From assembly GCA_024278955.1 (NCBI GenBank), contig JAJRSE010000012.1:62001-126000 (forward strand): a stretch of DNA of 64,000 nucleotides. Direction: 5' to 3'. Positions 1 to 64,000 of the stretch are shown here, piece by piece (position 1 is the stretch's first letter; each line of letters begins with the position of its first letter). This stretch comes from Planctomycetota bacterium (lineage in GTDB: Bacteria > Planctomycetota > Planctomycetia > Pirellulales > Lacipirellulaceae). The position numbers and the translations under genes are program-made. The notes beneath the pieces were generated by a model, which did no database searches, was not told the origin of the DNA, and saw only the letters and a program-made list of their open reading frames with translations.

Positions 1-158
1 GCCGTCGTTTTCAAAGCCAGTTGCAGCTGTTGCGGCATCTCTTATCTCATGCGACTCCCAAGATGCTGGCTTCTGTTTATGCCAGCGGCGTGAGGCTTTC
101 AGATTCTCGACGCCAGAAAATCAAGGATCTTTTGTGGCAAGCGACTCAGGAACCGTAG
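1..158 (+). CDS. C-terminal end of an unidentified protein (5' partial)
   Basis: An open frame enters from the left edge (codons in phase with position 3) and ends at TAG 156-158. It encodes about 51 residues rich in Leu, Arg, Gln and Ser, ending KDLLWQATQEP. The helical, charged tail is vaguely like the C-terminus of small BlaI-type repressors, but I cannot identify the family. The frame has no internal stop and normal codon use, so it is probably real. Confidence 0.45.
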   Translation, partial: RRFQSQLQLLRHLLSHATPKMLASVYASGVRLSDSRRQKIKDLLWQATQEP

Positions 159-561
159 GCCGGCGAGAACTTTTTTTATTTTCTTGGTAAGGTTTCTGCG
201 AATTTTGCGACCAACCTCCCGAGAGCACATGGGTAGCCTGCTTCGTGCCATGGCGTCTTGTGGCTACTGTGCTCTCGAACGGACGGTAGAGAAAAGGTGA
301 TTCAGGCCAGTACGGTTTTGTCGCCCTCCTCTTTGTATTGCAACGTAGATTCGGCCCCCAGCTGCTAATGCACCTGAACCAGTATCTCTGAACGCGAGAG
401 CCAACCATTGCGACACCAAGGCAGTTTTGACTGGTTTGGTGGAGACGGCTCGGCTTGCAATCTGCAAGTTTCTGGCAATCGTGGGTCGCTTAATCTTCGG
501 ATGTGCGCCTGCTTTTCTGATGTGACCCTGAATCCCTAAATCTTCTTAAGAGGAACTACCA
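159..561. other. intergenic region with one imperfect hairpin
   Basis: About 400 bases carry no convincing gene. The open frames on the minus strand here have odd composition (many Arg, Ser, Thr) and no recognisable domain. GAGAGCACA at 221-229 pairs with TGTGCTCTC at 268-276, and GTAGCC/GGCTAC extend the stem, giving an imperfect hairpin at 221-276. No U-run follows. The next gene has a good AGAGGAA ribosome binding site about 8 bases before its ATG. Confidence 0.4.
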
Positions 562-1386
562 ATGCAAAAGAACTTGAAAAAATCGATTACCAAATGTCTG
601 TTGAGCGGTGCTCTTGTTGGATGCCTGTTTGTCTTGCTTGCTGAGCAACGCGTTTCTGCGCAGGTGCTTCGGATTGAAATTGAAAACCTAGGTACCTCCA
701 GCGATTTCTTTCTTACGCCTCTTTGGGTTGGGCTCCATAACGGGAGCTTCGATCTTTTTGACAATGGCTCGGCTGCTTCGCCTGGGCTTGAGACGCTTGC
801 CGAAACGGGCGACCCCGGCACCTTGATGAGCGAGTTTGCTGCTCCCGGGCGTTTGCAGAGCGTGGCTGCTGACCCAGCCGGCTTTGGTTCGATGCCGGGC
901 CAACCGCCTGTGATCGATCCGGGCAATACGGCCGTGACAGACATTTCGATTATGAATGCTGCTGCTTATCGTTACTTCAGTTTCGCTTCGATGATTATTC
1001 CCTCGAACGATGCGTTTATTGGCAACGGCAATCCGCTGGCCTACGAGCTTTTTGATGCAGCGGGGAATTTCAACGGAACGCAAATCATCGACATCACGGC
1101 GGCCAATATTTACGATGCGGGGACCGAAGATAACACGGGTCTTGGTGCGGCATTTTCTGCCATGGGTGGTTCGGAAACCGAGACCATTGGCGGTACCGTT
1201 AGCCAAGGTCCTGACTTGAGTAACTTTGTTGGCACGGATACTGCGGCAGGGACGACGATCGGTGCTGTGCCTGGTACGGCTCCGTTTGCACGGATTACTA
1301 TTTCGGTCGTGCCAGAGCCTTCGTCGTTGTTGCTTGGCGGAATCGGACTTCTTGGCCTGCTGGGCGGGGTTCGCCGCCGACGCTAA
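562..1386 (+). CDS. spondin-domain PEP-CTERM protein
   Basis: A 274-residue secreted protein. A signal peptide occupies about residues 1-34 (Lys-rich start, hydrophobic core, cleavage near VSAQ). The body resembles the bacterial spondin_N family: a strand start IEIENL, then LWVGLHNGSFDLFDNG, and later FASMIIPSNDAFIGNG. The C-terminus is a canonical PEP-CTERM sorting signal: VPEPSS, a hydrophobic helix rich in Gly and Leu, then RRRR. Family knowledge suggests export, then processing by an exosortase and retention at the envelope or in exopolysaccharide. The ATG is preceded by AGAGGAA. A hairpin terminator follows at 1438. Confidence 0.9.
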   Translation: MQKNLKKSITKCLLSGALVGCLFVLLAEQRVSAQVLRIEIENLGTSSDFFLTPLWVGLHNGSFDLFDNGSAASPGLETLAETGDPGTLMSEFAAPGRLQSVAADPAGFGSMPGQPPVIDPGNTAVTDISIMNAAAYRYFSFASMIIPSNDAFIGNGNPLAYELFDAAGNFNGTQIIDITAANIYDAGTEDNTGLGAAFSAMGGSETETIGGTVSQGPDLSNFVGTDTAAGTTIGAVPGTAPFARITISVVPEPSSLLLGGIGLLGLLGGVRRRR

Positions 1387-1437
1387 GGCCTGCCCGAGCA
1401 GGTTAAGGCAGGACGGTCGAATTGAAACTCTAGAAAG

Positions 1438-1474
1438 CGGGTCTTCGAGCCATTGGCAGGAGGCCCGTTTTTTT
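1438..1474 (+). terminator. rho-independent terminator of the spondin/PEP-CTERM gene
   Basis: CGGGTCT at 1438-1444 pairs with AGGCCCG at 1461-1467 (one G-T pair) and is followed at once by seven T. It lies 50 bases after the PEP-CTERM stop codon. It argues that the methyltransferase begins downstream and not at the early TTG inside the PEP-CTERM gene. Confidence 0.75.
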
Positions 1475-1615
1475 GCGTGCTGCTCAAGCGATAACTCGCA
1501 CTACTGCTACGACCGGCCTTCGTATTCGTCGACAAGCTCCGAGTTGTGCCAACGGGAGGCTCTTTTCCGCAGTATGTTTAAGGTAGACCACCCTCTTTGC
1601 CCAGGAACCCACCTT

Positions 1616-2575
1616 ATGCTGGTACTTGCCCCAAGTCTTGAAGAATCTCCTGAATTGGAATCTGCGTTGGGGCTGGAAGTGCTGTTGGCCGACGGGCAGT
1701 TGAAGTCGCTTGTGGGGATGAGCGCCGAACCGTTGCAGCAATTACAGTGGGAGCAGGAGCAGTTGTTCGCTCAAGCAATTCTTAATGCTCCGAAGGGTTC
1801 GGAACAACGGGCTCGGGTTACGAGTCAGGCCTATGATACGATCTGTACGATACTGGCTGCGCAGCAAGACGATGACCAGCCTTTGGTGATGGGGATGGAC
1901 CCTCGCTATGTGCGGCTCGTTCTCGAATTGCTTGGTCGCCAGGTGGGTCAGGGTTTTGGTCAGCCTGGTTTTTTTGAAGTGGGCTATGGCTGTGGATTGA
2001 TGCTCAAAGAGGTGCGAGATCGGGGCTACCCGGTAGGCGGGCTTGAGGTTTCTGCGACGATGCGTGAGAAAGCGATCGGGGTGCTTGGCGAAAAACATGT
2101 CGACCGGTTGTTGCTTGGCGACCTGTGCGATGTTGATCGAGATTCTTTCGCAAGCCGGCCGAGCCTCGTTTATTGGAACGATGTTTTCGAGCACGTTAGC
2201 CCCGACGAAATTGAAGACTACTTGGCTCGGATTTACAAGTTGTTAGTTCCTGGCGGTAGCTTGGTGACGATTACGCCGAACTGGTTGATGCGCCCTTCGG
2301 ATGTGACGGGCGACTTTTGCCCGCCGCGAACCGAAGCCCGTGGGCTGCATCTTAAAGAGTACCGTCTGGCGGAAGTCACGCAGTTGCTCAAGAAAACGGG
2401 TTTTCGTCAGGTGGCGACGCCGCTTGTCGTTTCTAAAAAACGCATCTATCTGTTAGGTAGCGGGCAACGATTTTGGAAGCAACTTGGCGAGCCGTTGTTC
2501 GACTACCTTCCCTATTCGCTGTCGGTGCTAATGTGCCGCGGGTTTGGGATGTCTTGTACGATCGCGACGAAGTGA
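1616..2575 (+). CDS. class I SAM-dependent methyltransferase
   Basis: About 319 residues from ATG 1616, preceded by AGGAA at 1602-1606; ATG 1574, with GGGAGG 14 bases upstream, is the alternative. The open frame runs back to 1226 across the upstream gene and its terminator, so that extension is not real. The Rossmann core is visible: FFEVGYGCGLMLKEV (motif I), GLEVS (acidic end of beta-2), YWNDVFEHVSPDE, then LVPGGSLVTITPN. The pattern matches ubiE/Methyltransf_11/23-type enzymes. The substrate is unknown. The long N-terminal part before the core is unrecognised. It is transcribed alone. Confidence 0.8.
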   Translation: MLVLAPSLEESPELESALGLEVLLADGQLKSLVGMSAEPLQQLQWEQEQLFAQAILNAPKGSEQRARVTSQAYDTICTILAAQQDDDQPLVMGMDPRYVRLVLELLGRQVGQGFGQPGFFEVGYGCGLMLKEVRDRGYPVGGLEVSATMREKAIGVLGEKHVDRLLLGDLCDVDRDSFASRPSLVYWNDVFEHVSPDEIEDYLARIYKLLVPGGSLVTITPNWLMRPSDVTGDFCPPRTEARGLHLKEYRLAEVTQLLKKTGFRQVATPLVVSKKRIYLLGSGQRFWKQLGEPLFDYLPYSLSVLMCRGFGMSCTIATK

Positions 2576-2593
2576 TTGTCGAGTTTCTGTTGG

Positions 2594-2860
2594 TTATGCT
2601 GGGGTGCTAATCGTATGCCAGCGGGGCAAATTGCTGCCTGATGCAACCGCTGCTGTGAAGTAATCTCCGAAACCTGCAGAGGTCAAGATATCGAACGCAA
2701 AATTGAGGTTGCACATGCCTCCCAGGACGGTTCGTCCTTGGGCACTTAGCGAGAGCTGCAACTGCCGTAAAAGTTCACACTCTGGCGCACTCAGTTTGCT
2801 ATCACGGATCGGCAATTTTGAGCTGGATGAATCGTGTTCGATCAATGTGCCGATGTACAA
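2594..2860 (-). CDS. small hypothetical protein, possible STAS-like fragment
   Basis: An 88-residue frame convergent with the methyltransferase. Residues from about 28 on (APECELLRQLQLSLSAQGR, then a hydrophobic strand, then AFDILTSAGFGDYFTAA) vaguely follow the second half of an anti-anti-sigma STAS domain, where a strand is followed by a helix with a G.D.F ending. The first half of a STAS domain, including the phosphorylatable Ser region, is absent. It could be a gene remnant or a chance frame. Confidence 0.25.
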   Translation of the reverse strand: MYIGTLIEHDSSSSKLPIRDSKLSAPECELLRQLQLSLSAQGRTVLGGMCNLNFAFDILTSAGFGDYFTAAVASGSNLPRWHTISTPA

Positions 2861-2883
2861 TTCAGCCGGATCGTGCGTATAAT
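2854..2883 (+). promoter_or_regulatory. possible sigma-70-like promoter of the metallopeptidase gene
   Basis: TATAAT at 2878-2883 with TGTACA (4 of 6 matches to TTGACA) at 2854-2859 and 18 bases between them. The -10 box is 54 bases before ATG 2938. Planctomycete promoters are poorly defined, so this is only suggestive. Confidence 0.35.
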
Positions 2884-2937
2884 GTCAAAACGGATTTTCG
2901 AGGGACTGCGAAACCTTCATCCTGTCCTAGGCATGAC

Positions 2938-3868
2938 ATGCAGATTGAATATGACATCACTGAATTTGTTCCTCAGCCGCACCTGATCGAGTTGTTTCGG
3001 AGATTTGTGACGGCTGCGGCTGAACGGTCGGGCACCAACTCAAAAACGGTTGGCCGGGTCGTTATCTGCAGCGTGGATCGCTACGGGCCTATCATCGCGT
3101 CGATCAGTCCGGGAGCTAGCTATACAAACAACGAGACTGCAATGGGTGTGGGCAAGACGCTGCCCCGACGCGTGGATGGGACGGTTGTGTCCGACATTGT
3201 CTTGCGAGCGGATCTCTTCGCTGCATTCGGAGAGGTGCCGGATGGAGAAATCTCGCTCACAGAATGGCCGTCTAAAGTTCAGCAGATCTTCTATGCACTC
3301 TGTCACGAGTTCGGGCATGTCCGCGACTACGCACTGCGTGCCGAACTTCACGACGCTATCGATCCGCGTTCCGGTCCGTTTTCCATCTCGGAAACAGCGG
3401 AGTATTACGGGCAGATAGTCCTGACCGAGTTTGCCGCTTGCCGCCATGCATCGGCGGTTGTGACGAAGGCACTATTCGACTTTCAGATGGCAGACGCGGC
3501 TGAACGGCTTCAGGCTACACAGAAGCAGGCCCATGAGTATCAGGAAAACCAGAACGACTGTACCCGACGCGTGCTGTGTCATGTCGCCTGTCAGGCCGCC
3601 TGGGTGTTTCTGGTAGAACTGACGAAGCTCTATGGCGATGGGACGGGGCGATCTGATCGAGGAAGTTCGGATATTCGAACGGAATTTGGTAAAGGCAACT
3701 CCCTTGACGGATGTCCTGGATAAGTATGGTGCAGCTTACCCGGTGTGGGACACACCAGATCAGATCGAAGAACTGACAGAAGTGTGGCACCACTATGGCC
3801 GGGAACTTCTCCGGGTCGAATTCTTGCGGCAAAGTAATGGGGGGGATGATATCGAGGGTATTGTGTAG
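2938..3868 (+). pseudogene. HExxH metallopeptidase-like gene, interrupted by a frameshift
   Basis: The first frame from ATG 2938 gives about 261 residues and ends at 3723. It contains FYALCHEFGHVRDYALRAE, an HExxH zinc-protease motif, and about 45 residues later VLTEFAACRHA, where the Glu could be the third zinc ligand (gluzincin-like). Near 3630-3645 the coding sense passes into the +1 frame: GDLIEEVRIFERNLVKATP continues smoothly to TAG at 3866-3868 as an acidic helical tail. Removing one base in the G-rich stretch at 3637-3645 would give a single protein of about 309 residues. It is an inactivated gene, a sequencing error or a programmed frameshift. Function is unknown. The TTG start at 2818 offered by the longer frame is unlikely. 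Confidence 0.6.
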
Positions 3869-4148
3869 GTCCGTCCGTTCTCGAATTGCTCAAAACAATG
3901 TCGGGACCACCCGTCTGTAGTGTGGGCGATCACTTACTCGCCTTGAGATTGCGCCCCGCCAAGAGTCCCAGGAGGGCGCATCATTTGGTCACGAGCGAAA
4001 GCTGCTTCGCTCAGTCGAACTGCACGAGGTTTGCACAAACTTCTGCGAGTTGGCTGCCGTGGATGAATATTTGAATTGACGGTATTCTTTGCCTGGCCGG
4101 TCTTGTATGAAGTGGCCAAGGTCGGCGTGCCATGTGCTGTTTTGATAT
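3869..4148. other. intergenic region without recognised features
   Basis: It lies between two genes that converge (frameshifted peptidase on plus, CoA-disulfide reductase on minus). No terminator-type hairpin, RNA gene or credible reading frame was seen. Confidence 0.4.
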
Positions 4149-5789
4149 TTACCCCATGCTTCTTTGGTAGGTTACGAATCCGCCGCTTAGGTTCACGACT
4201 TTGAAATCTCGTTGGAGAAGCAGTCGGGTGGCGAGGTAGCCGCGCTGGCCTACTTGGCAGTAGGTGGCTATCGACTGGTCGCGGGGGAGTTCGTCGAGGC
4301 GGGTGCGTAGCTGCTCGATCGGGATGTTGACTGCTCCGTCGATGTGGCCGGCTGCGAATTCTTGAGGGCTTCGGACATCGAGCACGAAGGGTCTGTCGGC
4401 CTCGGTCGAGGCTTTGAGATTTGCCATGTGGCCAATGGGTTGGTCGCCTCGCAGGACGCCTGCGGCTACGAAGCCGGCCATGTTGATGGGGTCTTTTGCC
4501 GAGCCAAATTGGGGGGCGTAGGCGAGTTCCATTTCTTCGAGATCGTAGACGGTCATGCCTGCTTGGATGGCGACCGCCAAGACGTCGACCCGCTTGTCGA
4601 CACCGTTGCGTCCAACGACTTGGGCTCCGAGCAACTTGCCTGAGTCTGGGTGGAAGAGGACCTTGATGGTGAGCGACTCGGCGCCTGGGTAATAGCCGGC
4701 ATGGTTCTTGGGGTGAACGTATACTTTTTCGTAGGGCTGCTTAGCCGCTTCCAGCCACTTTTCGCTGAGGCCGGTCATCGCGACAGCCATGTCGAACAAA
4801 CCGACGATGGCGGTGCCTTGGGTGCCTCGGTAGGTTGAGTTGCGACCGAAGATATGGTCGGCGGCGATGCGTCCTTGGCGATTGGCGGGGCCGCCGAGCG
4901 GGATTTGGATTGGCGAACCGTCGACGAAGTGTCGCACCTCGACTGCGTCGCCGACGGCGTAAATATCGGCATCGGAGGTTTGCATTTGAGGATTGACTTG
5001 GATTCCTCCGCGAGCCCCCACCTCAAGACCTGACTCGACCGCCAAGGTGTTTTCGGGCCTTACGCCGACGCTCATCACGACCAGATTGGCGGGCACAACT
5101 TCGCCCGATTTGAGTCGGACTTGCATCGCGTCGCCGTTTTGCTCGATCGATTCGGCAGCGTCGGCCAGTCGAAGCTCGACGCCATTTTGTCGTAGATGCT
5201 CGGCGACTGGGACCACCATTTCGGCATCCCAGGGAGGGAGGATTTGATCGGCCAGTTCGACGACGGTTGTCTTGAGGCCTCGGTGGACAAGGTTTTCGGC
5301 CATTTCGAGGCCGATGAAACCTGCTCCGATGATGACGGCGGCATCGGCCGTGGCGACAATTTCTTGCATACGGTCGGCATCGTGCAAGTCGCGTAGAGTC
5401 ATAACTCCGGGCAGATCGGCTCCGGGAATTGGGGGCCTGAGCGGGCTAGCACCAGGCGAAAGAATGAGCTTGTCGTACGGCAGGTCGTAGCTTTCGTCGG
5501 TTTCTAGATTTCGGACGGCGACCGTTTTTTGCTTGCGGTCGATCGAGATGACTTCGGTACGAGTGCGGACGTCGAGTCGATAGCGATCGATGAGCCGCTG
5601 TTTTGGAGCGACTAACAGGTCGTCGCGTTTAGGGATCACCCCTCCGATAAAATAGGGTAAACCGCAGTTGGCGAATGAAGGGGCTTCGCCCCGTTCGATC
5701 AAAATGATTTCGGCGTCTTCGTCGAGCCGTCTGGCCCGTGCTGCTGCTGATGCTCCGCCTGCGACTGCTCCTACAATGACGATTTTCAT
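4149..5789 (-). CDS. cdr: CoA-disulfide reductase-type flavoprotein with C-terminal rhodanese domain
   Basis: A 546-residue FAD/NAD(P)H oxidoreductase. The N-terminal FAD motif is VIVGAVAGGASAAARARR, and the redox Cys is C42 in SFANCGLPYFIGG, the CoADR signature. A second nucleotide-binding motif lies near residue 155 (AVIIGAGFIGLEMAENL), followed by the dimerisation domain. Residues from about 455 form a rhodanese domain with FVLDVRSPQEFAAGHIDG and a catalytic-position Cys at about 511 (TYCQVGQRG). The CoADR-RHD family reduces CoA persulfides, polysulfides or CoA disulfide. It is the last gene of the ArsR-rhodanese operon, 57 bases after its neighbour, which supports a role in sulfane-sulfur control. 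Confidence 0.92.
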   Translation of the reverse strand: MKIVIVGAVAGGASAAARARRLDEDAEIILIERGEAPSFANCGLPYFIGGVIPKRDDLLVAPKQRLIDRYRLDVRTRTEVISIDRKQKTVAVRNLETDESYDLPYDKLILSPGASPLRPPIPGADLPGVMTLRDLHDADRMQEIVATADAAVIIGAGFIGLEMAENLVHRGLKTTVVELADQILPPWDAEMVVPVAEHLRQNGVELRLADAAESIEQNGDAMQVRLKSGEVVPANLVVMSVGVRPENTLAVESGLEVGARGGIQVNPQMQTSDADIYAVGDAVEVRHFVDGSPIQIPLGGPANRQGRIAADHIFGRNSTYRGTQGTAIVGLFDMAVAMTGLSEKWLEAAKQPYEKVYVHPKNHAGYYPGAESLTIKVLFHPDSGKLLGAQVVGRNGVDKRVDVLAVAIQAGMTVYDLEEMELAYAPQFGSAKDPINMAGFVAAGVLRGDQPIGHMANLKASTEADRPFVLDVRSPQEFAAGHIDGAVNIPIEQLRTRLDELPRDQSIATYCQVGQRGYLATRLLLQRDFKVVNLSGGFVTYQRSMG

Positions 5790-5846
5790 TTTTCTTTTCC
5801 TTGTGTGATCTATCTGGGATTTTTCTATTTTGTTCAGTGTGTTGCA

Positions 5847-6407
5847 CTAGCCGCTACAGCAGGAAGAGCCATTCTTAGAAGTTTGATTCCAAGGCATTTT
5901 CGCTAGCAACATTCCCATGCCGCAGGTGTCGGTAAGGCCGGCAAAAACTAGGCCTAGTCCGACGAATGCGGAGAGTCCGATAAAGTAGGGGTGAATCACC
6001 TGGGCAAGAGCAGCGCTGAGGACGACCAGACTGCCTGCGGCGATGCGGACTTGCCGTTCTAGGGAGATGGTTTTCTTGCCTCGAACGACTTCGAGCCCGG
6101 CTTCGTCCCAGGCGAGCATTCCGCCTTCGACGTTGACAAGGTTCTCGAACCCGGCGTTCAGGAACTTTTGGCAAGCCTGCCCGCCGCGGCCGCCGCTACG
6201 GCATATCACATAAAGGGGCTCGCTGGACTTACCGCTACGAGATTCCATGATGTTGTTGGGGTCGATCGTATCGAGGGGAACATTCCGGGCGGCTGCGATG
6301 TGGATTTCTTGATACTCGACCGGCGTACGGACATCGATCAGTTCGACGATTTTGTTATCTGCGAGCAGTTGGTTTAGTTCTTTTGGGGCGATGGTTGTGG
6401 GGCTCAT
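5847..6407 (-). CDS. YgaP-like membrane rhodanese (rhodanese plus DUF2892)
   Basis: 186 residues. Residues 1-115 are a rhodanese domain: ELIDVRTPVEYQEIHI and the active-site loop VICRSGGRGG with Cys69, then NVEGGMLAWDEAGLEV. Residues from about 125 on form two transmembrane helices typical of DUF2892, as in E. coli YgaP, and the protein ends in a Cys-containing tail (SSCCSG). Expected role: sulfur transfer from persulfides at the inner membrane. It is the middle gene of the sulfur operon, 66 bases after arsR. Confidence 0.9.
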   Translation of the reverse strand: MSPTTIAPKELNQLLADNKIVELIDVRTPVEYQEIHIAAARNVPLDTIDPNNIMESRSGKSSEPLYVICRSGGRGGQACQKFLNAGFENLVNVEGGMLAWDEAGLEVVRGKKTISLERQVRIAAGSLVVLSAALAQVIHPYFIGLSAFVGLGLVFAGLTDTCGMGMLLAKMPWNQTSKNGSSCCSG

Positions 6408-6473
6408 GAGTAACTCCCTGCCGATTTCATAGAGTGATGTGCTTTTGTATTGAGGGGGGCGGTGTAGGGTGAA

Positions 6474-6785
6474 CTATCCAAAACGCTGTTCAATACATGC
6501 GAGGATATTGGAAAGGTGAGGTTCGACGACGCGGTAGTAGCGTCGCTGGCCATCTTTTTGGCTTTCGAGAAAGCCGCAGTGTTGCATCTTTCGTAAATGT
6601 TCGGATGCCATGTGGGGGGCGATACTGCAAGCCTCTGCTAGTTCGCCGACGGTGTATTCGCTTTGCAGTAACATCTGTACGATCCTCAGCCGATGGGGGT
6701 GGGCTAGCGTACGGAGGCATTCCGCCGCTTGCTCCAGGCTTTTCATGTCGGTGAGTTTCTTTTTTTTGGTTTTGGATATTGGCAT
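6474..6785 (-). CDS. ArsR/SmtB-family repressor, probably thiol or persulfide responsive
   Basis: 103 residues with the ArsR winged helix: LRTLAHPHRLRIVQMLL (helices 1-3), YTVGELAEACSIAPHMASEHLRKM (recognition helix) and GFLESQKDGQRRYYRV (wing). Cys residues are at 23, 53, 70 and 97. The arsenic-site CVC motif and the SmtB metal ligands are absent. Given downstream rhodanese and CoA-disulfide reductase genes, a BigR/SqrR-like persulfide sensor using a Cys pair is a reasonable inference. It is the first gene of the operon and probably autoregulated through the palindrome at 6809-6830. The Lys-rich leader may be non-essential; Met14 is an alternative start. Confidence 0.88.
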   Translation of the reverse strand: MPISKTKKKKLTDMKSLEQAAECLRTLAHPHRLRIVQMLLQSEYTVGELAEACSIAPHMASEHLRKMQHCGFLESQKDGQRRYYRVVEPHLSNILACIEQRFG

Positions 6786-6808
6786 CGTTTCTTTCCTCTC
6801 GATGTAAG

Positions 6809-6830
6809 TATATCGCGATATAGCGATATA
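6809..6830. promoter_or_regulatory. likely ArsR operator
   Basis: TATATCGCGATATA (6809-6822) is a perfect 14-base palindrome, followed directly by a second GCGATATA (6823-6830), so GCGATATA occurs twice in tandem. It ends 24 bases upstream of the arsR start codon, where an autoregulating ArsR would be expected to bind. Confidence 0.7.
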
Positions 6831-6987
6831 AGCAATAGGGTTTTTTGCTTTTTTGAGAAAAAATGTGGTGGCTCTGGTGTTTCCTGCTTAGTTTTCGCAC
6901 TTTTTTGAGATTGAGATTGCCCGCGAAATGGGCGAAAGTGCGCGAAAAGGTGGGGTGTTGGAAGCCCTGTAATGTTGTTTTTATATT

Positions 6988-7098
6988 GAACCGCCAAGGA
7001 CGCCATGAGCGCCAAGGTAAGAAAGGGAAAGCAAGGGATGCCTATGGAATAGGCTAATCGGCAGGTTGCTTCTTTTGTTTTCTTGGCGTTTGGCAGTT
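6988..7098. repeat. imperfect inverted-repeat element (GCCAAGGACGCC type)
   Basis: GAACCGCCAAGGACGCCATG at 6988-7007 is partly complementary to the stretch around 7079-7098 (TTCTTGGCGTTTGGCAGTTG). A related half-element lies at 9964-9993. The remaining sequence between the ArsR operator and the nuclease gene holds nothing else except a TATAAT at 7166-7171, about 115 bases before the ATG. Confidence 0.5.
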
Positions 7099-7286
7099 GT
7101 TTATTGAGTTTGCATTTTGCCCGGATATACCCTCTGCCACGGTGCATTATTCTGTTCGATCTTGCTATAATGCGTACCTCGATTGCTTAGAGTTTTCAGA
7201 AAGGTAAGCCTTTTGTAGGGTTCGTTTTTGAGATTACTAAGTAATAATAAACTTGCTAGCCGTAACATCCGAATGGATTTTTACAA

Positions 7287-7925
7287 ATGAGAACGGATTT
7301 TCCGCAATACGATCCACCATACGATAGTCCGCTAGAAGATGTTTTCGCGTGGTCCCTGAGTAAATACGTTGCCCGAGATGTTACCATTTTTAGACAATTT
7401 GAAGTCCCAACGGCTTGCGGTAAATTTCGCATCGATTTCGTTGCAGTTACACCAAACGGATACAGAGTGGCCTTCGAATGCGACGGTGCTGACTTCCACG
7501 AAGATTCGCGTGATGAGTGGCGTGATGCGATGATCTTGGGTAGCGGCCAGGTTGATTCGATTATTCGACTTCGCGGTCAAGATATTTTCCATCGAGTAAA
7601 TGATGTGTTACTTGTTGCGTCACGCTGGCATCCTCGAATCTTCTCGGAGCGTGCGTTCCACAACCTCACCTGCCTGGCATCCAATCGAGCACTGATGTAC
7701 GACGTTTCCGATGATCCGTTTACGGCTGTCATTTCGTATCCGGATGAATCTAAGGTTGCTTCATCGCCTCTGCACATCCGATTGTTCCGGCGTATGCGTG
7801 TGAACCCATCAGGTGTACGCCGGCAGTTTTGGCAATGTGCCTTTCGATTTGCAACTAGCAATGGTGGCGGTAACCTCGACGAGGTAATTCGAGAGTATCG
7901 AAATCGTGTTTGGAGTAGTCCATGA
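7287..7925 (+). CDS. DUF559/VSR-like PD-(D/E)XK nuclease
   Basis: 212 residues. The N-terminal half has the DUF559 layout: SPLEDVFAWSLSKYV (helix with a conserved Glu), FRQFEVPTACGKFRIDFVAV (Asp51 on the first core strand) and YRVAFECDGADFHED (Glu-x-Asp instead of Glu-x-Lys on the second), then RDAMILGSGQVDSIIRLRG. These enzymes are Vsr-related endonuclease folds found alone or in mobile elements. The last 80 residues are not recognised. The substitution of Lys by Asp may alter or abolish catalysis. It stands alone and is directly followed by an inverted-repeat element, which suggests a transferable locus, but this is inference. Confidence 0.7.
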   Translation: MRTDFPQYDPPYDSPLEDVFAWSLSKYVARDVTIFRQFEVPTACGKFRIDFVAVTPNGYRVAFECDGADFHEDSRDEWRDAMILGSGQVDSIIRLRGQDIFHRVNDVLLVASRWHPRIFSERAFHNLTCLASNRALMYDVSDDPFTAVISYPDESKVASSPLHIRLFRRMRVNPSGVRRQFWQCAFRFATSNGGGNLDEVIREYRNRVWSSP

Positions 7926-7961
7926 GCCAAGGGCCGTAGTCAATAATTCGCAGCACATTAA

Positions 7962-8189
7962 AGTCGAGTAGGATGGGTGGTGCGCCGCAAATCGCTTTCC
8001 TGTCGTGGTACTGTTGCCTATCGAGACGCTTTACCAATTCGTTAAGTTGCACCCATCATAAGCAGCAAGCATCGTAAGCGAGGCACACATTGATGGGTGC
8101 GACCTTTCGGCGGTCGACGCGTTTCGTTACGAACAATCCGAGTGTTCGAGTGTCGGTTTCCCGCCGGAAAGCACCCATCCTACTCGACT
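7962..8189. repeat. 228-bp element with 18-bp perfect terminal inverted repeats
   Basis: AGTCGAGTAGGATGGGTG (7962-7979) is exactly inverted at 8172-8189. A second, inner inverted pair GCACCCATCA (8048-8057) and TGATGGGTGC (8092-8101) shares the GATGGGTG core, so the core occurs four times in alternating orientation. There is no coding frame and no clear target duplication. It is MITE-like or a REP cluster, between the nuclease gene and the fae-like gene. Confidence 0.75.
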
Positions 8190-8241
8190 GAGCGATGGTT
8201 GATTACAATGGCGACTACCTGATACGCAATTCAAGCCTGGG

Positions 8242-8802
8242 CTAGATCTTGCCGTCTAGGCCCATCTGATAGTATTTGTGGGTGATGCTGTCTTGGTTTT
8301 CTAGTAACCAGTCGATGGAGGGTTCGTTATTCATCGCTTTACGAATCGCTTGGGCCATCGCTTTGCGGTGGATATCGAAGAGAGCTTTGTGGTCGAGGTT
8401 GTCGTCGTCGATTACACCCGGGTTGAGCCATACGCTGCAGATGATGCCGAGATCGTTGGCTTTTTCTTTGGGGATGTCGCCAGCTCGAACTGCGTCGAGC
8501 ACTCCGTTGGCGATGGCGGCTTGGACGGTTCCCATCAGAATGTTGGTGTAACGTGAGTTCTTGACCGTAACTTTGCTGACGCAAAGCGTGACAGGGCGGA
8601 CCTGGATATCGGTGTTGAGGATGGCAAACACTTTAGAGTGGCCCATCGACTGGTCGCCGGTGAGAGTCGCGAGCGCGGTGCCAACGGGTCCGTCGAGTTC
8701 GCCGATGACGACTTCGGGTTCAGCGGCAGTAAAGGGAGGTCCACCGGCTACAAGGGACTCCCCAGAACGAAAAACGATGCGGTCGGACATGAGAATTGGC
8801 AT
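8242..8802 (-). CDS. formaldehyde-activating enzyme (Fae) paralogue
   Basis: 186 residues; Met5 is an equally good start. It aligns along its length with Fae, which joins formaldehyde to tetrahydromethanopterin: LDGPVGTALATLTGDQSMGHS, then LCVSKVTVK, VQAAIANGVLDAVRAGDIP, and the tail ITHKYYQMG. In standard Fae a His in a G-N-E-V-A-H-I-D segment is catalytic; the matching segment here is EPEVVIGELDG, with no His. It may therefore be a regulatory or differently acting Fae homologue and not the main enzyme. Planctomycetes are known to carry H4MPT-linked C1 genes. No other C1 gene is in the window. Confidence 0.85.
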   Translation of the reverse strand: MPILMSDRIVFRSGESLVAGGPPFTAAEPEVVIGELDGPVGTALATLTGDQSMGHSKVFAILNTDIQVRPVTLCVSKVTVKNSRYTNILMGTVQAAIANGVLDAVRAGDIPKEKANDLGIICSVWLNPGVIDDDNLDHKALFDIHRKAMAQAIRKAMNNEPSIDWLLENQDSITHKYYQMGLDGKI

Positions 8803-8903
8803 CCTTTGAGGAAATTACGTGAGTGAAGAATTGAGCCTAGAAATTTACTGCCTGAGTGACGCATTGTAAAACTACGTCCTATTGCCTCGCCCAGGTACCT
8901 GCC

Positions 8904-8945
<42 letters not shown>

Positions 8946-9002
8946 CGGCTGATTTGCCCAAGCCTCTTTTTCGCTGTGACGCAGCAAGTGCCGTTTGTTT
9001 TT

Positions 9003-9788
9003 TTAAGCAGCGCGGGCGCGGCGGGGGGCTTTGGTGATTTGGCCATTGAGGTCGGTCATGTGAGACAGCCCCATTTTTGCCACGGCTAGGCTTTGGAGAT
9101 TGGGGGATTGGTCGGCTGCGGAGGGCGTCTGTTTTTCGTTCCAGATTCTTGCGGTTACTTCAGGCACGATGCCGACGCGTAGGCCTTGGCGATGGGCGCG
9201 GACGAAGAACTCTTCGCGTTCGTCGTTTTTGAGTTCCGGGTCCCATCCGCCCATGGAGCGTACTTTTTCGGTACGGGCTACGAAAAAGTTATGTACCATG
9301 TCGCACCAGAGATAGCCTTCGCCAGTCGAGCGATGGCCTGCTTGCAAGGTGAGCTGGTCGCCGGCCAGTTCGAGGATGCCGTGGCCTGGCTGGGGTTTTT
9401 GTCGGACGAAGAACCAGAAGGATTTTTGGCAGCCGAGGAGATCGCCGGAGGCGAGGTCGAGTTTATCGGAGGCGACCAATTGTAGTAGCTGGCTGAGTTG
9501 GGTCTCTTTTCCGATTTCACATTGCTCGTCGATTAGCAGGAAGTAAGGTGTGCGGATGCGTGCTAGCATGGCGTTGCATGCGGCTCCGCGACCGACGCCG
9601 GCGGGCAATCGGATGGAGGTGCCGTTGGATTCGGCGGACGTTGCCATGCCATCGTCGGCAACGAGAATAGGCAAGTCGGGGTTTGCGCGTTTGAGGCTCC
9701 GCTTGAGTCGGCTCAGAGATTTTTGGTTTCCGCGAGAGGGAATGATCGCGGTCAACTGGGTCAGATCATCGGAGGCCACGGCATCCAC
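9003..9788 (-). CDS. family 2-like glycosyltransferase
   Basis: 261 residues of GT-A fold: LTAIIPSRGNQKSLSRLKRS (first strand and nucleotide-binding loop), ILVADDGM, a possible acidic motif FLLIDEQCEIG, and MGGWDPELKNDEREEFFVRA, where the Asp-Glu pair resembles the catalytic region of N-acetylgalactosaminyltransferase-like GT2 enzymes. No membrane segment. Substrate unknown. A heptosyltransferase gene lies on the other strand 470 bases away, so a role in envelope polysaccharide is plausible. Confidence 0.75.
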   Translation of the reverse strand: MDAVASDDLTQLTAIIPSRGNQKSLSRLKRSLKRANPDLPILVADDGMATSAESNGTSIRLPAGVGRGAACNAMLARIRTPYFLLIDEQCEIGKETQLSQLLQLVASDKLDLASGDLLGCQKSFWFFVRQKPQPGHGILELAGDQLTLQAGHRSTGEGYLWCDMVHNFFVARTEKVRSMGGWDPELKNDEREEFFVRAHRQGLRVGIVPEVTARIWNEKQTPSAADQSPNLQSLAVAKMGLSHMTDLNGQITKAPRRARAA

Positions 9789-9963
9789 CTAACGAAAAGA
9801 TTTGAGGGAAAGTCGGCAAAGCTGCTTTTCCTTAAATCGCCCGTGGGGGCTGGCAGATTCAAAAAAACCGCTCTCGGTTGTATCCAGGACCCTAGGTTTC
9901 CTATTCCTCCTGGAAGTTAAAATCTTGGCAAACTTCTCATTTTGCATCTCAGGAACAATTTTT

Positions 9964-10112
9964 TAACTGCCATGGACGCCAATAGTGCCAAGGAAAGAAC
10001 GAATGGCTTTTATTTCATCGCTGCTTAGTTTTCGGGTGCCACTGCTGGCTCGTCCAGCAGTGCGAAGCGGGTACCCGGCGTCCACTGCTGGGCAAGCCAG
10101 CAGTGGCACCCA
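9964..10112. repeat. composite repeat: half GCCAAGG element plus two CACTGCTGG hairpins
   Basis: Half of the 6988-7098 element (AACTGCCATGGACGCC at 9965) leads into two copies of the CACTGCTGG palindrome in opposite orientation (10038-10061 and 10082-10106), joined by a CGAAGCGGGTACCCGGCG linker. The same head-to-head arrangement recurs at 18118-18200. This is the layout of a BIME in other bacteria. The rest of 9789-10255 shows no gene. Confidence 0.7.
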
Positions 10113-10255
10113 ACTCGAATGCTGGTTTGCTCCATTGTATCCTTTCTACCCTTAGAATGGTTCTGCTAGCTGTGGGTACAGCCGTTGCTATCGTTTTGGT
10201 TGGTCGTTACACTTCTTGCCCATTTGAATAGCGTACTTCGTACTGCGGAGCAGAG

Positions 10256-11317
10256 ATGCGGCTGGGAATCATATTACCGAATTGGATTGGCGATGTTGTG
10301 ATGGCGACGCCTACGTTGCGAGCGCTTCGTAAGCACGTCTCGGGCGACGGAAAAATTGTTGGCATCATGCGTCCTTACGTTGCCCAGGTGTTGGCCGGCA
10401 ATCCGTGGCTTGACGAGACGATTTGTTACTCGAAGAAGAAATCAGACACGGTCCTTTCGGGATCTCAACTTCGGCAGAGTTTACAAGCGGCGAATCTCGA
10501 TGCGGTGGTGTTGCTTACCAACTCGCTTCGCACCGCCTGGATGGCTTGGCGGTCGGGTGCTCGCGAGCGCATTGGCTATTCGCGAGATGTTCGGGGTTGG
10601 ATGCTGACGACGAAACTTTACGAGCCGCGCCAAGGCGGGAAGATTTCTCCGCTTCCTCAGATTGATTCCTATCTCAACATCGCTTATGCGATGGGTTGTT
10701 CCCAGGAATCTTCGCAGCTTGAATTGTCGACTCGCGAGGAAGATGAAGCACAGGCTGATAGGGTTTGGAAGCAGCTCGGCTTGCCTGAGGGTGAGAAGGT
10801 TGTTGTTTTCAATTCTGGGGGTGCGTTTGGAGCGGCGAAAGATTGGCCGACGGAGTATTTTGCAGAATTAGCGCAGCGACTCGTACGGCGCAACGGCATG
10901 CATGTGCTGATTAACTGTGGACCTAATGAACGAGATAAAGCGAAGAGCATTGTGGAGTTGGCTGGCGATGCTCGTGTGGTGAGTTTGGCCGAGCAAGCCG
11001 AGCTACCGATTGGGCTAACAAAGTCGGTGATACGCCGTTCGCGGCTATTGGTGACGACGGATAGCGGGCCGCGATTTTTTGGCGTGGCGTTTAAGAAGCC
11101 GGTCGTGACGCTTTTTGGTCCGACGAGCACACGTTGGACGCAGACGCATAGCGAGCTTGAAGTGAGTTTGTCGATGAAGCTCGATTGCCAGCCGTGCATG
11201 GAGCCGACTTGTCCGCTGATTCATCACCGCTGTATGCAAGATCTTTCGGTTGGCATGGTTTATTCTAAGGTGAACCAGCAGCTGAGTAAATTTGCTGTGC
11301 AAGGGGAAGCGGCGTAG
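10256..11317 (+). CDS. waaF: ADP-heptose:LPS heptosyltransferase (GT9)
   Basis: 353 residues. N-terminal GT-B motif MRLGIILPNWIGDVVMATP, typical of WaaF, then a middle MAWRSGARERIGYSRDVRG. The C-terminal ADP-heptose site shows VVFNSGGAFGAAKDWPTEYF and LLVTTDSGPRFFGVAFKKPV, and a later LFGPTSTRWTQTHSE. The enzyme adds heptose to the lipopolysaccharide inner core on the cytoplasmic face. Its length is standard. It has no operon partner on the same strand; a strong palindromic terminator follows at 11483. Confidence 0.88.
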   Translation: MRLGIILPNWIGDVVMATPTLRALRKHVSGDGKIVGIMRPYVAQVLAGNPWLDETICYSKKKSDTVLSGSQLRQSLQAANLDAVVLLTNSLRTAWMAWRSGARERIGYSRDVRGWMLTTKLYEPRQGGKISPLPQIDSYLNIAYAMGCSQESSQLELSTREEDEAQADRVWKQLGLPEGEKVVVFNSGGAFGAAKDWPTEYFAELAQRLVRRNGMHVLINCGPNERDKAKSIVELAGDARVVSLAEQAELPIGLTKSVIRRSRLLVTTDSGPRFFGVAFKKPVVTLFGPTSTRWTQTHSELEVSLSMKLDCQPCMEPTCPLIHHRCMQDLSVGMVYSKVNQQLSKFAVQGEAA

Positions 11318-11482
11318 AGGGTTGGCGGTGCCGGTGATATTGCGAGCGTGTCGTATGGCGTCCCCCATTTTTCGATAAACTCGAATGCAACCTGGGCACG
11401 GTTTTGAGCGTTCTCGACCGAATCGCGACACGGGACGGGGCTCGTTGTGGTTCGGGGAGATTCTGGAGGAAAAGCAGGCGTC

Positions 11483-11513
11483 AAGCCCAGGGATTGCAAT
11501 CCCTGGGCTTTTT
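11483..11513 (+). terminator. 28-bp perfect palindrome acting as terminator
   Basis: AAGCCCAGGGATTG is followed directly by its exact complement CAATCCCTGGGCTT (11483-11510), then more T. A near-identical palindrome sits at 58707-58736, so this is also a dispersed repeat. Nothing else was found in 11318-11690 apart from this hairpin. Confidence 0.75.
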
Positions 11514-11690
11514 GCGTGTATTTGAAGAGTCGCTTATTTTTGAAATTTACTTTGGTGGGCTGGCACCTGGCTGTTTGCGTGAATATCGCCTCCTTCAAAC
11601 GTAGGAGAACGATGCTACAATGTGTAGCGTAAGTTGACAAAATTTCCATCGTTTCCTAGGAAACGGTTAAATAAAACGAGGAGTTAGTTC

Positions 11691-12395
11691 ATGGCGGTTT
11701 CTACTGCGGCATTGCGAGAGCTTCACCGCATTCATGGGCAGCTTAGCGATTTGAACGATCGTTTGGCGCGCGGGCCTCGTCGAGTGCGTGCCCGCGAGGG
11801 GCAAGTTGCCAAGCAGCAGGCGGTATTGTCTGAGACTCGGGAGTCGGTCAAGCAGACGCAGTTGATTGCCGATCGGAAGCAGCTTGACTTGAAGTCGGGG
11901 GACATGAAGATCGAAGACTTGAAGGCCAAGCTTAATGCCTGTAGCAGTAACAAGGAGTATCAGTCGTTGCTGGAGCAGATTTCGGCCTCGGAGATGGCAG
12001 GCAGTGTGCTTGCCGACGAGATTCTTGAGGGGTTGGAGAAGATCGACCAGCTCGAAGCCACGGTTGAAGAGGCAAAAAAAAGCGAGGCAGCTGCGGAAGT
12101 CGAATTGGCCAAGTGCCAGGAAACGGTCAGCGCCGAATCGAAAGTGATTCGTGCAGACATCGCTCGTTTGGAAGGCGAGCTTTCGTCGGCAGAGCAAGGG
12201 TTGCCAGCAGACCTCAAAGATGAGTACCAGCGAGTAATTCGTGCCAAGGGCGTCGACGGGATGGCCGAGGTCGAGGAGTCGGTCTGCCAGGGGTGTGGCT
12301 TCAAAATTACGCTCAATATGCAGAACGATTTGATGCTCTCGAAACCGATATTTTGCAAAGCTTGTGGCTGCTTGCTCTACATTAGCGAGGCGTAG
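11691..12395 (+). CDS. coiled-coil protein with C4 zinc ribbon (CT398 type)
   Basis: 234 residues. Residues 5-180 are a long coiled coil with alternating charged heptads. Residues about 195-230 form a C4 zinc ribbon: CQGCGF, then IFCKACGCLLYI. This architecture is the zf-RING_7/CT398 family, whose exact role is unsettled; a link to transcription, flagellar or envelope functions has been suggested for relatives. ATG 11691 follows an ACGAGGAG-like ribosome site. greA lies downstream on the same strand after a terminator, so the two are probably separate units. Confidence 0.85.
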   Translation: MAVSTAALRELHRIHGQLSDLNDRLARGPRRVRAREGQVAKQQAVLSETRESVKQTQLIADRKQLDLKSGDMKIEDLKAKLNACSSNKEYQSLLEQISASEMAGSVLADEILEGLEKIDQLEATVEEAKKSEAAAEVELAKCQETVSAESKVIRADIARLEGELSSAEQGLPADLKDEYQRVIRAKGVDGMAEVEESVCQGCGFKITLNMQNDLMLSKPIFCKACGCLLYISEA

Positions 12396-12459
12396 TTGAA
12401 TTTCCTTGCCAGCCGCCCTTTACAGAGCAATGGTTGGTCGAGAGAATAGTGGGGTATCA

Positions 12460-12489
12460 GGGTCTTCCAGTTAGGAAGGCCCGTTTTGT
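12460..12489 (+). terminator. rho-independent terminator after the zinc-ribbon gene
   Basis: GGGTCTTCC (12460-12468) and GGAAGGCCC (12474-12482) pair around a five-base loop, followed by GTTTTGTTT. It separates the zinc-ribbon gene from greA. Confidence 0.75.
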
Positions 12490-12576
12490 TTGGCTGGTTT
12501 CTGTTTTATTTTGCAAGACGTTTGGCTTTAGGTTGCGCCGCATAGCGTAATCGAATTCATAGCAGTTGGAGTTCCC

Positions 12577-13056
12577 ATGTCTGATCGCGTACCGATGACA
12601 CGTACTGGCTTCGATAAGCTCAAGGCTGAGTTGAATGATATGGAAAACGAGCAGATGCCGGTTATCGAAAAGCGAATTGCGGCTGCTCGGGCTGAAGGCG
12701 ATTTGAGCGAGAACGCCGAGTATCACGGCGCCCGCGAGAGCCAGGGGATGTTGCAAGCGAAGATCAATCTTCTGAGAGACAAGCTCGCCCGGGCCGACAT
12801 TGTCGACACCTCGAGACTGCCGAAGGACCAGGTTGTGTTTGGCGTGACGGTCAAAGTAAAAGACCTCGACTTTGGTGACAGCGAAGAATTTACGCTTGTC
12901 GGAGCTGGCGACGAAGATTATGACATCGGCAGAATTCTCATTACGAGCCCGCTGGGCCAGGGACTGCTCGGGAAAAAAGTTGGCGATAAGGTCGAGATCG
13001 AAGTTCCCGCGGGGACGAATCGGTTTGAGATTCTGGATCTGCGTTTCGACGATTAG
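12577..13056 (+). CDS. greA: transcription elongation factor GreA
   Basis: 159 residues, the usual GreA length. The N-terminal coiled coil (residues 1-78) carries the tip acidic pair in [16 protein letters not shown], which reaches the RNA polymerase secondary channel and promotes cleavage of backtracked transcripts. The C-terminal FKBP-like domain shows VVFGVTVKV and [16 protein letters not shown]-like sequence (here [16 protein letters not shown]). It is monocistronic, convergent with galM. Confidence 0.95.
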
Positions 13057-13123
13057 CTTTTACGGTGAATCTCCATTTTGCGTCTCATTTTTATAGCCGT
13101 TGGCTGACTTGCTGTGGTGTTGT

Positions 13124-14128
13124 TTATTCCACACCAAAGCGGTAGACGCAAATGTGTCGGTAGGTTTCGCCGGGCCTGAGAATGGTTGTCGGAAAGCTTG
13201 GCACGTTGGGCGAATTTGGGTAGTGCTGGGTTTCTAAGCAAAGTGCCGAATGGGGTGCGTAAGTTTTGCCGTCTTTGCCGGTTTGGTTGTGCAAGCCGTT
13301 GCCGGTGTAGAGCTGTACGGCAGGCTGGTCGGTTTCGACGTGCATCACTCGGCCGGAATTCGGTTCAAAAACTTCGGCGATCGTTCGTAGCTCGCCCCTG
13401 CTGCCACGGAGTACGAAATTGTGATCGTATCCTCCTGCGGCCGTCGCGGTGACTTCGGCAAATTTGTCGCCGATTGGGTGGCGGTCGCGAAAATCAAGTG
13501 GGGTGTCCTCGACGCTGACGATTTCGCCAGTAGGAATCAGATCGTCGTCGACTAGGGTGTAGCGGTCGGCGTCGATCCGCACTTCGTGCTTTAACACACT
13601 GCCTGCTCCGTGGCCAAGTAAGTTGAAGTACGAGTGGTTTGTGAGATTCACCGGCGTCGGCTTATTGGTGGTTGCCTGGTATTCGATTCGCAGCGCGTTG
13701 TCGTTGGTAAGCGTGTAGGTGACTTCCATCGCAAGCTTGCCGGGGTAGTTTTCTTCGCCCTCGGGGCTCGTGTAAGTGAGACGTACGCCGCTTCCCCCGT
13801 TTTCTTCAAATGCTTCGCCGTGCCAAGTAAGCCGATCGAGGCTACGGTCGCCACCGCCATGGAGGTGGTGTTCGCCATGGTTGCGAGCCAATTGATAGTC
13901 AACACCGTCGAGTTGGAATTGTCCGTGGCGAATGCGATTGGCAAATCGACCTGTAACACAGCCGAAGTGCTGGTTGCTCCCAGATTCGTAGCCGGCTAAG
14001 TCGTCGAATCCCAGAACCACATCGACCCAATTGCCGTCGCGGTCGGGGACATGAAGTTCGGTAAGTGTTGCTCCGCGGGAGATCCATTTGGCAACCATTC
14101 CGTGCGAATTTTTGGCGGTGTACTGCAT
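13124..14128 (-). CDS. galM: aldose 1-epimerase (mutarotase)
   Basis: 334 residues of the galactose mutarotase family. Visible motifs: GCVTGRFANRI near residue 57, GEHHLHGGG around 86 (catalytic-site His), NLTNHSYFNLLGHG near 163 (second catalytic His), and the C-terminal ALCLETQHYPNSPN with the general-base Glu. It interconverts alpha and beta anomers of hexoses. The start ATG is 14128. No sugar operon surrounds it. Confidence 0.93.
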   Translation of the reverse strand: MQYTAKNSHGMVAKWISRGATLTELHVPDRDGNWVDVVLGFDDLAGYESGSNQHFGCVTGRFANRIRHGQFQLDGVDYQLARNHGEHHLHGGGDRSLDRLTWHGEAFEENGGSGVRLTYTSPEGEENYPGKLAMEVTYTLTNDNALRIEYQATTNKPTPVNLTNHSYFNLLGHGAGSVLKHEVRIDADRYTLVDDDLIPTGEIVSVEDTPLDFRDRHPIGDKFAEVTATAAGGYDHNFVLRGSRGELRTIAEVFEPNSGRVMHVETDQPAVQLYTGNGLHNQTGKDGKTYAPHSALCLETQHYPNSPNVPSFPTTILRPGETYRHICVYRFGVE

Positions 14129-14251
14129 CTAAAGCTCCCGGAGGATGAATCGGAACGAACCAGTTTGCGAGGCCTGAAAAGATGTGGCACTCGACAGACG
14201 ACCGATTATCGCGGGCAGCTTGTGCTTTGACAACACCCGAGTTTTTGCGAT

Positions 14252-14410
14252 GCCTAATACTACAGCGCTAAGTCGTTGGAACCACGTCGTTGGAACCACA
14301 AGGACACGACGAACACCACGCCCTAGTAAAAGCTAAGACAAACGAATAGGCAACCGTGTTTTGTTGAGTCGGTATTTTCAGGAAACAACATTCCAACCTG
14401 CTGGTCGAGG
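14252..14410. repeat. dispersed intergenic element, copy A
   Basis: The block 14294-14410 (from GAACCACAAGG-like sequence to CTGGTCGAGG) is, by eye, about 80 percent identical to the reverse complement of 40789-40909. Just left of it, GCCTAATACTACAGCGCTA (14252-14270) matches 40710-40728 in direct orientation. The remaining 14129-14559 contains no credible gene. Confidence 0.7.
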
Positions 14411-14559
14411 CAAAATCGTTGCACCTGCGATTATCCGCCTCCTCTTCTTATTGCAGCTGGCTGAGGGGTTGCAAATTTCCAATAACCAACGGGCCATGCG
14501 CCCGCCCTTGGTAAAGCACCCAGGGCGGGACGCGTTGGCTTACGTTCGTGCAGGTTTGA

Positions 14560-16107
14560 TTAGAGTTCGAGGATCACGTCGTCGTCATCTGCTTCTAAAG
14601 TATCCTCGCTATCGATAAGAATGAAATCGATCTCACCGTCGAGAGCATGGACTTTGTCGGCGCCTTGGCCGCCATAGATGAAATCGTTTCCACTACCTCC
14701 ATGGAGCGAGTCGTCGCCTTGTCCGCCGAGCAGGACATCGTTTCCTGCGCCGCCGCGGATTTGGTCATTTCCTAAGCCGCCAGAGAGGTAGTCTCTGCCA
14801 CGTCCGCCGAATAGGCGGTCCCGACCGGCCTGGCCTAGAAGCCGGTCGTTGCCAGCAGCACCGACGAGCAGGTCGTTGCCATCGCCGCCTTCCATGTAGT
14901 CGTTTCCTGCGCCGCCGTTCATGCGGTCGTTGCCAAGCTGACCGAAGATTCGGTCGTTGCCTCGCATACCGAACAGGATGTCGTTGCCTGCGCCACCGTA
15001 GATGATATCGTCGGAGGAGAAGACGGCATCAACAGCGGCAGTCAGGACGCCTGCTGGTGTGGCGCCTTGGGCGTCGATTTTTCGGAACAGTTCATTCGCT
15101 TCGGGAAGGCCCTCGCGAAGAATCACGCCGGTGATTTCCGGTTCGTCCAGCGGATCGCCGGGCGTCGTGTCGGGGCCGTTGGTCGGATCGCCAATAATCA
15201 GATCAGCTCCCGCGCCACCATTGAGGTTGTCGGCACCGGTACCTCCGAGGATGAAGTCGCGACCTTCGTCGCCGCGGATTCCATCGTTACCTCGACCGCC
15301 GAGAATGATATCGCTTCCTGCTCCGCCACGAACTTTGTCGTTGCCATTACCAGCGAGGATGATGTCGTTGCCCTCGCCGCCAACGATTTCGTCGTTGCCC
15401 GAGTTGACGTTCGAGTATCTTCGAGCGTAGTCGATTAGACCATCGTAATCCTCGGGAACATTATTGGTTGCGTCTCCGAAGAGCCAGTCGTTGCCTTGAC
15501 CTCCGTCGAGTGTGTCGTTTCCGCTCCCGCCGGCCATGGCATCATTTCCTTGCCCGCCGAGAAGGCGGTCGTTTCCAACGCCTCCTATGATAGCATCATT
15601 GCCATTTTGGCCGTGAAGAATATCGTTGCCTCGACCGCCAATTATCAGGTCGTTGCCTTGGGCTCCTAAAATTAGGTCGTTGCCCTCGCCACCGCGGAGA
15701 AGATCGTTTCCGCTGCCGCCGATTAGCACATCGTTACCTGCGCCGCCATTCATTTGAGTCCATTGTTGCACGTTCGAGTTCATCCAAACGACGTCGTTGC
15801 CGCCTTTGGCATTGACTCGAATACCTTTGACCTCGTCGTTGTTGTAGGTGCTTTCATTACCATTGACGAACACACGGAGCGTGTTGCCCGAGTCGACAAA
15901 AGCGTAGATGAAGTCGTTTCCTTCTGTTCCTTCGGCCACAATCACGCCTGCTGGCGGATCGATCGGCTCGAGATCAATACCAGAGGGCAGTAGGTCGACT
16001 GGCGCCAAGTCTGCCGCTAGCAAATTGCGGGCTTCGAGCGCCTCGAAACGAATCGGACGACGTTGGCTGTTAGCGAGTTTTTTCTTTTTTCGATTGAACA
16101 TAGACAT
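14560..16107 (-). CDS. RTX-like calcium-binding repeat protein
   Basis: 515 residues from ATG 16107, which is preceded by AAGGAGA; the earlier GTG at 16167 is less likely. The N-terminus has the planctomycete leader pattern: basic KKKK stretch, then RFEALEARNLLAAD. Most of residues 95-500 are nonapeptide repeats of the GGxGxDxhx type (for example GGAGNDVLIGGSGNDLL), which wind into calcium-binding beta rolls. Two insertions without repeats occur near residues 205-220 and 320-370. It ends in a very acidic tail. It is predicted to be secreted or surface bound; no catalytic domain was seen. Confidence 0.88.
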   Translation of the reverse strand: MSMFNRKKKKLANSQRRPIRFEALEARNLLAADLAPVDLLPSGIDLEPIDPPAGVIVAEGTEGNDFIYAFVDSGNTLRVFVNGNESTYNNDEVKGIRVNAKGGNDVVWMNSNVQQWTQMNGGAGNDVLIGGSGNDLLRGGEGNDLILGAQGNDLIIGGRGNDILHGQNGNDAIIGGVGNDRLLGGQGNDAMAGGSGNDTLDGGQGNDWLFGDATNNVPEDYDGLIDYARRYSNVNSGNDEIVGGEGNDIILAGNGNDKVRGGAGSDIILGGRGNDGIRGDEGRDFILGGTGADNLNGGAGADLIIGDPTNGPDTTPGDPLDEPEITGVILREGLPEANELFRKIDAQGATPAGVLTAAVDAVFSSDDIIYGGAGNDILFGMRGNDRIFGQLGNDRMNGGAGNDYMEGGDGNDLLVGAAGNDRLLGQAGRDRLFGGRGRDYLSGGLGNDQIRGGAGNDVLLGGQGDDSLHGGSGNDFIYGGQGADKVHALDGEIDFILIDSEDTLEADDDDVILEL

Positions 16108-16546
16108 GATAAGAAATTCTCCTTGAGTAAAACCCCAGTATTTCTTGACGATTGGCTTGGTGCGCACCTCTTCGCAAGGTGTAGCACCTTTTTTTCACAA
16201 GAGAGCGCATCTCTAGCGCAGAGAATATCGAACGTGGAAAATTCTGTTCCCTAGCTCAGTCGATCTGATGAAAAAATCAGAAAGCCTTGCGCTAATGAGT
16301 TGCGTCCTTTGCAACAAAAGTCAATCGCCCCGACCGACCCTTCGCCCCCATAGCCCGGCGACTCTCAGGCTGATAAGTATTAGCCTTTGAGTCAAAAAAC
16401 AAGATAGCCTGTGCCCCCAGCACCCTGGCCTTTTAATAGAACCCCGAGAATCCCCCCGGGTTTCTATTAGTTTATCAAAAAAAAGAAGAAAGTCAATGCG
16501 ATTGTCAGGCGATGGACTTCGCGGGGTGGTCGCTGGGATAACGATT

Positions 16547-16574
16547 TTGGTTACTGTCTCAGGGTGGGTATAAT
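16547..16574 (+). promoter_or_regulatory. possible promoter of the BON-domain gene
   Basis: TATAAT at 16569-16574 lies 16 bases after TTGGTT at 16547-16552 and 49 bases before ATG 16624. Elsewhere in 16168-16623 only an imperfect hairpin (TAATAGAACCC with GGGTTTCTATTA, about 16433-16473) was seen. Confidence 0.4.
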
Positions 16575-16623
16575 GAGGTGGAAGAGGAAGTATGCCAAGA
16601 CGCTTTAAGGGAAGAGAGAACAC

Positions 16624-17247
16624 ATGACAATTCGACGTTTGATGCCGGTTGTGGCTGTTCTGGTTGCTTGGGGCGGATGCCCTGAAGTGCTATGGGCTCA
16701 GATTTCCGGGGCGGGACCTGGTTCCTCTATTCAGGAGTCGGAGCGTGACGCAAACCGGAGTGGCTTGAGCGAGGACGACCGCGGTAGCTTCGAGGCATCG
16801 ACAGCTGACGAGGGTTTGGTAGGCCGAAATGCAGAGAATGTTAGCAAGATGCTCCGTGAGCTTCGTGGTAGCAAACGACAGCAGCGGAGTGTTGATATGG
16901 CGGTCGAAAATCTCAATGAAAGGCGTAGCTCGCGGAACCGACGGCGCTCGCAGCAGAGTCCACCGCCGCCGATTCACGTTCAATTTCTGCCTTCCTTTCG
17001 CCAATACCAGAGACCCGTGGCTTTGGTTGCCAGTGGAGTGCAAGCACGGATTTCTCGTCTGCTTGAACAGCGGGACGCAGGTTCGGTTCGAGTTGAGATG
17101 GTCGACCGAACGGCGACCCTCACTGGAATGGTGGAAAGTGAGTACGAGCAAAGGCTGCTCGAAAGAATGGTCCGAATCGAACCTGGCGTTTCTTCGGTAA
17201 GGAACCTGATTGTGGTCGAGGGGCCAGCGATTGCACCGGGGAATTAG
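16624..17247 (+). CDS. exported BON-domain protein
   Basis: 207 residues with a signal peptide (MTIRRLMPVVAVLVAWGG, cleavage after WAQ near residue 26). The middle is polar and Arg/Gln-rich. The C-terminal 50 residues form a BON fold: VRVEMVDRTATLTGMVES, then EYEQRLLERMVRIEPGVSSV and RNLIVVEG. BON domains bind membranes or phospholipids in periplasmic proteins such as OsmY. ATG 16624 follows AAGGGAAGAGAG. The adjacent minus-strand lipoprotein converges with it. Confidence 0.78.
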   Translation: MTIRRLMPVVAVLVAWGGCPEVLWAQISGAGPGSSIQESERDANRSGLSEDDRGSFEASTADEGLVGRNAENVSKMLRELRGSKRQQRSVDMAVENLNERRSSRNRRRSQQSPPPPIHVQFLPSFRQYQRPVALVASGVQARISRLLEQRDAGSVRVEMVDRTATLTGMVESEYEQRLLERMVRIEPGVSSVRNLIVVEGPAIAPGN

Positions 17248-17284
17248 GCTGAGTGCAATGCTTCAGGAAAGTGAAGAAGAGTTC

Positions 17285-18067
17285 TCATTTTTTTTTCGGT
17301 ATGGCCAGACGCTGCTTCCAGTTGTTTGATAGCGGTATCGAAGTCGTTGTCATTTTTGTTTTTGGCTTCGGAGCTGTCTCGAGCGCTAACGCTGGGGCGA
17401 CGTGCCCATTCCAGGTGCGGATTGTCGAAGCGCCATTTGAAGAGCGAACTGCCGGAGCGTGTTGCGCCAGCTGGACTTGGGAGTTGCTGGTAGAAGGGCT
17501 TTCGTTAGCAACGAGGGCTACTCTTCCTGGAAGCAGGTGCCTTGTTTGCTCGCCGACGATTAAAGAGCCTCCCTCGGGCTCGAAGCGGGCGATTAGACTT
17601 ATGTTTTTGCGTTCACCGCCGACCTCGTCCCAGGGTAGCCAGATGCTGTAGGATGGGCCTAGGGCTGACTTGCTTTCGTGTCGCACGAATTGTTCTTTAG
17701 GAAAGATGAAGCGGCGGGTGGGCTGTGTGCTGCGAGGTTGGCCTTCGGTTTCTTCAAAAGCATAAACAACAAGTTGGCCATCAATTCGGACAGGCTTTTC
17801 GCGGTCTTGGCCGAAGAATGTAAGTCGCCCTCCAAAACCTCGTTGTGGCTTTTGTCCCGTTTGCTTTAGCACCGTGTCGGTCCAAGAGCTAACCATTCTC
17901 ATAGGAATTTCTGTCTGTGCAGGCTCCTCTGATTTGAGGCCAATTGCACGTCGAGGGTCGAGACTTTTCGCAAAATTTCTACTCTTCGATTTGCCAGCTG
18001 CGCATCCTGCATAGGCGACCAGGGTAGCTAGGAAGCAGAGCGAGTAGATTCGGGTGACACGATTCAT
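17285..18067 (-). CDS. putative lipoprotein of unknown function
   Basis: About 260 residues from ATG 18067 (GTG/ATG options upstream to 18097). The leader MNRVTRIYSLCFLATLVAYAGC ends in a lipobox-like YAGC, so lipidation is likely. The body contains RMVSSWTDTVLKQTGQKPQR, RLTFFGQDREKPVRIDGQLVV and an IWLPWDEVGGERKNISLIARF segment, suggesting a beta-rich domain. I do not recognise the family. It follows gspD on the same strand after a repeat and may be co-transcribed with the secretion cluster. Confidence 0.65.
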   Translation of the reverse strand: MNRVTRIYSLCFLATLVAYAGCAAGKSKSRNFAKSLDPRRAIGLKSEEPAQTEIPMRMVSSWTDTVLKQTGQKPQRGFGGRLTFFGQDREKPVRIDGQLVVYAFEETEGQPRSTQPTRRFIFPKEQFVRHESKSALGPSYSIWLPWDEVGGERKNISLIARFEPEGGSLIVGEQTRHLLPGRVALVANESPSTSNSQVQLAQHAPAVRSSNGASTIRTWNGHVAPALALETAPKPKTKMTTTSIPLSNNWKQRLAIPKKK

Positions 18068-18117
18068 GGATGCACTTGTTCTGAAGTTTTTTGGCATTGT
18101 TTATGGGGTGGTGCCGG

Positions 18118-18200
<83 letters not shown>

Positions 18201-18207
18201 CTATTGG

Positions 18208-21200
18208 TTACTTTGTTGTGGCCACTTTCTCTGATTTTCCGAACATTTTTGGTAGTCGGAAAATGCTGCTTTTTTTTGCGGTTTGCTCAGGGGCGTTGGG
18301 TGTTTGTGCTGAAGGAGCGAGCGAAGGTTCTGGCAAAGTCGGTAGATTTTCTGCTGGAGTCGGCAGATAGTTTTGCGTCGGCACTTGCTCGGGGTAGATG
18401 ACCTTGGCTTCTGCTGCCCCGGCCGGGTCACGGATGCTTCTCAGTCCAACGGGGCCGTGCATGTTGATGACGTCGGAGAGGCACCAGTCCATTCGAGCGG
18501 ATTCGATTTCCTTGATCATCTCGGCCTCGAATCGGTTACGTACGATATGAGGAGTAAGTACGATCAGCAGTTCGGTTCGACGCGTGCTGATCGCATCGTA
18601 ACGAAACAGGTTGCCTAGCAGCGGAATGTCGGCTAGCAACGGGACGCGGCGATGGAGGGCCGTGTCTCGTTTGGTGAGCAGGCCACTTAGAACGATCGTT
18701 TGCCCGCTGACGGCGCTGACGGTAGTTTCAGCTTGGATGGTATTTACCAGTGGCGAAAGAATAGGTTCGCCGTTTGGCCCAAAGGCAATCGGCACGCCGT
18801 CGGCAACGTCGCCTAAGCGGTCGTTTGCTGCAAAAATTCGCATGACGACTAGTCCGTCGGGGCTGATGCGAGGGGTGACTCTTAGGCTAAGGCCTACTTC
18901 TTCTCGCGTGATAGTGTTCGAGGTATTTCCGAATTGACTTATGAAAGATCCTGTGATGAAAGGAACGGTTTCACCGACGAAGGCGCGGCCTTCTTGGTTG
19001 TCCATCGCCATGATCTGCGGCCGGCTGAGCACCTCGACTCGCCGCGTTTCTTGCAGCGCTCGTAGCAACATGCTGACGCTATCGCTGCTGGCTGAGAGAA
19101 TCAGGCCGCTGAACCCTGCGTTGGGGCTAATCCGGCTGACGCCAAAGTTGGCAACGCCTTGTGCGGCAACTCTCCCGGCGGTTGTAAGCGAGGAGTCGCT
19201 TCCTGAATTGCCCAAGGGGCCGCCGTTTCCGAAATTGAAGCCGGGAGTGTTGGTTGCCGACTGAATTATTTCTTGAACAAACTGCGTTGAGCCGCCGCCC
19301 GGGTCGTTCGTGATGGTCGTGTTGGTGGTCGTTTGCAAGTCGCCCAGTAGGCTGCGGTCGAAAAGAGCCGAGTCTTGCAGGCCGAGTTCTACGCCAAACT
19401 CGTCGGTGTCGCCGAGTACGATTTCTGCGATCAGCACTTGGATCATGACCATGGGAGCCTGTTCATCCAACTGCTGGATGATGCGATCGATTTCTTCAAA
19501 GTACTTGGGCGAAGCGCTCACAATCAGGCTGTTGCTGCCGATGTCTGCCACGACGACCACTTCTTGTTCGATTTGCTGAAACGGGCTGCCGGTCCCGGGT
19601 GCCGTTTTCAGTACGCTGCGGATGCCTTCCATCCAGTCTTGAATACTAACGGCGACTTCTTCGGCAAACGCATTGTTGAGCCGGTAAACTCGGTTTTCGC
19701 GTCTTCGGCTTTCATCGGCGTCGAGGCGTAGCAAGACCGCTTCGACAACGAGCAGGTCATCTTTTGTGCCAGCGGCGATGATGCTATTGGTTCGTTCGTC
19801 GACTTCAAGACGTAAGCCAGAGAGTCCCGATTGGCCAGGCCCGCCGGGCCCGCTTCGCTGCTGTTGGGCCGGATTGCCGAACAAGCCTTCTAGCATTTTG
19901 GAAAGTGCGACCGCATCGCCGTTGGTGATGGTGAAAACTTTGAGTTCGGCTACCGCGTCGGGCATCTGATCGAGTTGAGCGATCAAGGCCGAAATGAGTG
20001 GCATGCTTTCGGGAGATGCCGAAATAATCAGGGCGTTGGTATTGGCCGAGGCGATTACGCTGGCGCCCGCGAGTACGCCGGATTCAAGCTTGCGGCGTCC
20101 TTCGGCATCAATGGTCATGATACGCAGCAAGTGGGACAAATTGCCGCCTTCGGTAGGCGTTTGGCTGTCCTCGATAGCGCTTTGCAGTACGGCTTGAAGC
20201 TCGGTTGCCAGGGCGCTCTTGAGTTTGAAAATGCGTAGTTCGTTGACCGAATCGCTTGCCTGCTGATCGATCACTTGAAGTAGCGCCCGTACTGCTTTCA
20301 TGTCTTCGATACCGGCTCGGATGATTAGCGCATTCGTTCTTAGGTCGGCAATGACGACCGTGGTTTGAACTAATGTGGGTTTTGCATCCTGCGTTTTAGA
20401 ATTGAACAAGTCTTGAATAACTTGTCGGGCTTCAATCGCTTTGGCATATTCGAGCCGGAAAATTTCGAACTCGGTAAGCTCCTCCCCGGGTTGATCGAGC
20501 TGTCCTATGATTTCGATTGCCTTATCGACGCTTTTCGGCTGGCCCACAATCATGACGGCGTTCGGTTTTAGCAGCGGGACCACGACCAATGGGTCGTAGC
20601 CATATTTGAGGCTGAGCGATTCGTCGAATGCTCTTTGCAAGGTCGTCGCCAAGGGTTGCGATTGGATGTGATCGAGATTGATGATTTCGAGACGTGGCTC
20701 GTTCTTTTCGGCGATTTTTTCGATTTCTTTGATTACGCTCATGACGCGTTCGACGTCTTCTGGGTCTCCTCGGAGGACGAGGATATCGGTCCCTTCAACC
20801 GTTTCGATTTGCACAGGGCCTAGTAGGCTAAGTTCAGGGGCATCGTCGTTCGGCGAAGTTTTGCTTGCTTCGTTGTTTTGCAGATCGTTATCTTGCAGAT
20901 CGGATTTGTCCGGCGATGCTTGCGCCACGAGTGCCGACTTCTGCATCACGCCGACCGCTTGTTTAATTTTTGCCGAGGAGTTGACTCCTGTTGCAACGAC
21001 TTTTGTCGCGTTTATGCGGTCGGGCGGCGAGTCGAGGGCAGCGACTACTTGTTTCCAAGAGTCGACTTGTGCGGCTGTGCCGGAGACCTGCGTTTCGCCC
21101 GTTTGTTTATTCGCCCAAATTGTGACAATTTGTTGGCCTTGCTGATCGACATTAAAGCCTTGCCATTGTCCGGTGGCGTCTTGCTGGATGGGCAAGCGGC

Positions 21201-21660
21201 GTCCCAGGACTTTTTCTAAGCGGCGATGCAGTGTTTTTGCCGTGAGCGATTGTAGTCGAAGCGTAGCGTTTTTCGATTGAGCGTGGACAGCGCTAGGAGT
21301 GGGCCTGCTTGTGGCCAGCGGTTTTGCTTTCTCGTCAATGGGCTTGAGTAACTTGGCAATTTGCTGGTGAATCGGCGCCGAAGCGACTACGACCCATTGA
21401 GAAGTAGGGCGGTCGAGGATCTGGCGGAATTGGCGTTCGCCGGCGAATTGTTCGAGGAGTTTTTTTACGATGGGCTCGTGTTTTGGTAGCACATGGTAGC
21501 TACGGACGAATGGCGCATTGACCGCCGGTGGTACCTGGCTAGGCGTCTGCGCATTAAGCCTACCGGCAATGCAAGCAACACTCGCGAGTACTAACGCAGC
21601 GAGGGTCGCATGCCGTAAGGCAACAGAGCTTGTCCTCATCTTCTTTTCGTGGCATTGCAT
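18208..21660 (-). CDS. gspD: type II secretion secretin GspD, unusually large
   Basis: 1150 residues, nearly twice a usual GspD. A signal peptide occupies the first 35 residues (Met8, ATG 21639, is an alternative start). Several short secretin_N-like modules follow; at least five share the pattern of a strand (EFEIFRLEYA, NELRIFKLKSA, ELKVFTITNG, ENRVYRLNNA) plus a helix. The secretin core spans about 740-1050: PMVMIQVLIAEIVLGDTDEFG, VEVLSRPQIMAMDNQEG, VGETVPF, TPRISPDG and the final VPLLADIPLLGNLFR. A Pro-rich tail of 90 residues ends the protein. It forms the outer-membrane pore. It is the last gspE-D gene. Confidence 0.9.
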   Translation of the reverse strand: MQCHEKKMRTSSVALRHATLAALVLASVACIAGRLNAQTPSQVPPAVNAPFVRSYHVLPKHEPIVKKLLEQFAGERQFRQILDRPTSQWVVVASAPIHQQIAKLLKPIDEKAKPLATSRPTPSAVHAQSKNATLRLQSLTAKTLHRRLEKVLGRRLPIQQDATGQWQGFNVDQQGQQIVTIWANKQTGETQVSGTAAQVDSWKQVVAALDSPPDRINATKVVATGVNSSAKIKQAVGVMQKSALVAQASPDKSDLQDNDLQNNEASKTSPNDDAPELSLLGPVQIETVEGTDILVLRGDPEDVERVMSVIKEIEKIAEKNEPRLEIINLDHIQSQPLATTLQRAFDESLSLKYGYDPLVVVPLLKPNAVMIVGQPKSVDKAIEIIGQLDQPGEELTEFEIFRLEYAKAIEARQVIQDLFNSKTQDAKPTLVQTTVVIADLRTNALIIRAGIEDMKAVRALLQVIDQQASDSVNELRIFKLKSALATELQAVLQSAIEDSQTPTEGGNLSHLLRIMTIDAEGRRKLESGVLAGASVIASANTNALIISASPESMPLISALIAQLDQMPDAVAELKVFTITNGDAVALSKMLEGLFGNPAQQQRSGPGGPGQSGLSGLRLEVDERTNSIIAAGTKDDLLVVEAVLLRLDADESRRRENRVYRLNNAFAEEVAVSIQDWMEGIRSVLKTAPGTGSPFQQIEQEVVVVADIGSNSLIVSASPKYFEEIDRIIQQLDEQAPMVMIQVLIAEIVLGDTDEFGVELGLQDSALFDRSLLGDLQTTTNTTITNDPGGGSTQFVQEIIQSATNTPGFNFGNGGPLGNSGSDSSLTTAGRVAAQGVANFGVSRISPNAGFSGLILSASSDSVSMLLRALQETRRVEVLSRPQIMAMDNQEGRAFVGETVPFITGSFISQFGNTSNTITREEVGLSLRVTPRISPDGLVVMRIFAANDRLGDVADGVPIAFGPNGEPILSPLVNTIQAETTVSAVSGQTIVLSGLLTKRDTALHRRVPLLADIPLLGNLFRYDAISTRRTELLIVLTPHIVRNRFEAEMIKEIESARMDWCLSDVINMHGPVGLRSIRDPAGAAEAKVIYPEQVPTQNYLPTPAENLPTLPEPSLAPSAQTPNAPEQTAKKSSIFRLPKMFGKSEKVATTK

Positions 21661-21918
21661 TGAACGAATTCCAGAAGTCTTAGCACCTCAGTAACAGGTA
21701 CGCAAACCGAGCGCACACTAATCCCTACAACTGGAATGATCGGCAAAGTTTGCCAAACTACACCACTCTTTCCATGAAAGAGGTTACAGATAGGGGCTTC
21801 GAGGGTGTCGCATAGACGTTTTGGGACGCCGTGCTGGCAAAAGCGGAGCAGCAGTGTGAGATCTGCTCAGCCTTGAAGAAACGGCTGCTAGCTAGCCGCG
21901 GAAATGAGAGCGAAGCCT

Positions 21919-22848
21919 TCAGCCAGCTTGGTCGAGAAGAGGCGTGGCTTGAGAAAGATACTGTCCTAAACGCACCAGAACACGTTGTTTTTTGAGAGTA
22001 ACGATTGCCTCTCGTCCTTCCAGGTTAGCAATCTGGCCCACAAATGGGCCAATTTCGATGGAGTCGCCTTCTCGGAAAAAGAGGATGTCTCCCGACTCTT
22101 CCATGCGGATTGCCATTTGCCAGCCGCCTTGGCCGTAGGTCATCGCGGTGAAACGAGCTTGAGCTAGCACTTGATCCAATTCGGTCGTCGATTGCTCGCT
22201 ACCATTGGAAGCACCAAGAAGGGCGGGCCGATATGGGGCAAAAATATTTCTGCTGACGATTGCTGCGCTCACTTCTTCTAATGGCGGAAGTGGTGTGTTG
22301 CTTAGACGTTCTGAGAGGCGGTCTGTTCGTTTGCAATCTTCGAGCGAAAGTGCATCGATCGTCAGAGAAATGACGAGCGTGCCTCCTTCTTTCGAGGGAG
22401 TGAGGTTTGCTTCTGAAACTCGGTGCAAGTGTCCCGCTCGGTAGAAGCGGTAGAGGAAGTCTGACAACTGTGCCAACGAGCCTTCGGCACTCACAAGGAA
22501 GCTGATCTCTTGAAACCGCTTGTTTCCTCCGCCCGAGGATTTGTCGTTGAGTTCTGTGACGTAGAGGCCCGATTCGATAAGTTGTTCTCGCAGCCAATCT
22601 TCGTACAGCGACTTGGCCACATCGAGGTCGGTGGGCAGGGACTGTTTGGCCCAGGCGTAGATTCTTTTTTGAGCTTCGCGACCACGCGCATCGGATTTTT
22701 CGGCACGGGCCAATTCTTTTTTTACGCTTTTCAGCATGCGATAGTTTTTGGCTCGCACATCTCGAAACGTAGAGACGCCTGTCGTGGCGGTCCAAAAGAC
22801 TGCCACGATGCCGACACCAACCACGAGTAGTTTTTCGCGAGAGTTCAT
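21919..22848 (-). CDS. GspM/PilO-like protein with GspC-like C-terminal domain
   Basis: 309 residues. A single N-terminal membrane helix (residues 6-25) is followed by a coiled coil and a ferredoxin-like PilO/GspM domain (residues 60-170: WLREQLIESGLYVTEL, FLVSAEGSLAQLSDFLYRFYR). From about residue 195 the sequence changes to SRNIFAPYRP, then a beta-rich part with GQGGWQMAIRMEESG, FFREGDSIEIGPFVGQI and AIVTLKKQRVLVRLGQYL, the layout of the GspC/PilP homology region that touches the secretin. No separate GspC gene is present, so a fusion is likely. The start overlaps gspL by four bases. Confidence 0.72.
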   Translation of the reverse strand: MNSREKLLVVGVGIVAVFWTATTGVSTFRDVRAKNYRMLKSVKKELARAEKSDARGREAQKRIYAWAKQSLPTDLDVAKSLYEDWLREQLIESGLYVTELNDKSSGGGNKRFQEISFLVSAEGSLAQLSDFLYRFYRAGHLHRVSEANLTPSKEGGTLVISLTIDALSLEDCKRTDRLSERLSNTPLPPLEEVSAAIVSRNIFAPYRPALLGASNGSEQSTTELDQVLAQARFTAMTYGQGGWQMAIRMEESGDILFFREGDSIEIGPFVGQIANLEGREAIVTLKKQRVLVRLGQYLSQATPLLDQAG

Positions 22849-24368
22849 TTCTTAGGATTTTCCTCTTCCCCGGCGTCGAACTCAACCGAAGCGCTGATTA
22901 GCCAAAGGTAGTTTGGCGGATCTTCGTTTTCTTCGGCAGTATCTCGCTGGACTCTGCCGGTACCTTCTCGAAGTCGGCTTTCCAGGTCGGCCACGGCCGA
23001 GTAGGTTCTCAGAGCCGCATCCATATCAATTCGAGTGCCACCGATTTCTAATTTTTTCAGCATGACATCTTGTTCGACGTTGAATTCTTCGGCATCAAGT
23101 GCAAGCGGTCGTATTTTCTCGCTGAGCGTTTGCAACTCGGTCAGGATGTTTACGGACTCTTCTTGCCATTCGCGAATCGCCCCTGCAAATTGTTCGTCGG
23201 CGACCAGTTCCTTTTCCGATTCGGCCAGCTTTGCCAGCATCGCCCGATTGAAATCGGATTTTTCAACCGGTGCATGCAGCTCTTTGTATCCCAGCCAGCC
23301 GCCATAGGCGATCAATGCAAACAGAACGGCAGCCAGCAGCGCATAAGTGCGCTGGCCCGTGCGGGGCGCGGGCCGCTGTCGAGGATGCAGTAAGTCGACT
23401 GGCGGAGCATTGCCTACCGCTTCGTCGAACGCCAAGCCGGCCAAGGGTAAAATATGGGACGTCGAGTCCTCATCCCCAGATTTTGTGGTAAGCAGCGCGG
23501 CGTCGGATGCGAAGTCCATGGGTTGTACTTCAAATTCCAACTGCTCGCCAAGCATTTCTGTAAGCTGCGTCACTTCGTCGGGACGCTTGCCGACAATCCA
23601 AGCAGAAACGCCCTTGTCCTCGGGGTGTTGGTGCGAAAGCGCGAAGGCAGTGCGACGCAACTCGGCGGCGACGGTCGTGCTGAGTTCGCCCAGATTGTCT
23701 GCCGCAGGTAAATGGACTTGGCGAAACAAGACCAGCTCTGAGCCGATCGTTGCCCAGATGGTTGCCTCGTGGGCAAAAGGGGCCACAAAAATGCTGGCGG
23801 GTTGTTCGTCGCCGCGAGTCGCTCGCCGCGTTATGGCAGGCCAGCCTAGTGAGAGTGGCACATAGCGGGTAGGCGACAAGTCGGCTGCTGCGCAAACTTC
23901 CTGGAGGCGGTTTAAGTTTTCGGACGTTAGCGAAACGGCAAGTGTTTGATTCGCCGTTTGATTGTCTCCGGTAAGGGGCAGGAAATCGAAACCGATGGAT
24001 TCCCCTGTGCGAGTCGTATCGAATCCCGCCTGCATGTACACGAGATCGGGCAATTCTGCAGGAGGGCAGGGGGGCAACTCGAGGTGTTGCCACTTGAGAA
24101 GGTCGCGACCTATTGCCAGAACGATCTTGGCTCGTCCCGGCTTGTAGGGCGCAAGGGCTTCTTTGAGCAGTTGGCCGATTCTCTCTGTTTCGAGAGGCTG
24201 GTCCGCTTCGTCAGACGGCTTAGGATCTTCCGATGTTTCTGGCTGCTCAAGCGGGATCGAGATTACGGCATCGACTTCCAGGTGTGCAACACGACGTCCC
24301 GTCACGACGGCGCGAAGCATTGTTGAGTCCCAGTGGATTACGATGACTTGAGCCATGTTTGAAAGCAC
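22845..24368 (-). CDS. gspL: GspL/PilM-like assembly protein
   Basis: 507 residues. The N-terminal 330 residues have the actin-like fold of GspL/PilM (VIVIHWDSTMLRAVVTGRR, then KIVLAIGRDLLKWQHLELPP). A membrane helix at about 345-365 (YALLAAVLFALIAYGGWLGY) is followed by a periplasmic coiled coil. GspL links the GspE ATPase to the inner-membrane platform. The stop codon overlaps the start of the GspM-like gene (ATGA), indicating translational coupling. Met5 is an alternative start. Confidence 0.8.
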   Translation of the reverse strand: MLSNMAQVIVIHWDSTMLRAVVTGRRVAHLEVDAVISIPLEQPETSEDPKPSDEADQPLETERIGQLLKEALAPYKPGRAKIVLAIGRDLLKWQHLELPPCPPAELPDLVYMQAGFDTTRTGESIGFDFLPLTGDNQTANQTLAVSLTSENLNRLQEVCAAADLSPTRYVPLSLGWPAITRRATRGDEQPASIFVAPFAHEATIWATIGSELVLFRQVHLPAADNLGELSTTVAAELRRTAFALSHQHPEDKGVSAWIVGKRPDEVTQLTEMLGEQLEFEVQPMDFASDAALLTTKSGDEDSTSHILPLAGLAFDEAVGNAPPVDLLHPRQRPAPRTGQRTYALLAAVLFALIAYGGWLGYKELHAPVEKSDFNRAMLAKLAESEKELVADEQFAGAIREWQEESVNILTELQTLSEKIRPLALDAEEFNVEQDVMLKKLEIGGTRIDMDAALRTYSAVADLESRLREGTGRVQRDTAEENEDPPNYLWLISASVEFDAGEEENPKK

Positions 24369-24563
24369 GCAAGGTGGGGCAGGAGTGCCACGGGTTTTCA
24401 GGTACTCTAGCTGAAAAACGTGGACGAAAAGGCGGGCAAAACTTTTGGGTGGGGGGCAGGAATCTCTATCGAGAAAAATAGGAGTTTTCTGACAAAGCCA
24501 GGAAATCCCAAAGATCTCGGTACTGGCTCTATTCTACACTCTCGACGGGATAAAGGAAAAAAA

Positions 24564-26168
24564 CTACTTGCGATTCTCTAATTCGTCGCCCAGCACGCTG
24601 CGAGCAACTCCGGGACCCAGCTGGGTAAGTTCCTGCCAAGCGACTATTCGAGCGGTTTTTTCCGAACGATCGAGGATGACCTCGGCCCGGGCTCTCGGGG
24701 TAGTTGCCTCGAAATAGCCGACCACTTGGGCACTGTAGACATCTCCGCCGCCGGTTAGGTAGGGGGCTATTTGCCGCATTTCGTCCAGGGTGACGATTCC
24801 CTCAGCCAAAATCCAAAGCGGATGTCGGGTTTTGCCTTCGTTTTCTCCCTTTTTTGAGTCGCGCTGATTGAGAATCTGGCTGACCATGATTTCTGTCATG
24901 CCTGGTACAGACTTCAAAACGGGACGCGAGGCCGTCTCGAGATTGATTCGACCGGCGATATGCCGAGCCTCGCCAACTTGCACATGATTGAAAAGGCTGA
25001 GCATGCTCTCGCGGTAAGTCGACGGGTCGTCTTGCCATGGCGATTCGAAGAGGCTTCCGGGCTCATTTTCTTTGCCTTTGACAGCAATCCTTGCCCCCAC
25101 AAGTTCGTAGAGGCTGGCGAGATTTGTTTTCGCTTCTTTTTTCAAATCGAGAACATGGCCTGAGATCTCGGCAGGATTGCCAGTTGCATCTTTTGATGCG
25201 GGGCCAAACTGTCGGTAAAGAATAAGAAACTTGGCTTGGTTTTCGCCAATCGTTTTGCTCAGGTCTTGGTAGAGTTTTTCGAGGTTGGTCGAATTTATAT
25301 TGACTTTCGATTCGCCGGCCGAAGTTTCGATTCGTTCTAGGCTGTGGAGTGTTAGGTAGGCGGCAATGCCGCGATTCAATTCGCCGTTGTTGTTGTCTGC
25401 TTGCTCTAACGCACCTCGAGCTTTTTGTTCTTGTTTGTCGACGACGTAACTACGATTGGTGTCGAAGCCATAAAGCAGCTCGGGCGTTACGCCGTGAACC
25501 ATGAGGAGTTCGTCGAGGGCCGTAAGCGGGCCATTGCGAGGTTGGTAGGCGGGCGAGAGCTCTCGGTAGTGCGACCGCTCAACACCAAATTCTCGTGGCG
25601 AATCGTCGTCGTCGAGCCAATCGAGAATCGCGTCTGCTATGGCTGCGTCGATTCCAGGAATTGCCAGCAAGCGGTCTCTTGCCGAGTCGTTTTCTTTCTC
25701 GTCGTCTTCAACCAGCGTATTGAGATTCAATTTGGCCGATTCATTTTCCATTCCATACTGCAAATCGTCATAGGTTCCTTCTTTCATGCCGTTTGCCAGC
25801 ACCGTGAACCGACCGCGAAAGTCTTTTAGCGAATCGTCGAGGACCAGGATGCTTTGCATCAACTCGGAATTGTCTGAGAGCCCGCCTTGACGATTGATTT
25901 CGTCGTCGGACTGTTGCAGAATCGCCAGCAAGTACTCTACGCCAGACTCAACGAGCATCCGAGCCTGGAGACGGCGTCCGCCATAGCGGGTTGCGGTGTG
26001 TTCGTTTTGCATGAGTGCCAGATAAGATCCGACCGTGAGCGACATCATCGTCACGACGATGAGAACCAACAGCAGAACGCTGGCGGGGCGCTGCGATAGG
26101 CGAAGCCGTCGAGGGGCGGTTGCCCTTGGCAAAAAGCTTTCGGCACGTTTTTTTGAGGATCGAAACAT
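24564..26168 (-). CDS. gspK: minor pseudopilin GspK
   Basis: 534 residues. The prepilin region lies near residue 30: ASVLLLVLIVVTMMSLTVGSY, with no Glu at +5, as is usual for GspK. Helix-hairpin-helix-like segments typical of GspK follow: LLAIPGIDAAIADAILDWLDDDD, PRNGPLTALDELLMVHGV, and a second set with PVLKSVPGMTEIMVSQILNQR near residue 420. It is larger than E. coli GspK (about 325 residues). It should cap the pseudopilus tip with GspI and GspJ. Confidence 0.88.
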   Translation of the reverse strand: MFRSSKKRAESFLPRATAPRRLRLSQRPASVLLLVLIVVTMMSLTVGSYLALMQNEHTATRYGGRRLQARMLVESGVEYLLAILQQSDDEINRQGGLSDNSELMQSILVLDDSLKDFRGRFTVLANGMKEGTYDDLQYGMENESAKLNLNTLVEDDEKENDSARDRLLAIPGIDAAIADAILDWLDDDDSPREFGVERSHYRELSPAYQPRNGPLTALDELLMVHGVTPELLYGFDTNRSYVVDKQEQKARGALEQADNNNGELNRGIAAYLTLHSLERIETSAGESKVNINSTNLEKLYQDLSKTIGENQAKFLILYRQFGPASKDATGNPAEISGHVLDLKKEAKTNLASLYELVGARIAVKGKENEPGSLFESPWQDDPSTYRESMLSLFNHVQVGEARHIAGRINLETASRPVLKSVPGMTEIMVSQILNQRDSKKGENEGKTRHPLWILAEGIVTLDEMRQIAPYLTGGGDVYSAQVVGYFEATTPRARAEVILDRSEKTARIVAWQELTQLGPGVARSVLGDELENRK

Positions 26169-26283
26169 CGTAGTGCTTTGTCAGCTTTCGATGGATGGGT
26201 CGCAATGGCCGGATACTATCTGAAAACAAGTGAACCTTGCCATTGTGATCCATCAATTCAACATGGTCAAAGCAGTAGTGTTT

Positions 26284-27198
26284 TTAGGGGGCGTTTTGGC
26301 TTAATTTGATACGCTGCGGACCAGGAACGCCGGTTTTCGGCTGGAGCTTGGGGATACGCACAAACAACCGATATTCGGTCGCCGCTTCTAATTGAGGTTC
26401 CAACTCCTCGGGGTCGTCGGGTGGGCGTTTGTTAATGTCGGCTACAGGTTCGTTTGCAATTTTAAGCGTGATCTCAACGGCTTGAGGTAGGCTGCCTTGT
26501 TCGGCGGAGTCCCATTCTTCGAGAAGTTCCTTTCCATCGAAATAGGCGAATTCGATGTCGAGCACTTCGGGGGCTAGGAGCTGGGCATCTTCGGTGGCTG
26601 CTGCGTCTTCGTCGGTGTCATCAAACTTGCTCAGCTGGGCGAGCCAGGCGACGGTTGACATTTGATCGCGAGAGAGGCCAGCGTATTCTAGTGGTTTGTC
26701 TTCCGTCTGAATTCCTTGAGCAGCCAGTTGCTTGACAAGTACGGACTGGCCCTCGTTGATAAAGTAACGCACGGTTTGCGGCATTTGCTCTGCCGAGGCA
26801 TCTTCCGCGACTTTGTTTTTCTTCTCGGAAATACGCTCCCATCGCCACACCGAAGCCCGATCGATTCGTATTTGCTTTGCCGTGCCATAGATTCCTAGCA
26901 CTTGAGAGACCTCGCTAGAGTTCTCCGCCGAGGTTTCACTCTCCGAAGAATCTTCGGTGTCGTCGGTTGAGTTTTGCGAGGGGGCGTAGTAGCGAGCAGC
27001 TCGCAGGTCGTTGGAGATATGATTGAGAATACCGCGTGCTAATTGCGACGACTCTACCCGCGAGCGACTCGATTCGACTCGGAAGAGTAGCAGCTCAAGG
27101 GCCGTGGTCAGCAGCACCAGGACGACGCCTGTCAAACTGATCGTGAGAATGACCTCGATCAACGTAAAAGCGTTTTTTCTTCGGGCGACTCTAAGCAT
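26284..27198 (-). CDS. gspJ: minor pseudopilin GspJ
   Basis: 304 residues. Prepilin motif near residue 10: KNAFTLIEVILTISLTG, with Ala before the cleavage site and Glu at +5. The region after the helix (RGILNHISNDLRAARYYA) follows GspJ family order. Acidic Ser/Glu-rich insertions occur at about residues 75-95 and 205-215. It overlaps the end of gspI by eight bases, consistent with translational coupling. Confidence 0.82.
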   Translation of the reverse strand: MLRVARRKNAFTLIEVILTISLTGVVLVLLTTALELLLFRVESSRSRVESSQLARGILNHISNDLRAARYYAPSQNSTDDTEDSSESETSAENSSEVSQVLGIYGTAKQIRIDRASVWRWERISEKKNKVAEDASAEQMPQTVRYFINEGQSVLVKQLAAQGIQTEDKPLEYAGLSRDQMSTVAWLAQLSKFDDTDEDAAATEDAQLLAPEVLDIEFAYFDGKELLEEWDSAEQGSLPQAVEITLKIANEPVADINKRPPDDPEELEPQLEAATEYRLFVRIPKLQPKTGVPGPQRIKLSQNAP

Positions 27199-27778
27199 TT
27201 TCGTTCTCCGAGTCGTCAGGTTTTTCTCCGGAAGAGTCGCTTTCGTCAGATGCTTCGCCTTCGTCTTTCGAGGAGGCTAAGTTTTTTGGCAGCCAACGGA
27301 CGAGGCGGTATTTTACTGGTCCGAATCGTTTTTCTAGGTCTTGTTCGACCAATACTTCAACCGAAGTGAGGCTGCTGATTTTTGTGCGTTCGAGCGATAC
27401 CGAGTAAACCCAAGGCGTCGTGTCGTCGACTTCCAGTGACTCGCGAGATCGCTCGGAAAGTTCGGTTTTGCTAGAAATCATTTCGTCCATCAAGGTAATC
27501 GCGAGCATCTGGGCGCGGGTTTCGGCTTCGCTGTTCGATGCGCTGCGACCAGCGTAGCCAATTAACTCGCCAATCATTGCAACCGCGGCAGCCAGGATTG
27601 CGAGCGCGAGAATCACCTCCAAAAGTGTGAATGCAGAGCCACTTGGTCGACCCTCTCCGGTCTTTCGCCCTCTTTGAATAGCGAAAGAACGAGGGGTTCT
27701 TGCCGAAGGTTCAGCCGCGTGCCGATTTTTTGCGGTCAGTGCCATAGTGCCATAGTGCCTTAGTAAAAAGGCTTCCAT
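27191..27778 (-). CDS. gspI: minor pseudopilin GspI
   Basis: 195 residues; ATG 27745 (residue 12) is an equally likely start, and the upstream part contains a short GCCATAGT duplication. The leader of about 50 residues is long. Prepilin motif: SAFTLLEVILALAILAAAVA, with Ala at -1. ETRAQMLAITLMDEMIS matches the post-helix part of GspI. The C-terminus is acidic (SDSSGEKPDDSENEN). It lies 7 bases after gspH. Confidence 0.8.
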   Translation of the reverse strand: MEAFLLRHYGTMALTAKNRHAAEPSARTPRSFAIQRGRKTGEGRPSGSAFTLLEVILALAILAAAVAMIGELIGYAGRSASNSEAETRAQMLAITLMDEMISSKTELSERSRESLEVDDTTPWVYSVSLERTKISSLTSVEVLVEQDLEKRFGPVKYRLVRWLPKNLASSKDEGEASDESDSSGEKPDDSENENA

Positions 27779-27785
27779 CGAGGTT

Positions 27786-28496
27786 TCAACGGGACTCTTG
27801 CTGCTCGACCTCTTGGGAAGTTAACAGATCGCTGCTGCGTCCCGAGCCGGTTAAGGCACGTAAAGTGGCGCGCTGATAGCGATCGATATTGTTACGCAGC
27901 AGCAGACTCGCCTCGGAGGTGGTGCCGTCAGGGAAAAAAAGAATTGGGGCAGACCAATCCTCTGCCCCTTCGCTTGCTAGTGACGTGACTTTTCGCTCGC
28001 TCTCGGCGCCGGAGGCTGCTTGCTGGCCCTCCATGAATTGGACCGACTCGGCAAGCGAAGCTTTCAGACGCCACGGGTTCTCGTTTGAATCTTCCGACGG
28101 GTCGGGTAAATCGTTGGTCTCGACCAAATCGTCTTCCGACGGGTTCTCTTGACGTGCCTGATAACTTTCGTCGGCGTACCAGCGGTCGACCCGGTAGCGG
28201 TTGCTGTCTGGAGCGAAACGGAATTGATAGACTTGCCCGTCTTCGATTGCTCTGGTGCGAGCCTTGGCCCAGTCGGCCAAAACCTGGTCTGTTCCGCGTT
28301 GCAGTCGATAGGTAGCTAGCGTCCCTTCGAGTATCGGGGCAGAGAGGCTTCCTAAAACGACGAGCAGAATAAGCACAAGCAGAACCTCGACAAGCGTCAT
28401 GGCTGCCAAGGGGGCTGTTGTGCTCCGGCGATCTGTCAGATCGCGATTCTCGGTAAATTCCGATTCCGCATTCTGCATTCCGCATTCTGCATTCAT
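27786..28496 (-). CDS. gspH: minor pseudopilin GspH
   Basis: 236 residues. Prepilin motif: APLAAMTLVEVLLVLILLVV (Met at +1, Ala at -1). The rest, with RGTDQVLADWAKARTRAIEDG and VYQFRF, fits GspH. The first ten or so codons are made from a tandem GAATGCAGAATGCG repeat (28464-28498), so the leader arose from simple-repeat DNA; a start further in cannot be excluded. It lies three bases after gspG. Confidence 0.78.
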   Translation of the reverse strand: MNAECGMQNAESEFTENRDLTDRRSTTAPLAAMTLVEVLLVLILLVVLGSLSAPILEGTLATYRLQRGTDQVLADWAKARTRAIEDGQVYQFRFAPDSNRYRVDRWYADESYQARQENPSEDDLVETNDLPDPSEDSNENPWRLKASLAESVQFMEGQQAASGAESERKVTSLASEGAEDWSAPILFFPDGTTSEASLLLRNNIDRYQRATLRALTGSGRSSDLLTSQEVEQQESR

Positions 28497-28499
28497 AAT

Positions 28500-28940
28500 C
28501 TACTCTTCGTCTTCCCAGTTTCCGATGTCGTCTTCGGTGCCATCTTCGCCGTCGGGTCCGTAAGACCAAAGGTCGTAGCTATCTTCGTTTTTTTCGCCTT
28601 CGGCCAGGTATTGGTAAGGATTTCCCCATGGGTCGTCGCCGAGTTTTTTCATGTAAGGCGATCCCCATTTTTCTTCTTCGTCGGAATCGGTGGGGGGCTC
28701 CCAGAGGTCTTTGATTTCCTCAGGGTACTTGTTCAAGCTCAGTCGGTACCGGTTAATGGGTTCTTCAAGCAAACCGATTTGAACGGTTGTGGCTTGGACG
28801 TTGGCCTTGTCTTGCGTGCCTGTGAAAACGCTGGCAGCTAACGAGCCGAGGATTACGAGAATGATGAGCACCAGCAGCACTTCGATTAACGTAAAAGCTG
28901 TAGGGCGGGTTTTCGAGCGGAAGCGAGTACGTTCGCGCAT
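28500..28940 (-). CDS. gspG: major pseudopilin GspG
   Basis: 146 residues. Prepilin motif: RPTAFTLIEVLLVLIILVIL, with Ala rather than Gly at -1. The C-terminal GspG domain is clear: INRYRLSLNKYPEEIKDLW, DPWGNPYQYL and YDLWSYGPDGEDGTEDDIGNW, with the acidic loop that binds calcium in family members. It polymerises into the pseudopilus that pushes substrates through GspD. A 166-base gap separates it from gspF upstream. Confidence 0.93.
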   Translation of the reverse strand: MRERTRFRSKTRPTAFTLIEVLLVLIILVILGSLAASVFTGTQDKANVQATTVQIGLLEEPINRYRLSLNKYPEEIKDLWEPPTDSDEEEKWGSPYMKKLGDDPWGNPYQYLAEGEKNEDSYDLWSYGPDGEDGTEDDIGNWEDEE

Positions 28941-29106
28941 GGGAAGTAAGCTCCTTGTAACGAAATTCTAATTGGGGAGGGAAATTTTAGGTAGGAGGGT
29001 TGCCTGAGCTTTGCTCGGGCGGAGGGCTCTCATTGTAGCAGAAATTCTTCGGAACAGAAAATCTTGATTTGCATTTACCATTTCCCTCATTTACGCTTTT
29101 CCCCAT

Positions 29107-30309
29107 TTACATAGCCATGGCCGATTTTAGCATGGGCATGAGTAGGGCCACGACAATAACTAGTACCTGAGCGGCCATTACCAGCAGCATGACGGGCTCT
29201 ACTAGCCGAACAAGCATGTCGAGACGTCGCCAGGTTTGTCTTTCCAGTGTTTCGGCAATTTGGGTAAGCACGGTTTCGAGCGTATTGGATTGTTCTGCCA
29301 CGCCAATCATTTCGATGACATCCGAGGGGAAATGGCCGCTCGCTTGCAGCGGTGCTGCGAGAGACTCGCCGGCTGTGATGTTTTCTGCTGCGTCGTTGAT
29401 CGCTTTCGAGAGAACACGATTGCCGGTCGAGTCGGAACTGATTTTTAGCGCCAAGACGATGGGGACCCCTCCATGCAGCAAGGTTCCTAGGACCCGACAA
29501 AACCGCGATACGGCCAAGTTGCGGTAGATGGTCCCTGCCTGCGGAATACGCAGTCGAAGGCGGTCGAGGAACCAGCGTCCCGATTCGGTCGACAGTTGGG
29601 CTCTAAGTAACATTACAAGCCCGCCAATCGCGAGCGCAATTAGTAGTCCGTAGCTTGTTATGCTATCGCTGAGCCATAGGAGCCAGTCGGTAACCGCCGG
29701 CAGTTCGCCTTTTTCGCGTAGACGGCTAAAGAGCGACTCGAATTTGGGCACAAAGAAAATAATCAGGACGCTGACGATGATAACGCTAAATACAGAAAGA
29801 AAGATCGGGTAGGCCATCGCGCCCATCACGCGGCTTTTCATTTCTGCTTGTTGATCGGTGAATTTCGCGACGCGTTCGAGGGCTTCTTCCATAAATCCGC
29901 CCTCGCTACCGGCTCGCACAATGCTGATCGCTAGCTCGTCGAAGGCCTTGGGATGCCGAGCCATTCCCTCTGCAAGCGACTCGCCTTCGGTAATGCGGTT
30001 GTGCAAATCGTAAACGGTATGAGAAAGAGCCGGGTTGGTGGTTTGCTTTCCAATGACCTCTAAAGCACGCAATAGCGGCACGCCACTGCGTAGAAGGGCA
30101 GCCAGCTGGACGTAGAACTGGGCCATTGCCTGAGGTTTGACGTGTTGCGAAACATTTCGCTTCGATTGCCCGGTCGAAACATTGACTTCGATCGGAAAGA
30201 GTTGCTGGCCGGTGAGGGTCGCGATGGCTTCACGTTGCGAACCGGCTGAGACAACGCCTTCGACGCATTGTCCTCCAGAGTCTCTTGCGGTGTAGTTGTA
30301 GTCGGTCAT
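29107..30309 (-). CDS. gspF: type II secretion inner-membrane platform protein GspF
   Basis: 400 residues, standard length. Two T2SSF domains are visible: residues 65-190 (YVQLAALLRSGVPLLRALEV, GFMEEALERVAKF) and 265-395 (FCRVLGTLLHGGVPIVLALK). Membrane helices lie near 168-190, 220-240 and 370-395. It recruits GspE and rotates or supports the pseudopilus. It lies 243 bases after gspE; that gap shows no feature. Confidence 0.92.
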   Translation of the reverse strand: MTDYNYTARDSGGQCVEGVVSAGSQREAIATLTGQQLFPIEVNVSTGQSKRNVSQHVKPQAMAQFYVQLAALLRSGVPLLRALEVIGKQTTNPALSHTVYDLHNRITEGESLAEGMARHPKAFDELAISIVRAGSEGGFMEEALERVAKFTDQQAEMKSRVMGAMAYPIFLSVFSVIIVSVLIIFFVPKFESLFSRLREKGELPAVTDWLLWLSDSITSYGLLIALAIGGLVMLLRAQLSTESGRWFLDRLRLRIPQAGTIYRNLAVSRFCRVLGTLLHGGVPIVLALKISSDSTGNRVLSKAINDAAENITAGESLAAPLQASGHFPSDVIEMIGVAEQSNTLETVLTQIAETLERQTWRRLDMLVRLVEPVMLLVMAAQVLVIVVALLMPMLKSAMAM

Positions 30310-30552
30310 GTTGGCGATTTCGGATTTTTGATTGCGAAATTCGGATTGGTAGCAAATTGAATTTCCGGTTCTTCAGAAATTCAAGTGGGTAGTTAGCATC
30401 GAGATAATCCTCCGGGACAAAGTAGATGGATCCTCGATTTCATAAAAAATGGCAACTACATTTCCTGTGGAACCGAAATTCGAGACTGCCCTGCTAGCTA
30501 GAGAGCAGCATTTCCCTTGCCCCCAGCCCCCGTCTCTTTAGATCCTGCACAA

Positions 30553-32253
30553 TCAAACCTGATCTCCCTTGGTAACTCGTAGTACCTCTTCGACGGTGGT
30601 GATTCCGTCTAGAACTTTTTGCCAGGCATCTTGCCTAAGGGTGCGCATCCCGTCGGCCAGCGCCGCTTGGCGGATATCCCAGCTGCTTGCACGGTCGTGA
30701 GCCAACTGGCGCACTTTGTCGGTTGTTATGCAAAGCTCGAAAATACCTTGCCGGCCAGAGAATCCAAGCTCTTTGCATTCTCGGCAGCCTACGGCACGGT
30801 AAATTGGCTGACTTTGGGCTTGGTATTCTTCCCAAGGGAAATCCTTAGGCAAGTCGTCCTTAATCGGCTCGTAAGTCTCGCGGCATTCGCGACAGAGGGC
30901 GCGGACAAGACGCTGAGCAACGATTGCTTCGAGCGTACTGGCAACTAAAAACGGTTCGATGCCCATGTCAACCAATCGCGTGAAAGAGCTAGTCGCGTCG
31001 TTCGTGTGCAACGTGCTAAAAACTAAGTGACCGGTCAGCGAAGCTTGTATCGCGTTTTCTGCCGTCTCGTGGTCGCGAATCTCGCCGACCAGCACCACGT
31101 CGGGGTCATGACGCAAAATCGATCGCAACGACTGGGCGAATGTGAGGCCGATTTTTGCGTGGACTTGAATCTGGTTGATTCCTTCTAGCTGATACTCCAC
31201 CGGGTCTTCGGTGGTAATGATTTTTGTTTCTTCGCTTTTGATTTCCATTAAGGCGCTGTAGAGCGAAGTTGTTTTTCCCGACCCGGTAGGCCCGGTTACG
31301 AGCACGATGCCGTGTGGCAATCGAATTAGCTCGTCGAATTTTTTTTTGATACGCTCATCCATCCCAAGTTTTTCGAGCGAAAAATTCATGTTGCCTTTGT
31401 CCAACAAACGCATCACGATGCTCTCGCCGTGGAGCATGGGAATGACCGAAACTCGCACATCGACTTCGCGCCCATGGGCCTTGAGTTTGATCCGTCCATC
31501 TTGCGGTAGACGTTTTTCCGCGATATTTAGGCGGGCCATGATTTTGAGCCGACTAATGATTGCGGCTTGGAACTGGTTGATTTCTTGAGGTACCGGTTGA
31601 GCATGAAGAATGCCATCGATGCGATAGCGAATTTTTATGCCTGAGGGTTGCGACTCGATATGGACGTCGCTGGTTCGAGAATCAATTGCTTCGATAAGAA
31701 TTTGGTTGACCAGCGTGACGACCGAGGCTTCCTGGGCTTCTTCGTCGATAACTCCGTCTTCGTCGTCCAGGTCGCCGATGAGCTCGATGTCTTCCTCTTC
31801 CTCGCGCCGAGCGAGCAAACCCTCTATCGTTTCGCTGCCCACGCCCAGATGTGTGGTCACCTGGTTGGCAATTGCTTCCTTGGTTGCAAGCACAGGTTCG
31901 ACAGCCAGGCCCAGCTGGGCCCCGGCTTCGTCGAGGGAATAGAGATCCAGCGGATCGGAGGTTGCGATTATAATTGCGCCGTTGCGCCGAGAGACCGGGA
32001 ACAAGCCATGACGGTGAATCAACTTGGCAGGGAATCCCTCTAGCAGCGAAGTGTCGACCTCGGCAGACTCGAGGTCTATCAATTCAAGGCCGGTTTCCTC
32101 GCCCCAGGCGTGCAGCACCTCGGCTTCTTTGACCAGCCCCAACTCAATCGCAGCCTGATCGGTCCGTTGGCCGTTGGTCTGAGCTTCTTCAGCACGAGCA
32201 AGGCCTTTTTCGTCTATCAGGCCGTGTTTAATTAGAATCTGTCCCGAATCCAT
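30553..32253 (-). CDS. gspE: type II secretion ATPase GspE
   Basis: 566 residues. The N-terminal GSPII_E_N/MshEN-type domain covers residues 1-150 (ILIKHGLIDEKGLARAEEAQ). The ATPase domain has Walker A GPTGSGKTTSLYSAL, an Asp box, Walker B VVLVGEIRDHETAENAIQ and a His box TGHLVFSTLHTND. A tetra-Cys zinc module is present near 465-510 (CRECRETY and CRECKELGF). It powers pseudopilus assembly. It is the first gene of the minus-strand cluster; the promoter should lie in 32254-32626. Confidence 0.93.
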   Translation of the reverse strand: MDSGQILIKHGLIDEKGLARAEEAQTNGQRTDQAAIELGLVKEAEVLHAWGEETGLELIDLESAEVDTSLLEGFPAKLIHRHGLFPVSRRNGAIIIATSDPLDLYSLDEAGAQLGLAVEPVLATKEAIANQVTTHLGVGSETIEGLLARREEEEDIELIGDLDDEDGVIDEEAQEASVVTLVNQILIEAIDSRTSDVHIESQPSGIKIRYRIDGILHAQPVPQEINQFQAAIISRLKIMARLNIAEKRLPQDGRIKLKAHGREVDVRVSVIPMLHGESIVMRLLDKGNMNFSLEKLGMDERIKKKFDELIRLPHGIVLVTGPTGSGKTTSLYSALMEIKSEETKIITTEDPVEYQLEGINQIQVHAKIGLTFAQSLRSILRHDPDVVLVGEIRDHETAENAIQASLTGHLVFSTLHTNDATSSFTRLVDMGIEPFLVASTLEAIVAQRLVRALCRECRETYEPIKDDLPKDFPWEEYQAQSQPIYRAVGCRECKELGFSGRQGIFELCITTDKVRQLAHDRASSWDIRQAALADGMRTLRQDAWQKVLDGITTVEEVLRVTKGDQV

Positions 32254-32308
32254 GAGTTGGCCGGCGTTTTAGGAGGAAGGGTAGGGGGGATGGTGTCTGG
32301 GCGAACGA

Positions 32309-32412
32309 GTGCTTTGACAACTCTTAGAATTGGGGTGCTGGCTGACCGAAGTTGTTATCCAGTGGGTTGTTCTGGCAGCCAGCACCCCAATTTTTAGCTG
32401 AGACAAAGCACT
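32309..32412. repeat. 104-bp hairpin element upstream of gspE
   Basis: A 17-base arm (32328-32344, AATTGGGGTGCTGGCTG) is perfectly inverted at 32376-32392. The outer ends AGTGCTTTGAC (32309-32319) and CAAAGCACT (32404-32412) are also inverted. The whole is a MITE-like or REP-like palindrome between divergent gspE and the deaminase gene. TTTGACA in the left arm could also serve as a -35 box. Nothing else was seen in 32254-32626. Confidence 0.7.
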
Positions 32413-32626
32413 AGCAAGGCGTAAGCACTTCAGGAAAAATGAAATAGTATGTGGATTGCTCAAACCGCAGACAGACGGCTGCTCGTGGGTTGCTTAGAGC
32501 AACGCTCGGGCTGGTCTCGCTTATTATGGGTGGAACTAGCAGCGTCTGCAAATCGGTTTGTCAGTTCTTCGGGCAGCCAAAGATTCTCCAGTGCCCTAAT
32601 TTGGCTGGTTCTGCTAATCTAACGTC

Positions 32627-33115
32627 ATGTGTGCCCCTCCGACTATCGATCCAGAACAACTGATGCAACTTGCTATTGAGGCTTGCAATCAAGGGATTTC
32701 TCAAGGCCAAAGCCCTTTTGGCTGTGCGATCGCGTTGGGCGATCGGGTAGTGGCTAAGTCGCATAACACCGTGGTTCAGTCGACCGATATCACCGCCCAT
32801 GCCGAGGTGAACGCGATACGAGAGTCTTGCCAGACGATCGGAGACATCTTCCTGACCGGAGCGATCGTCGCCACGACCTGCGAACCATGCCCCATGTGTA
32901 TGGCCGCGCTTCACTGGGCTCGCGTCGAGACGGTTTACTACGGCGCAACGATCGCTGATGCCGAGGACGCAGGATTCAACGAACTCCAGCTTCCCGCAGC
33001 CGAGCTACTTCGGCTCGGCGGCAGCTCGGTAAATCTCGTCGGCGGCCTGCTAGCCGATCCCTGCCAAGAATTGTTCCGTCAATGGAAAGAAGGCCCTGAC
33101 GGCAAACCCTATTAA
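32627..33115 (+). CDS. nucleoside/guanine deaminase-like zinc enzyme
   Basis: 162 residues of the cytidine/deoxycytidylate deaminase superfamily. Zinc motif: HAEVNAIRESC (His ligand and proton-shuttle Glu) and CEPCPMCMAALHWAR (two Cys ligands). The following DAEDAGFNE stretch resembles Bacillus GuaD more than TadA, so guanine deamination to xanthine is the best guess; tRNA adenosine deaminase or cytosine deaminase are alternatives. It is first in the nucleoside island, 59 bases before the AMP nucleosidase gene. Confidence 0.82.
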   Translation: MCAPPTIDPEQLMQLAIEACNQGISQGQSPFGCAIALGDRVVAKSHNTVVQSTDITAHAEVNAIRESCQTIGDIFLTGAIVATTCEPCPMCMAALHWARVETVYYGATIADAEDAGFNELQLPAAELLRLGGSSVNLVGGLLADPCQELFRQWKEGPDGKPY

Positions 33116-33174
33116 CCGCGCAAAGCTTTTTTCTGACATCAACAATCAAACATCTCACATCCAATATTCCCTTC

Positions 33175-33948
33175 ATGGTTACAAAGCTCGAACTCACTCA
33201 AGATTGGCTGCCTCGCTACACCGGCATGCCGGTAGAAAAATTTGGTGACTACGTCTTGCTGACCAATTTCCGCACTTACGTCAGCCGGTTTGCCGATAAA
33301 TTTGGTTGCGATGTTTATGGCAAAGACCGTCCCATGCAGGCGGCAACCAATTCGGAGGGGCTGACGATCGTGAATTTCGGCATTGGCTCGCCCAACGCGG
33401 CAACGATCATGGATCTGCTGACTGCCTACCAACCCAAGGCAGTGCTTTTTCTTGGCAAGTGTGGTGGGTTAAAACGCTCGTCCGAAATTGGCAATTTCAT
33501 TTTGCCAATCGGTGCTGTTCGCGGAGAAGGCACTTCCGACGATTACTTGCCTCATATGGTGCCTGCGCTCCCTTCGTTCAAACTACACAAGTTTGTCTCC
33601 GGGAAATTGGTCGACCGGAATCTCGACTACCGTACCGGCGTGGTTTATACCACCAACCGTCGCGTCTGGGAGCATGACGAAGAATTCAAACAGAATCTGC
33701 GCAGTTACCGACCGATTGCGATCGACATGGAAGTGGCAACGATTTTCGTAGTGGGACACAAAAACCAAATCGCCCGAGGCGCATTGCTTTTAGTTTCCGA
33801 TTTACCGATGACCCCCGAAGGAATCAAAACCCAAGAAAGCGATGCCCAGGTAAGCCAGGAATGGTCGGAAGTTCACCTCGACATCGGCATTGAGTCGCTC
33901 ACCGAAATTGGCGAAAAGGGTGAAACCATCAAGCATTTTCAGTACTAG
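33175..33948 (+). CDS. amn: AMP nucleosidase-like protein
   Basis: 257 residues, corresponding to the phosphorylase-fold catalytic part of Amn without the extra N-terminal domain of the E. coli enzyme. Visible: LTIVNFGIGSPNAATIMDLL, VLFLGKCGGLK, GAVRGEGTSDDYLP and IAIDMEVATIFVVGH, the family's purine and ribose contact regions. The long form splits AMP to adenine and ribose-5-phosphate. This short form is common in Bacteroidetes and planctomycetes and its substrate is less certain. It probably shares a transcript with the deaminase. Confidence 0.83.
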   Translation: MVTKLELTQDWLPRYTGMPVEKFGDYVLLTNFRTYVSRFADKFGCDVYGKDRPMQAATNSEGLTIVNFGIGSPNAATIMDLLTAYQPKAVLFLGKCGGLKRSSEIGNFILPIGAVRGEGTSDDYLPHMVPALPSFKLHKFVSGKLVDRNLDYRTGVVYTTNRRVWEHDEEFKQNLRSYRPIAIDMEVATIFVVGHKNQIARGALLLVSDLPMTPEGIKTQESDAQVSQEWSEVHLDIGIESLTEIGEKGETIKHFQY

Positions 33949-33960
33949 CAAGGCCTACTT

Positions 33961-34032
33961 GAACCACGGAGGACGCGGAGGAAATATTCTGAGATTCAGG
34001 TTTCCTCAGTGCTCTCCGTGCCTCCGTAGTAA
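33961..34032. repeat. imperfect inverted repeat (CACGGAGG type)
   Basis: ACCACGGAGGACGCGGAGGAAA is followed after about 20 bases by TTTCCTCAGTGCTCTCCGTGCC and TCCGTAGT, an imperfect complement. It is a small intergenic palindrome of the type scattered in many environmental genomes. It lies 13 bases after the amn stop and could end its transcript. Confidence 0.55.
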
Positions 34033-34153
34033 ATCTTTCTTGCCGATTTTTCGATCGTCAAGCAGGTGGACACAAAGTTCTTGCTTTATCGCGTGATTTT
34101 CCGCTAGTATGGGTGGGCTTGGTGCCGCAGACTCCGTTACGGTAGGGGATCGG

Positions 34154-34909
34154 ATGGGACTTTCAAGAGAACTTTTCTTATTGCTTCGATTGCTAGTCGC
34201 GGTCGCTAGTGGATTGGCACCTCTAGCCGCAGAAGCTGTTTTTTTTGATTTACGAGGTGCTCAGGGACTTGCGTTGGATGAAGTCTTTTCTGGAAGCACG
34301 ACCGTCGGCGGAATTACTGCCACACTGACGGCCATCGCGGGGGAATTAAATCAATCGGGCGACGGCTTCGGGGTCAATTTCCTTCCAGGTAGCGGCGATG
34401 ACCCCGATGCGCTGGACGGCGACATATTCCCCGAGAGCATTACGATTACTTTTAATGTGAATGTTTTTCTCAACCAGATCCAGTTGTCGAAGCTCTCAGC
34501 CGGTGAAGAGGGGGCAATCACCATTGCGGGCGGTACTCCCATTTCGTTAGTAGACACCGGAGTAGGCGACGATGAATTTAATTTCAATTCAGCCAACTCG
34601 GTTCTGACTTCCGAGTCGATTGTCCTCTCCTGGGTTTCAGGCAACGGTTTTAGTTTCGACGATTTCACCGTTTCGCCCGCCTCGGCCTTAGCCGGCGACT
34701 TCGATGGGGATGGCGACCGCGACGGCGCCGACTTTCTCCTCTGGCAACGCGACTTGGCCGATGCGCCGAGTTTGGCTCTTTGGGAGGCGAATTACGGAAT
34801 GCCTGCGCCGCTTGCGGCTCTGCTTTCGGTGCCAGAACCAACAAGCCCGAGTCTAGTTTTCGCTTTACTCCTTGGCCTCGCCGTCGGTCGTAGGAGAAAG
34901 GCTCGATGA
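34154..34909 (+). CDS. PEP-CTERM protein with dockerin-like calcium motif
   Basis: About 251 residues from ATG 34154 (AGGGG five bases upstream); ATG 34109 is an alternative that would put 15 polar residues before the signal peptide. The signal peptide is [22 protein letters not shown]. The middle is a beta-rich domain without a recognised family. Residues near 195-215 read [20 protein letters not shown], a dockerin/EF-hand-like loop. The C-terminal VPEPTSP, hydrophobic helix and GRRRKAR form the sorting signal. Its stop overlaps the DUF1559 start by four bases (ATGA). Confidence 0.82.
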
Positions 34910-35973
34910 GGCCAGCAACTTATGAGGTACGCCTGCGCATTCGCGCATTTACGCTCGTCGAGCTGCTGGTCGTGATTGCAATTATCGGCATACTCATTGC
35001 TTTGTTATTGCCAGCAGTTCAGTCGGCGCGAGAAGCGGCCCGACGGATGCAGTGTCTTAATAACGTCAAGAATCTCACGCTTGCAGCGTTGAACTTTGAA
35101 TCGACGAATGGCTATTTTGCGCCCGCGGCACAGAGTCGATCGAACGATCCGGCCGACAGTAGTAAGCCGCCTCCATTGGCTCGACACAACGGCATCACAC
35201 TCCTATTGCCTTATTTTGAACAAGGCAACCGCTTCAAGACGATCGATTTGCAGTGGGATTGGAAGGCAATCAATGCCTATGCGAGCGAACCGAATACGAA
35301 ACAGAATGAAAAAAATACTTTCCAAGACTTAGGAGGCATTCTCATCTGCCCGTCGACGCCCGTGATTCAGGCAGAACGACATGCGACCGATTACATTGCG
35401 GCCGTGCAAGTTGTGATTACAGGCTATGGGAAGCATATTGGCCCCTTAATTTCTGCGGGCCTCGTGGATGGAAAAAATGGCATCCCAAACGGCGACCGTG
35501 CTTGGGACGGCATGTTGCAAAATGACCTTCTCGCTTATGACAAAAAAACCGGACTGGTGGATCTGGAAAAGACAGACCGTCGTCGCACCAAGGCCCGCCA
35601 TGTGCAGGATGGCCTCTCGAATACATGGATGTATTATGAGTCGGCCGGCAAACCGTTTATGTTTGGTGTCTACACAGACCCAGACGGCTTGACAACTACT
35701 TTCAACGGCGAAGATCGCTACAAAGAGAAGAGTTCACGATCGATCAACAACCGCTTTCGCTGGGCTGGCTCAAGTACTTGGATGTCGATCAACGACTTTT
35801 GCGGCACTTCGCAAATGATGAACTGCAATAACGTCAATCAGCCCTACAGCTTCCACCCCGGTGGAATCATCATCTCTTCTGCCGATGGGCGTGTTGCGTT
35901 TTATAACCAAGATATCGACCCGAATGTGCTTGTTGGCCATGTGACAATGGCTGGTAGTGAATTGCTGCCTTAA
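34906..35973 (+). CDS. DUF1559-family prepilin-like protein
   Basis: 355 residues. The type IV prepilin motif [20 protein letters not shown] has Ala before the cleavage site and Glu at +5; the helix continues through [21 protein letters not shown], the hallmark of this expanded planctomycete family. The large beta-rich domain ends with [20 protein letters not shown], the family's H-x(n)-DG C-terminal motif. The function is unknown; the proteins may assemble into pseudopilus-like structures or be surface displayed. It is translationally coupled to the preceding PEP-CTERM gene. A copy of its last 75 codons lies at 37541-37768. Confidence 0.92.
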
Positions 35974-36156
35974 TGGTGCTCTGTCTCTTTTATTTTTCGC
36001 TTGCTTAATCAAAAACGGCACTAGGAGACCGGCTGTGGCCTGCCTTTTCAAAACGAGATCCTTGTCTCAAAGGATATTTACAGTATATTGGCGACGGCGT
36101 GTTATGCTAATCACATTGCCAAGTAAACTAATGTAGAACTATTCTGGGGTAATCGT

Positions 36157-37533
36157 ATGATCTCTATAGCAAGGTACCGGTCAAAACACTTTGCGGCACC
36201 GCTGGCAATCTGTTTAATTCTCGTCACAGAATTTACTGATTCTAAAAATACTTACGGACAGAGTTTCGAGAGAGAAGAAATCATCAATTTTGGATTAGAA
36301 GGAACCTTAGTATACGCTGAAGCTATCGCTCAGACTTCTGAACCGCAGGGAGAAGGTAACCACGTGATTCAGTCTAATAGCGGAGAACTGAGTGCCTTTG
36401 CAGCAGCGGTGGCAGGAAGTAGCGATTGTTGTAGCACTGCACTTGCCCAAACTTCTGGCACTGCTCAGATTCTTACGCCCATCGGTGCTTCAACATTTGT
36501 TCCTACCGTAAGTGCCGCCATGAATATTGAACTTCTGGCACAAGCCCAGAACGGTTGGGACGCTTTTGCTAGCACGCCTGGAACTGATGGGCATCCTGAT
36601 TATACTACCAACGAATCGACAGCTATTTCTCGGACGAGGTTTCAAATAGGAGGCCCTCTGACACAATATCTTTTGCATGGAACATTGTTCCTTGGTGGTT
36701 ATGGAATTGAGAGTACATCCGGTGGCGGGTATGCGTTAGTTGGCAGTCCAAGCCAAAGCATCTATCCTACGGTGTCTGCTCGAATTGGCAATTCGTTTGT
36801 TGATGCCAGATACTTAGGCGACGATACCTGGCATGTTACTGGCAACCTTCAACCAGGCGTCACGATAGACGAGGAGATAGTGGGATTAAATAACTATTAC
36901 AATTTCTCGATACCTGTCGCGGTTGGTTCAGAATTTATCTTTACTTCAGATATTACTATTGAGGGGGGGGCTACCGCTGCAGTGCCATATTATTCAGGCG
37001 GAGGGCAAGCACAACTAAACTGGAATTTTGCCGCGGCGGCGTGGGCCACGGCAACACCGCTAAGCGATGAGCCTCTATTGGGGGACGTAGATGGAGACGG
37101 TGATTCTGACATAGACGACTATCTGATTGTGATTGAAGGCCGTGGAATTAAATTTGCCGCAACATTAGCCGGCGGTGACACCAATCAGGATGGTGTTGTC
37201 GATACGACGGATATTCAAAACGTACTCACCAGCGGCAGGTTCTCTGGACTCCCTGGTGATTTCGAGGGTGACTCGACTATCGGGGGCAACGATTTTCTCG
37301 CGTGGCAACGTGGTTTTGGTACTTCTCCAAACGCTCAAATTGAGGATGGCGATGCGGATGGGAACGGTACCGTGGATTCCACCGACTTGAGTATTTGGGA
37401 AGCAGGCTTTGGGATAAACCTTCCGCCAGCGTTAAGCTCACTTACGGTATCAGTTCCTGAGCCAAGTACGGCTAGCATTCTGATTTGCCTGCTCTCTGTT
37501 GTTTGCTTTTCAAGAGCTATGTACAGTCAGTAG
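36157..37533 (+). CDS. PEP-CTERM protein with two dockerin-like repeats
   Basis: 458 residues. The N-terminal hydrophobic segment FAAPLAICLILVTEF may be a signal peptide with a late cleavage site (YGQS). Residues 40-300 are Ala/Gly/Thr-rich beta structure without a recognised family. Residues about 305-430 contain calcium-binding dockerin-like loops: GDVDGDGDSDIDDYLIV, GGDTNQDGVVDTTDIQNV, DFEGDSTIGGNDFLAWQRGF and DGDADGNGTVDSTDLSIWEAGF. The C-terminus VSVPEPSTASILICLLSVV ends in SRAMYSQ, which lacks the usual Arg cluster. It sits between the DUF1559 gene and its duplicated fragment. Confidence 0.8.
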   Translation: MISIARYRSKHFAAPLAICLILVTEFTDSKNTYGQSFEREEIINFGLEGTLVYAEAIAQTSEPQGEGNHVIQSNSGELSAFAAAVAGSSDCCSTALAQTSGTAQILTPIGASTFVPTVSAAMNIELLAQAQNGWDAFASTPGTDGHPDYTTNESTAISRTRFQIGGPLTQYLLHGTLFLGGYGIESTSGGGYALVGSPSQSIYPTVSARIGNSFVDARYLGDDTWHVTGNLQPGVTIDEEIVGLNNYYNFSIPVAVGSEFIFTSDITIEGGATAAVPYYSGGGQAQLNWNFAAAAWATATPLSDEPLLGDVDGDGDSDIDDYLIVIEGRGIKFAATLAGGDTNQDGVVDTTDIQNVLTSGRFSGLPGDFEGDSTIGGNDFLAWQRGFGTSPNAQIEDGDADGNGTVDSTDLSIWEAGFGINLPPALSSLTVSVPEPSTASILICLLSVVCFSRAMYSQ

Positions 37534-37540
37534 GAAATGG

Positions 37541-37768
37541 AATAGCCGCTTCCGTTGGGCAAGCCCAATCACTTGGATGACGATCAACGACTACTGCGGT
37601 ACGTCGCAACTCATCAATTGCAATAACGTCAACAAGCCCTACGGATTCCATCCCGGCGGAATCATTATCTCATCTGCTGACGGCAGTGTTGCATTTTATA
37701 ACCAAGACATCGACCCGAATGTGTTTGTCGCCCATGTGACAATGGCTGGCGGCGAAATTTCGCCCTGA
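37541..37768 (+). pseudogene. duplicated 3' fragment of the DUF1559 gene
   Basis: In the frame ending at the TGA at 37766-37768, the residues NSRFRWASPITWMTINDYCG to HVTMAGGEISP match the last 75 residues of the 34906-35973 gene with about 15 differences. The DNA match continues a few bases past the stop (TGATGGTGCTC). No prepilin N-terminus or own ribosome site exists; the start offered at 37499 lies inside the upstream gene in another frame. It is a remnant of a tandem duplication. Confidence 0.85.
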
Positions 37769-37830
37769 TGGTGCTCGGTTGCTGCATCGGGTAAGATCTC
37801 CGTGGTGCTTCAAGGCTTAGAATTGAGGTA

Positions 37831-37903
37831 ATCATAGCCCGACGCGTAAGCGAGGGATGCTGCGGACACCAGCTTCTTCCTCGCTTACGCGTCGGGTTAT
37901 GAT
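37831..37903. repeat. palindrome ATCATAGCCCGACGCG...
   Basis: A 25-base arm at 37831-37855 (starting ATCATAGCCCGACGCG) is inverted with one G-T type mismatch at 37879-37903, around a 23-base loop. The core CGACGCGTAAGCGAGG is exact in both arms. It lies between the DUF1559 remnant and the endonuclease/phosphatase gene. Confidence 0.75.
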
Positions 37904-37981
37904 TTCTGAAGCCAACCCCATTTCCTCGGCTTGGTAATGCTCATACTCTGAGTGCCGCAATGCTTGCTTCTAGGAGATCCA

Positions 37982-39019
37982 GTGAACCGTTTTGATCGAA
38001 AGCTTTTGATTGCTCTTTTAGCGGCGATTGCTTTTGTGTCGATTGCCTTCGCGTCTTCTCAGCAGACGGTTGCCGAGACACCGCTGCGTATTGTGACTTT
38101 CAATGCCGAGATACTCACCGCCCCGGGGGTTCGTGCCGGAAAGTTGCAGAAATTCCGTTGGGATACCGCACGAAGAGCCCAGTTCGAGCGGGTGGCTGCG
38201 GTGATCGAAGGCCTCAACCCCGATGTTTTGAATCTTGTCGAGGTCACGTCTCGCGAAGGGGTCGATTACCTTGTGAAGATTTTGCACGAAAAAGGAATGA
38301 CGGATTACCGCGGTTACCACATCGACAGCAACGACGGTTTTACGAGCATGGATGTGGCGCTCATCAGCAAGATTGCGCCCGACAAAGTCGATGGTCAATC
38401 AATCCGAACTTTTTATTCCAAGCGAGACGACCCTACTTGGCGGCAGAGTTATCGAGCCAAGGGTCGTAGCGGCAGCAATAGCACAGGCATTTCGCGACAT
38501 GCGGTTTATCTGCTAACGGTCGGCAATTTTAAGCTAGGTTTCCTTGGACTGCATCTCAAGTCGAACCCGAGCAGCGATTCGGCGAATGCCACGCGGACCG
38601 CCCAGGCCGAGGTTGCCAAGCGAATTATTCATCAGGAGATTGTCGGCCGAGGTTACTTGCCGATCGTCCTCGGCGACATCAACGATTACGACCCCGACGT
38701 GCCCGATCGCGATGAAACGCGCGACACCATGACGACGGTTTTACAGACGCTCAAGAATTTTGATACCGAGCAGCCGGGCTCCGAGCTTGAGAATGTCGCG
38801 AAGTTGATGCCTCGTCAGGCAGACCGTTACACTTCGTTCTGGGATCGCAACGAAAACGGCGTTCGCGATCCCTACGACGTTTTCACCATGATCGACCATA
38901 TCCTGCTGCCTACCGAGCTGATGCCGCACGTCAAACGGGCCTTTATTTTCCATAGCGTCGCCCTCGAAACTTCTGATCACCGTCCGGTCGTAGTTGACCT
39001 TGTTTTGCCATCGCGTTAG
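37982..39019 (+). CDS. exported endonuclease/exonuclease/phosphatase-family protein
   Basis: 345 residues from GTG 37982, chosen because AGGAG lies five bases upstream and a signal peptide follows at once (LLIALLAAIAFVSIAFASS). The EEP fold is visible: LRIVTFNAEIL (Asn), NPDVLNLVEVTSREG (metal-binding Glu), GFLGLHLKSNPSS (catalytic His), PIVLGDINDYD (Asp and Asn), and the final SDHRPVVVDLVLP (Asp-His). It probably hydrolyses phosphodiesters in DNA, RNA or lipid head groups outside the cytoplasm. Next to nucleoside genes, an extracellular nuclease that supplies nucleosides is an attractive inference. Confidence 0.85.
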   Translation: MNRFDRKLLIALLAAIAFVSIAFASSQQTVAETPLRIVTFNAEILTAPGVRAGKLQKFRWDTARRAQFERVAAVIEGLNPDVLNLVEVTSREGVDYLVKILHEKGMTDYRGYHIDSNDGFTSMDVALISKIAPDKVDGQSIRTFYSKRDDPTWRQSYRAKGRSGSNSTGISRHAVYLLTVGNFKLGFLGLHLKSNPSSDSANATRTAQAEVAKRIIHQEIVGRGYLPIVLGDINDYDPDVPDRDETRDTMTTVLQTLKNFDTEQPGSELENVAKLMPRQADRYTSFWDRNENGVRDPYDVFTMIDHILLPTELMPHVKRAFIFHSVALETSDHRPVVVDLVLPSR

Positions 39020-39062
39020 AACCCTTCGATTTACATTTCCTAGAGAAGACTCAAGAGTAGAA

Positions 39063-39779
39063 ATGACGATTGTTTCAAAAATTGACCACGCCGTCTTACT
39101 GCCGACACAAACCGACAAAGATTTACGTACGGCATGCCGAATGTGCCTGGAAATTCAAGTCGCAAGCGTCTGCGTCAAACCTTCGATGGTCACGCTCGTC
39201 AGCGAGCTGCTCGCCGGTTCTAACGTGTTGCCTAGCACGGTTATCGGTTTTCCGCATGGCGGTACAACAACCGCGACCAAGGTTTACGAAACCCAGCTTG
39301 CCTGCCAACAGGGTGCCCGCGAGGTCGATATGGTGGTCAACCTAGGTCGTGTTCTGGCCGCAGATTGGCAGTACGTTGGCGAAGAGATCTGCCAGGTCGT
39401 TGCCGCAGCAAAATCTTTAGGGGCAATCACAAAAGTCATTTTCGAGACGGGGCTCCTCCCTGACGATTCGCTGAAAATACGCCTTTGCGAGCTAAGCGAA
39501 GCCGCCGGGGCTGCTTTTGTAAAAACCTCGACTGGTTTCGGATACCTCAAGTCGCATGACGGATCGTTACGAGCTACCGGAGCTACCGAACACGATATCC
39601 GTTTGATGTGTGAGCATACTAGCGACCGTGTTCAAGTGAAAGCTTCAGGCGGCATTCGCACTTTTGCCGATGCCGAGCGATTTGCTGCGATCGGAGCCAC
39701 CCGGCTCGGCACTAGCGGTACGCTAGTAATTGCCGAGGGCGAAAAAGGCCACTCAATCGACAGTAAAGAAGCCTACTGA
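39063..39779 (+). CDS. deoC: deoxyribose-phosphate aldolase
   Basis: 238 residues from ATG 39063; the earlier frame start at 38994 lies inside the preceding gene. It cleaves 2-deoxyribose-5-phosphate to glyceraldehyde-3-phosphate and acetaldehyde. Family marks: KIDHAVLLPTQT, VASVCVKPSMV, VIGFPHGGTTTATKV, REVDMVVNLGRV, KVIFETGLL, the Schiff-base Lys in AAFVKTSTGFG, and VQVKASGGIRTFADA with the second catalytic Lys. It lies 43 bases after the EEP gene and 79 bases before the first PNP. Confidence 0.94.
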   Translation: MTIVSKIDHAVLLPTQTDKDLRTACRMCLEIQVASVCVKPSMVTLVSELLAGSNVLPSTVIGFPHGGTTTATKVYETQLACQQGAREVDMVVNLGRVLAADWQYVGEEICQVVAAAKSLGAITKVIFETGLLPDDSLKIRLCELSEAAGAAFVKTSTGFGYLKSHDGSLRATGATEHDIRLMCEHTSDRVQVKASGGIRTFADAERFAAIGATRLGTSGTLVIAEGEKGHSIDSKEAY

Positions 39780-39858
39780 TTTTTCCAATTCCTAACCCCA
39801 TCCGATGGTGCCGTCCGATAGGACGAACGCCTACCACAAAACGAAACCTCAGCAGACC

Positions 39859-40692
39859 ATGCAAGAACTCTACGAAAAAATCCAAGCCGCCACCGTTGCG
39901 ATCCAAAAACAGTGGGGCGAAAAACCAAAAGTTGGAATCATCCTCGGCACCGGGCTTGGAAGCTTTGCCGACCAGATTGAATCTCCTGTCACGATCGACT
40001 ACCAAGACATCCCCCACTTCCCGCGGTCCACTGTCGTCGGCCATCGTGGCCGTTTGGTTTGTGGACAGTTGGAGGGAGTGCCAATTGTTGCGATGGAAGG
40101 TCGCTTCCATCAGTACGAAGGCTACTCACTGCAAGAGATCACGCTTCCGGTGCGAGTGATGAAAGCCCTGGGGGCCGATCTGATGATGGTCACTCAGGCT
40201 GTCGGCGGCATGAATCCGCTCTATCAACCGGGCGAAGTCATGATTCTTGATGACCACATCAATCTGATGGGCGCCAATCCGTTAGTCGGTCTCAACGACG
40301 ACCGTCTCGGTGTCCGTTTTCCTGACATGTCTGCTCCCTATACGCCAGAGCTTATCGAGGTTGGCCTCGAAGTCGCCCGCAAAGAAAACTTCGTCGCCCA
40401 TCGGGGCGTCATGGTTGCTGTGACGGGGCCGAATTTGGAAACTCGGGCCGAGTATCGCTTCCTGCGGTTGATTGGCGCCGATGTCGTTGGGATGTCGACG
40501 GTTCCCGAGGTGATCGTCGCGGTGCATAGCGGCTTACGCGTTTTCGGCGTCTCGGTGATTTCCGACATGTGCTTGCCCGATGCTCTCGAACCAGCCAACG
40601 TCGAAGAAATTATCGCCGTGGCTGCCTCCGCCGAACCAAAACTACGCTCCCTTCTCCTTGGAGTATTAGCCCACGAAGCCAAGAAAGGTTAA
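39859..40692 (+). CDS. purine nucleoside phosphorylase, copy 1 (Asp at the base-recognition site)
   Basis: 277 residues of the trimeric PNP/MTAP family. Start ATG 39859 is chosen by alignment with the second copy. Motifs: VGIILGTGLGSFAD (phosphate loop), GHRGRLVCGQLEG, EGRFHQYEGYS, VTQAVGGMNPLY, GPNLETRAEYRFLR (Glu that binds N1/N7 region), VGMSTVPEVIVAVHSG and GVSVISDMCLPDAL. Asp236 aligns with Asn243 of human PNP; Asp at that site favours 6-amino purines in engineered PNP and occurs in MTA phosphorylases. It may therefore prefer adenosine-type substrates. Followed by a repeat element and a paralogue. Confidence 0.9.
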   Translation: MQELYEKIQAATVAIQKQWGEKPKVGIILGTGLGSFADQIESPVTIDYQDIPHFPRSTVVGHRGRLVCGQLEGVPIVAMEGRFHQYEGYSLQEITLPVRVMKALGADLMMVTQAVGGMNPLYQPGEVMILDDHINLMGANPLVGLNDDRLGVRFPDMSAPYTPELIEVGLEVARKENFVAHRGVMVAVTGPNLETRAEYRFLRLIGADVVGMSTVPEVIVAVHSGLRVFGVSVISDMCLPDALEPANVEEIIAVAASAEPKLRSLLLGVLAHEAKKG

Positions 40693-40709
40693 TGCCAAAT
40701 TTTTCTACA

Positions 40710-40909
40710 GCCTAATGCTACAACGCTAGGTTGAACCACAACGACACGACGGGCACAACGAAAAGGAGCTAGGGTTTCAATGATTTTTCCTCGACCAACA
40801 GGTTGACATGTTGTTTCCTGAAAAATGCCTACCCAACAAAACACCGTTCCTTATTCGTTTGTCCTAGTTTTTTGCTATGACGTGGTGTTCGTCCTGTCGT
40901 CTTGGTTTT
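40710..40909. repeat. dispersed intergenic element, copy B
   Basis: GCCTAATGCTACAACGCTA (40710-40728) and the block 40789-40909 match copy A at 14252-14410, the second part in inverted orientation. Copy B itself has inverted ends: GAACCACAACGACACGACGG near 40733 against GTGTTCGTCCTGTCGTCTTGG near 40884-40905. AGCCTAA at its left edge (40709) recurs at about 40928. It separates the two PNP genes. Confidence 0.7.
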
Positions 40910-40947
40910 AATAACTTTTCTCGATAGCCTAACATTTCCTCCCCTCT

Positions 40948-41775
40948 ATGCTCCAACTCTCACAGCAAATCGAAGCCTCTGCCGCTGCGGTCAAGCACCG
41001 CTGGGCTGTCACGCCTCGTGTAGGGATTATACTTGGCTCGGGTCTCGGCGATTTGGCCGACCTCATTGAGGTAGAGCAAATGATCGCCTATTCCGACATT
41101 CCCCATTTCTCCCACGTTTCAGCTCAAGGCCATCGTGGCCGACTCGTTTGTGGAGACATCGCTGGCGTATCCGTGGTTGCCTTTCAAGGTCGATTTCATC
41201 TTTACGAAGGACACACGCCCCAGCAAACGGCGTTTCCTGTTCGATTGGTACAATCGTTAGGCGCCGACACGTTGATGGTTTTCAATGCCGCTGGCGGGTT
41301 GAACCCTTCTTATGCGGTAGGCGATTTAATGTTGATTGAAGATCAAATCAATTTTATGTTTGCTAACCCGCTGGTCGGCATCAATGACGATCGCCTTGGG
41401 CCTAGGTTTCCTGATATGTCGGAGCCCTTCGACCCGCAGCTTGGCGAGATGGCCGTTGAGGTTGCCCGTCGAGAGGAATTTATTCTCCACCGTGGTGTCT
41501 ACACGTCGATGTTAGGCCCCACTTACGAGACGCGAGCTGAGTATCGTATGCTACGGCGTCTGGGTGGCGACGCAGTGGGTATGTCGACCGTTCCCGAAGT
41601 TCTTGCCGCTCGCCATGCGGGTATACGAGTGCTTGGGGTCTCGACGATCACCAATGTCGGCCTCCCCGACGCCTTGGGCAAAACAACCGGACACGCAGTG
41701 CTCGAAGTAGCTGCGGCAGCTACCGAAAAGCTTGCTAGAATCATTCAGGGCGTAGTTGCAGGGATTTCACCATGA
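40948..41775 (+). CDS. purine nucleoside phosphorylase, copy 2 (Asn at the base-recognition site)
   Basis: 275 residues, clearly a paralogue of copy 1. Motifs: VGIILGSGLGDLADLIE, GHRGRLVCGDIAG, QGRFHLYEGHTPQ, FNAAGGLNPSYAVGDLM, GPTYETRAEYRMLRRLG, VGMSTVPEVLAARHAG and GVSTITNVGLPDAL. Asn236 matches human PNP Asn243, so inosine and guanosine are the expected substrates. It releases the base and ribose-1-phosphate. The stop codon overlaps the thymidine phosphorylase start (ATGA), which implies coupled translation. Confidence 0.92.
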   Translation: MLQLSQQIEASAAAVKHRWAVTPRVGIILGSGLGDLADLIEVEQMIAYSDIPHFSHVSAQGHRGRLVCGDIAGVSVVAFQGRFHLYEGHTPQQTAFPVRLVQSLGADTLMVFNAAGGLNPSYAVGDLMLIEDQINFMFANPLVGINDDRLGPRFPDMSEPFDPQLGEMAVEVARREEFILHRGVYTSMLGPTYETRAEYRMLRRLGGDAVGMSTVPEVLAARHAGIRVLGVSTITNVGLPDALGKTTGHAVLEVAAAATEKLARIIQGVVAGISP

Positions 41776-43109
41776 ATCCAGTTTGGACCCTCGAAAAAAA
41801 GCGAGATGCTGCGGAGCTCTCCGACGCGGAGATCGGCCACTTTATCGCCGGCTACGCCGCAGGCGATATTCCCGACTACCAGATGTCGGCCCTCGCCATG
41901 GCAATTTTTTTGCAGGGAATGACGCCTGCCGAAACGGCATCGCTAACCGAGCACATGCTCGCCTCGGGGGTGACGTTCAAATGGCCTAATGACGGGTTGC
42001 CGAAGGTCGATAAACATTCCACCGGAGGCATCGGCGACAAAGTTTCGTTGGTTCTTGCCCCGATGCTCGCTTGCTGTGGATTGCAGGTGCCGATGATTTC
42101 GGGCCGTGGCTTGGGCGCGACGGGAGGCACACTCGATAAGCTGGAGTCGATTTTCGGTTTCCGTACCGACCTGACAATGGGGGAAATAGTCCAAGTCGTC
42201 GACAAGGTCGGTTGCGTCATTACCGGGGCAACTGCCGATCTCGTGCCAGCCGACCACAAACTTTACGCCCTTCGCGACGTTACGGCTACGGTTCCTTCGA
42301 TCCCTCTAATTACCGCCAGCATCATGAGCAAAAAACTGGCCGAGGGGCTCGACGCTTTGGTACTTGATGTAAAATTCGGGAGTGGGGCTTTTATGAAAAC
42401 CCTGGAGTCCGCCCGCGAGTTGGCTCAGTCTTTGGTCGAGACGGGCAATCGGATGGGCGTTAAAACTACGGCACTGCTAACCGACATGAACCAGCCGCTG
42501 GGCCGCATGGTGGGCAACGCCGTCGAGGTTGACGAAGCGGTCGCCGCCCTGGAAGGCAGCGGCCCTGCGGACCTGATGGAAGTTACGCTTGCGCTCGGAA
42601 CTGAGCTGCTTCTCTCGGTTTCGAGTGACAGCAAAAATCCCCCTCCCTCGCAGAGAGGGGATAGGGGAGGGTTTGTAGCGGCAGCCAATTTAGCTCGCAA
42701 GCAACTCCAAGAAACAATCAACTCAGGCAAGGCGCGAGAAAAATTCGCAGAAATGGTAGCCGCCCAAGGTGGCAACCTCGATATTCCGCGCCCGGTGGCT
42801 CCCAAAAGCGAGATCTTGGCAACCCAATCAGGCTACGTCGCTTCGATCGATGCCGAGCAACTTGGCCAAGCCGTGATCGCAATGCACGGCGGTCGCCGCC
42901 AACTGGGCGATAAGCTAGACCATTCGACCGGTTTTGAAATGCAAGTCCGGCTTGGCGATCACGTCGACGTTGGCCAACCGCTTGCTTTCGTTTATGTTCC
43001 GAAAGAGTGTAGCAATGAAGGTAAGGCAAAAGTGGCCAAGGCGATTCATCTTGACGAAGAATTTCCGACCGTTGGCGACTTGGTTATGAATTGCACGGTT
43101 GATATCTGA
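41772..43109 (+). CDS. deoA: thymidine/pyrimidine-nucleoside phosphorylase with a repeat-derived insertion
   Basis: 445 residues. Motifs: DYQMSALAMAIFLQGMT, the signature-region KVDKHSTGGIGDKVSLVLAP (phosphate and catalytic His), MISGRGLGATGGTLDKLESI, VPADHKLYALRDVTATV and SIMSKKLAEGLDALVLDVK. It phosphorolyses thymidine, deoxyuridine or uridine. At about residues 285-303 family members go straight from the ALGTELL helix to an A...A..L segment; here SDSKNPPPSQRGDRGGFV is inserted, encoded by a palindromic G/C-rich repeat at 42635-42675. The frame is preserved, so the protein is probably still made. Confidence 0.9.
   Translation: MNPVWTLEKKRDAAELSDAEIGHFIAGYAAGDIPDYQMSALAMAIFLQGMTPAETASLTEHMLASGVTFKWPNDGLPKVDKHSTGGIGDKVSLVLAPMLACCGLQVPMISGRGLGATGGTLDKLESIFGFRTDLTMGEIVQVVDKVGCVITGATADLVPADHKLYALRDVTATVPSIPLITASIMSKKLAEGLDALVLDVKFGSGAFMKTLESARELAQSLVETGNRMGVKTTALLTDMNQPLGRMVGNAVEVDEAVAALEGSGPADLMEVTLALGTELLLSVSSDSKNPPPSQRGDRGGFVAAANLARKQLQETINSGKAREKFAEMVAAQGGNLDIPRPVAPKSEILATQSGYVASIDAEQLGQAVIAMHGGRRQLGDKLDHSTGFEMQVRLGDHVDVGQPLAFVYVPKECSNEGKAKVAKAIHLDEEFPTVGDLVMNCTVDI
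42635..42675. repeat. REP-like palindrome inserted inside deoA
   Basis: CCCCCTCCCTCGCAGAGAGG followed by GGATAGGGGAGGGTTT: CCCTCCC pairs with GGGAGGG and an inner CCCTC pairs with GAGGG. This composition differs sharply from the surrounding coding sequence and looks like intergenic repeats of environmental bacteria. Its length plus flanks is a multiple of three, which keeps deoA open. Confidence 0.7.
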
Positions 43110-43139
43110 AGAATTCCCCAAAAGCGTGAAGAGATTGAC

Positions 43140-43547
43140 ATGATACTGGAACCGCAACTCCAGCAGCTGCTGATCGAAAAATCGGTGGCCGCTCGTGACC
43201 GCGCCTATGCCCCCTACTCGAAATTCCAGGTAGGCGCGGCCGTACTTGCCGAGGATGGGACAATTGTTTCTGGGGCGAATGTCGAGAACGCTTCGTTTGG
43301 CTTGTCGCTTTGCGCCGAGCGGGTGGCCGCCGCAGGGGCGGTCGCTGCGGGACACCAAAACTTAGCAGCGATTGCAATCGCGACCTGTGGAGCCGCTGCT
43401 CCCTGTGGGGCGTGTCGGCAGTTTTTGGCTGAGTTTGGCCCCGAAATGGTCGTGCTGCTTGTTGATGCCGACGGGCCAGAAAACGTACGCGAAACCACGC
43501 TGAAGAATCTTTTGCCCGAGCAATTTCACTTGGATTCGATGCGGTAA
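43140..43547 (+). CDS. cdd: cytidine deaminase
   Basis: 135 residues, the size of homotetrameric Cdd. Motifs: RAYAPYSKFQVGAAVLAEDG, GANVENASFGLSLCAERVA (zinc Cys and catalytic Glu) and PCGACRQFLAEFG (two zinc Cys). It converts cytidine and deoxycytidine to uridine and deoxyuridine, feeding the upstream pyrimidine phosphorylase. It lies 30 bases after deoA in the same direction, hence probably one operon. Confidence 0.95.
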   Translation: MILEPQLQQLLIEKSVAARDRAYAPYSKFQVGAAVLAEDGTIVSGANVENASFGLSLCAERVAAAGAVAAGHQNLAAIAIATCGAAAPCGACRQFLAEFGPEMVVLLVDADGPENVRETTLKNLLPEQFHLDSMR

Positions 43548-43590
43548 TCGGCGTCAGGAAAGTTGAACCACGGCAGACCCTGGGTAAGGG

Positions 43591-44142
43591 CTATCGTTGA
43601 TTCATCGAAAGTGCCGCGTGTTCTTCTAGGTCGTTCTGTTCTAACGCGGCTAAGTAGGGGAGGTTTCGGTACATATCTTCGTAGTCGAGTCCGTAGCCGA
43701 CTACGAATTCGTCGGGGATATCGAATGCGGCGAAGTCGGGTGTATAGTCGACTTCGACGCGGCCTTCTTTTTTCAGCAGCACAGCTGAGCGGATCGAGCT
43801 AGGCTCGAACTCATGCATTTTCTCGATCACTCGAGTTAGCGTGTGTCCAGTGTCAAAAATGTCGTCAACCAAAAGCACATCCCGGTTCGAGATATCGATC
43901 ATCAATTCCGAATTGATAATCAGGTCGCCTCGCTCGGTGGTCGCGCCGCGGTAGCTACTGGCTTGGATTACGCCGACACGCATCGGCAGTTGAATTAAAC
44001 GAATGAGATCGGCCATCAGCACAACGCTGCCGGTAAGCACGCCCACGATCGTCAGATGCCGACCTTCATAGGCCAATTCAATTTGTCGCGCCATTCCTGC
44101 AACGCCGTCATGCAAAGCTTTTTCGTCGAGCAAAATTTTCAT
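43591..44142 (-). CDS. hpt: hypoxanthine phosphoribosyltransferase
   Basis: 183 residues. PRPP-binding motif DVLLVDDIFDTGHTLTRVIE, the first-loop VGVLTGSVVLMADLIR, the flexible loop around ASSYRGATTERGD, and VVGYGLDYEDMYRNLPYLA near the C-terminus are all typical of Hpt. It salvages hypoxanthine or guanine made by the PNPs. It is convergent with cdd and followed by nupC upstream on its own strand. Confidence 0.94.
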   Translation of the reverse strand: MKILLDEKALHDGVAGMARQIELAYEGRHLTIVGVLTGSVVLMADLIRLIQLPMRVGVIQASSYRGATTERGDLIINSELMIDISNRDVLLVDDIFDTGHTLTRVIEKMHEFEPSSIRSAVLLKKEGRVEVDYTPDFAAFDIPDEFVVGYGLDYEDMYRNLPYLAALEQNDLEEHAALSMNQR

Positions 44143-44287
44143 AAGTTTATGTTTTGTAGGTGATTTTTTTGGACAAGATCCACTGGATAAAGAACAGGAG
44201 GAATTGAGGAATCTTGAAAGGCACGAAAAACCTGAACGCTAAAGTTTCCAGCCTAAAAACTTGCAATCAGAAGCTAACAGCCTACTA

Positions 44288-45547
44288 CTAAATCAGCATC
44301 CCGGCTACGCAGGCGGTCATAAAAGCAGCGAGCGTGCCGCCGAGCATGGCACGCAGTCCAAGTTGGGCGAGATCAGACCGCCGCTCGGGCGCAATGGCGC
44401 CGATCCCGCCTATTTGGATTCCAATGGAGCTGAAATTGGCAAAACCGCAGAGCGCGTAAGTGAGCAGTGTTACGGATCGCGAGTCGAGCGTCCCTTGCTC
44501 GATCGCGTCGGTAAGCTGGTAGTAGGCGAGCACTTCGTTAACCACCATCCGAGTGCCCAGTAGGCTGCCGGCCTCTTGGCACTGCTGCCATGGCACGCCT
44601 ATGAGCCAAGCGAACGGCGCGAACATCATGCCGAAAAACTTGTTGAGCGACCATGCGGCATCGCCTTCGTAGCCGAATAGCGAACCGGCCCAGGCAGCGC
44701 CTAAATCGATCATAGCAACCAAGGCGACGAAGGCGATCAACATGGCTGCGACGTTGATCGCCAACTGCATGCCGGTTGAGGCACCTTCGGCGGCGGCTTC
44801 GATGATGTTGACGCTTTTCGTTTCGACTTCGATCTCCACGCGTCCCGCGGTTTGCGAGTGCTCGGTCTCTGGCTGCATCACTTTTGCGATCAGTAACGCC
44901 GCTGGGGCTGAGATTACCGAAGCGGTAAGAAGGTGGCCAGGATCGATACCGATACGAATGTAAATCGCGAGTACTCCACCCGCGATCGTGGCAAAGCCGC
45001 CCACCATCACGACATTCAATTCCGAGAGCGTCATCTGGTTGATATACGGACGCACGACCAGCGGTGCCTCGGTTTGCCCAACAAAGATATTTGCAGCTGC
45101 CGACAGAGTTTCGGAACCCGAGGTGCCAACCGTTTTTTGCATCACAGCTGCAAAAAACCTGACGATTCGCTGCATAATGCCGAGGTGATACAAAATGCCC
45201 ATTAGCGACGAGAACAAAACAATCGTCGGCAATATGCCAAAAGCAAAGCAACGCCATAGCGTATACTGCGGCGGCAGCGGGGCGTCGCCCGGTTGTGGAT
45301 AAAGATCAAACAGAAACGCGGTGCCCGCGTCGGTGCAATGAATGATCGCATGGAAAAATGTTCCTAAGCCCGCAAACAGGTTTTGGCCGGTCGACGTTTT
45401 TAGAATCAGCAGGGCGAAGGCAAACTGGAGACCGAGCCCTCCTAGCACAATCCGCCAAGGAAAGCGGCGTTTGTGCGAACTCATCAGCCATGCCAGAGCA
45501 ACGAAAACGACGAGTCCTAGCAAGCTGGTGAGTCGTTCCATGGGCAC
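44288..45547 (-). CDS. nupC: concentrative nucleoside transporter (CNT family)
   Basis: 419 residues (Met3 is an alternative start) with about ten hydrophobic segments. CNT signatures: FGILPTIVLFSSLMGILYHLG, SETLSAAANIFVGQTEAPLVVRP (nucleoside and cation-binding loop), LNVVMVGGFATIAGGVLAIY, and ALCGFANFSSIGIQIGGIGA. It imports nucleosides with H+ or Na+. It is oriented with hpt, 145 bases upstream of it, and completes the salvage island. Confidence 0.93.
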   Translation of the reverse strand: MPMERLTSLLGLVVFVALAWLMSSHKRRFPWRIVLGGLGLQFAFALLILKTSTGQNLFAGLGTFFHAIIHCTDAGTAFLFDLYPQPGDAPLPPQYTLWRCFAFGILPTIVLFSSLMGILYHLGIMQRIVRFFAAVMQKTVGTSGSETLSAAANIFVGQTEAPLVVRPYINQMTLSELNVVMVGGFATIAGGVLAIYIRIGIDPGHLLTASVISAPAALLIAKVMQPETEHSQTAGRVEIEVETKSVNIIEAAAEGASTGMQLAINVAAMLIAFVALVAMIDLGAAWAGSLFGYEGDAAWSLNKFFGMMFAPFAWLIGVPWQQCQEAGSLLGTRMVVNEVLAYYQLTDAIEQGTLDSRSVTLLTYALCGFANFSSIGIQIGGIGAIAPERRSDLAQLGLRAMLGGTLAAFMTACVAGMLI

Positions 45548-45610
45548 AGTGGGATCCTGGGCATTGGGAAATCGGTGAACTGCTAGGCAATTTTTTTGCG
45601 ATATTTCTAT

Positions 45611-46459
45611 CTAGGCGCTGATCATGCAGTGATCGAGCATCGACTCAGCAGAGCAAACGTAGCTGATCAAAAACGGACCAAATTCTGCGTATCGAGCGCT
45701 TGCTTCGTCGAATCGCATTTTATAGACAATCTCTTTGAGGTATTCAGGGTTGGCCGCCCATAGCGTGACGCCCCATTCCCAGTCGTCGAGGCCCAAGCCG
45801 ACGCTAATCAGCTGGCTCACTTTACCGGCGAAAGCCATTCCGCTTCGGGCATGTTCGCTCATCAGTGCGTTGCGTTGGTCTTTGGTAAGGGTAAACCAGT
45901 TCTCGCCCACCTTGCGTTTTTTGTTCATCGGATAAAAACAGGTGCTTGGCCATTCCGAAAAAGTAGGGGTCAGCCGTTGCTCATTCATTTTCACCAGGCG
46001 GTCGGCATAGCCTTTTACTTTTGTGGCATAGGTAGGGCTGTCTTCGGTTTCGCCTTCTGCGACGAGCCGTTGGCCAAATTGCTCGACCGAGGGAACGTAT
46101 TCGCTGATTTCGGTCATCGAAACAAAGGAATAGCCAGGAACAATCGCCCGGCCCAGGCCGCCAGCCATCAGACGCTGGTGGACTCGGTCGACCTTCAGCG
46201 GGTCGGAATCCATGAGCATTAGGCCAAAATCGGCTTTGTGGCCGCTCACAACCGAGGTTTGCACTCGCAGGGGAGCGTCGTCTGCCTCAGAGTTGAGGGC
46301 CGCGATCACGTCGGCCCGCCCAGCGGAGAGCTGTTCTGCCGACATCGAGGCGAGAACCTCGCGATTCCAGGAGTAATACAGATGGCTGCAATGCCAGCCG
46401 CCTTCGGCAGGGCTGAGCGAAACTTCGACGGGCTTGCCCGTGTGGGTAGGACGATTCAT
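45611..46459 (-). CDS. hemQ: HemQ-like coproheme decarboxylase (chlorite dismutase family)
   Basis: 282 residues. The C-terminal half is diagnostic: STCFYPMNKKRKVGENWFTL (with the Tyr of the HemQ YPM motif), RNALMSEHARSGMAFAGKVSQLISVGLGLDDWEWGV (heme-ligand region) and IVYKMRFDEASARYAEFGPF. HemQ converts Fe-coproporphyrin III to heme b in the coproporphyrin-dependent pathway. The N-terminal half is less conserved. It is on the same strand as the nucleotidyltransferase upstream (102-base gap); co-transcription is possible. Confidence 0.87.
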   Translation of the reverse strand: MNRPTHTGKPVEVSLSPAEGGWHCSHLYYSWNREVLASMSAEQLSAGRADVIAALNSEADDAPLRVQTSVVSGHKADFGLMLMDSDPLKVDRVHQRLMAGGLGRAIVPGYSFVSMTEISEYVPSVEQFGQRLVAEGETEDSPTYATKVKGYADRLVKMNEQRLTPTFSEWPSTCFYPMNKKRKVGENWFTLTKDQRNALMSEHARSGMAFAGKVSQLISVGLGLDDWEWGVTLWAANPEYLKEIVYKMRFDEASARYAEFGPFLISYVCSAESMLDHCMISA

Positions 46460-46561
46460 GAGAAATATGCAACAACTCGATCAGGCGAAGTAACTGAGAA
46501 TAACCAGTTGGCATACTAGCAAATTTCCTACCAAGGCGGAAAGGGGCCGAATAAAAGATGA

Positions 46562-47188
46562 TTAAAAATCTTCCTCTTTCAATGCTTTCTGAGCGTCGTC
46601 CCATTTCAACTGAAACGCCTTACGCACACTTGGGGCAACCTTTTCAGCAAACTCACGAGGAAGCTTCAGGGTTTGAATGAGTTGTTGGACATCATTGAGG
46701 TCGCCTGCCCGATGAGAAGCCTGACCAGAGGCCAGTTTGAGTTCAATAATCGTCCTCAAATCCAAAATGCGAATTCCCTCTGCTTCGATAGCCGCATTTT
46801 CTGGGACCGGAAATGTAATTGCCCCCGGTTTACCTTCGCCCGGATATCCGCCCGTGATGAGAAAATCGATCTTCACGCCGGTCACCGTGTCTCGCAGATT
46901 TTTACTTTTTTCAAACGGTTTGATGTAGCCATGCCCCTCTAACTCTTCGTGGATTTTTGCGAGCCCTTCGGCCGTAACTAGCACATCGACATCCTCGGTA
47001 AATCGTCGATAGCCATGGAAGAACAGTGCCATGCCACCGACGATGGCGTAGTCGATATCAAGTTCTTGAAGTCGTTTTGCAATTCGTCGAAGTGTTTTGT
47101 GGACGGCACTGTTTCCTTCAAAGTGCATACTTCCCTCCTGGAGGGCCCAGTTGATGTCGGCGTTGAGGAGAGTTTCGTAAGTGTTCAT
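46562..47188 (-). CDS. nucleotidyltransferase-fold protein (AbiEii/DUF6036-like)
   Basis: 208 residues from ATG 47188; the longer start would overlap the next gene. The nucleotidyltransferase core reads YAIVGGMALFFHGYRRFTEDVDVLV (G-G motif, Arg-x-Thr-x-Asp-x-Asp), with a third acidic position in VKIDFLI. LDLRTIIELKLASG and a helical C-terminus follow. Such proteins can be AbiE-type toxins, aminoglycoside nucleotidyltransferase relatives or housekeeping. No AbiEi-type antitoxin gene is adjacent. It lies 52 bases after an unknown gene coupled to spoVR. Confidence 0.75.
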   Translation of the reverse strand: MNTYETLLNADINWALQEGSMHFEGNSAVHKTLRRIAKRLQELDIDYAIVGGMALFFHGYRRFTEDVDVLVTAEGLAKIHEELEGHGYIKPFEKSKNLRDTVTGVKIDFLITGGYPGEGKPGAITFPVPENAAIEAEGIRILDLRTIIELKLASGQASHRAGDLNDVQQLIQTLKLPREFAEKVAPSVRKAFQLKWDDAQKALKEEDF

Positions 47189-47240
47189 AATGATATCAAC
47201 TATTGTAGTCGAATTTCTTGCTCCGTGTAGTCGACACGCA

Positions 47241-47729
47241 CTAAGTCGACAAAACTTCATCAACCGTCGCGATAAAATCGTCCACGAGTCGTCCCAGCAC
47301 TTCGTGCGTAAGCGTTACCGCGACTCGCGAGCGGATAGCCCCAGGCTGCTTTTCGTATCGGTATAGCGCAATCGACCCGCCCCGCCGGAGAATCAGCTCG
47401 TAGTAATTCCTCGCCGTATCATTTTGTTGTGGCGGACTGCTACGCATCTGGACAATACAGCTATCGGCGTCGGTTTCAATCGGCGAGATTGGTTCGAGCA
47501 AGTAGTTCACACGGTTGCACAGCGACTGGCTCGCCAACTGCAAGCTTGCTATTTCGACTTGAGCCAGCTCGATTGTTTCGAGTACCAATTCGTACACCGA
47601 GGCGGCCAGTGAGCTGCTCTGGTCGACTTCGCAGCGCAGCCGACGCGAGCCCTCGGAGACCGAAATCTGCCGGTTCGACTGCCCTTGAATGCTGGACAAC
47701 TCGCTGAGGAAATCATCGCGAAGCTTCAT
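47241..47729 (-). CDS. uncharacterised protein translationally coupled to SpoVR
   Basis: 162 residues; no family recognised. The start ATG shares the ATGA with the spoVR stop. The sequence is soluble, with a polar N-terminus (RDDFLSELSSIQGQSNRQIS), a helical middle (YELVLETIELAQVEIASLQLA), a beta stretch around YYELILRRGGSIALYRYEKQ and a C-terminal helix LTHEVLGRLVDDFIATVDEVL. The tight overlap suggests it is made in proportion to SpoVR and may be a partner in the PrkA-DUF444-SpoVR system. Composition resembles its neighbours. Confidence 0.8.
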   Translation of the reverse strand: MKLRDDFLSELSSIQGQSNRQISVSEGSRRLRCEVDQSSSLAASVYELVLETIELAQVEIASLQLASQSLCNRVNYLLEPISPIETDADSCIVQMRSSPPQQNDTARNYYELILRRGGSIALYRYEKQPGAIRSRVAVTLTHEVLGRLVDDFIATVDEVLST

Positions 47730-49267
47730 GCGGCATCCTCCGAATCATCCGCCAGGTCCTCTGCATTTCCTGACCTCAAGTGGTGTTCTGAACCATCGTA
47801 AGAGACGACTACCTGCTCGTCTTCCAGGAAGGTGGCAATATGCACCGGGCGATTCCAAAGGCGATGTAAATTCTCTAGCGTGTCGTGAGCCTGATCCATC
47901 TGAAGCTCCACGTCCGAGTACTCGTGCTGCATGTAAAGCTCTCCCCGGTTTTTGTAATTGCCATCTACAACTGAAATCATAGGACGACCGCGGTTGGTCA
48001 AACTTTCAAGCAGCTGCCGCTTCACCTTCGGGAACTCTCGACTTTCGATCTCATAGGCCTCGCTATTTGGGTTGTAGCCAAAGCGGAACAGCTTGTGTTC
48101 GCGGACAAAATCGAGGGTCAGAAACTCGTCGATAAAAGTCAAATCGTTGTGGATACGACGAACTTCAAAAATTTTCTCTCGCCCGAGTCCTGCTCCGGTG
48201 TTCCAGTTTTCACGTTTCGCAAAGTCGTCACACTCCTCGTACTCGCGTCCAAATGCGCCGCGGTTCCAGCGATCTTCGATATTGCGAAACAGTTCGATAC
48301 CGACCTTGTAAGGATTTAACTGAGTTGGCGCACTGGCCATTGTGCCGCTGTGATGGTCGCAGTAATTCACCACGTCGGCTGCGGTGAGGCCTTGATTGAT
48401 CATGATCGTCGAATGCCAATAGCTGGCCCAACCCTCGTTCATGATTTTGGTTTGAGCTTGCGGTGCAAAGTAGTAGGCCTCATCTCGGACGATCGAAAGT
48501 AGGTCGGCTTGCCAGGCTTTCAGCGGTGCGTGTTCTAGCAGGAACCGCATGACATCGCGTTCGGGGGTTTCGGGGCAGGGGGTTTCTTCCGTCTGTTCGT
48601 CGATTCGATTTTGCTCTGCTTGTAGTTTCTCTTTGGGATTGATAAAGGGTTCCATGTAGCTCTTCGCGTCAAATCGTGGTGCCTTGTTCGAGTCGTCCCT
48701 TGTCTCTTCAGTAAAGTCAAATCGATCTGCGGTGTTTCGTCGTTTGATAAATGGCGAGTGAACGTCGATTAGGTCTTCGATGCTCAAGCAAATGTCGATG
48801 AAATCCTCGACTTCTTCGACACCGATCCTGTCCATAATCCTCCGTACTCGTGTCCCGTGGTTTGCAACTTCATCCATCATTTTGCGATTTGTATGCGTGA
48901 ACCACTGATTGTTCTTGAAAAAATCGCAGTGCCCGTAGACATGGGCCATAACCATCTTCTGGTCAATCGTCCCGTTGCAACGCATGAGATAGGCGTAGCA
49001 AGGGTCGTTGTTGATGACCATTTCGTAAATTTTCTGCAACCCGTAGTGATAGCCTTTGCTGAGCTGCTCGTACTCCATGCCAAATCGCCAATGCGGATAG
49101 CGTGTCGGAAAACCTCCTCGAGCAGCAATCTCGTTAAGCTGATCGGCATCAATCAGCTCGAAGATCGTCGGGTAGAAATCGAGCCCATAGCCGCGCGCAT
49201 ATTCCTCGATTTCCACTTGGATCGCAGCCAACTCGGGCGTCAGTTTCCCTAATTCCGCAGCAGCCAT
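47726..49267 (-). CDS. spoVR: SpoVR family protein
   Basis: 513 residues, the usual SpoVR/YcgB length. Characteristic stretches: EIEEYARGYGLDFYPTIFEL, YPHWRFGMEYEQLSKGYHYG, MAHVYGHCDFFKNNQWF, IMNEGWASYWHSTIMIN and NPYKVGIELFRNIEDRWNRG. The HVYGH and GWASYWH parts contain conserved His and Glu of unknown, possibly metal-binding, role. With PrkA and DUF444 it forms a conserved stress/starvation cluster. It lies 52 bases after the DUF444 gene and overlaps the downstream unknown gene by four bases. Confidence 0.93.
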   Translation of the reverse strand: MAAAELGKLTPELAAIQVEIEEYARGYGLDFYPTIFELIDADQLNEIAARGGFPTRYPHWRFGMEYEQLSKGYHYGLQKIYEMVINNDPCYAYLMRCNGTIDQKMVMAHVYGHCDFFKNNQWFTHTNRKMMDEVANHGTRVRRIMDRIGVEEVEDFIDICLSIEDLIDVHSPFIKRRNTADRFDFTEETRDDSNKAPRFDAKSYMEPFINPKEKLQAEQNRIDEQTEETPCPETPERDVMRFLLEHAPLKAWQADLLSIVRDEAYYFAPQAQTKIMNEGWASYWHSTIMINQGLTAADVVNYCDHHSGTMASAPTQLNPYKVGIELFRNIEDRWNRGAFGREYEECDDFAKRENWNTGAGLGREKIFEVRRIHNDLTFIDEFLTLDFVREHKLFRFGYNPNSEAYEIESREFPKVKRQLLESLTNRGRPMISVVDGNYKNRGELYMQHEYSDVELQMDQAHDTLENLHRLWNRPVHIATFLEDEQVVVSYDGSEHHLRSGNAEDLADDSEDAA

Positions 49268-49319
49268 GGTTGCTCCTCTCGTGCTCTTGGTGGTTTAACT
49301 TCTCGTCCTTTCATGGCGG

Positions 49320-50429
49320 TTATTGCCCTTTCCCCAAAAACGTCTTAATCGATTCGTAGATTCCTTCTCTGTCTTCGATCTCAGACAAGACGAGCTTCTC
49401 GTTATCGCTGTACTGTTTCCGCAAAGCGTCGATGAAATCGCCGCTGCCGTAGGGGCTCTCGACCTGCCCGTAACAAAAAACATTGGCCGCAGGCAACAGC
49501 TTATCGGAGAGTAATTCAAAAGCTTTCTGGTTGTCGTCGCCCCAGTTGTCGCCGTCCGAGAATTGAAAACAGTAGATGTTCCAGTCGGAAACAGGAAAGG
49601 ACTTTTCAATAAGTTCTGCGCAGACCTGGTACGCCGAACTGATGCGAGTGCCGCCGCTCTCGCGAGTATGATAGAAAGTGTTTTCATCAACTTCCTTGGC
49701 GGCGGCGTCGTGGATGATGTATCGCTTTTCGATGCCCTTGTATTGCTTGCCGAGCCAAGCATCGATCCAAAATGCCTCGGTCCGCACGATCTGTTTTTGC
49801 TCGTCGGTCATCGATCCCGAAACGTCCATCATGTAGATCACAACCGCGTTGACTTCTGGCCGCGGCACATCGTTCCACGAGCGATACTGTTTGTCGCTTT
49901 TGATCGGTACAATACAAGGGTTGTCTGGCTGGTAGTTGCCGGTCGAAATTTGCCGCCGCAAGGCGTTGAGGTAGGTGCGTTTGAAATGACGAAGCGACTC
50001 AGGTCCCGTCTGGCGGATGCTGTTGTACTTGGCCTTGTCCGACATAATACTGGCCGTCCCCTTGGGCTCGATCCGCGGGAGTTCCAGTTCTTCGCCAAGC
50101 ATTTCGGCAAGTTCGTCGAGATCGACTTCGACCTCAAGGAAATGCCCTGAGCCCGGCTCGCTACCTGCGCCGCCAGCCCCGCTGGAGCCTTCTCCCGGTT
50201 TGCCAACGGGGTCGCCGACTTCGCCATCTCCTTGGCCCACCCCGCCAGAGCCGTTGTCTCCGAATCGAAACCGCGGAATATCCAACTGAGGAATCGGAAT
50301 GCTCACCGTCTCTTTACCACGTCGACCGATCATTTCGCCGTGCGTGATGTACTTCCGAAGATTCTCACGAATTTTCCCACGCACAATCTGCTTGAACCGC
50401 CGTTGGTCGCGTTCGATATCCAGTATCAT
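49320..50429 (-). CDS. yeaH: DUF444 family protein (YeaH type)
   Basis: 369 residues from ATG 50429 ([20 protein letters not shown]); the further upstream frame enters repeat sequence. Features: a basic N-terminus, a Gly-rich linker ([15 protein letters not shown] to [12 protein letters not shown]), then a von Willebrand A-like domain with the MIDAS motif [14 protein letters not shown] and [12 protein letters not shown]. It is the usual partner of PrkA and SpoVR; molecular role unknown. Between it and prkA lies an inverted-repeat element. Confidence 0.92.
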
Positions 50430-50455
50430 GGGGCACCGTGATTGTGTTCTTTGTT

Positions 50456-50690
50456 GGTTCTTCAGGAATTCTAGTGGCTTCAATTATGGGTTCGTGTGTC
50501 CTGGAGGGACGATTGAAACTTGCACAATAGTTGTTGCCCGATCCCAAGTGCTACGATTCAGTCGTCCCTCCAGGACTACATGATTATGAATATTCGCAAC
50601 CCAGCAGTAAACTGCTGGGCTATTATCAAAAGTCCTTCCAGGACAACCGTCGCTCATCGCGGGATGAGCCACTGAAATTCCTGAAGAACC
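50456..50690. repeat. 235-bp nested inverted-repeat element inside the prkA operon
   Basis: A 23-base end GGTTCTTCAGGAATTCTAGT... (50456-50478) is inverted with two mismatches at 50668-50690. Nested inside, TCCTGGAGGGACGA (50499-50512) is exactly inverted at 50562-50575, and CCCAGCAGTAAACTGCTGGG (near 50602-50621) is a small hairpin. There is no coding frame. It resembles a MITE or REP cluster. Confidence 0.75.
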
Positions 50691-50733
50691 TATTTATTTA
50701 ATCGCGAAGGGCAAGATTATTTCTCTCAGTCGA

Positions 50734-52785
50734 TTAACTACTCTCTTTTGTATCTCCCCGTGCGAAGATACTCGCCACGTAGTTCAAGACGTCGGTGGCA
50801 CTTTCGTCGTCGTAGCCGTAGTCGCGGATGAGTCGTCCTTTAACGACATCGATTTTCTTTTGAGTGTCTTCGTCGATGACGTTAGAAACTAAGCTGGTGA
50901 GCTTGATCGAGTCTTTTTGATCTTCAAACAGCTTCAGCTCGAGCGCTTTGTTCAGGCGTTCGTTGGTTCGATAATCGAATTTCTTCCCGTCGATCGACAA
51001 CGCGCCAATGTAATTCATGATTTCGCGGCGGAAGTCGTCTTTGCGGCTTTCGGGAATATCAATTTTGTCTTCAATCGATCGCATCAGCCGCTCGTCAGGT
51101 TCCTCGTATTGCCCGGTAAAGGGGTTTTTCACCTTCTCCTTCTGCGTGTAAGCCTTGACGTTATCGAGGTAGTTGCCGCAGAGCCGAGCCAAGGCGTCTT
51201 CGTCGGCTGCTATGGCACGTTGGACTTCAAGTTTTACGATATTTTCGTATTCTTCTTTCACGACCCCGAGTAATTCGCGATATTCCTGTTTCAAATCTTC
51301 TTTATTGATCAAACTATGGTTTTTTAGCCCCGACTCTAACTCATTGAGCACCATAAACGGGTTGATCGAGGTCGCCTCGGGATGGGCAACCAGGGCGTTG
51401 GAGATCTTGTCTTGCACATAGCGAGGCGAGATGCCAATCAGTCCCTCGTTGACTGCCTGGTCTCGTAGCTCGGCAATATTCTCCTCGGTAAACCCAGGCA
51501 AAGTCTTGCCGTTGTAGAGTTTGAGCTTTTGCAAACGGGTAAGACCGGCATGCTTGGGCTCTTCGAGCCGAGTGAGCAAAGCCCACATCGCAGCCATCTC
51601 GATCGTGTGCGGAGCAATGTGTTTGCCTTGTACGGTTTGCTTGTTGTAATCTTTCTCGTAAATGCAGATCTCGTGTTCGAGCGTCGTGACGTAAGGGATA
51701 TCAATCTTTACAGTTCGATCGCGTAACGCTTCCATGAACTCGTTGTTCTGAAGACGACGATACTCGGGCTCGTTGGTATGACCGATAATGACTTCATCAA
51801 TATCGGTCTGAGCAAATTTCTTTGGTTTGATCTTGTGTTCCTGGCTCGCACCAAGCAAGTCGTACAAGAATGCGACGTCAAGCTTTAATACCTCGACAAA
51901 TTCAATCACACCTCGGTTGGCAACATTGAACTCGCCATCGAAATTAAACGCCCGCGGGTCGCTGTCGCTTCCGTAGATCGCTATTTTGCGATAGTTGATA
52001 TCGCCCGTCAGCTCGGTCGCGTCCTGATTTTTTTCGTCTTTGGGTTGGAAGGTGCCAATGCCGACGCGATCTTTCTCGCTCAGAATCACTCGCTTCACTC
52101 GGACATCCTGAATGACACGTGTCCAGTCGCCATCGTATTTTTTGAGACGCTCGTGATACATGAACCGGCAGAACGGATCGAGTTCGCCCCGAATGCGTAC
52201 CTGGAAATCGCCTTCGCCCTGGTTCGCATTCAGCTGGGCTGCGACTTCTTTGCGGAATCGTGTGGGAATCAGGTGCAAGGGCTCCTCGTTCATCGGACAC
52301 CAAGTCACTTCTTCAGGATTTTCCTCGTCCACCCAGCCGAGCGTGTAGAGCGCCCCCTCTTCCGATGCCGAGTATTTTTGGATTCCCTGTTTCATCAACC
52401 TGACGATCGTGCTCTTGCTGCTCCCTACAGGGCCATGCAGTAAGAGAACCCGTTTTTCGATGCCATATTCAAACGCAGCACTTTTTAAGGCATTAACAAG
52501 CCGATGCAGCGGAGCCCGTAGGCCAAAAACTGCGTCGCGACCTTCGTTGTCGGGGTCGTCGAAGAAGTAGTAATGGTGTTCCTTTTCGCGGCCTTTCATG
52601 ACCACGTCGGAACCGTAAGAGAGAATCATGTCGTAGACCCTCTGGTACGCAGTTCGCGTCACCTTGGGGTTCTCGCGGACGATGTCTAGATATTGCTCGA
52701 AGGTGCCCACCCAGTTCTTACGACGGAATTGATCGCGATCCTGATGGTCTGCTACCAGCGAAATAATCTCGCTCCCATTGGTCAT
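50734..52785 (-). CDS. prkA: PrkA-type serine protein kinase (YeaG)
   Basis: 683 residues. The N-terminal AAA-like PrkA domain has a P-loop in [21 protein letters not shown] near residue 118 and continues through HNEP-like [32 protein letters not shown]. The C-terminal domain distantly resembles cAMP-dependent kinase (residues about 430-650). In enterobacteria YeaG is involved in nitrogen and stress responses; in Bacillus, PrkA influences sporulation. It is the first gene of the prkA-DUF444-spoVR group. Confidence 0.95.
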
Positions 52786-53934
52786 CTCTACTTCCTCCTA
52801 CGTTTGGCCATGAGTTCTGCAAACGGCTCACAGGCAACTCATAGATGAACTTTAGAAAGTGTTTACACTCGAATCGAAACTCCTTGTCTTTCACACAGCA
52901 TTTACGACATCGCACTCTCGACATGCCCAAGTTCCAACTATCAGCAACGCATCCTTGCGAGATCGCTTGAGGAGATCACTCGATTGAAAACAAAACTTAC
53001 AGCCGCGTTAGGCAGCAGAGGTGGCAGCGGACTCGCACCCTCGTGTGGGGGATGATAGGAAGCTCGAAAAAGCGAGCTGTCCGAGAGAGGGACCGAGGTA
53101 AGCACTACGCGAAGCGAATGAACGCCTCAACTTGCAAGCCAGAGTGAACTCGAAAGCGAAAGTTGGCAAAGAGCGCTGAGGCCTTGGGTCTGGGGCGTCC
53201 TCGAAGTATTCGGGTCTGCCGCAGATCGACACCTCGCGTGTTTCGGTCGGAAGCAAATTTCGGCTCCGCCTCCCACGCATCTCAATTCTAGTATCAGCAG
53301 AACCCCGAGGTGAGGCAACATCGAGTTTCGTCCGAATGCTAGGTAGGGAGTCTTGAGGGAAGCAACTGGAGGGTTGCCGTAAGTGCTTTGATACAGGTGA
53401 GTTAGGAGTTTCCTTAATCGCTCGCATCTACTATCGGACCTAGAGCAGCGTCAGAATTTCCTCCTGGGAATTCGACATGTTGCTTGGACAGCTTGCAGAA
53501 ATCAGCAAGCTTTCTTTCTGCATCCATTCGTTAGCCGCTTGGGATTTCTCCCTCGCTTTTTTGCTAGCAGATTCAGCTACTGCACGTTTAGCTCTCGTGA
53601 GCAAGATTATTTCAGGGTTTTGCCTCAGAGCATTCTCAATGGCAGACTGCTAGCAACCTCGCGATTTTGGTGAGAAGGGAAAAGGGAATAGGAAAGAGGG
53701 AGGAATTTTTCCGATTATTCCCACTTTTCCGAAAGGCGAGACCCTGCGGACGCCGATATTGCTTGTACGTGATTGTTCTCGGGGGGGCCACCGAGACGCA
53801 CTGAGGTAATAAACCGAGCCAAGCATCTGCAAAGCGGATTGCAAGTTCCGGCTCGTTTGTTTGCCGATGTGCGTCGGTCACCAAGGCGGCAACTTAGCTT
53901 CGTTTCGAAGTGTTGAGTTGTCGAGGGTCGATCG
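52786..53934. other. 1.1-kb intergenic region with a structured, gene-less block
   Basis: The minus-strand frame at 53008-53427 (139 codons) has a Ser/Arg/Pro-biased product without any domain and I do not accept it. The same block shows several possible stems: AGCTCG (53061-53066) with CGAGCT (53073-53078), and GCCTCA (53124-53129) with TGAGGC (53177-53182) enclosing CAACTT and AAGTTG. A structured RNA or a repeat is possible; it is not a tRNA, tmRNA or RNase P RNA that I can recognise. The part 53440-53934 shows no feature. Confidence 0.35.
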
Positions 53935-55398
53935 ATGAAAAATTCCCGTATTGCTAAACCTATCGCTCTTGTCGCGATGGCTCTGCTTGTTTCTATGTCC
54001 GTAGGTGCAAAAGCCTCTCTCGCATACGAGACCGGCAGCCAGCCTCTACGTTTCCAGCAGCCTGGCCAGGCCTCGCGCGGCAGTAGGGCAAGCCAGGGGA
54101 ACGCCAAGTTCCGCTCGCCCAACGCCAGCCGTAGTTCTGTAAAGCGTCAGCCTCGCAAAAAATCGCCAGAGGTCGTTCGCGTTGCCCATAGCGAGCCAGT
54201 TGCCAAAGCGGCACCTCGCAAGAAGGTGGTCGTTAAGCGGCGTGTTAAAGTCGTCAAACGAAAACCGGCTCCTCGGCGCGACCGTCAGGTGGTTGTGGTC
54301 GCAGATGAGCAAGCAGCCGTTGAAGCCGAAGAGCTGATGCCCATCGAACCAGAGCCAGAACCAGAAATCGCTGTCGACATGCCGATGCTCTACGACGACA
54401 GCCCCGTTTGCTTGGGCGACGGTGCCTGCGGAGTCTATCACGACATGGGCGATCCTAGCTGTGCATTCGAGGATCCCGGCTGCGGTTTTGCCGAGCCTGG
54501 TTGCGGTTTTACTGAGCCCGGTTGCGGTTTCGGCGAGCCGACCTGTGGCAGCTGCGTCGGACGAGGTGGTTCAGACTACTGGTGTTTTCCTGTTTGCTTG
54601 CCACGCTTCAAAGACCTTAGCTTTTGGGGTGGTGTGCAAGGATTTCGTGGGCCGCGAGATTTTGCTCCTGGGCCTATGGGAGAAGCTCGCAGCGACTCGA
54701 ATTTCGGATTTCGCGAAGGAATCAATATTAGCGGTCGAGCTCCGCTTGTTAGCCTGCTGTTTCCTCAGCTGAGCTATCAGTTAGGCTACCAAGGTGTGCA
54801 GAGTCGACTCTCTGGGACGACGACCTCGGCAAGCGAGCGGACTCAACACTTTGTTACTGGCGGCCTCTTTCGTCGAGTGGAGAGCGGGCTTCAGTTTGGC
54901 GTGGTTTGGGATATGCTGCGAGACGACCTCGACGCAGAAGTCGACTACCACCAGATTCGTACAGAAATCAGTTTGAAGAGTCCGCGAGGACGAGAGTTCG
55001 GATTCATGTCGACCACGGCCACGAACGACAACACGGTTTTAGGTATCGTCTACGAGACGGTTGACCAGTACGCACTCTTTTACCGTTGGAACTTTGGCAA
55101 GAGCTACGAGTTTCGTCTCTGGGGCGGAGCCACGGACAACAGCGAGGGAATTTTTGGTGGCGAGTTTCAAGCCCCGCTTTCCGATCGTTGGTCAGTCCAA
55201 TCAAATTTCAATTACCTCATCACCGATCAGAATGCAGGCCTACAGGGAGTGCGAGAAGAGGCATGGAACATCGGCATCAGCCTTGTTTGGCACATGGGTC
55301 GGACCGCACGTCGCGGCTGTCGAAGCCCTTATCGACCGCTGTTTGCTGTGGCCGACAATGGATGGATGATCGTCGACAACGTGACTCCGTACCCTTAA
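53935..55398 (+). CDS. planctomycete envelope protein, predicted outer-membrane beta barrel
   Basis: 487 residues. A signal peptide occupies residues 1-30 (IALVAMALLVSMSVGAKASLAYE). Residues 60-130 are very basic, with RKKVVVKRRVKVVKRKPAPRR, followed by an acidic Glu/Pro stretch. Residues about 165-210 hold tandem Cys repeats (DPGCGFAEPGCGFTEPGCGF). The C-terminal 260 residues alternate beta strands and turns, with aromatic ends (FWGGVQGFRG to WNIGISLVWHMG), as in porin-like barrels. I associate it with a DUF6666-type planctomycete family, with moderate certainty. Confidence 0.75.
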   Translation: MKNSRIAKPIALVAMALLVSMSVGAKASLAYETGSQPLRFQQPGQASRGSRASQGNAKFRSPNASRSSVKRQPRKKSPEVVRVAHSEPVAKAAPRKKVVVKRRVKVVKRKPAPRRDRQVVVVADEQAAVEAEELMPIEPEPEPEIAVDMPMLYDDSPVCLGDGACGVYHDMGDPSCAFEDPGCGFAEPGCGFTEPGCGFGEPTCGSCVGRGGSDYWCFPVCLPRFKDLSFWGGVQGFRGPRDFAPGPMGEARSDSNFGFREGINISGRAPLVSLLFPQLSYQLGYQGVQSRLSGTTTSASERTQHFVTGGLFRRVESGLQFGVVWDMLRDDLDAEVDYHQIRTEISLKSPRGREFGFMSTTATNDNTVLGIVYETVDQYALFYRWNFGKSYEFRLWGGATDNSEGIFGGEFQAPLSDRWSVQSNFNYLITDQNAGLQGVREEAWNIGISLVWHMGRTARRGCRSPYRPLFAVADNGWMIVDNVTPYP

Positions 55399-55733
55399 AC
55401 CTGAGGCAAAATGCTCCGGGCACCAGCTCTGGGGAACGCTGCGTTTGACTGTCTTTTTCGGAGTATTCAGCAGGCTTTGCCCCACTTATTTGCCTATTTG
55501 GGACAGGTTCACGCAATTTTGGTGCTGCGAGCGGCCGAATCAGTGGGTATAGTGGGAAGCTTCACATATCCTCCCCGGCCTCAAGTGCCGGGAGAGAACG
55601 CCCAGCCGCAGGCGGAAACTGGCGGTTGCGTTGCGAAAAACGTCGGCTGCTGCCGGCGGCTACTGTCTTCGGTCACGCCGATTTCCTCTTTTTGAGATTG
55701 ATCGCCTATTTTCACTGTTGGGAGCACCAAACG
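55399..55733. other. intergenic region with a small GC hairpin
   Basis: CCCGGC (about 55575-55580) and GCCGGG around CTCAAGT form a small stem. No U-run and no open frame of quality was seen. The upstream extension of the next reading frame (from 55626) covers part of this region but is not considered coding. Confidence 0.35.
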
Positions 55734-56000
55734 ATGCAAACTGTTGAAGCAAATTGGGAGGACGAAGAAAACAATCGCCACGTAGCCTTTGCGGTTGAAG
55801 TTACCCGCAAGGACAACTCGGTCGAGATCCGAGCCATCACTCCCAAGCAGGTAACTTTCCTTTGCCCAGAGTCCAACAATCCTCTGCGCACCATTGGCGT
55901 GTGGACCGACTCGGGACGCGAGCTACTCGCTAACCAATTACGCGAGAGCGGACATCTTTCAAAGCTAGAAGACCAAGTCTACGCAACTCTTGCTGTTTGA
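55734..56000 (+). CDS. small conserved-type hypothetical protein
   Basis: 88 residues from ATG 55734 (MQTVEANWEDEENNRHVAFA). The product is compact and acidic, with alternating beta segments (VEIRAITPKQVTFLCPES) and a C-terminal helix (GRELLANQLRESGHLSKLED). No family was recognised. Good amino-acid composition and codon use support a real gene. The longer start at 55626 has an unlikely Arg/Cys/Phe-rich leader. Confidence 0.65.
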   Translation: MQTVEANWEDEENNRHVAFAVEVTRKDNSVEIRAITPKQVTFLCPESNNPLRTIGVWTDSGRELLANQLRESGHLSKLEDQVYATLAV

Positions 56001-56145
56001 GTTACCTTAGAGCGTAGAACGAAAAAGTGGCGTTCGTCGGTGGTTGCCACCGGCTCGAGCGCCTTTTTTATGCGCTGGGGCAAATCGTGTTAGGAGCAGA
56101 ATATCTGTCTGAGGTTGCTCTCAAGGCGGTGCGTTCAAGAAGCTG

Positions 56146-57315
56146 CTATCGTCGATCTAAAATAATTCCAGGCGAGGCTTGTGCTGGGGGTTGCCAAGGG
56201 CGTCCCAAGCCTTGAAGGTTCCTACGCCCCGGGTTAATTTGGCGCCCCGGGTTAATTTGGTTCGTCGCCACGAGGGGATTCGCTCCCCACTGGTCGAATG
56301 TGACTTTCTTTTTCAGCAACTGGCCATTTCGCGAGATCGTAAGCTCGACGGTGTCTCCTGCTTGAAACTTGCCAATACGCCTTGTTAAATCAGGGAAATC
56401 GCGAATCGTCTCGCCTGCAAGTTTGGTGATCGCGTCGTTCTTTTGCAGCCCAGCTTTTGCGGCAGCCGAGTTGGGGGTCACTTCAACGATAAGAACTGGC
56501 CCCTGGCGAAGCCCATCGCCGCGGATTCCTAGCAGGGCTCCACTTCGCACGTCAATCTGGACGTTGGGGATCTTCTTTTTCAGTTGTTCGATCGTTTCTT
56601 CCGACATCCGCGTGCCAAAGAATTGGATGCGACGCACATTTGGCATTTTCACGAGATCGGCAAGGGCGTTATCGTCGAGCGGAGCCGAATAAAAACTAAC
56701 CGTCGTTGCACGGCGCATGGCTTCCAAATGCTTGAGCCCTTCAAGTTCGCCTTTCCATTTTGAGTCGACAATTACTTTAAGACGGAGAGGCCTATTGCCA
56801 ATAATCGGCTGTTGGTTAAGGTTGTCTGCCTCAAAACGTCCTCCAAGTGCGGCAAAACTTTTAAGAGCGACTTGTTCCCGTGCATTGGCGAGCAGTTCCG
56901 ACGCCAAGCCGGCTTCGATCGGCCGGTTGGGGAGCAGCACCAACTCTTCGAGCGTTGCTATCTGTAATTGGTGGTCGGTCGATTCCGTCCAAGCGAGCAT
57001 GATATTCAGCGCTCTGGTTGAGCTTTCTAGCGAACCAGAAGTTGCCTCTTTGGAAACGGCTTCCAGAGCCGTTCGACCGGCTTTTCCCAAACTTTCCTGG
57101 GCTCTCTTGCGAACCGCGTACAGATTGTCGTCAAGTTGAAGGACCCAGGCAGTAACCTGAGCTTTATCGGGCAAGGCGGCTGATAACTTATCGCCGGGTA
57201 AATCCTCCTCGGCGGCAACGACTCGACCGGCAAAGCCGCAGAGTAACAGCGCCAGACCAAGCCGCCAGCCGGGGTTCCTTAACTGTTTTGCAGAAAGTAG
57301 AAAGCGGGAGATCAT
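56146..57315 (-). CDS. exported PDZ-domain protein
   Basis: 389 residues with a signal peptide (RLGLALLLCGFAGRVVAAEE, residues 18-37). Residues 55-130 are helical, HEAT-like (VRKRAQESLGKAGRTALEAV). Residues 175-260 may be leucine-rich-repeat-like (LEGLKHLEAMRRAT, DDNALADLVKMPNVRRI). A PDZ domain covers about 265-350: ALLGIRGDG, VEVTPNSAAAKAGLQKNDAI, DTVELTISRNGQ. The C-terminus has a tandem QINPGR duplication from an 18-base DNA repeat. Periplasmic scaffold or regulator; no protease domain. Confidence 0.8.
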   Translation of the reverse strand: MISRFLLSAKQLRNPGWRLGLALLLCGFAGRVVAAEEDLPGDKLSAALPDKAQVTAWVLQLDDNLYAVRKRAQESLGKAGRTALEAVSKEATSGSLESSTRALNIMLAWTESTDHQLQIATLEELVLLPNRPIEAGLASELLANAREQVALKSFAALGGRFEADNLNQQPIIGNRPLRLKVIVDSKWKGELEGLKHLEAMRRATTVSFYSAPLDDNALADLVKMPNVRRIQFFGTRMSEETIEQLKKKIPNVQIDVRSGALLGIRGDGLRQGPVLIVEVTPNSAAAKAGLQKNDAITKLAGETIRDFPDLTRRIGKFQAGDTVELTISRNGQLLKKKVTFDQWGANPLVATNQINPGRQINPGRRNLQGLGRPWQPPAQASPGIILDRR

Positions 57316-57489
57316 GGAGGAAGCAGTTTCCTAAGTATTTGAACGAATCTTGAACCGGCGATAAGCTTCGCCTACCACTATTGTAGCACTTTTTTGCGAA
57401 TTACTCAGAGCCCTATTTTCGGGAGAAGCAGGCTTCTGCCACCGCCAGACGAGTTGTCGTCTGCCGCTTCTTCGACTACCCTCGGTAGG

Positions 57490-58671
57490 ATGAAATTTGC
57501 ATTGTTTGGAGCCGACCAGGAGAGCCTCTCGCTGGCTCAGGCTGCCGTTGAGGCTGGCCATCAAATTGTATGGGGCGGCGACGTAGCCTCGGCTCGGACT
57601 GGCTGGGATTTGCCCTGGCTTCCCGACTCCGACTTAGCCGACCAATGGGAGGAACTGCTTGAACTTCCCCCCGGCACAGCCGTCATTGTTGGCCGGGGCG
57701 AAACGCCTGCCGAGCTTCGCACAGACCAAGTTCTTCAACTTGTCAAAAGTGGCGTTGCCGTGCTGACGACATTCCCGCTAGTCGATTCGGTGCTTAGCTA
57801 CTACGAAATCGATATGGTTCGCTGCGAAAAGAATGCTTTCCTACAGCATTTCAACCCGCTTCTCCAGCAGCTTGAAGATTGTGTTCGATGGGTTGCCGAG
57901 GGGCATCCTGAGCTTGGGGCAATCGAACAAGTCGTCTGGCATCGTCCTCTGGCCGAACGTACTCGCGAACAAGCCTTGTGGCATTTCGCACGCGATGTGG
58001 AGCTTCTCGACCAAGTTGCAGGCGGGCTCAATCGTTTAGGTGCCCTCGGTTCTCCCGACGAACAAGCAACCTATGCTGGCTTGAGCTTACAGCTACTTGG
58101 CAAAAGCCAGATTCCCGTCCGCTGGGAAGTCGGCCCGGTCGAGCAATCTGCTGAACCGCGTTTAACGCTCGTTGCAAAAAACGGTTCGCTGAAATGGAGT
58201 TTCAACGAAACAGGTCGCGCCGTTCAGCTCGAAGTCAACCAAGGTGGGCAAGCAAAGACCGAATCGATTGAGCCAGTCGATCCCTATGCCGCGGCGATCC
58301 GTCGTTTTGCCGCCTCGGCCGAGCAGGCGGGCAGTGAAGAATCGGATTGGCCCTCGGCTCTTCACGCCATGGAGCTGGCCGACACAATCGAAATCAGCCT
58401 CCGACGTGGCCGGATGATCGATATTCACGACAAACAACTTACCGAAGAGATGGCCTTCAAAGGCACCATGTCCGCAGCCGGCTGTGGTGTGCTACTGATA
58501 CTGCCCCCACTGCTACTTACCGCAGGCTGGATTGCCGAGTTGCTTGGGCTCTCGGTTGCAAAATACTGGCCCCATGCGTTGCTGCTGCTCTTAGCCGTTT
58601 TTTTGCTGTTTCAGTTTCTCCCGAGCCTGCTGCAACCTCTGAAACCTTCGGGCGACGACGCGGTCGAATAG
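57490..58671 (+). CDS. Gfo/Idh/MocA-like Rossmann protein with C-terminal membrane anchor
   Basis: 393 residues from ATG 57490 (MKFALFGADQESLSLAQAAV); the earlier start at 57394 adds an unlikely leader. Residues 1-110 look like a degenerate NAD-binding Rossmann domain (GAD.ES instead of GxGxxG; VLTTFPLVDSVLSYYEIDM). The middle contains a beta-sheet region (GPVEQSAEPRLTLVAKNGSLKWSF split by loops). Residues about 335-385 are two membrane helices. The substrate is unknown and catalytic residues of Gfo enzymes cannot be placed. It stands alone and is followed by a palindrome. Confidence 0.65.
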   Translation: MKFALFGADQESLSLAQAAVEAGHQIVWGGDVASARTGWDLPWLPDSDLADQWEELLELPPGTAVIVGRGETPAELRTDQVLQLVKSGVAVLTTFPLVDSVLSYYEIDMVRCEKNAFLQHFNPLLQQLEDCVRWVAEGHPELGAIEQVVWHRPLAERTREQALWHFARDVELLDQVAGGLNRLGALGSPDEQATYAGLSLQLLGKSQIPVRWEVGPVEQSAEPRLTLVAKNGSLKWSFNETGRAVQLEVNQGGQAKTESIEPVDPYAAAIRRFAASAEQAGSEESDWPSALHAMELADTIEISLRRGRMIDIHDKQLTEEMAFKGTMSAAGCGVLLILPPLLLTAGWIAELLGLSVAKYWPHALLLLLAVFLLFQFLPSLLQPLKPSGDDAVE

Positions 58672-58706
58672 CAACGTTTTTGAGCTTTCAAGTTTGAGCT
58701 TTCAAA

Positions 58707-58736
58707 CAAGCCCAGAGATTGCAATCGCTGGGCTTG
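58707..58736. repeat. palindrome CAAGCCCAG...CTGGGCTTG
   Basis: A 30-base palindrome with one mismatched pair, the same sequence family as 11483-11510 (AAGCCCAGxGATTGCAATCx...). Without a long T-run it is a weaker terminator for the upstream gene. Confidence 0.7.
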
Positions 58737-58890
58737 AAGTCTGTGCGGACTCAAACCGCTGGTGCTAGCGTCGGGGGATGTCAAAGATTGACGATTAGGT
58801 AAAAGTTAAGGCCTCTGCTAGCCGATTTTCTCTACTGGTGAGCTCTATGCGCTCGCCTCGAGCGATTCCCTTTATCGAGCATCCTTTCGG

Positions 58891-59391
58891 TTGGCCAAAA
58901 CAAGCGTGCAACGCGACAAAATCACCTATCGCCTTTTGCTAGCAATCGTCTTAACGGTTGCCAGCAACGGCTGCGCGCAGTTGTACTGTTTGCCCGACGA
59001 CTGCGCGGCTGTTGTCTATGAATGCGACCTAGCTCGTCTCGCCCACGACCTTTGTAGCGATCAGCCGTTTCCCGATTGCGCTAGCCCTGTGGGTTGTGGT
59101 TCTATCAACGAAGACTGCATCGACGAAGATTGTAATGCTGAGCCGGAAGCTGTCTACGAGAGCTCTCCGCCCCAACCTGGCCCGTTGAAAGTTTGCCAAC
59201 GTCTTCGCCAAAGGAAATACGTTGAGTCGGGACCGCCGCCAGTAACGATTCGGCCAGCGATGCCGCCCAAGTTCTTCCCCGTGCCTACGGGACCGGTTTT
59301 CTCTCGGGTCAACATGCAAGCAACTGGCCCAGCTCGCGGGACGGTCGAAGTTGGAAACAACTCGCAGCTATCATTTCCAGGTAGCTACTAG
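58891..59391 (+). CDS. small Cys-rich putative lipoprotein
   Basis: 166 residues from TTG 58891; GTG 58906 is an alternative and no ATG is available near the signal. The leader ITYRLLLAIVLTVASNGC ends at a lipobox-like ASNGC. The mature part has ten or so Cys in paired, acidic contexts (CLPDDC, CDLARLAHDLC, DCIDEDC) and a Pro-rich C-terminus. No family was recognised. Spaced Cys suggest disulfides or metal binding. Confidence 0.6.
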   Translation: MAKTSVQRDKITYRLLLAIVLTVASNGCAQLYCLPDDCAAVVYECDLARLAHDLCSDQPFPDCASPVGCGSINEDCIDEDCNAEPEAVYESSPPQPGPLKVCQRLRQRKYVESGPPPVTIRPAMPPKFFPVPTGPVFSRVNMQATGPARGTVEVGNNSQLSFPGSY

Positions 59392-59633
59392 CTCCGCTAG
59401 CCTCTCGGAATTGCAAACGGCCTAACCGCGCCGATATTCTGCCTTCTTGCGCCCCACCTATGACAAGCTAGGAAGTCTATACCGGCTTCCGGTTCTGACG
59501 CTTAAGCCTATCGCAATGTCTGGACGATCTACGCTATCAGACACCCTTACACCTTCCCGGCCTGCCCCCGCCAGTGCCGGTCTCAGCCCGTCGTGACTGT
59601 CGGTGCGCTAGCCTTAGATTTCGGACGACTCGC

Positions 59634-61046
59634 ATGCATGACCCGCGCTACGCTTTACTTCGAGTTCCAGCAACGAGAACTCGATGGTTGGCCCTCTCCC
59701 TGTTGCTAGCAATCGCCTTGCCAGCTTTAGTGACGCGGCCAGCTTACGCGGTTTCGAGCGAACGATTAACGCCTATCGTCCGTGCGGTTCAGGGGTGCAG
59801 CTCGGCGGTTGTGAACATCCAAGGGCAGAAGTCTGTTAGCCAGACGCCCGATGGCAAACCGACTGCTCCGCGCCAGGTCAATGGCATGGGAACTGGCGTC
59901 GTGATTGATTCTCGGGGTTATATTCTTACCAACCACCATGTGGTCGATGGCGTCCGGCGCATCAACGTCACACTCGATGGCGGCCGTTCCTACGTTGCTC
60001 GCATCGTCGCTAAGGATAAAGAAACCGACCTGGCAATCATCCGCATTCGCACTCCCAAACCGCTCTCGGTCGTAAAGATCGGATCGTCTCACGACCTCTT
60101 GGTCGGCGAAACCGTGATCGCGATGGGCAACGCCTACGGATACGAACATACCGTGACCCGTGGCATCATCAGCGCGTTGCATCGCAACGTGCAGGTCAAC
60201 GATACCCAAAAGTACCTCGATTTGATTCAAACCGACGCAAGCATCAACCCTGGCAATTCAGGCGGTCCGCTCCTGAACATCGAAGGCGAAATGATTGGCG
60301 TCAATGTTGCGGTCCGGGCAGGAGCCCAGGGCATCGGTTTTGCGATTCCTGTCAACAAGGCTCTCGACGTCGCGGCACGCTTGCTTGATATCGGTCAACT
60401 CGAAAACCACTGGCATGGAATGACCGCCCTTTCGATCGACGGCCCTAAGGGTCCCGTGACCGTTGCCCGAGTCGACCGTGAGAGTCCCGCCCAGCTGGGA
60501 GGTTTGAAACGTGGCGACCTGCTCCAGCGGATTGGCTCAACCCCAATCCATCGGGTTATGGATGTCGAACGTGCGTTGCTTGGCCTAAGAACGGGCGAGC
60601 GAGTGCCTGTGATCGTGCGTCGCAACGACGAACTCGTCGAACTCGACATCGCGATAGCTGCTCGAACCGGCAAGCGAGCCCGCACTCAGCGGACGAGTCA
60701 AGTCGCCAGTTCGCTTCGAGAAACTACTTGGGACACGCTCGGGCTTCGTCTTGAAAAGGCTCCCAAGAGTTTGTTCAGGAGTTCCAAAGTACCTTACGAG
60801 GGCGGTATGCGAGTACTCTCCGTACGTCCCAAAAGTTCGGCAGACAAACAGGGGCTTCGCACCGGCGACGTGCTTGTCAAAATGCATCGTTGGTCGACCG
60901 CATCAGATAAAGACATTCGCTTTATCATCGACCATGCCGACTCACTCGCACGTGCCGGTTCAGTTAAGTTCTATATCCTTCGAGGCAAAGAAACTTACTA
61001 TGGCCATCTTGCCATAGCCGCAAGTTCCTCGACAAAACGTCGCTAA
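59634..61046 (+). CDS. HtrA/DegP-family serine protease with two PDZ domains
   Basis: 470 residues from ATG 59634. Signal peptide: WLALSLLLAIALPALVTRPAYA. The catalytic triad is complete: His102 in ILTNHHVVDG, Asp132 in DKETDLAII and Ser209 in NPGNSGGPL. Two PDZ-like domains follow, at about 280-345 (VARVDRESPAQLGGLKRGDLL) and 385-465 (VLSVRPKSSADKQGLRTGDVL). It should degrade or refold damaged periplasmic proteins. It is monocistronic; no heat-shock element was recognised. Confidence 0.92.
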   Translation: MHDPRYALLRVPATRTRWLALSLLLAIALPALVTRPAYAVSSERLTPIVRAVQGCSSAVVNIQGQKSVSQTPDGKPTAPRQVNGMGTGVVIDSRGYILTNHHVVDGVRRINVTLDGGRSYVARIVAKDKETDLAIIRIRTPKPLSVVKIGSSHDLLVGETVIAMGNAYGYEHTVTRGIISALHRNVQVNDTQKYLDLIQTDASINPGNSGGPLLNIEGEMIGVNVAVRAGAQGIGFAIPVNKALDVAARLLDIGQLENHWHGMTALSIDGPKGPVTVARVDRESPAQLGGLKRGDLLQRIGSTPIHRVMDVERALLGLRTGERVPVIVRRNDELVELDIAIAARTGKRARTQRTSQVASSLRETTWDTLGLRLEKAPKSLFRSSKVPYEGGMRVLSVRPKSSADKQGLRTGDVLVKMHRWSTASDKDIRFIIDHADSLARAGSVKFYILRGKETYYGHLAIAASSSTKRR

Positions 61047-61292
61047 CGCTTTGTTCACCTTGTTGTAACCGTCACGGGCACAATCAGTAGTTCAAACGTC
61101 ACGCGAAGTCCCCCGTTTTTCGTGGGACCGTCAGAGCAAGTTCAGTTGACGCGGCGGTATTGTCGGCAACTGCGCTCATCTGGAAAGCGCATTCGCGTAG
61201 AGGATTCGCCTTTCTGGGTGCGATCGGGTAATTTCATGGGATGTCCCATCCATTACAGGATAGGCAGATTTATGAGAATTACAGCAGTAGCA

Positions 61293-62636
61293 CTAAAGGA
61301 TAAACTTGCTGAGGTCTTCGTTTTTGGCAATGTCTTCGAGGCGTTCGCGGACGTAAGCGGCGTTAATTTCGACGTGGCCCATTTTCATTTCCGGGGCTTC
61401 AAAGCTGAGCTCTTCCAGTAGCCGTTCGAGAATCGTGTGGAGACGACGGGCTCCGATGTTTTGGGTTGATTGATTGACTTGATGAGCGTAGCTCGCCAGG
61501 CTTTCGATGGCGTCTTCTTGGAATTCGATGGTGACGCCTTCGGTTGCCATGAGTGCGACGTACTGTTTGGTCAACGCATTACGAGGCTCAGAGAGAATTC
61601 TTACGAAGTCGTCTTTAGTGAGGTCGTCGAGTTCGACGCGAATAGGAAACCGACCTTGCAATTCGGGCATGAGGTCGCTGGGGTTGGTCGAATGGAAAGC
61701 GCCGGCGGCGACGAAGAGGATGTGGTCGGTGCGGACGTAGCCATAACGAGTTTGGACTGTGGTGCCTTCGACGATGGGTAGCAGATCGCGTTGGACTCCT
61801 TGGCGAGAGACATCGGCGCCGCGTCCTCCTTCGGTGGCAACGACTTTGTCGATTTCATCGAGGAAGATAATGCCGGTGTTTTCGGCAAGTTCTACCGCCA
61901 AGGTGTTGACTTTGTCTTGATTGATGAGGGCGTCGCATTCTTGTTCAAAGAGAACGCGGCGTGCCTCTTCGACGGTCATCTCGCGACGGGAGACATTTTT
62001 GGGGAGGATTTTTTCGAGCATGCCTTGCATATCGAAATCCATCTGGTCGCCGCCGGGGCCCATGCCTGGAATCATCATGGCTTGAGTTTTTTGCTCGATC
62101 GCGATTTCAACCATTCGCGATTCGAGTTCTTTGTTGACAAGCATTGCTCGCATTTTTTCGCGTGTGCGTTCGTAGCGTTCGGGAGAATCGCTACTTTCGA
62201 CGCCGACATCGAACGAGGCGGGAGCAGGTGCTAGTAGGTCGACGAGGCGTTCGATAACACGTCGCTCGGCTTCTTCTTGAACGGAAGCAAGCTCCCGTTC
62301 GCGAACTAAACCGATCGCGTTCTCGACCAGTTCTCGGATCATGCTCTCGACATCGCGCCCGTAATAGCCGACCTCAGTGTATTTCGAGGCTTCGACTTTG
62401 ATGAAGGGGGCGTTGGTTAGAGTGGCGAGGCGGCGGGCGATTTCGGTCTTTCCGACGCCGGTAGGGCCAATCATGAGAATGTTTTTTGGGGCGACTTCTT
62501 TGCGCATCTCCGATTCAAGCTGCTGACGGCGCCAGCGGTTGCGGATTGCGATGGCGACTGCGCGCTTGGCGTCGGCTTGGCCTACGATGTGCCGGTCGAG
62601 TTGTTCAACGATTTTTTTGGGTGTCAGGTTTTTCAC
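61293..62636 (-). CDS. hslU: HslU ATPase subunit of the HslUV protease
   Basis: 447 residues from GTG 62636 (VKNLTPKKIVEQLDRHIVGQ), chosen because it matches the family N-terminus and lies 16 bases after the hslV stop; the open frame extends further but across hslV. Walker A: LMIGPTGVGKTEIARRLA. The gating-pore region GYYGRDVESMIRELVENA and Walker B IIFLDEIDKV are present. The I-domain spans about 110-240. Sensor and C-terminal LEELSFEAPEM region are standard, and the C-terminus ends in LSKFIL, which docks into HslV. Confidence 0.95.
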   Translation of the reverse strand: MKNLTPKKIVEQLDRHIVGQADAKRAVAIAIRNRWRRQQLESEMRKEVAPKNILMIGPTGVGKTEIARRLATLTNAPFIKVEASKYTEVGYYGRDVESMIRELVENAIGLVRERELASVQEEAERRVIERLVDLLAPAPASFDVGVESSDSPERYERTREKMRAMLVNKELESRMVEIAIEQKTQAMMIPGMGPGGDQMDFDMQGMLEKILPKNVSRREMTVEEARRVLFEQECDALINQDKVNTLAVELAENTGIIFLDEIDKVVATEGGRGADVSRQGVQRDLLPIVEGTTVQTRYGYVRTDHILFVAAGAFHSTNPSDLMPELQGRFPIRVELDDLTKDDFVRILSEPRNALTKQYVALMATEGVTIEFQEDAIESLASYAHQVNQSTQNIGARRLHTILERLLEELSFEAPEMKMGHVEINAAYVRERLEDIAKNEDLSKFIL

Positions 62637-62652
62637 TTTTTTGGCTCTCGGT

Positions 62653-63183
62653 TCAGAGTTCTTCGATGTTGAGATTTCGGTTGGTGTAGACACAAATGTC
62701 GGCGGCAATTTCGAGGGACTGACGAACAATTTCGGTGGCAGAGAGCGAGCTATGCGTAACCAAGGCTCGTGCCGCAGCGACGGCGTAGTTGCCGCCAGAG
62801 CCGATTCCAAGGATGCCATCGCTAGGTTGGATGACGTCGCCGGTGCCTGAAACTAAAAAGGTGTGCTCTTCGTTGACTACCGCGACCAACGCTTCGAGCC
62901 TGCGCATGGCGCGGTCGGTGCGCCAGTCTTTGGCCAGTTCGGTGGCAGCCCGGGGCAGGTTCGCAGGGTAGTCCTTTAGTTTGGCTTCGAGGCGTTCCAT
63001 CAGGGCGAAAGCATCGGCGGCGGCGCCAGCGAATCCGACCAAGACGCGGTCGTCCATGAGGCGACGGATTTTTAGGGCGTCGGATTTGACGATCGTTTGT
63101 CCCATCGAGACTTGTCCGTCGCCGCCCATGGCAACTTTTCCGTTGTGGCGGATCGTGAGGATTGTGGTCGAGCGGAATTTCAT
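62653..63183 (-). CDS. hslV: HslV peptidase subunit of the HslUV protease
   Basis: 176 residues. A short propeptide MKFRS precedes the catalytic Thr pair ([19 protein letters not shown]). [36 protein letters not shown] and [16 protein letters not shown] are family signatures. It assembles as a double hexameric ring fed by HslU, encoded directly downstream. Start ATG 63183. Confidence 0.96.
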
Positions 63184-63283
63184 AGTGAGCAGGTGCTTTG
63201 GGTGAAACGGTCGGGAGAGGAGATGCCATTTTCTCCATCTTGAGCTGAGAGGCTAGGGGGTATCTGTGCGGAAGTTTTATGGC

Positions 63284-63511
63284 TTATTCCGGTCGCAGCT
63301 TTTTTGCTTGGCAGAGCCATTTCTTCCGGTTTGCCGCTCGGCCGCATTTGGTGCAGAGGAATGCTGGCTTCGAGACAATTTTGCACAGTTGGTCGAAATG
63401 GTCGTTCAATTCGTCCCGTGACCAATCGCAAAGTTCTTTCTCGATTTTTTTGGGGGCGGCCATTGCGTTTTTTAGCAGGTAAGTTCGTAGCGAGGAGCTA
63501 GCACTGGGCAT
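63284..63511 (-). CDS. small protein with a Cys4-like motif
   Basis: 75 residues (Met17 is an alternative start). CTKCGRAANRKKWLC with a further Cys upstream (DQLCKIV) looks like a small zinc-binding knuckle. The helical N-terminal part KKIEKELCDWSRDELNDHFD is typical of real small proteins. No family was recognised. It is upstream of hslV on the same strand and could share its transcript. Confidence 0.55.
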   Translation of the reverse strand: MPSASSSLRTYLLKNAMAAPKKIEKELCDWSRDELNDHFDQLCKIVSKPAFLCTKCGRAANRKKWLCQAKKLRPE

Positions 63512-63581
63512 CTTGGGTTGGGCCGCGTATTATAGGGGCGTTCATTCAAGTTCCCTTCCTTTCACGATACCGCAACTGCCG

Positions 63582-64000
63582 ATGGCCGTCTCCCCTGCTG
63601 ATAAAGAAACTGAAGATCAGGAGGCATTGCCTCGCAGTCCCGAGCGGATGTCTCCTGTCGATACTGCGTTGTTGGTCGTCGATGTGCAGGAGGCATTTAT
63701 TCCGCACGAGCCGTTTGGCGAGCGGATTGTGTGGAATTGTGGTCGCTTGATGGACGGAGCGAAGATTTTCGGAATCAAGACATTTGCCACCGAGCAGTCT
63801 CCCGAAAAACTTGGCTCGACGGTTACTCTCTTGGCCAAGCGTCTGGAGAGTCCGGCGGCCAGCAAAACGGCATTTAGCTGCGGCGAGTGTGGTGAAACTT
63901 TTATGGAGTGGCGCAAGACGGGCATTCATCGTGTGCTTGTTTGCGGCATCGAGACGCATGTTTGTGTGCAGCAGACCGTGCTCGACCTTTTGGCTGCTGG
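63582..64000 (+). CDS. isochorismatase-family cysteine hydrolase (3' partial)
   Basis: 139 residues from ATG 63582 to the window edge, still open. The cysteine hydrolase triad is visible: Asp34 in LLVVDVQEAF, Lys95 in AASKTAFSC and Cys128 in GIETHVCVQQTVLDLLA. It resembles YcaC-like members with nicotinamidase/isochorismatase fold. The substrate cannot be told. The small minus-strand frames overlapping it are shadows. Confidence 0.88.
   Translation, partial: MAVSPADKETEDQEALPRSPERMSPVDTALLVVDVQEAFIPHEPFGERIVWNCGRLMDGAKIFGIKTFATEQSPEKLGSTVTLLAKRLESPAASKTAFSCGECGETFMEWRKTGIHRVLVCGIETHVCVQQTVLDLLAA

Follow-up and report, generated by a model that had tools for sequence, protein, structure and literature searches.

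How does a conserved metabolic enzyme come to carry, within an uninterrupted reading frame, a C/G-rich palindrome of a type expected between genes? The question is raised by the thymidine phosphorylase gene deoA in the 64,000-nucleotide stretch of DNA analysed here (hereafter, the window), where the original prediction had placed such a palindrome in frame; both the DNA and its translation were confirmed. The host gene is:

41772..43109, + strand: deoA/pdp, thymidine (pyrimidine-nucleoside) phosphorylase, 445 aa, frame intact

The product belongs to the DeoA family, as evidenced by NCBIfam models over cut-off (NF004490, 530 bits against a cut-off of 269; TIGR02644, 512 bits against 409), by conserved residues and by its fold, and Pfam identified the domains Glycos_transf_3, Glycos_trans_3N and PYNP_C. 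Apart from the insert the gene appears normal: residues H82, R168, S183 and K187, which we take to be catalytic, fall in columns that are invariant across 41 aligned rows, the protein itself being one of them. The gene is located in a run of nucleoside genes, with two purine nucleoside phosphorylases on its 5' side, a cytidine deaminase on its 3' side, and a hypoxanthine phosphoribosyltransferase gene nearby on the opposite strand. The two purine nucleoside phosphorylase genes are adjacent and lie directly upstream of deoA, at 39805-41775. The genome that holds the window (G000) is probably a metagenome bin, consisting of 146 contigs with 93% completeness.

In the element a single left arm can pair with either of two right arms. 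Its core, AATCCCCCTCCCTCGCAGAGAGGGGATAGGGGAGGGTTT (42636-42674), is translated as NPPPSQRGDRGGF, corresponding to DeoA residues 289-301, and the following parts were recognized:

42636..42674, + strand: REP-like element, 39-nt core; match to model R1 at 42634-42678, 47.2 bits
42639..42649, + strand: left arm, CCCCCTCCCTC
42652..42660, + strand: first right arm, AGAGAGGGG, 89% complementary to 42640-42648 of the left arm
42664..42671, + strand: second right arm, GGGGAGGG, after a 3-nt spacer, ATA
42675..42683, + strand: probably the rest of the net 48-nt insertion, as suggested by the loop lengths (62 versus 46 residues) and by other copies in the genome, which extend to GAATC or similar

R1 is a sequence model derived from six copies, the deoA copy being one of them, and it scored that copy at E 3.4e-13 in 267,623 bases (the window plus the deoA regions of 20 relatives). 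Over 47 nt, four of the six frames across the deoA copy are open, and three other forms of the repeat have 3, 2 and 3 open frames. The RNA of the deoA copy was predicted to fold at -20.4 kcal/mol (z -2.26; 5 of 200 shuffles were as low); two other copy forms gained nothing over shuffled versions of themselves (z -0.31 and -0.43), hence fold strength by itself is weak evidence. No Rfam family matched 41700-43200 at gathering thresholds, and a strict palindrome pattern with a six-base loop matched another site only, missing the deoA copy.

We examined the rest of the genome for copies of the palindrome. A blastn search with the window stretch identified three further places in G000 (E 6e-8 to 7e-4), a 78-nt query composed of two copies found more than that, and a 31-base pattern allowing at most 3 mismatches matched 3 places, its reversed control matching none. 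R1 ranked six places in G000, deoA included, at E 8e-11 or better, and a seventh passed E 0.001 in the phylum-wide search. The block had been open to the objection that it occurs nowhere else in the genome, and these six strong copies remove it. Of the five besides deoA, four lie outside or just upstream of genes, in agreement with the expectation that the palindrome is of a usually intergenic type, and one is in frame:

C18 copy: between genes that are presumably tgt-like and yajC-like
C136 copy: between two frames
C97 copy: in no frame of at least 60 residues
C81 copy: between genes that are presumably purA-like and uppS-like; a frame starting from a TTG would include the copy, but the ATG comes after it
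C35 copy, L051:609-1943, - strand: in frame, opposite strand, in a cysteine-desulfurase-like gene, peptide GPALTPPSEREGSGSS

The best NCBIfam matches of the C35 host gene are cysteine desulfurases, all below their cut-offs. The loop that contains this copy measures anywhere between 42 and 77 residues in 29 relatives, and is hence a tolerant site.

That blastn, pattern and R1 all match indicates that the deoA block is not a chance palindrome. The proposal that it arose through C/G-rich coding drift, or is an artefact of assembly, could draw on the fragmented state of the assembly and on the fact that half-pattern matches occur near expectation (7 found versus 4.1 expected); we consider it barely credible in view of the full-length copies in G000, of the R1 hits across the family (39 of 43 genomes at E up to 1, G000 included, among the best 142 candidates per genome), and of the protein family models, which run across the insertion site.

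To what extent the block lengthens the enzyme was determined from the loop between two alignment anchors. This loop comprises 62 residues in the DeoA of G000 versus 46 in 94 of 122 rows (loci, with the own deoA counted and some genomes present twice), a net increase of 16 residues (48 nt), slightly fewer than the 'about 18' extra residues first proposed; the exact ends of the insertion cannot be set because the loops of the nearest relatives differ too much. The remaining 28 rows comprise 6 above 46 (own deoA included), 21 at 33-45 and one at 0, so that most homologues do have the shorter turn that had been anticipated, and three relatives central to the argument below (G007, G008 and G001) are at the usual 46. 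The longer loops besides that of G000 belong to its congener G013 (70), G064 (61, found as both L056 and L072), L096 (53) and L124 (49). Within these six rows a repeat-like loop sequence occurs in the DeoA proteins of G000 and G013 only, and R1 likewise matched the own deoA and that of G013 only, in the window and the deoA regions of 20 relatives; within these rows and regions, distant homologues hence do not show the segment. The DeoA of G064 has a +15-residue insert at the same loop, with a sequence unlike that of the repeat. In G014 (L039), the deoA frame is broken near this loop, which may be real or an assembly error.

An AlphaFold model of DeoA (41 rows) had a mean pLDDT of 92.6 and located the insert between two predicted helices, residues 266-283 and 298-317. 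The block means there were 67 (281-290) and 62 (291-300), with residues 287-289 below 50; other low blocks were observed at 111-120 (70) and 441-445 (50). The best match among solved folds was 1brw (TM 0.90), where the corresponding segment is a short turn. The insert is therefore modeled as what is probably a flexible loop between two helices.

The repeat is widespread in the family of G000, which is probably Lacipirellulaceae (Planctomycetota). Two genomes of this family, G009 and G029, encode DeoA proteins identical to those in records of a Bythopirellula sp. and of Adhaeretor mobilis, organisms classified in Lacipirellulaceae. R1 matches reach at least 142 per genome in relatives (best 142 candidates), and the copy number in G000 itself is low. 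Across the phylum, at least 40 of 294 genomes were matched at E 0.001 (best 20 candidates per genome), and R1 matched none of the 16 listed genomes (one family) that belong to the same class outside the order (best 20 candidates per genome); the distribution is patchy, because these 16 lack matches while many more distant genomes have them. A typical copy reads AATCCCCCTCCCT-nnn-AGGGAGGGG-(C/T)TA-GGGGAGGGTTT. To characterize such copies we used a sample of 69, which are best-scoring rather than random: 29 of the 30 loci from the family search (one per genome, with the C18 copy representing G000; L199 was left out, being short of E 1e-4), 20 places in G002, and 20 in G009, G015, G018, G034 and G035. 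The spacer between the right arms is CTA or TTA in 60 of the 69; the deoA copy has ATA. Of 70 sampled loci, 24 had an opposite-strand partner near the copy, at a distance of 13-89 nt in 22 cases. With a palindromic core of 39 nt, many copies in relatives and avoidance of the interiors of long frames, the element is a REP in the broad sense. It represents an apparently undescribed, untagged repeat family of Planctomycetota; a literature search, weak in its coverage of subscription journals, retrieved no description of the repeat or of the deoA insertion.

Such repeats may be moved by a RAYT-like transposase, and we considered this candidate. Genes of the Y1-transposase family PF01797, which covers more than RAYTs, are present in 42 of the 43 family genomes. 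R1 matched near 1 of 30 and 0 of 19 PF01797 loci in two sets that have three places in common (part of the hits, with flanks of ~1.5 kb, some cut by contig ends), and R1 copy number, for which the counts are lower bounds, was uncorrelated with the PF01797 count over the 43 genomes (Spearman 0.03, p 0.87). A RAYT-like mobiliser is thus unsupported by either the locus scan or the copy-number comparison. We also sought clean empty sites in the largely collinear genomes G027 and G063, where 400 kb of each yielded 3 matches, all at corresponding places, and hence no such site. The AMP-binding site of G034, examined by eye, likewise seemed to be shared with G027, where the copy is worn. Mobility is thus inferred from the scattered and patchy occurrence of the repeat together with the DeoA insertion, rather than from an empty site.

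Comparison with known systems places the repeat close to, and apart from, three of them. In the accessible portion of PMC3733652, GTAG/CGTC REPs are described as lying mostly between genes, with some wholly inside ORFs, including those of tRNA synthetases; the recB REPs of two Xanthomonas species occupy about the same site, and Planctomycetes are listed among the phyla with such repeats. The planctomycete repeat resembles these intragenic REPs, as far as that portion describes them, in being a short palindrome that is mostly intergenic and sometimes within an ORF. It differs in that its consensus has no GTAG/CGTC tag (counting both strands, 10 of 69 copies have GTAG close to an end and 13 of 69 have CGTC, as raw counts without a chance control) and in the scarcity of Y1 genes nearby (the 1 of 30 and 0 of 19 loci above). 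Rickettsia palindromic elements, according to the part of PMC10969869 available to us, are about 150 bp long, lie in frame in unrelated metabolic genes and add a peptide. The deoA element is likewise a palindromic repeat in frame in a metabolic gene, adding peptide; on the published description, by which alone the two were compared, it differs in length (39-48 nt) and in host phylum. The opposite-strand partners at 24 of 70 loci are REPIN-like, REPINs being paired inverted REPs in the portion of PMC3116915 seen; unlike REPINs, the deoA copy is single, and a linked RAYT is not established.

The presence of copies in deoA and in the C35 gene raised the matter of how often the repeat enters genes. 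A stop-to-stop frame of at least 150 residues enclosed 32 of the 69 sampled copies. Pfam analysis of all 32 revealed same-frame domains on both sides of the copy in 8, downstream only in 7 (one of which, L318, scored under Pfam's cut-off) and none in 17. The 8 with domains on both sides, none of them from G002, are:

L177 (G064): valyl-tRNA-synthetase-like
L186 (G025): von Willebrand protein
L188 (G061): isoleucyl-tRNA-synthetase-like
L306 (G018): isoleucyl-tRNA-synthetase-like; Pfam scan only
L193 (G020): glycine dehydrogenase subunit GcvPB; over NCBIfam cut-off
L195 (G005): FtsX permease; place of the second FtsX stretch inferred
L312 (G035): ribonuclease R; over NCBIfam cut-off
L316 (G034): AMP-binding enzyme

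The synthetase names rest on partial genes below NCBIfam cut-offs. Frames open for at least 60 aa on both sides were observed for 15 of the 69 copies versus 43.0 expected from random places in the same loci; the repeat therefore avoids genes, and its in-frame copies look like those that survived. With respect to the original prediction that a mobile repeat was turned into protein, what the sequence shows is an open frame, through which the repeat would be translated; the event is not unique, as evidenced by the C35 copy and the 8 of 69 sampled copies.

The second occurrence of the repeat in DeoA, in G013, bears on when the insertion took place. G013 is a congener of G000, not its sister, and its DeoA loop is 24 residues longer than usual. 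Its insert agrees with the core of the family repeat at 22 of 27 positions; among 1,122 control windows drawn from the surrounding 11.5 kb the maximum was 17, and among 5,000 shuffles of the insert region it was 19, the 27-nt core having been chosen after the family copies had been seen. R1 scored this insert weakly (11.3 bits, E 0.069 in 267,623 bases), so that the core match is the stronger support. Both inserts occupy the same loop, strand and frame (PLQGPARGE in G013 versus PLQGGARGG in G000). The G000 copy matches 24 of the 27 core positions and 36 of 39, that of G013 22 and 27, respectively; with 24 versus 22 matches, core wear does not make the G013 copy much older. G013 has 2 R1 matches in total at E up to 1 (best 142 candidates), and blastn of this genome with its own insert revealed no good second copy (best other match 19 nt, E 0.16), making a recent source within G013 less likely.

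Two histories could account for the two inserts. A single old insertion in the ancestor that G000 shares with G013, followed by precise loss in G007, in G008 and G001, and elsewhere, or else a transfer together with deoA, would explain why both inserts are one repeat in the same strand and frame and why their 27-nt cores show little difference in wear. The deoA tree alone groups G000 with G008 and G001 (90/48) rather than with G007, and is compatible with a G000 and G013 pair (p-AU 0.157). On pnpA+pnpB, however, G007 is sister to G000 (100/99) and the pair is rejected (p-AU 8e-6), as it is when deoA is added (p-AU 0.0086); the concatenated trees were made without the G034 pnpA and G033 pnpB hits and those covering <60% of the query. 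Even on the deoA tree the fewest insertion changes are two. Repeated losses would furthermore each have needed to return the loop to precisely 46 residues, and the G000 copy still agrees with the typical form at 36 of 39 positions, even though outside the loop only 72% of residues are shared by the two DeoA proteins. We hence regard a single old insertion or a transfer as unlikely. Two insertions fit best, because G007, G008 and G001 have the 46-residue loop, and the same DeoA loop was quite probably hit independently in G013.

Our preferred reading, to which we assign a probability of roughly 0.88, is that a non-autonomous REP-like element inserted in the helix-helix turn of DeoA after the split from the nearest sampled relative and is a tolerated passenger. 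It is based on the repeat nature of the element, the intact in-frame gene, the shorter loop in most homologues and the predicted position of the loop. A REP-like copy would have entered this turn of deoA in the G000 lineage after the separation from G007; judging from the sequence, the insertion would have been tolerated and near-neutral, leaving an enzyme that still works. It would have survived because the frame was kept, the frame in use has no stop, and what was added is a flexible Pro/Gly/Arg loop. That the added loop was instead recruited, for regulation, for binding of a partner or as an RNA hairpin adjusting how strongly the downstream genes are expressed, is in our judgment highly improbable: the better folding of the deoA copy than most shuffles and the arrival of the repeat in the same loop in two lineages, where G064 has its insert of another sequence, are in line with it, but model confidence in the loop is low, no more than 27 of 39 positions are retained in the G013 copy, folding of the other copy forms does not exceed that of shuffles, and copies are depleted inside genes. 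A tolerated passenger remains the best reading of the added loop, and no evidence of a new function was found.

These data add a repeat family of Planctomycetota to those that write peptide into conserved enzymes, a phenomenon already established, in the sources as far as accessible, in Rickettsia, several other Proteobacteria and one member of the Verrucomicrobia. They also suggest that a REP family can lack an obvious RAYT partner, and in this family the question of the mobiliser is testable. With the loop filled in G000, short in G007, and filled and worn in G013, the three genomes offer a natural test of how an enzyme loop tolerates sudden insertion. A broader and rather speculative proposal, which we hold as doubtful, is that an untagged REP family with no RAYT in evidence has time and again furnished core enzymes with in-frame loop peptides (NPPPxQGGARGGF, or PSPSPSLxGRG when antisense) and that the same tolerant loop is hit in separate lineages, as with DeoA in G000 and G013; if true, parallel loop growth in conserved enzymes would be a predictable product of one repeat family.

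The isoleucyl-tRNA-synthetase-like copies L188 and L306 were considered as a second parallel insertion. They lie in one loop, between YANIDGFDP and DELDRW, with 80 and 89 residues between these anchors, respectively. The candidate was dropped: G061 and G018 are two species of one genus (g6), hence a shared insertion is simpler. The L306 copy is an inverted pair of the repeat. The closest counterpart of the L316 AMP-binding enzyme, L361 in G027, seems by eye to contain a worn copy at the same place.
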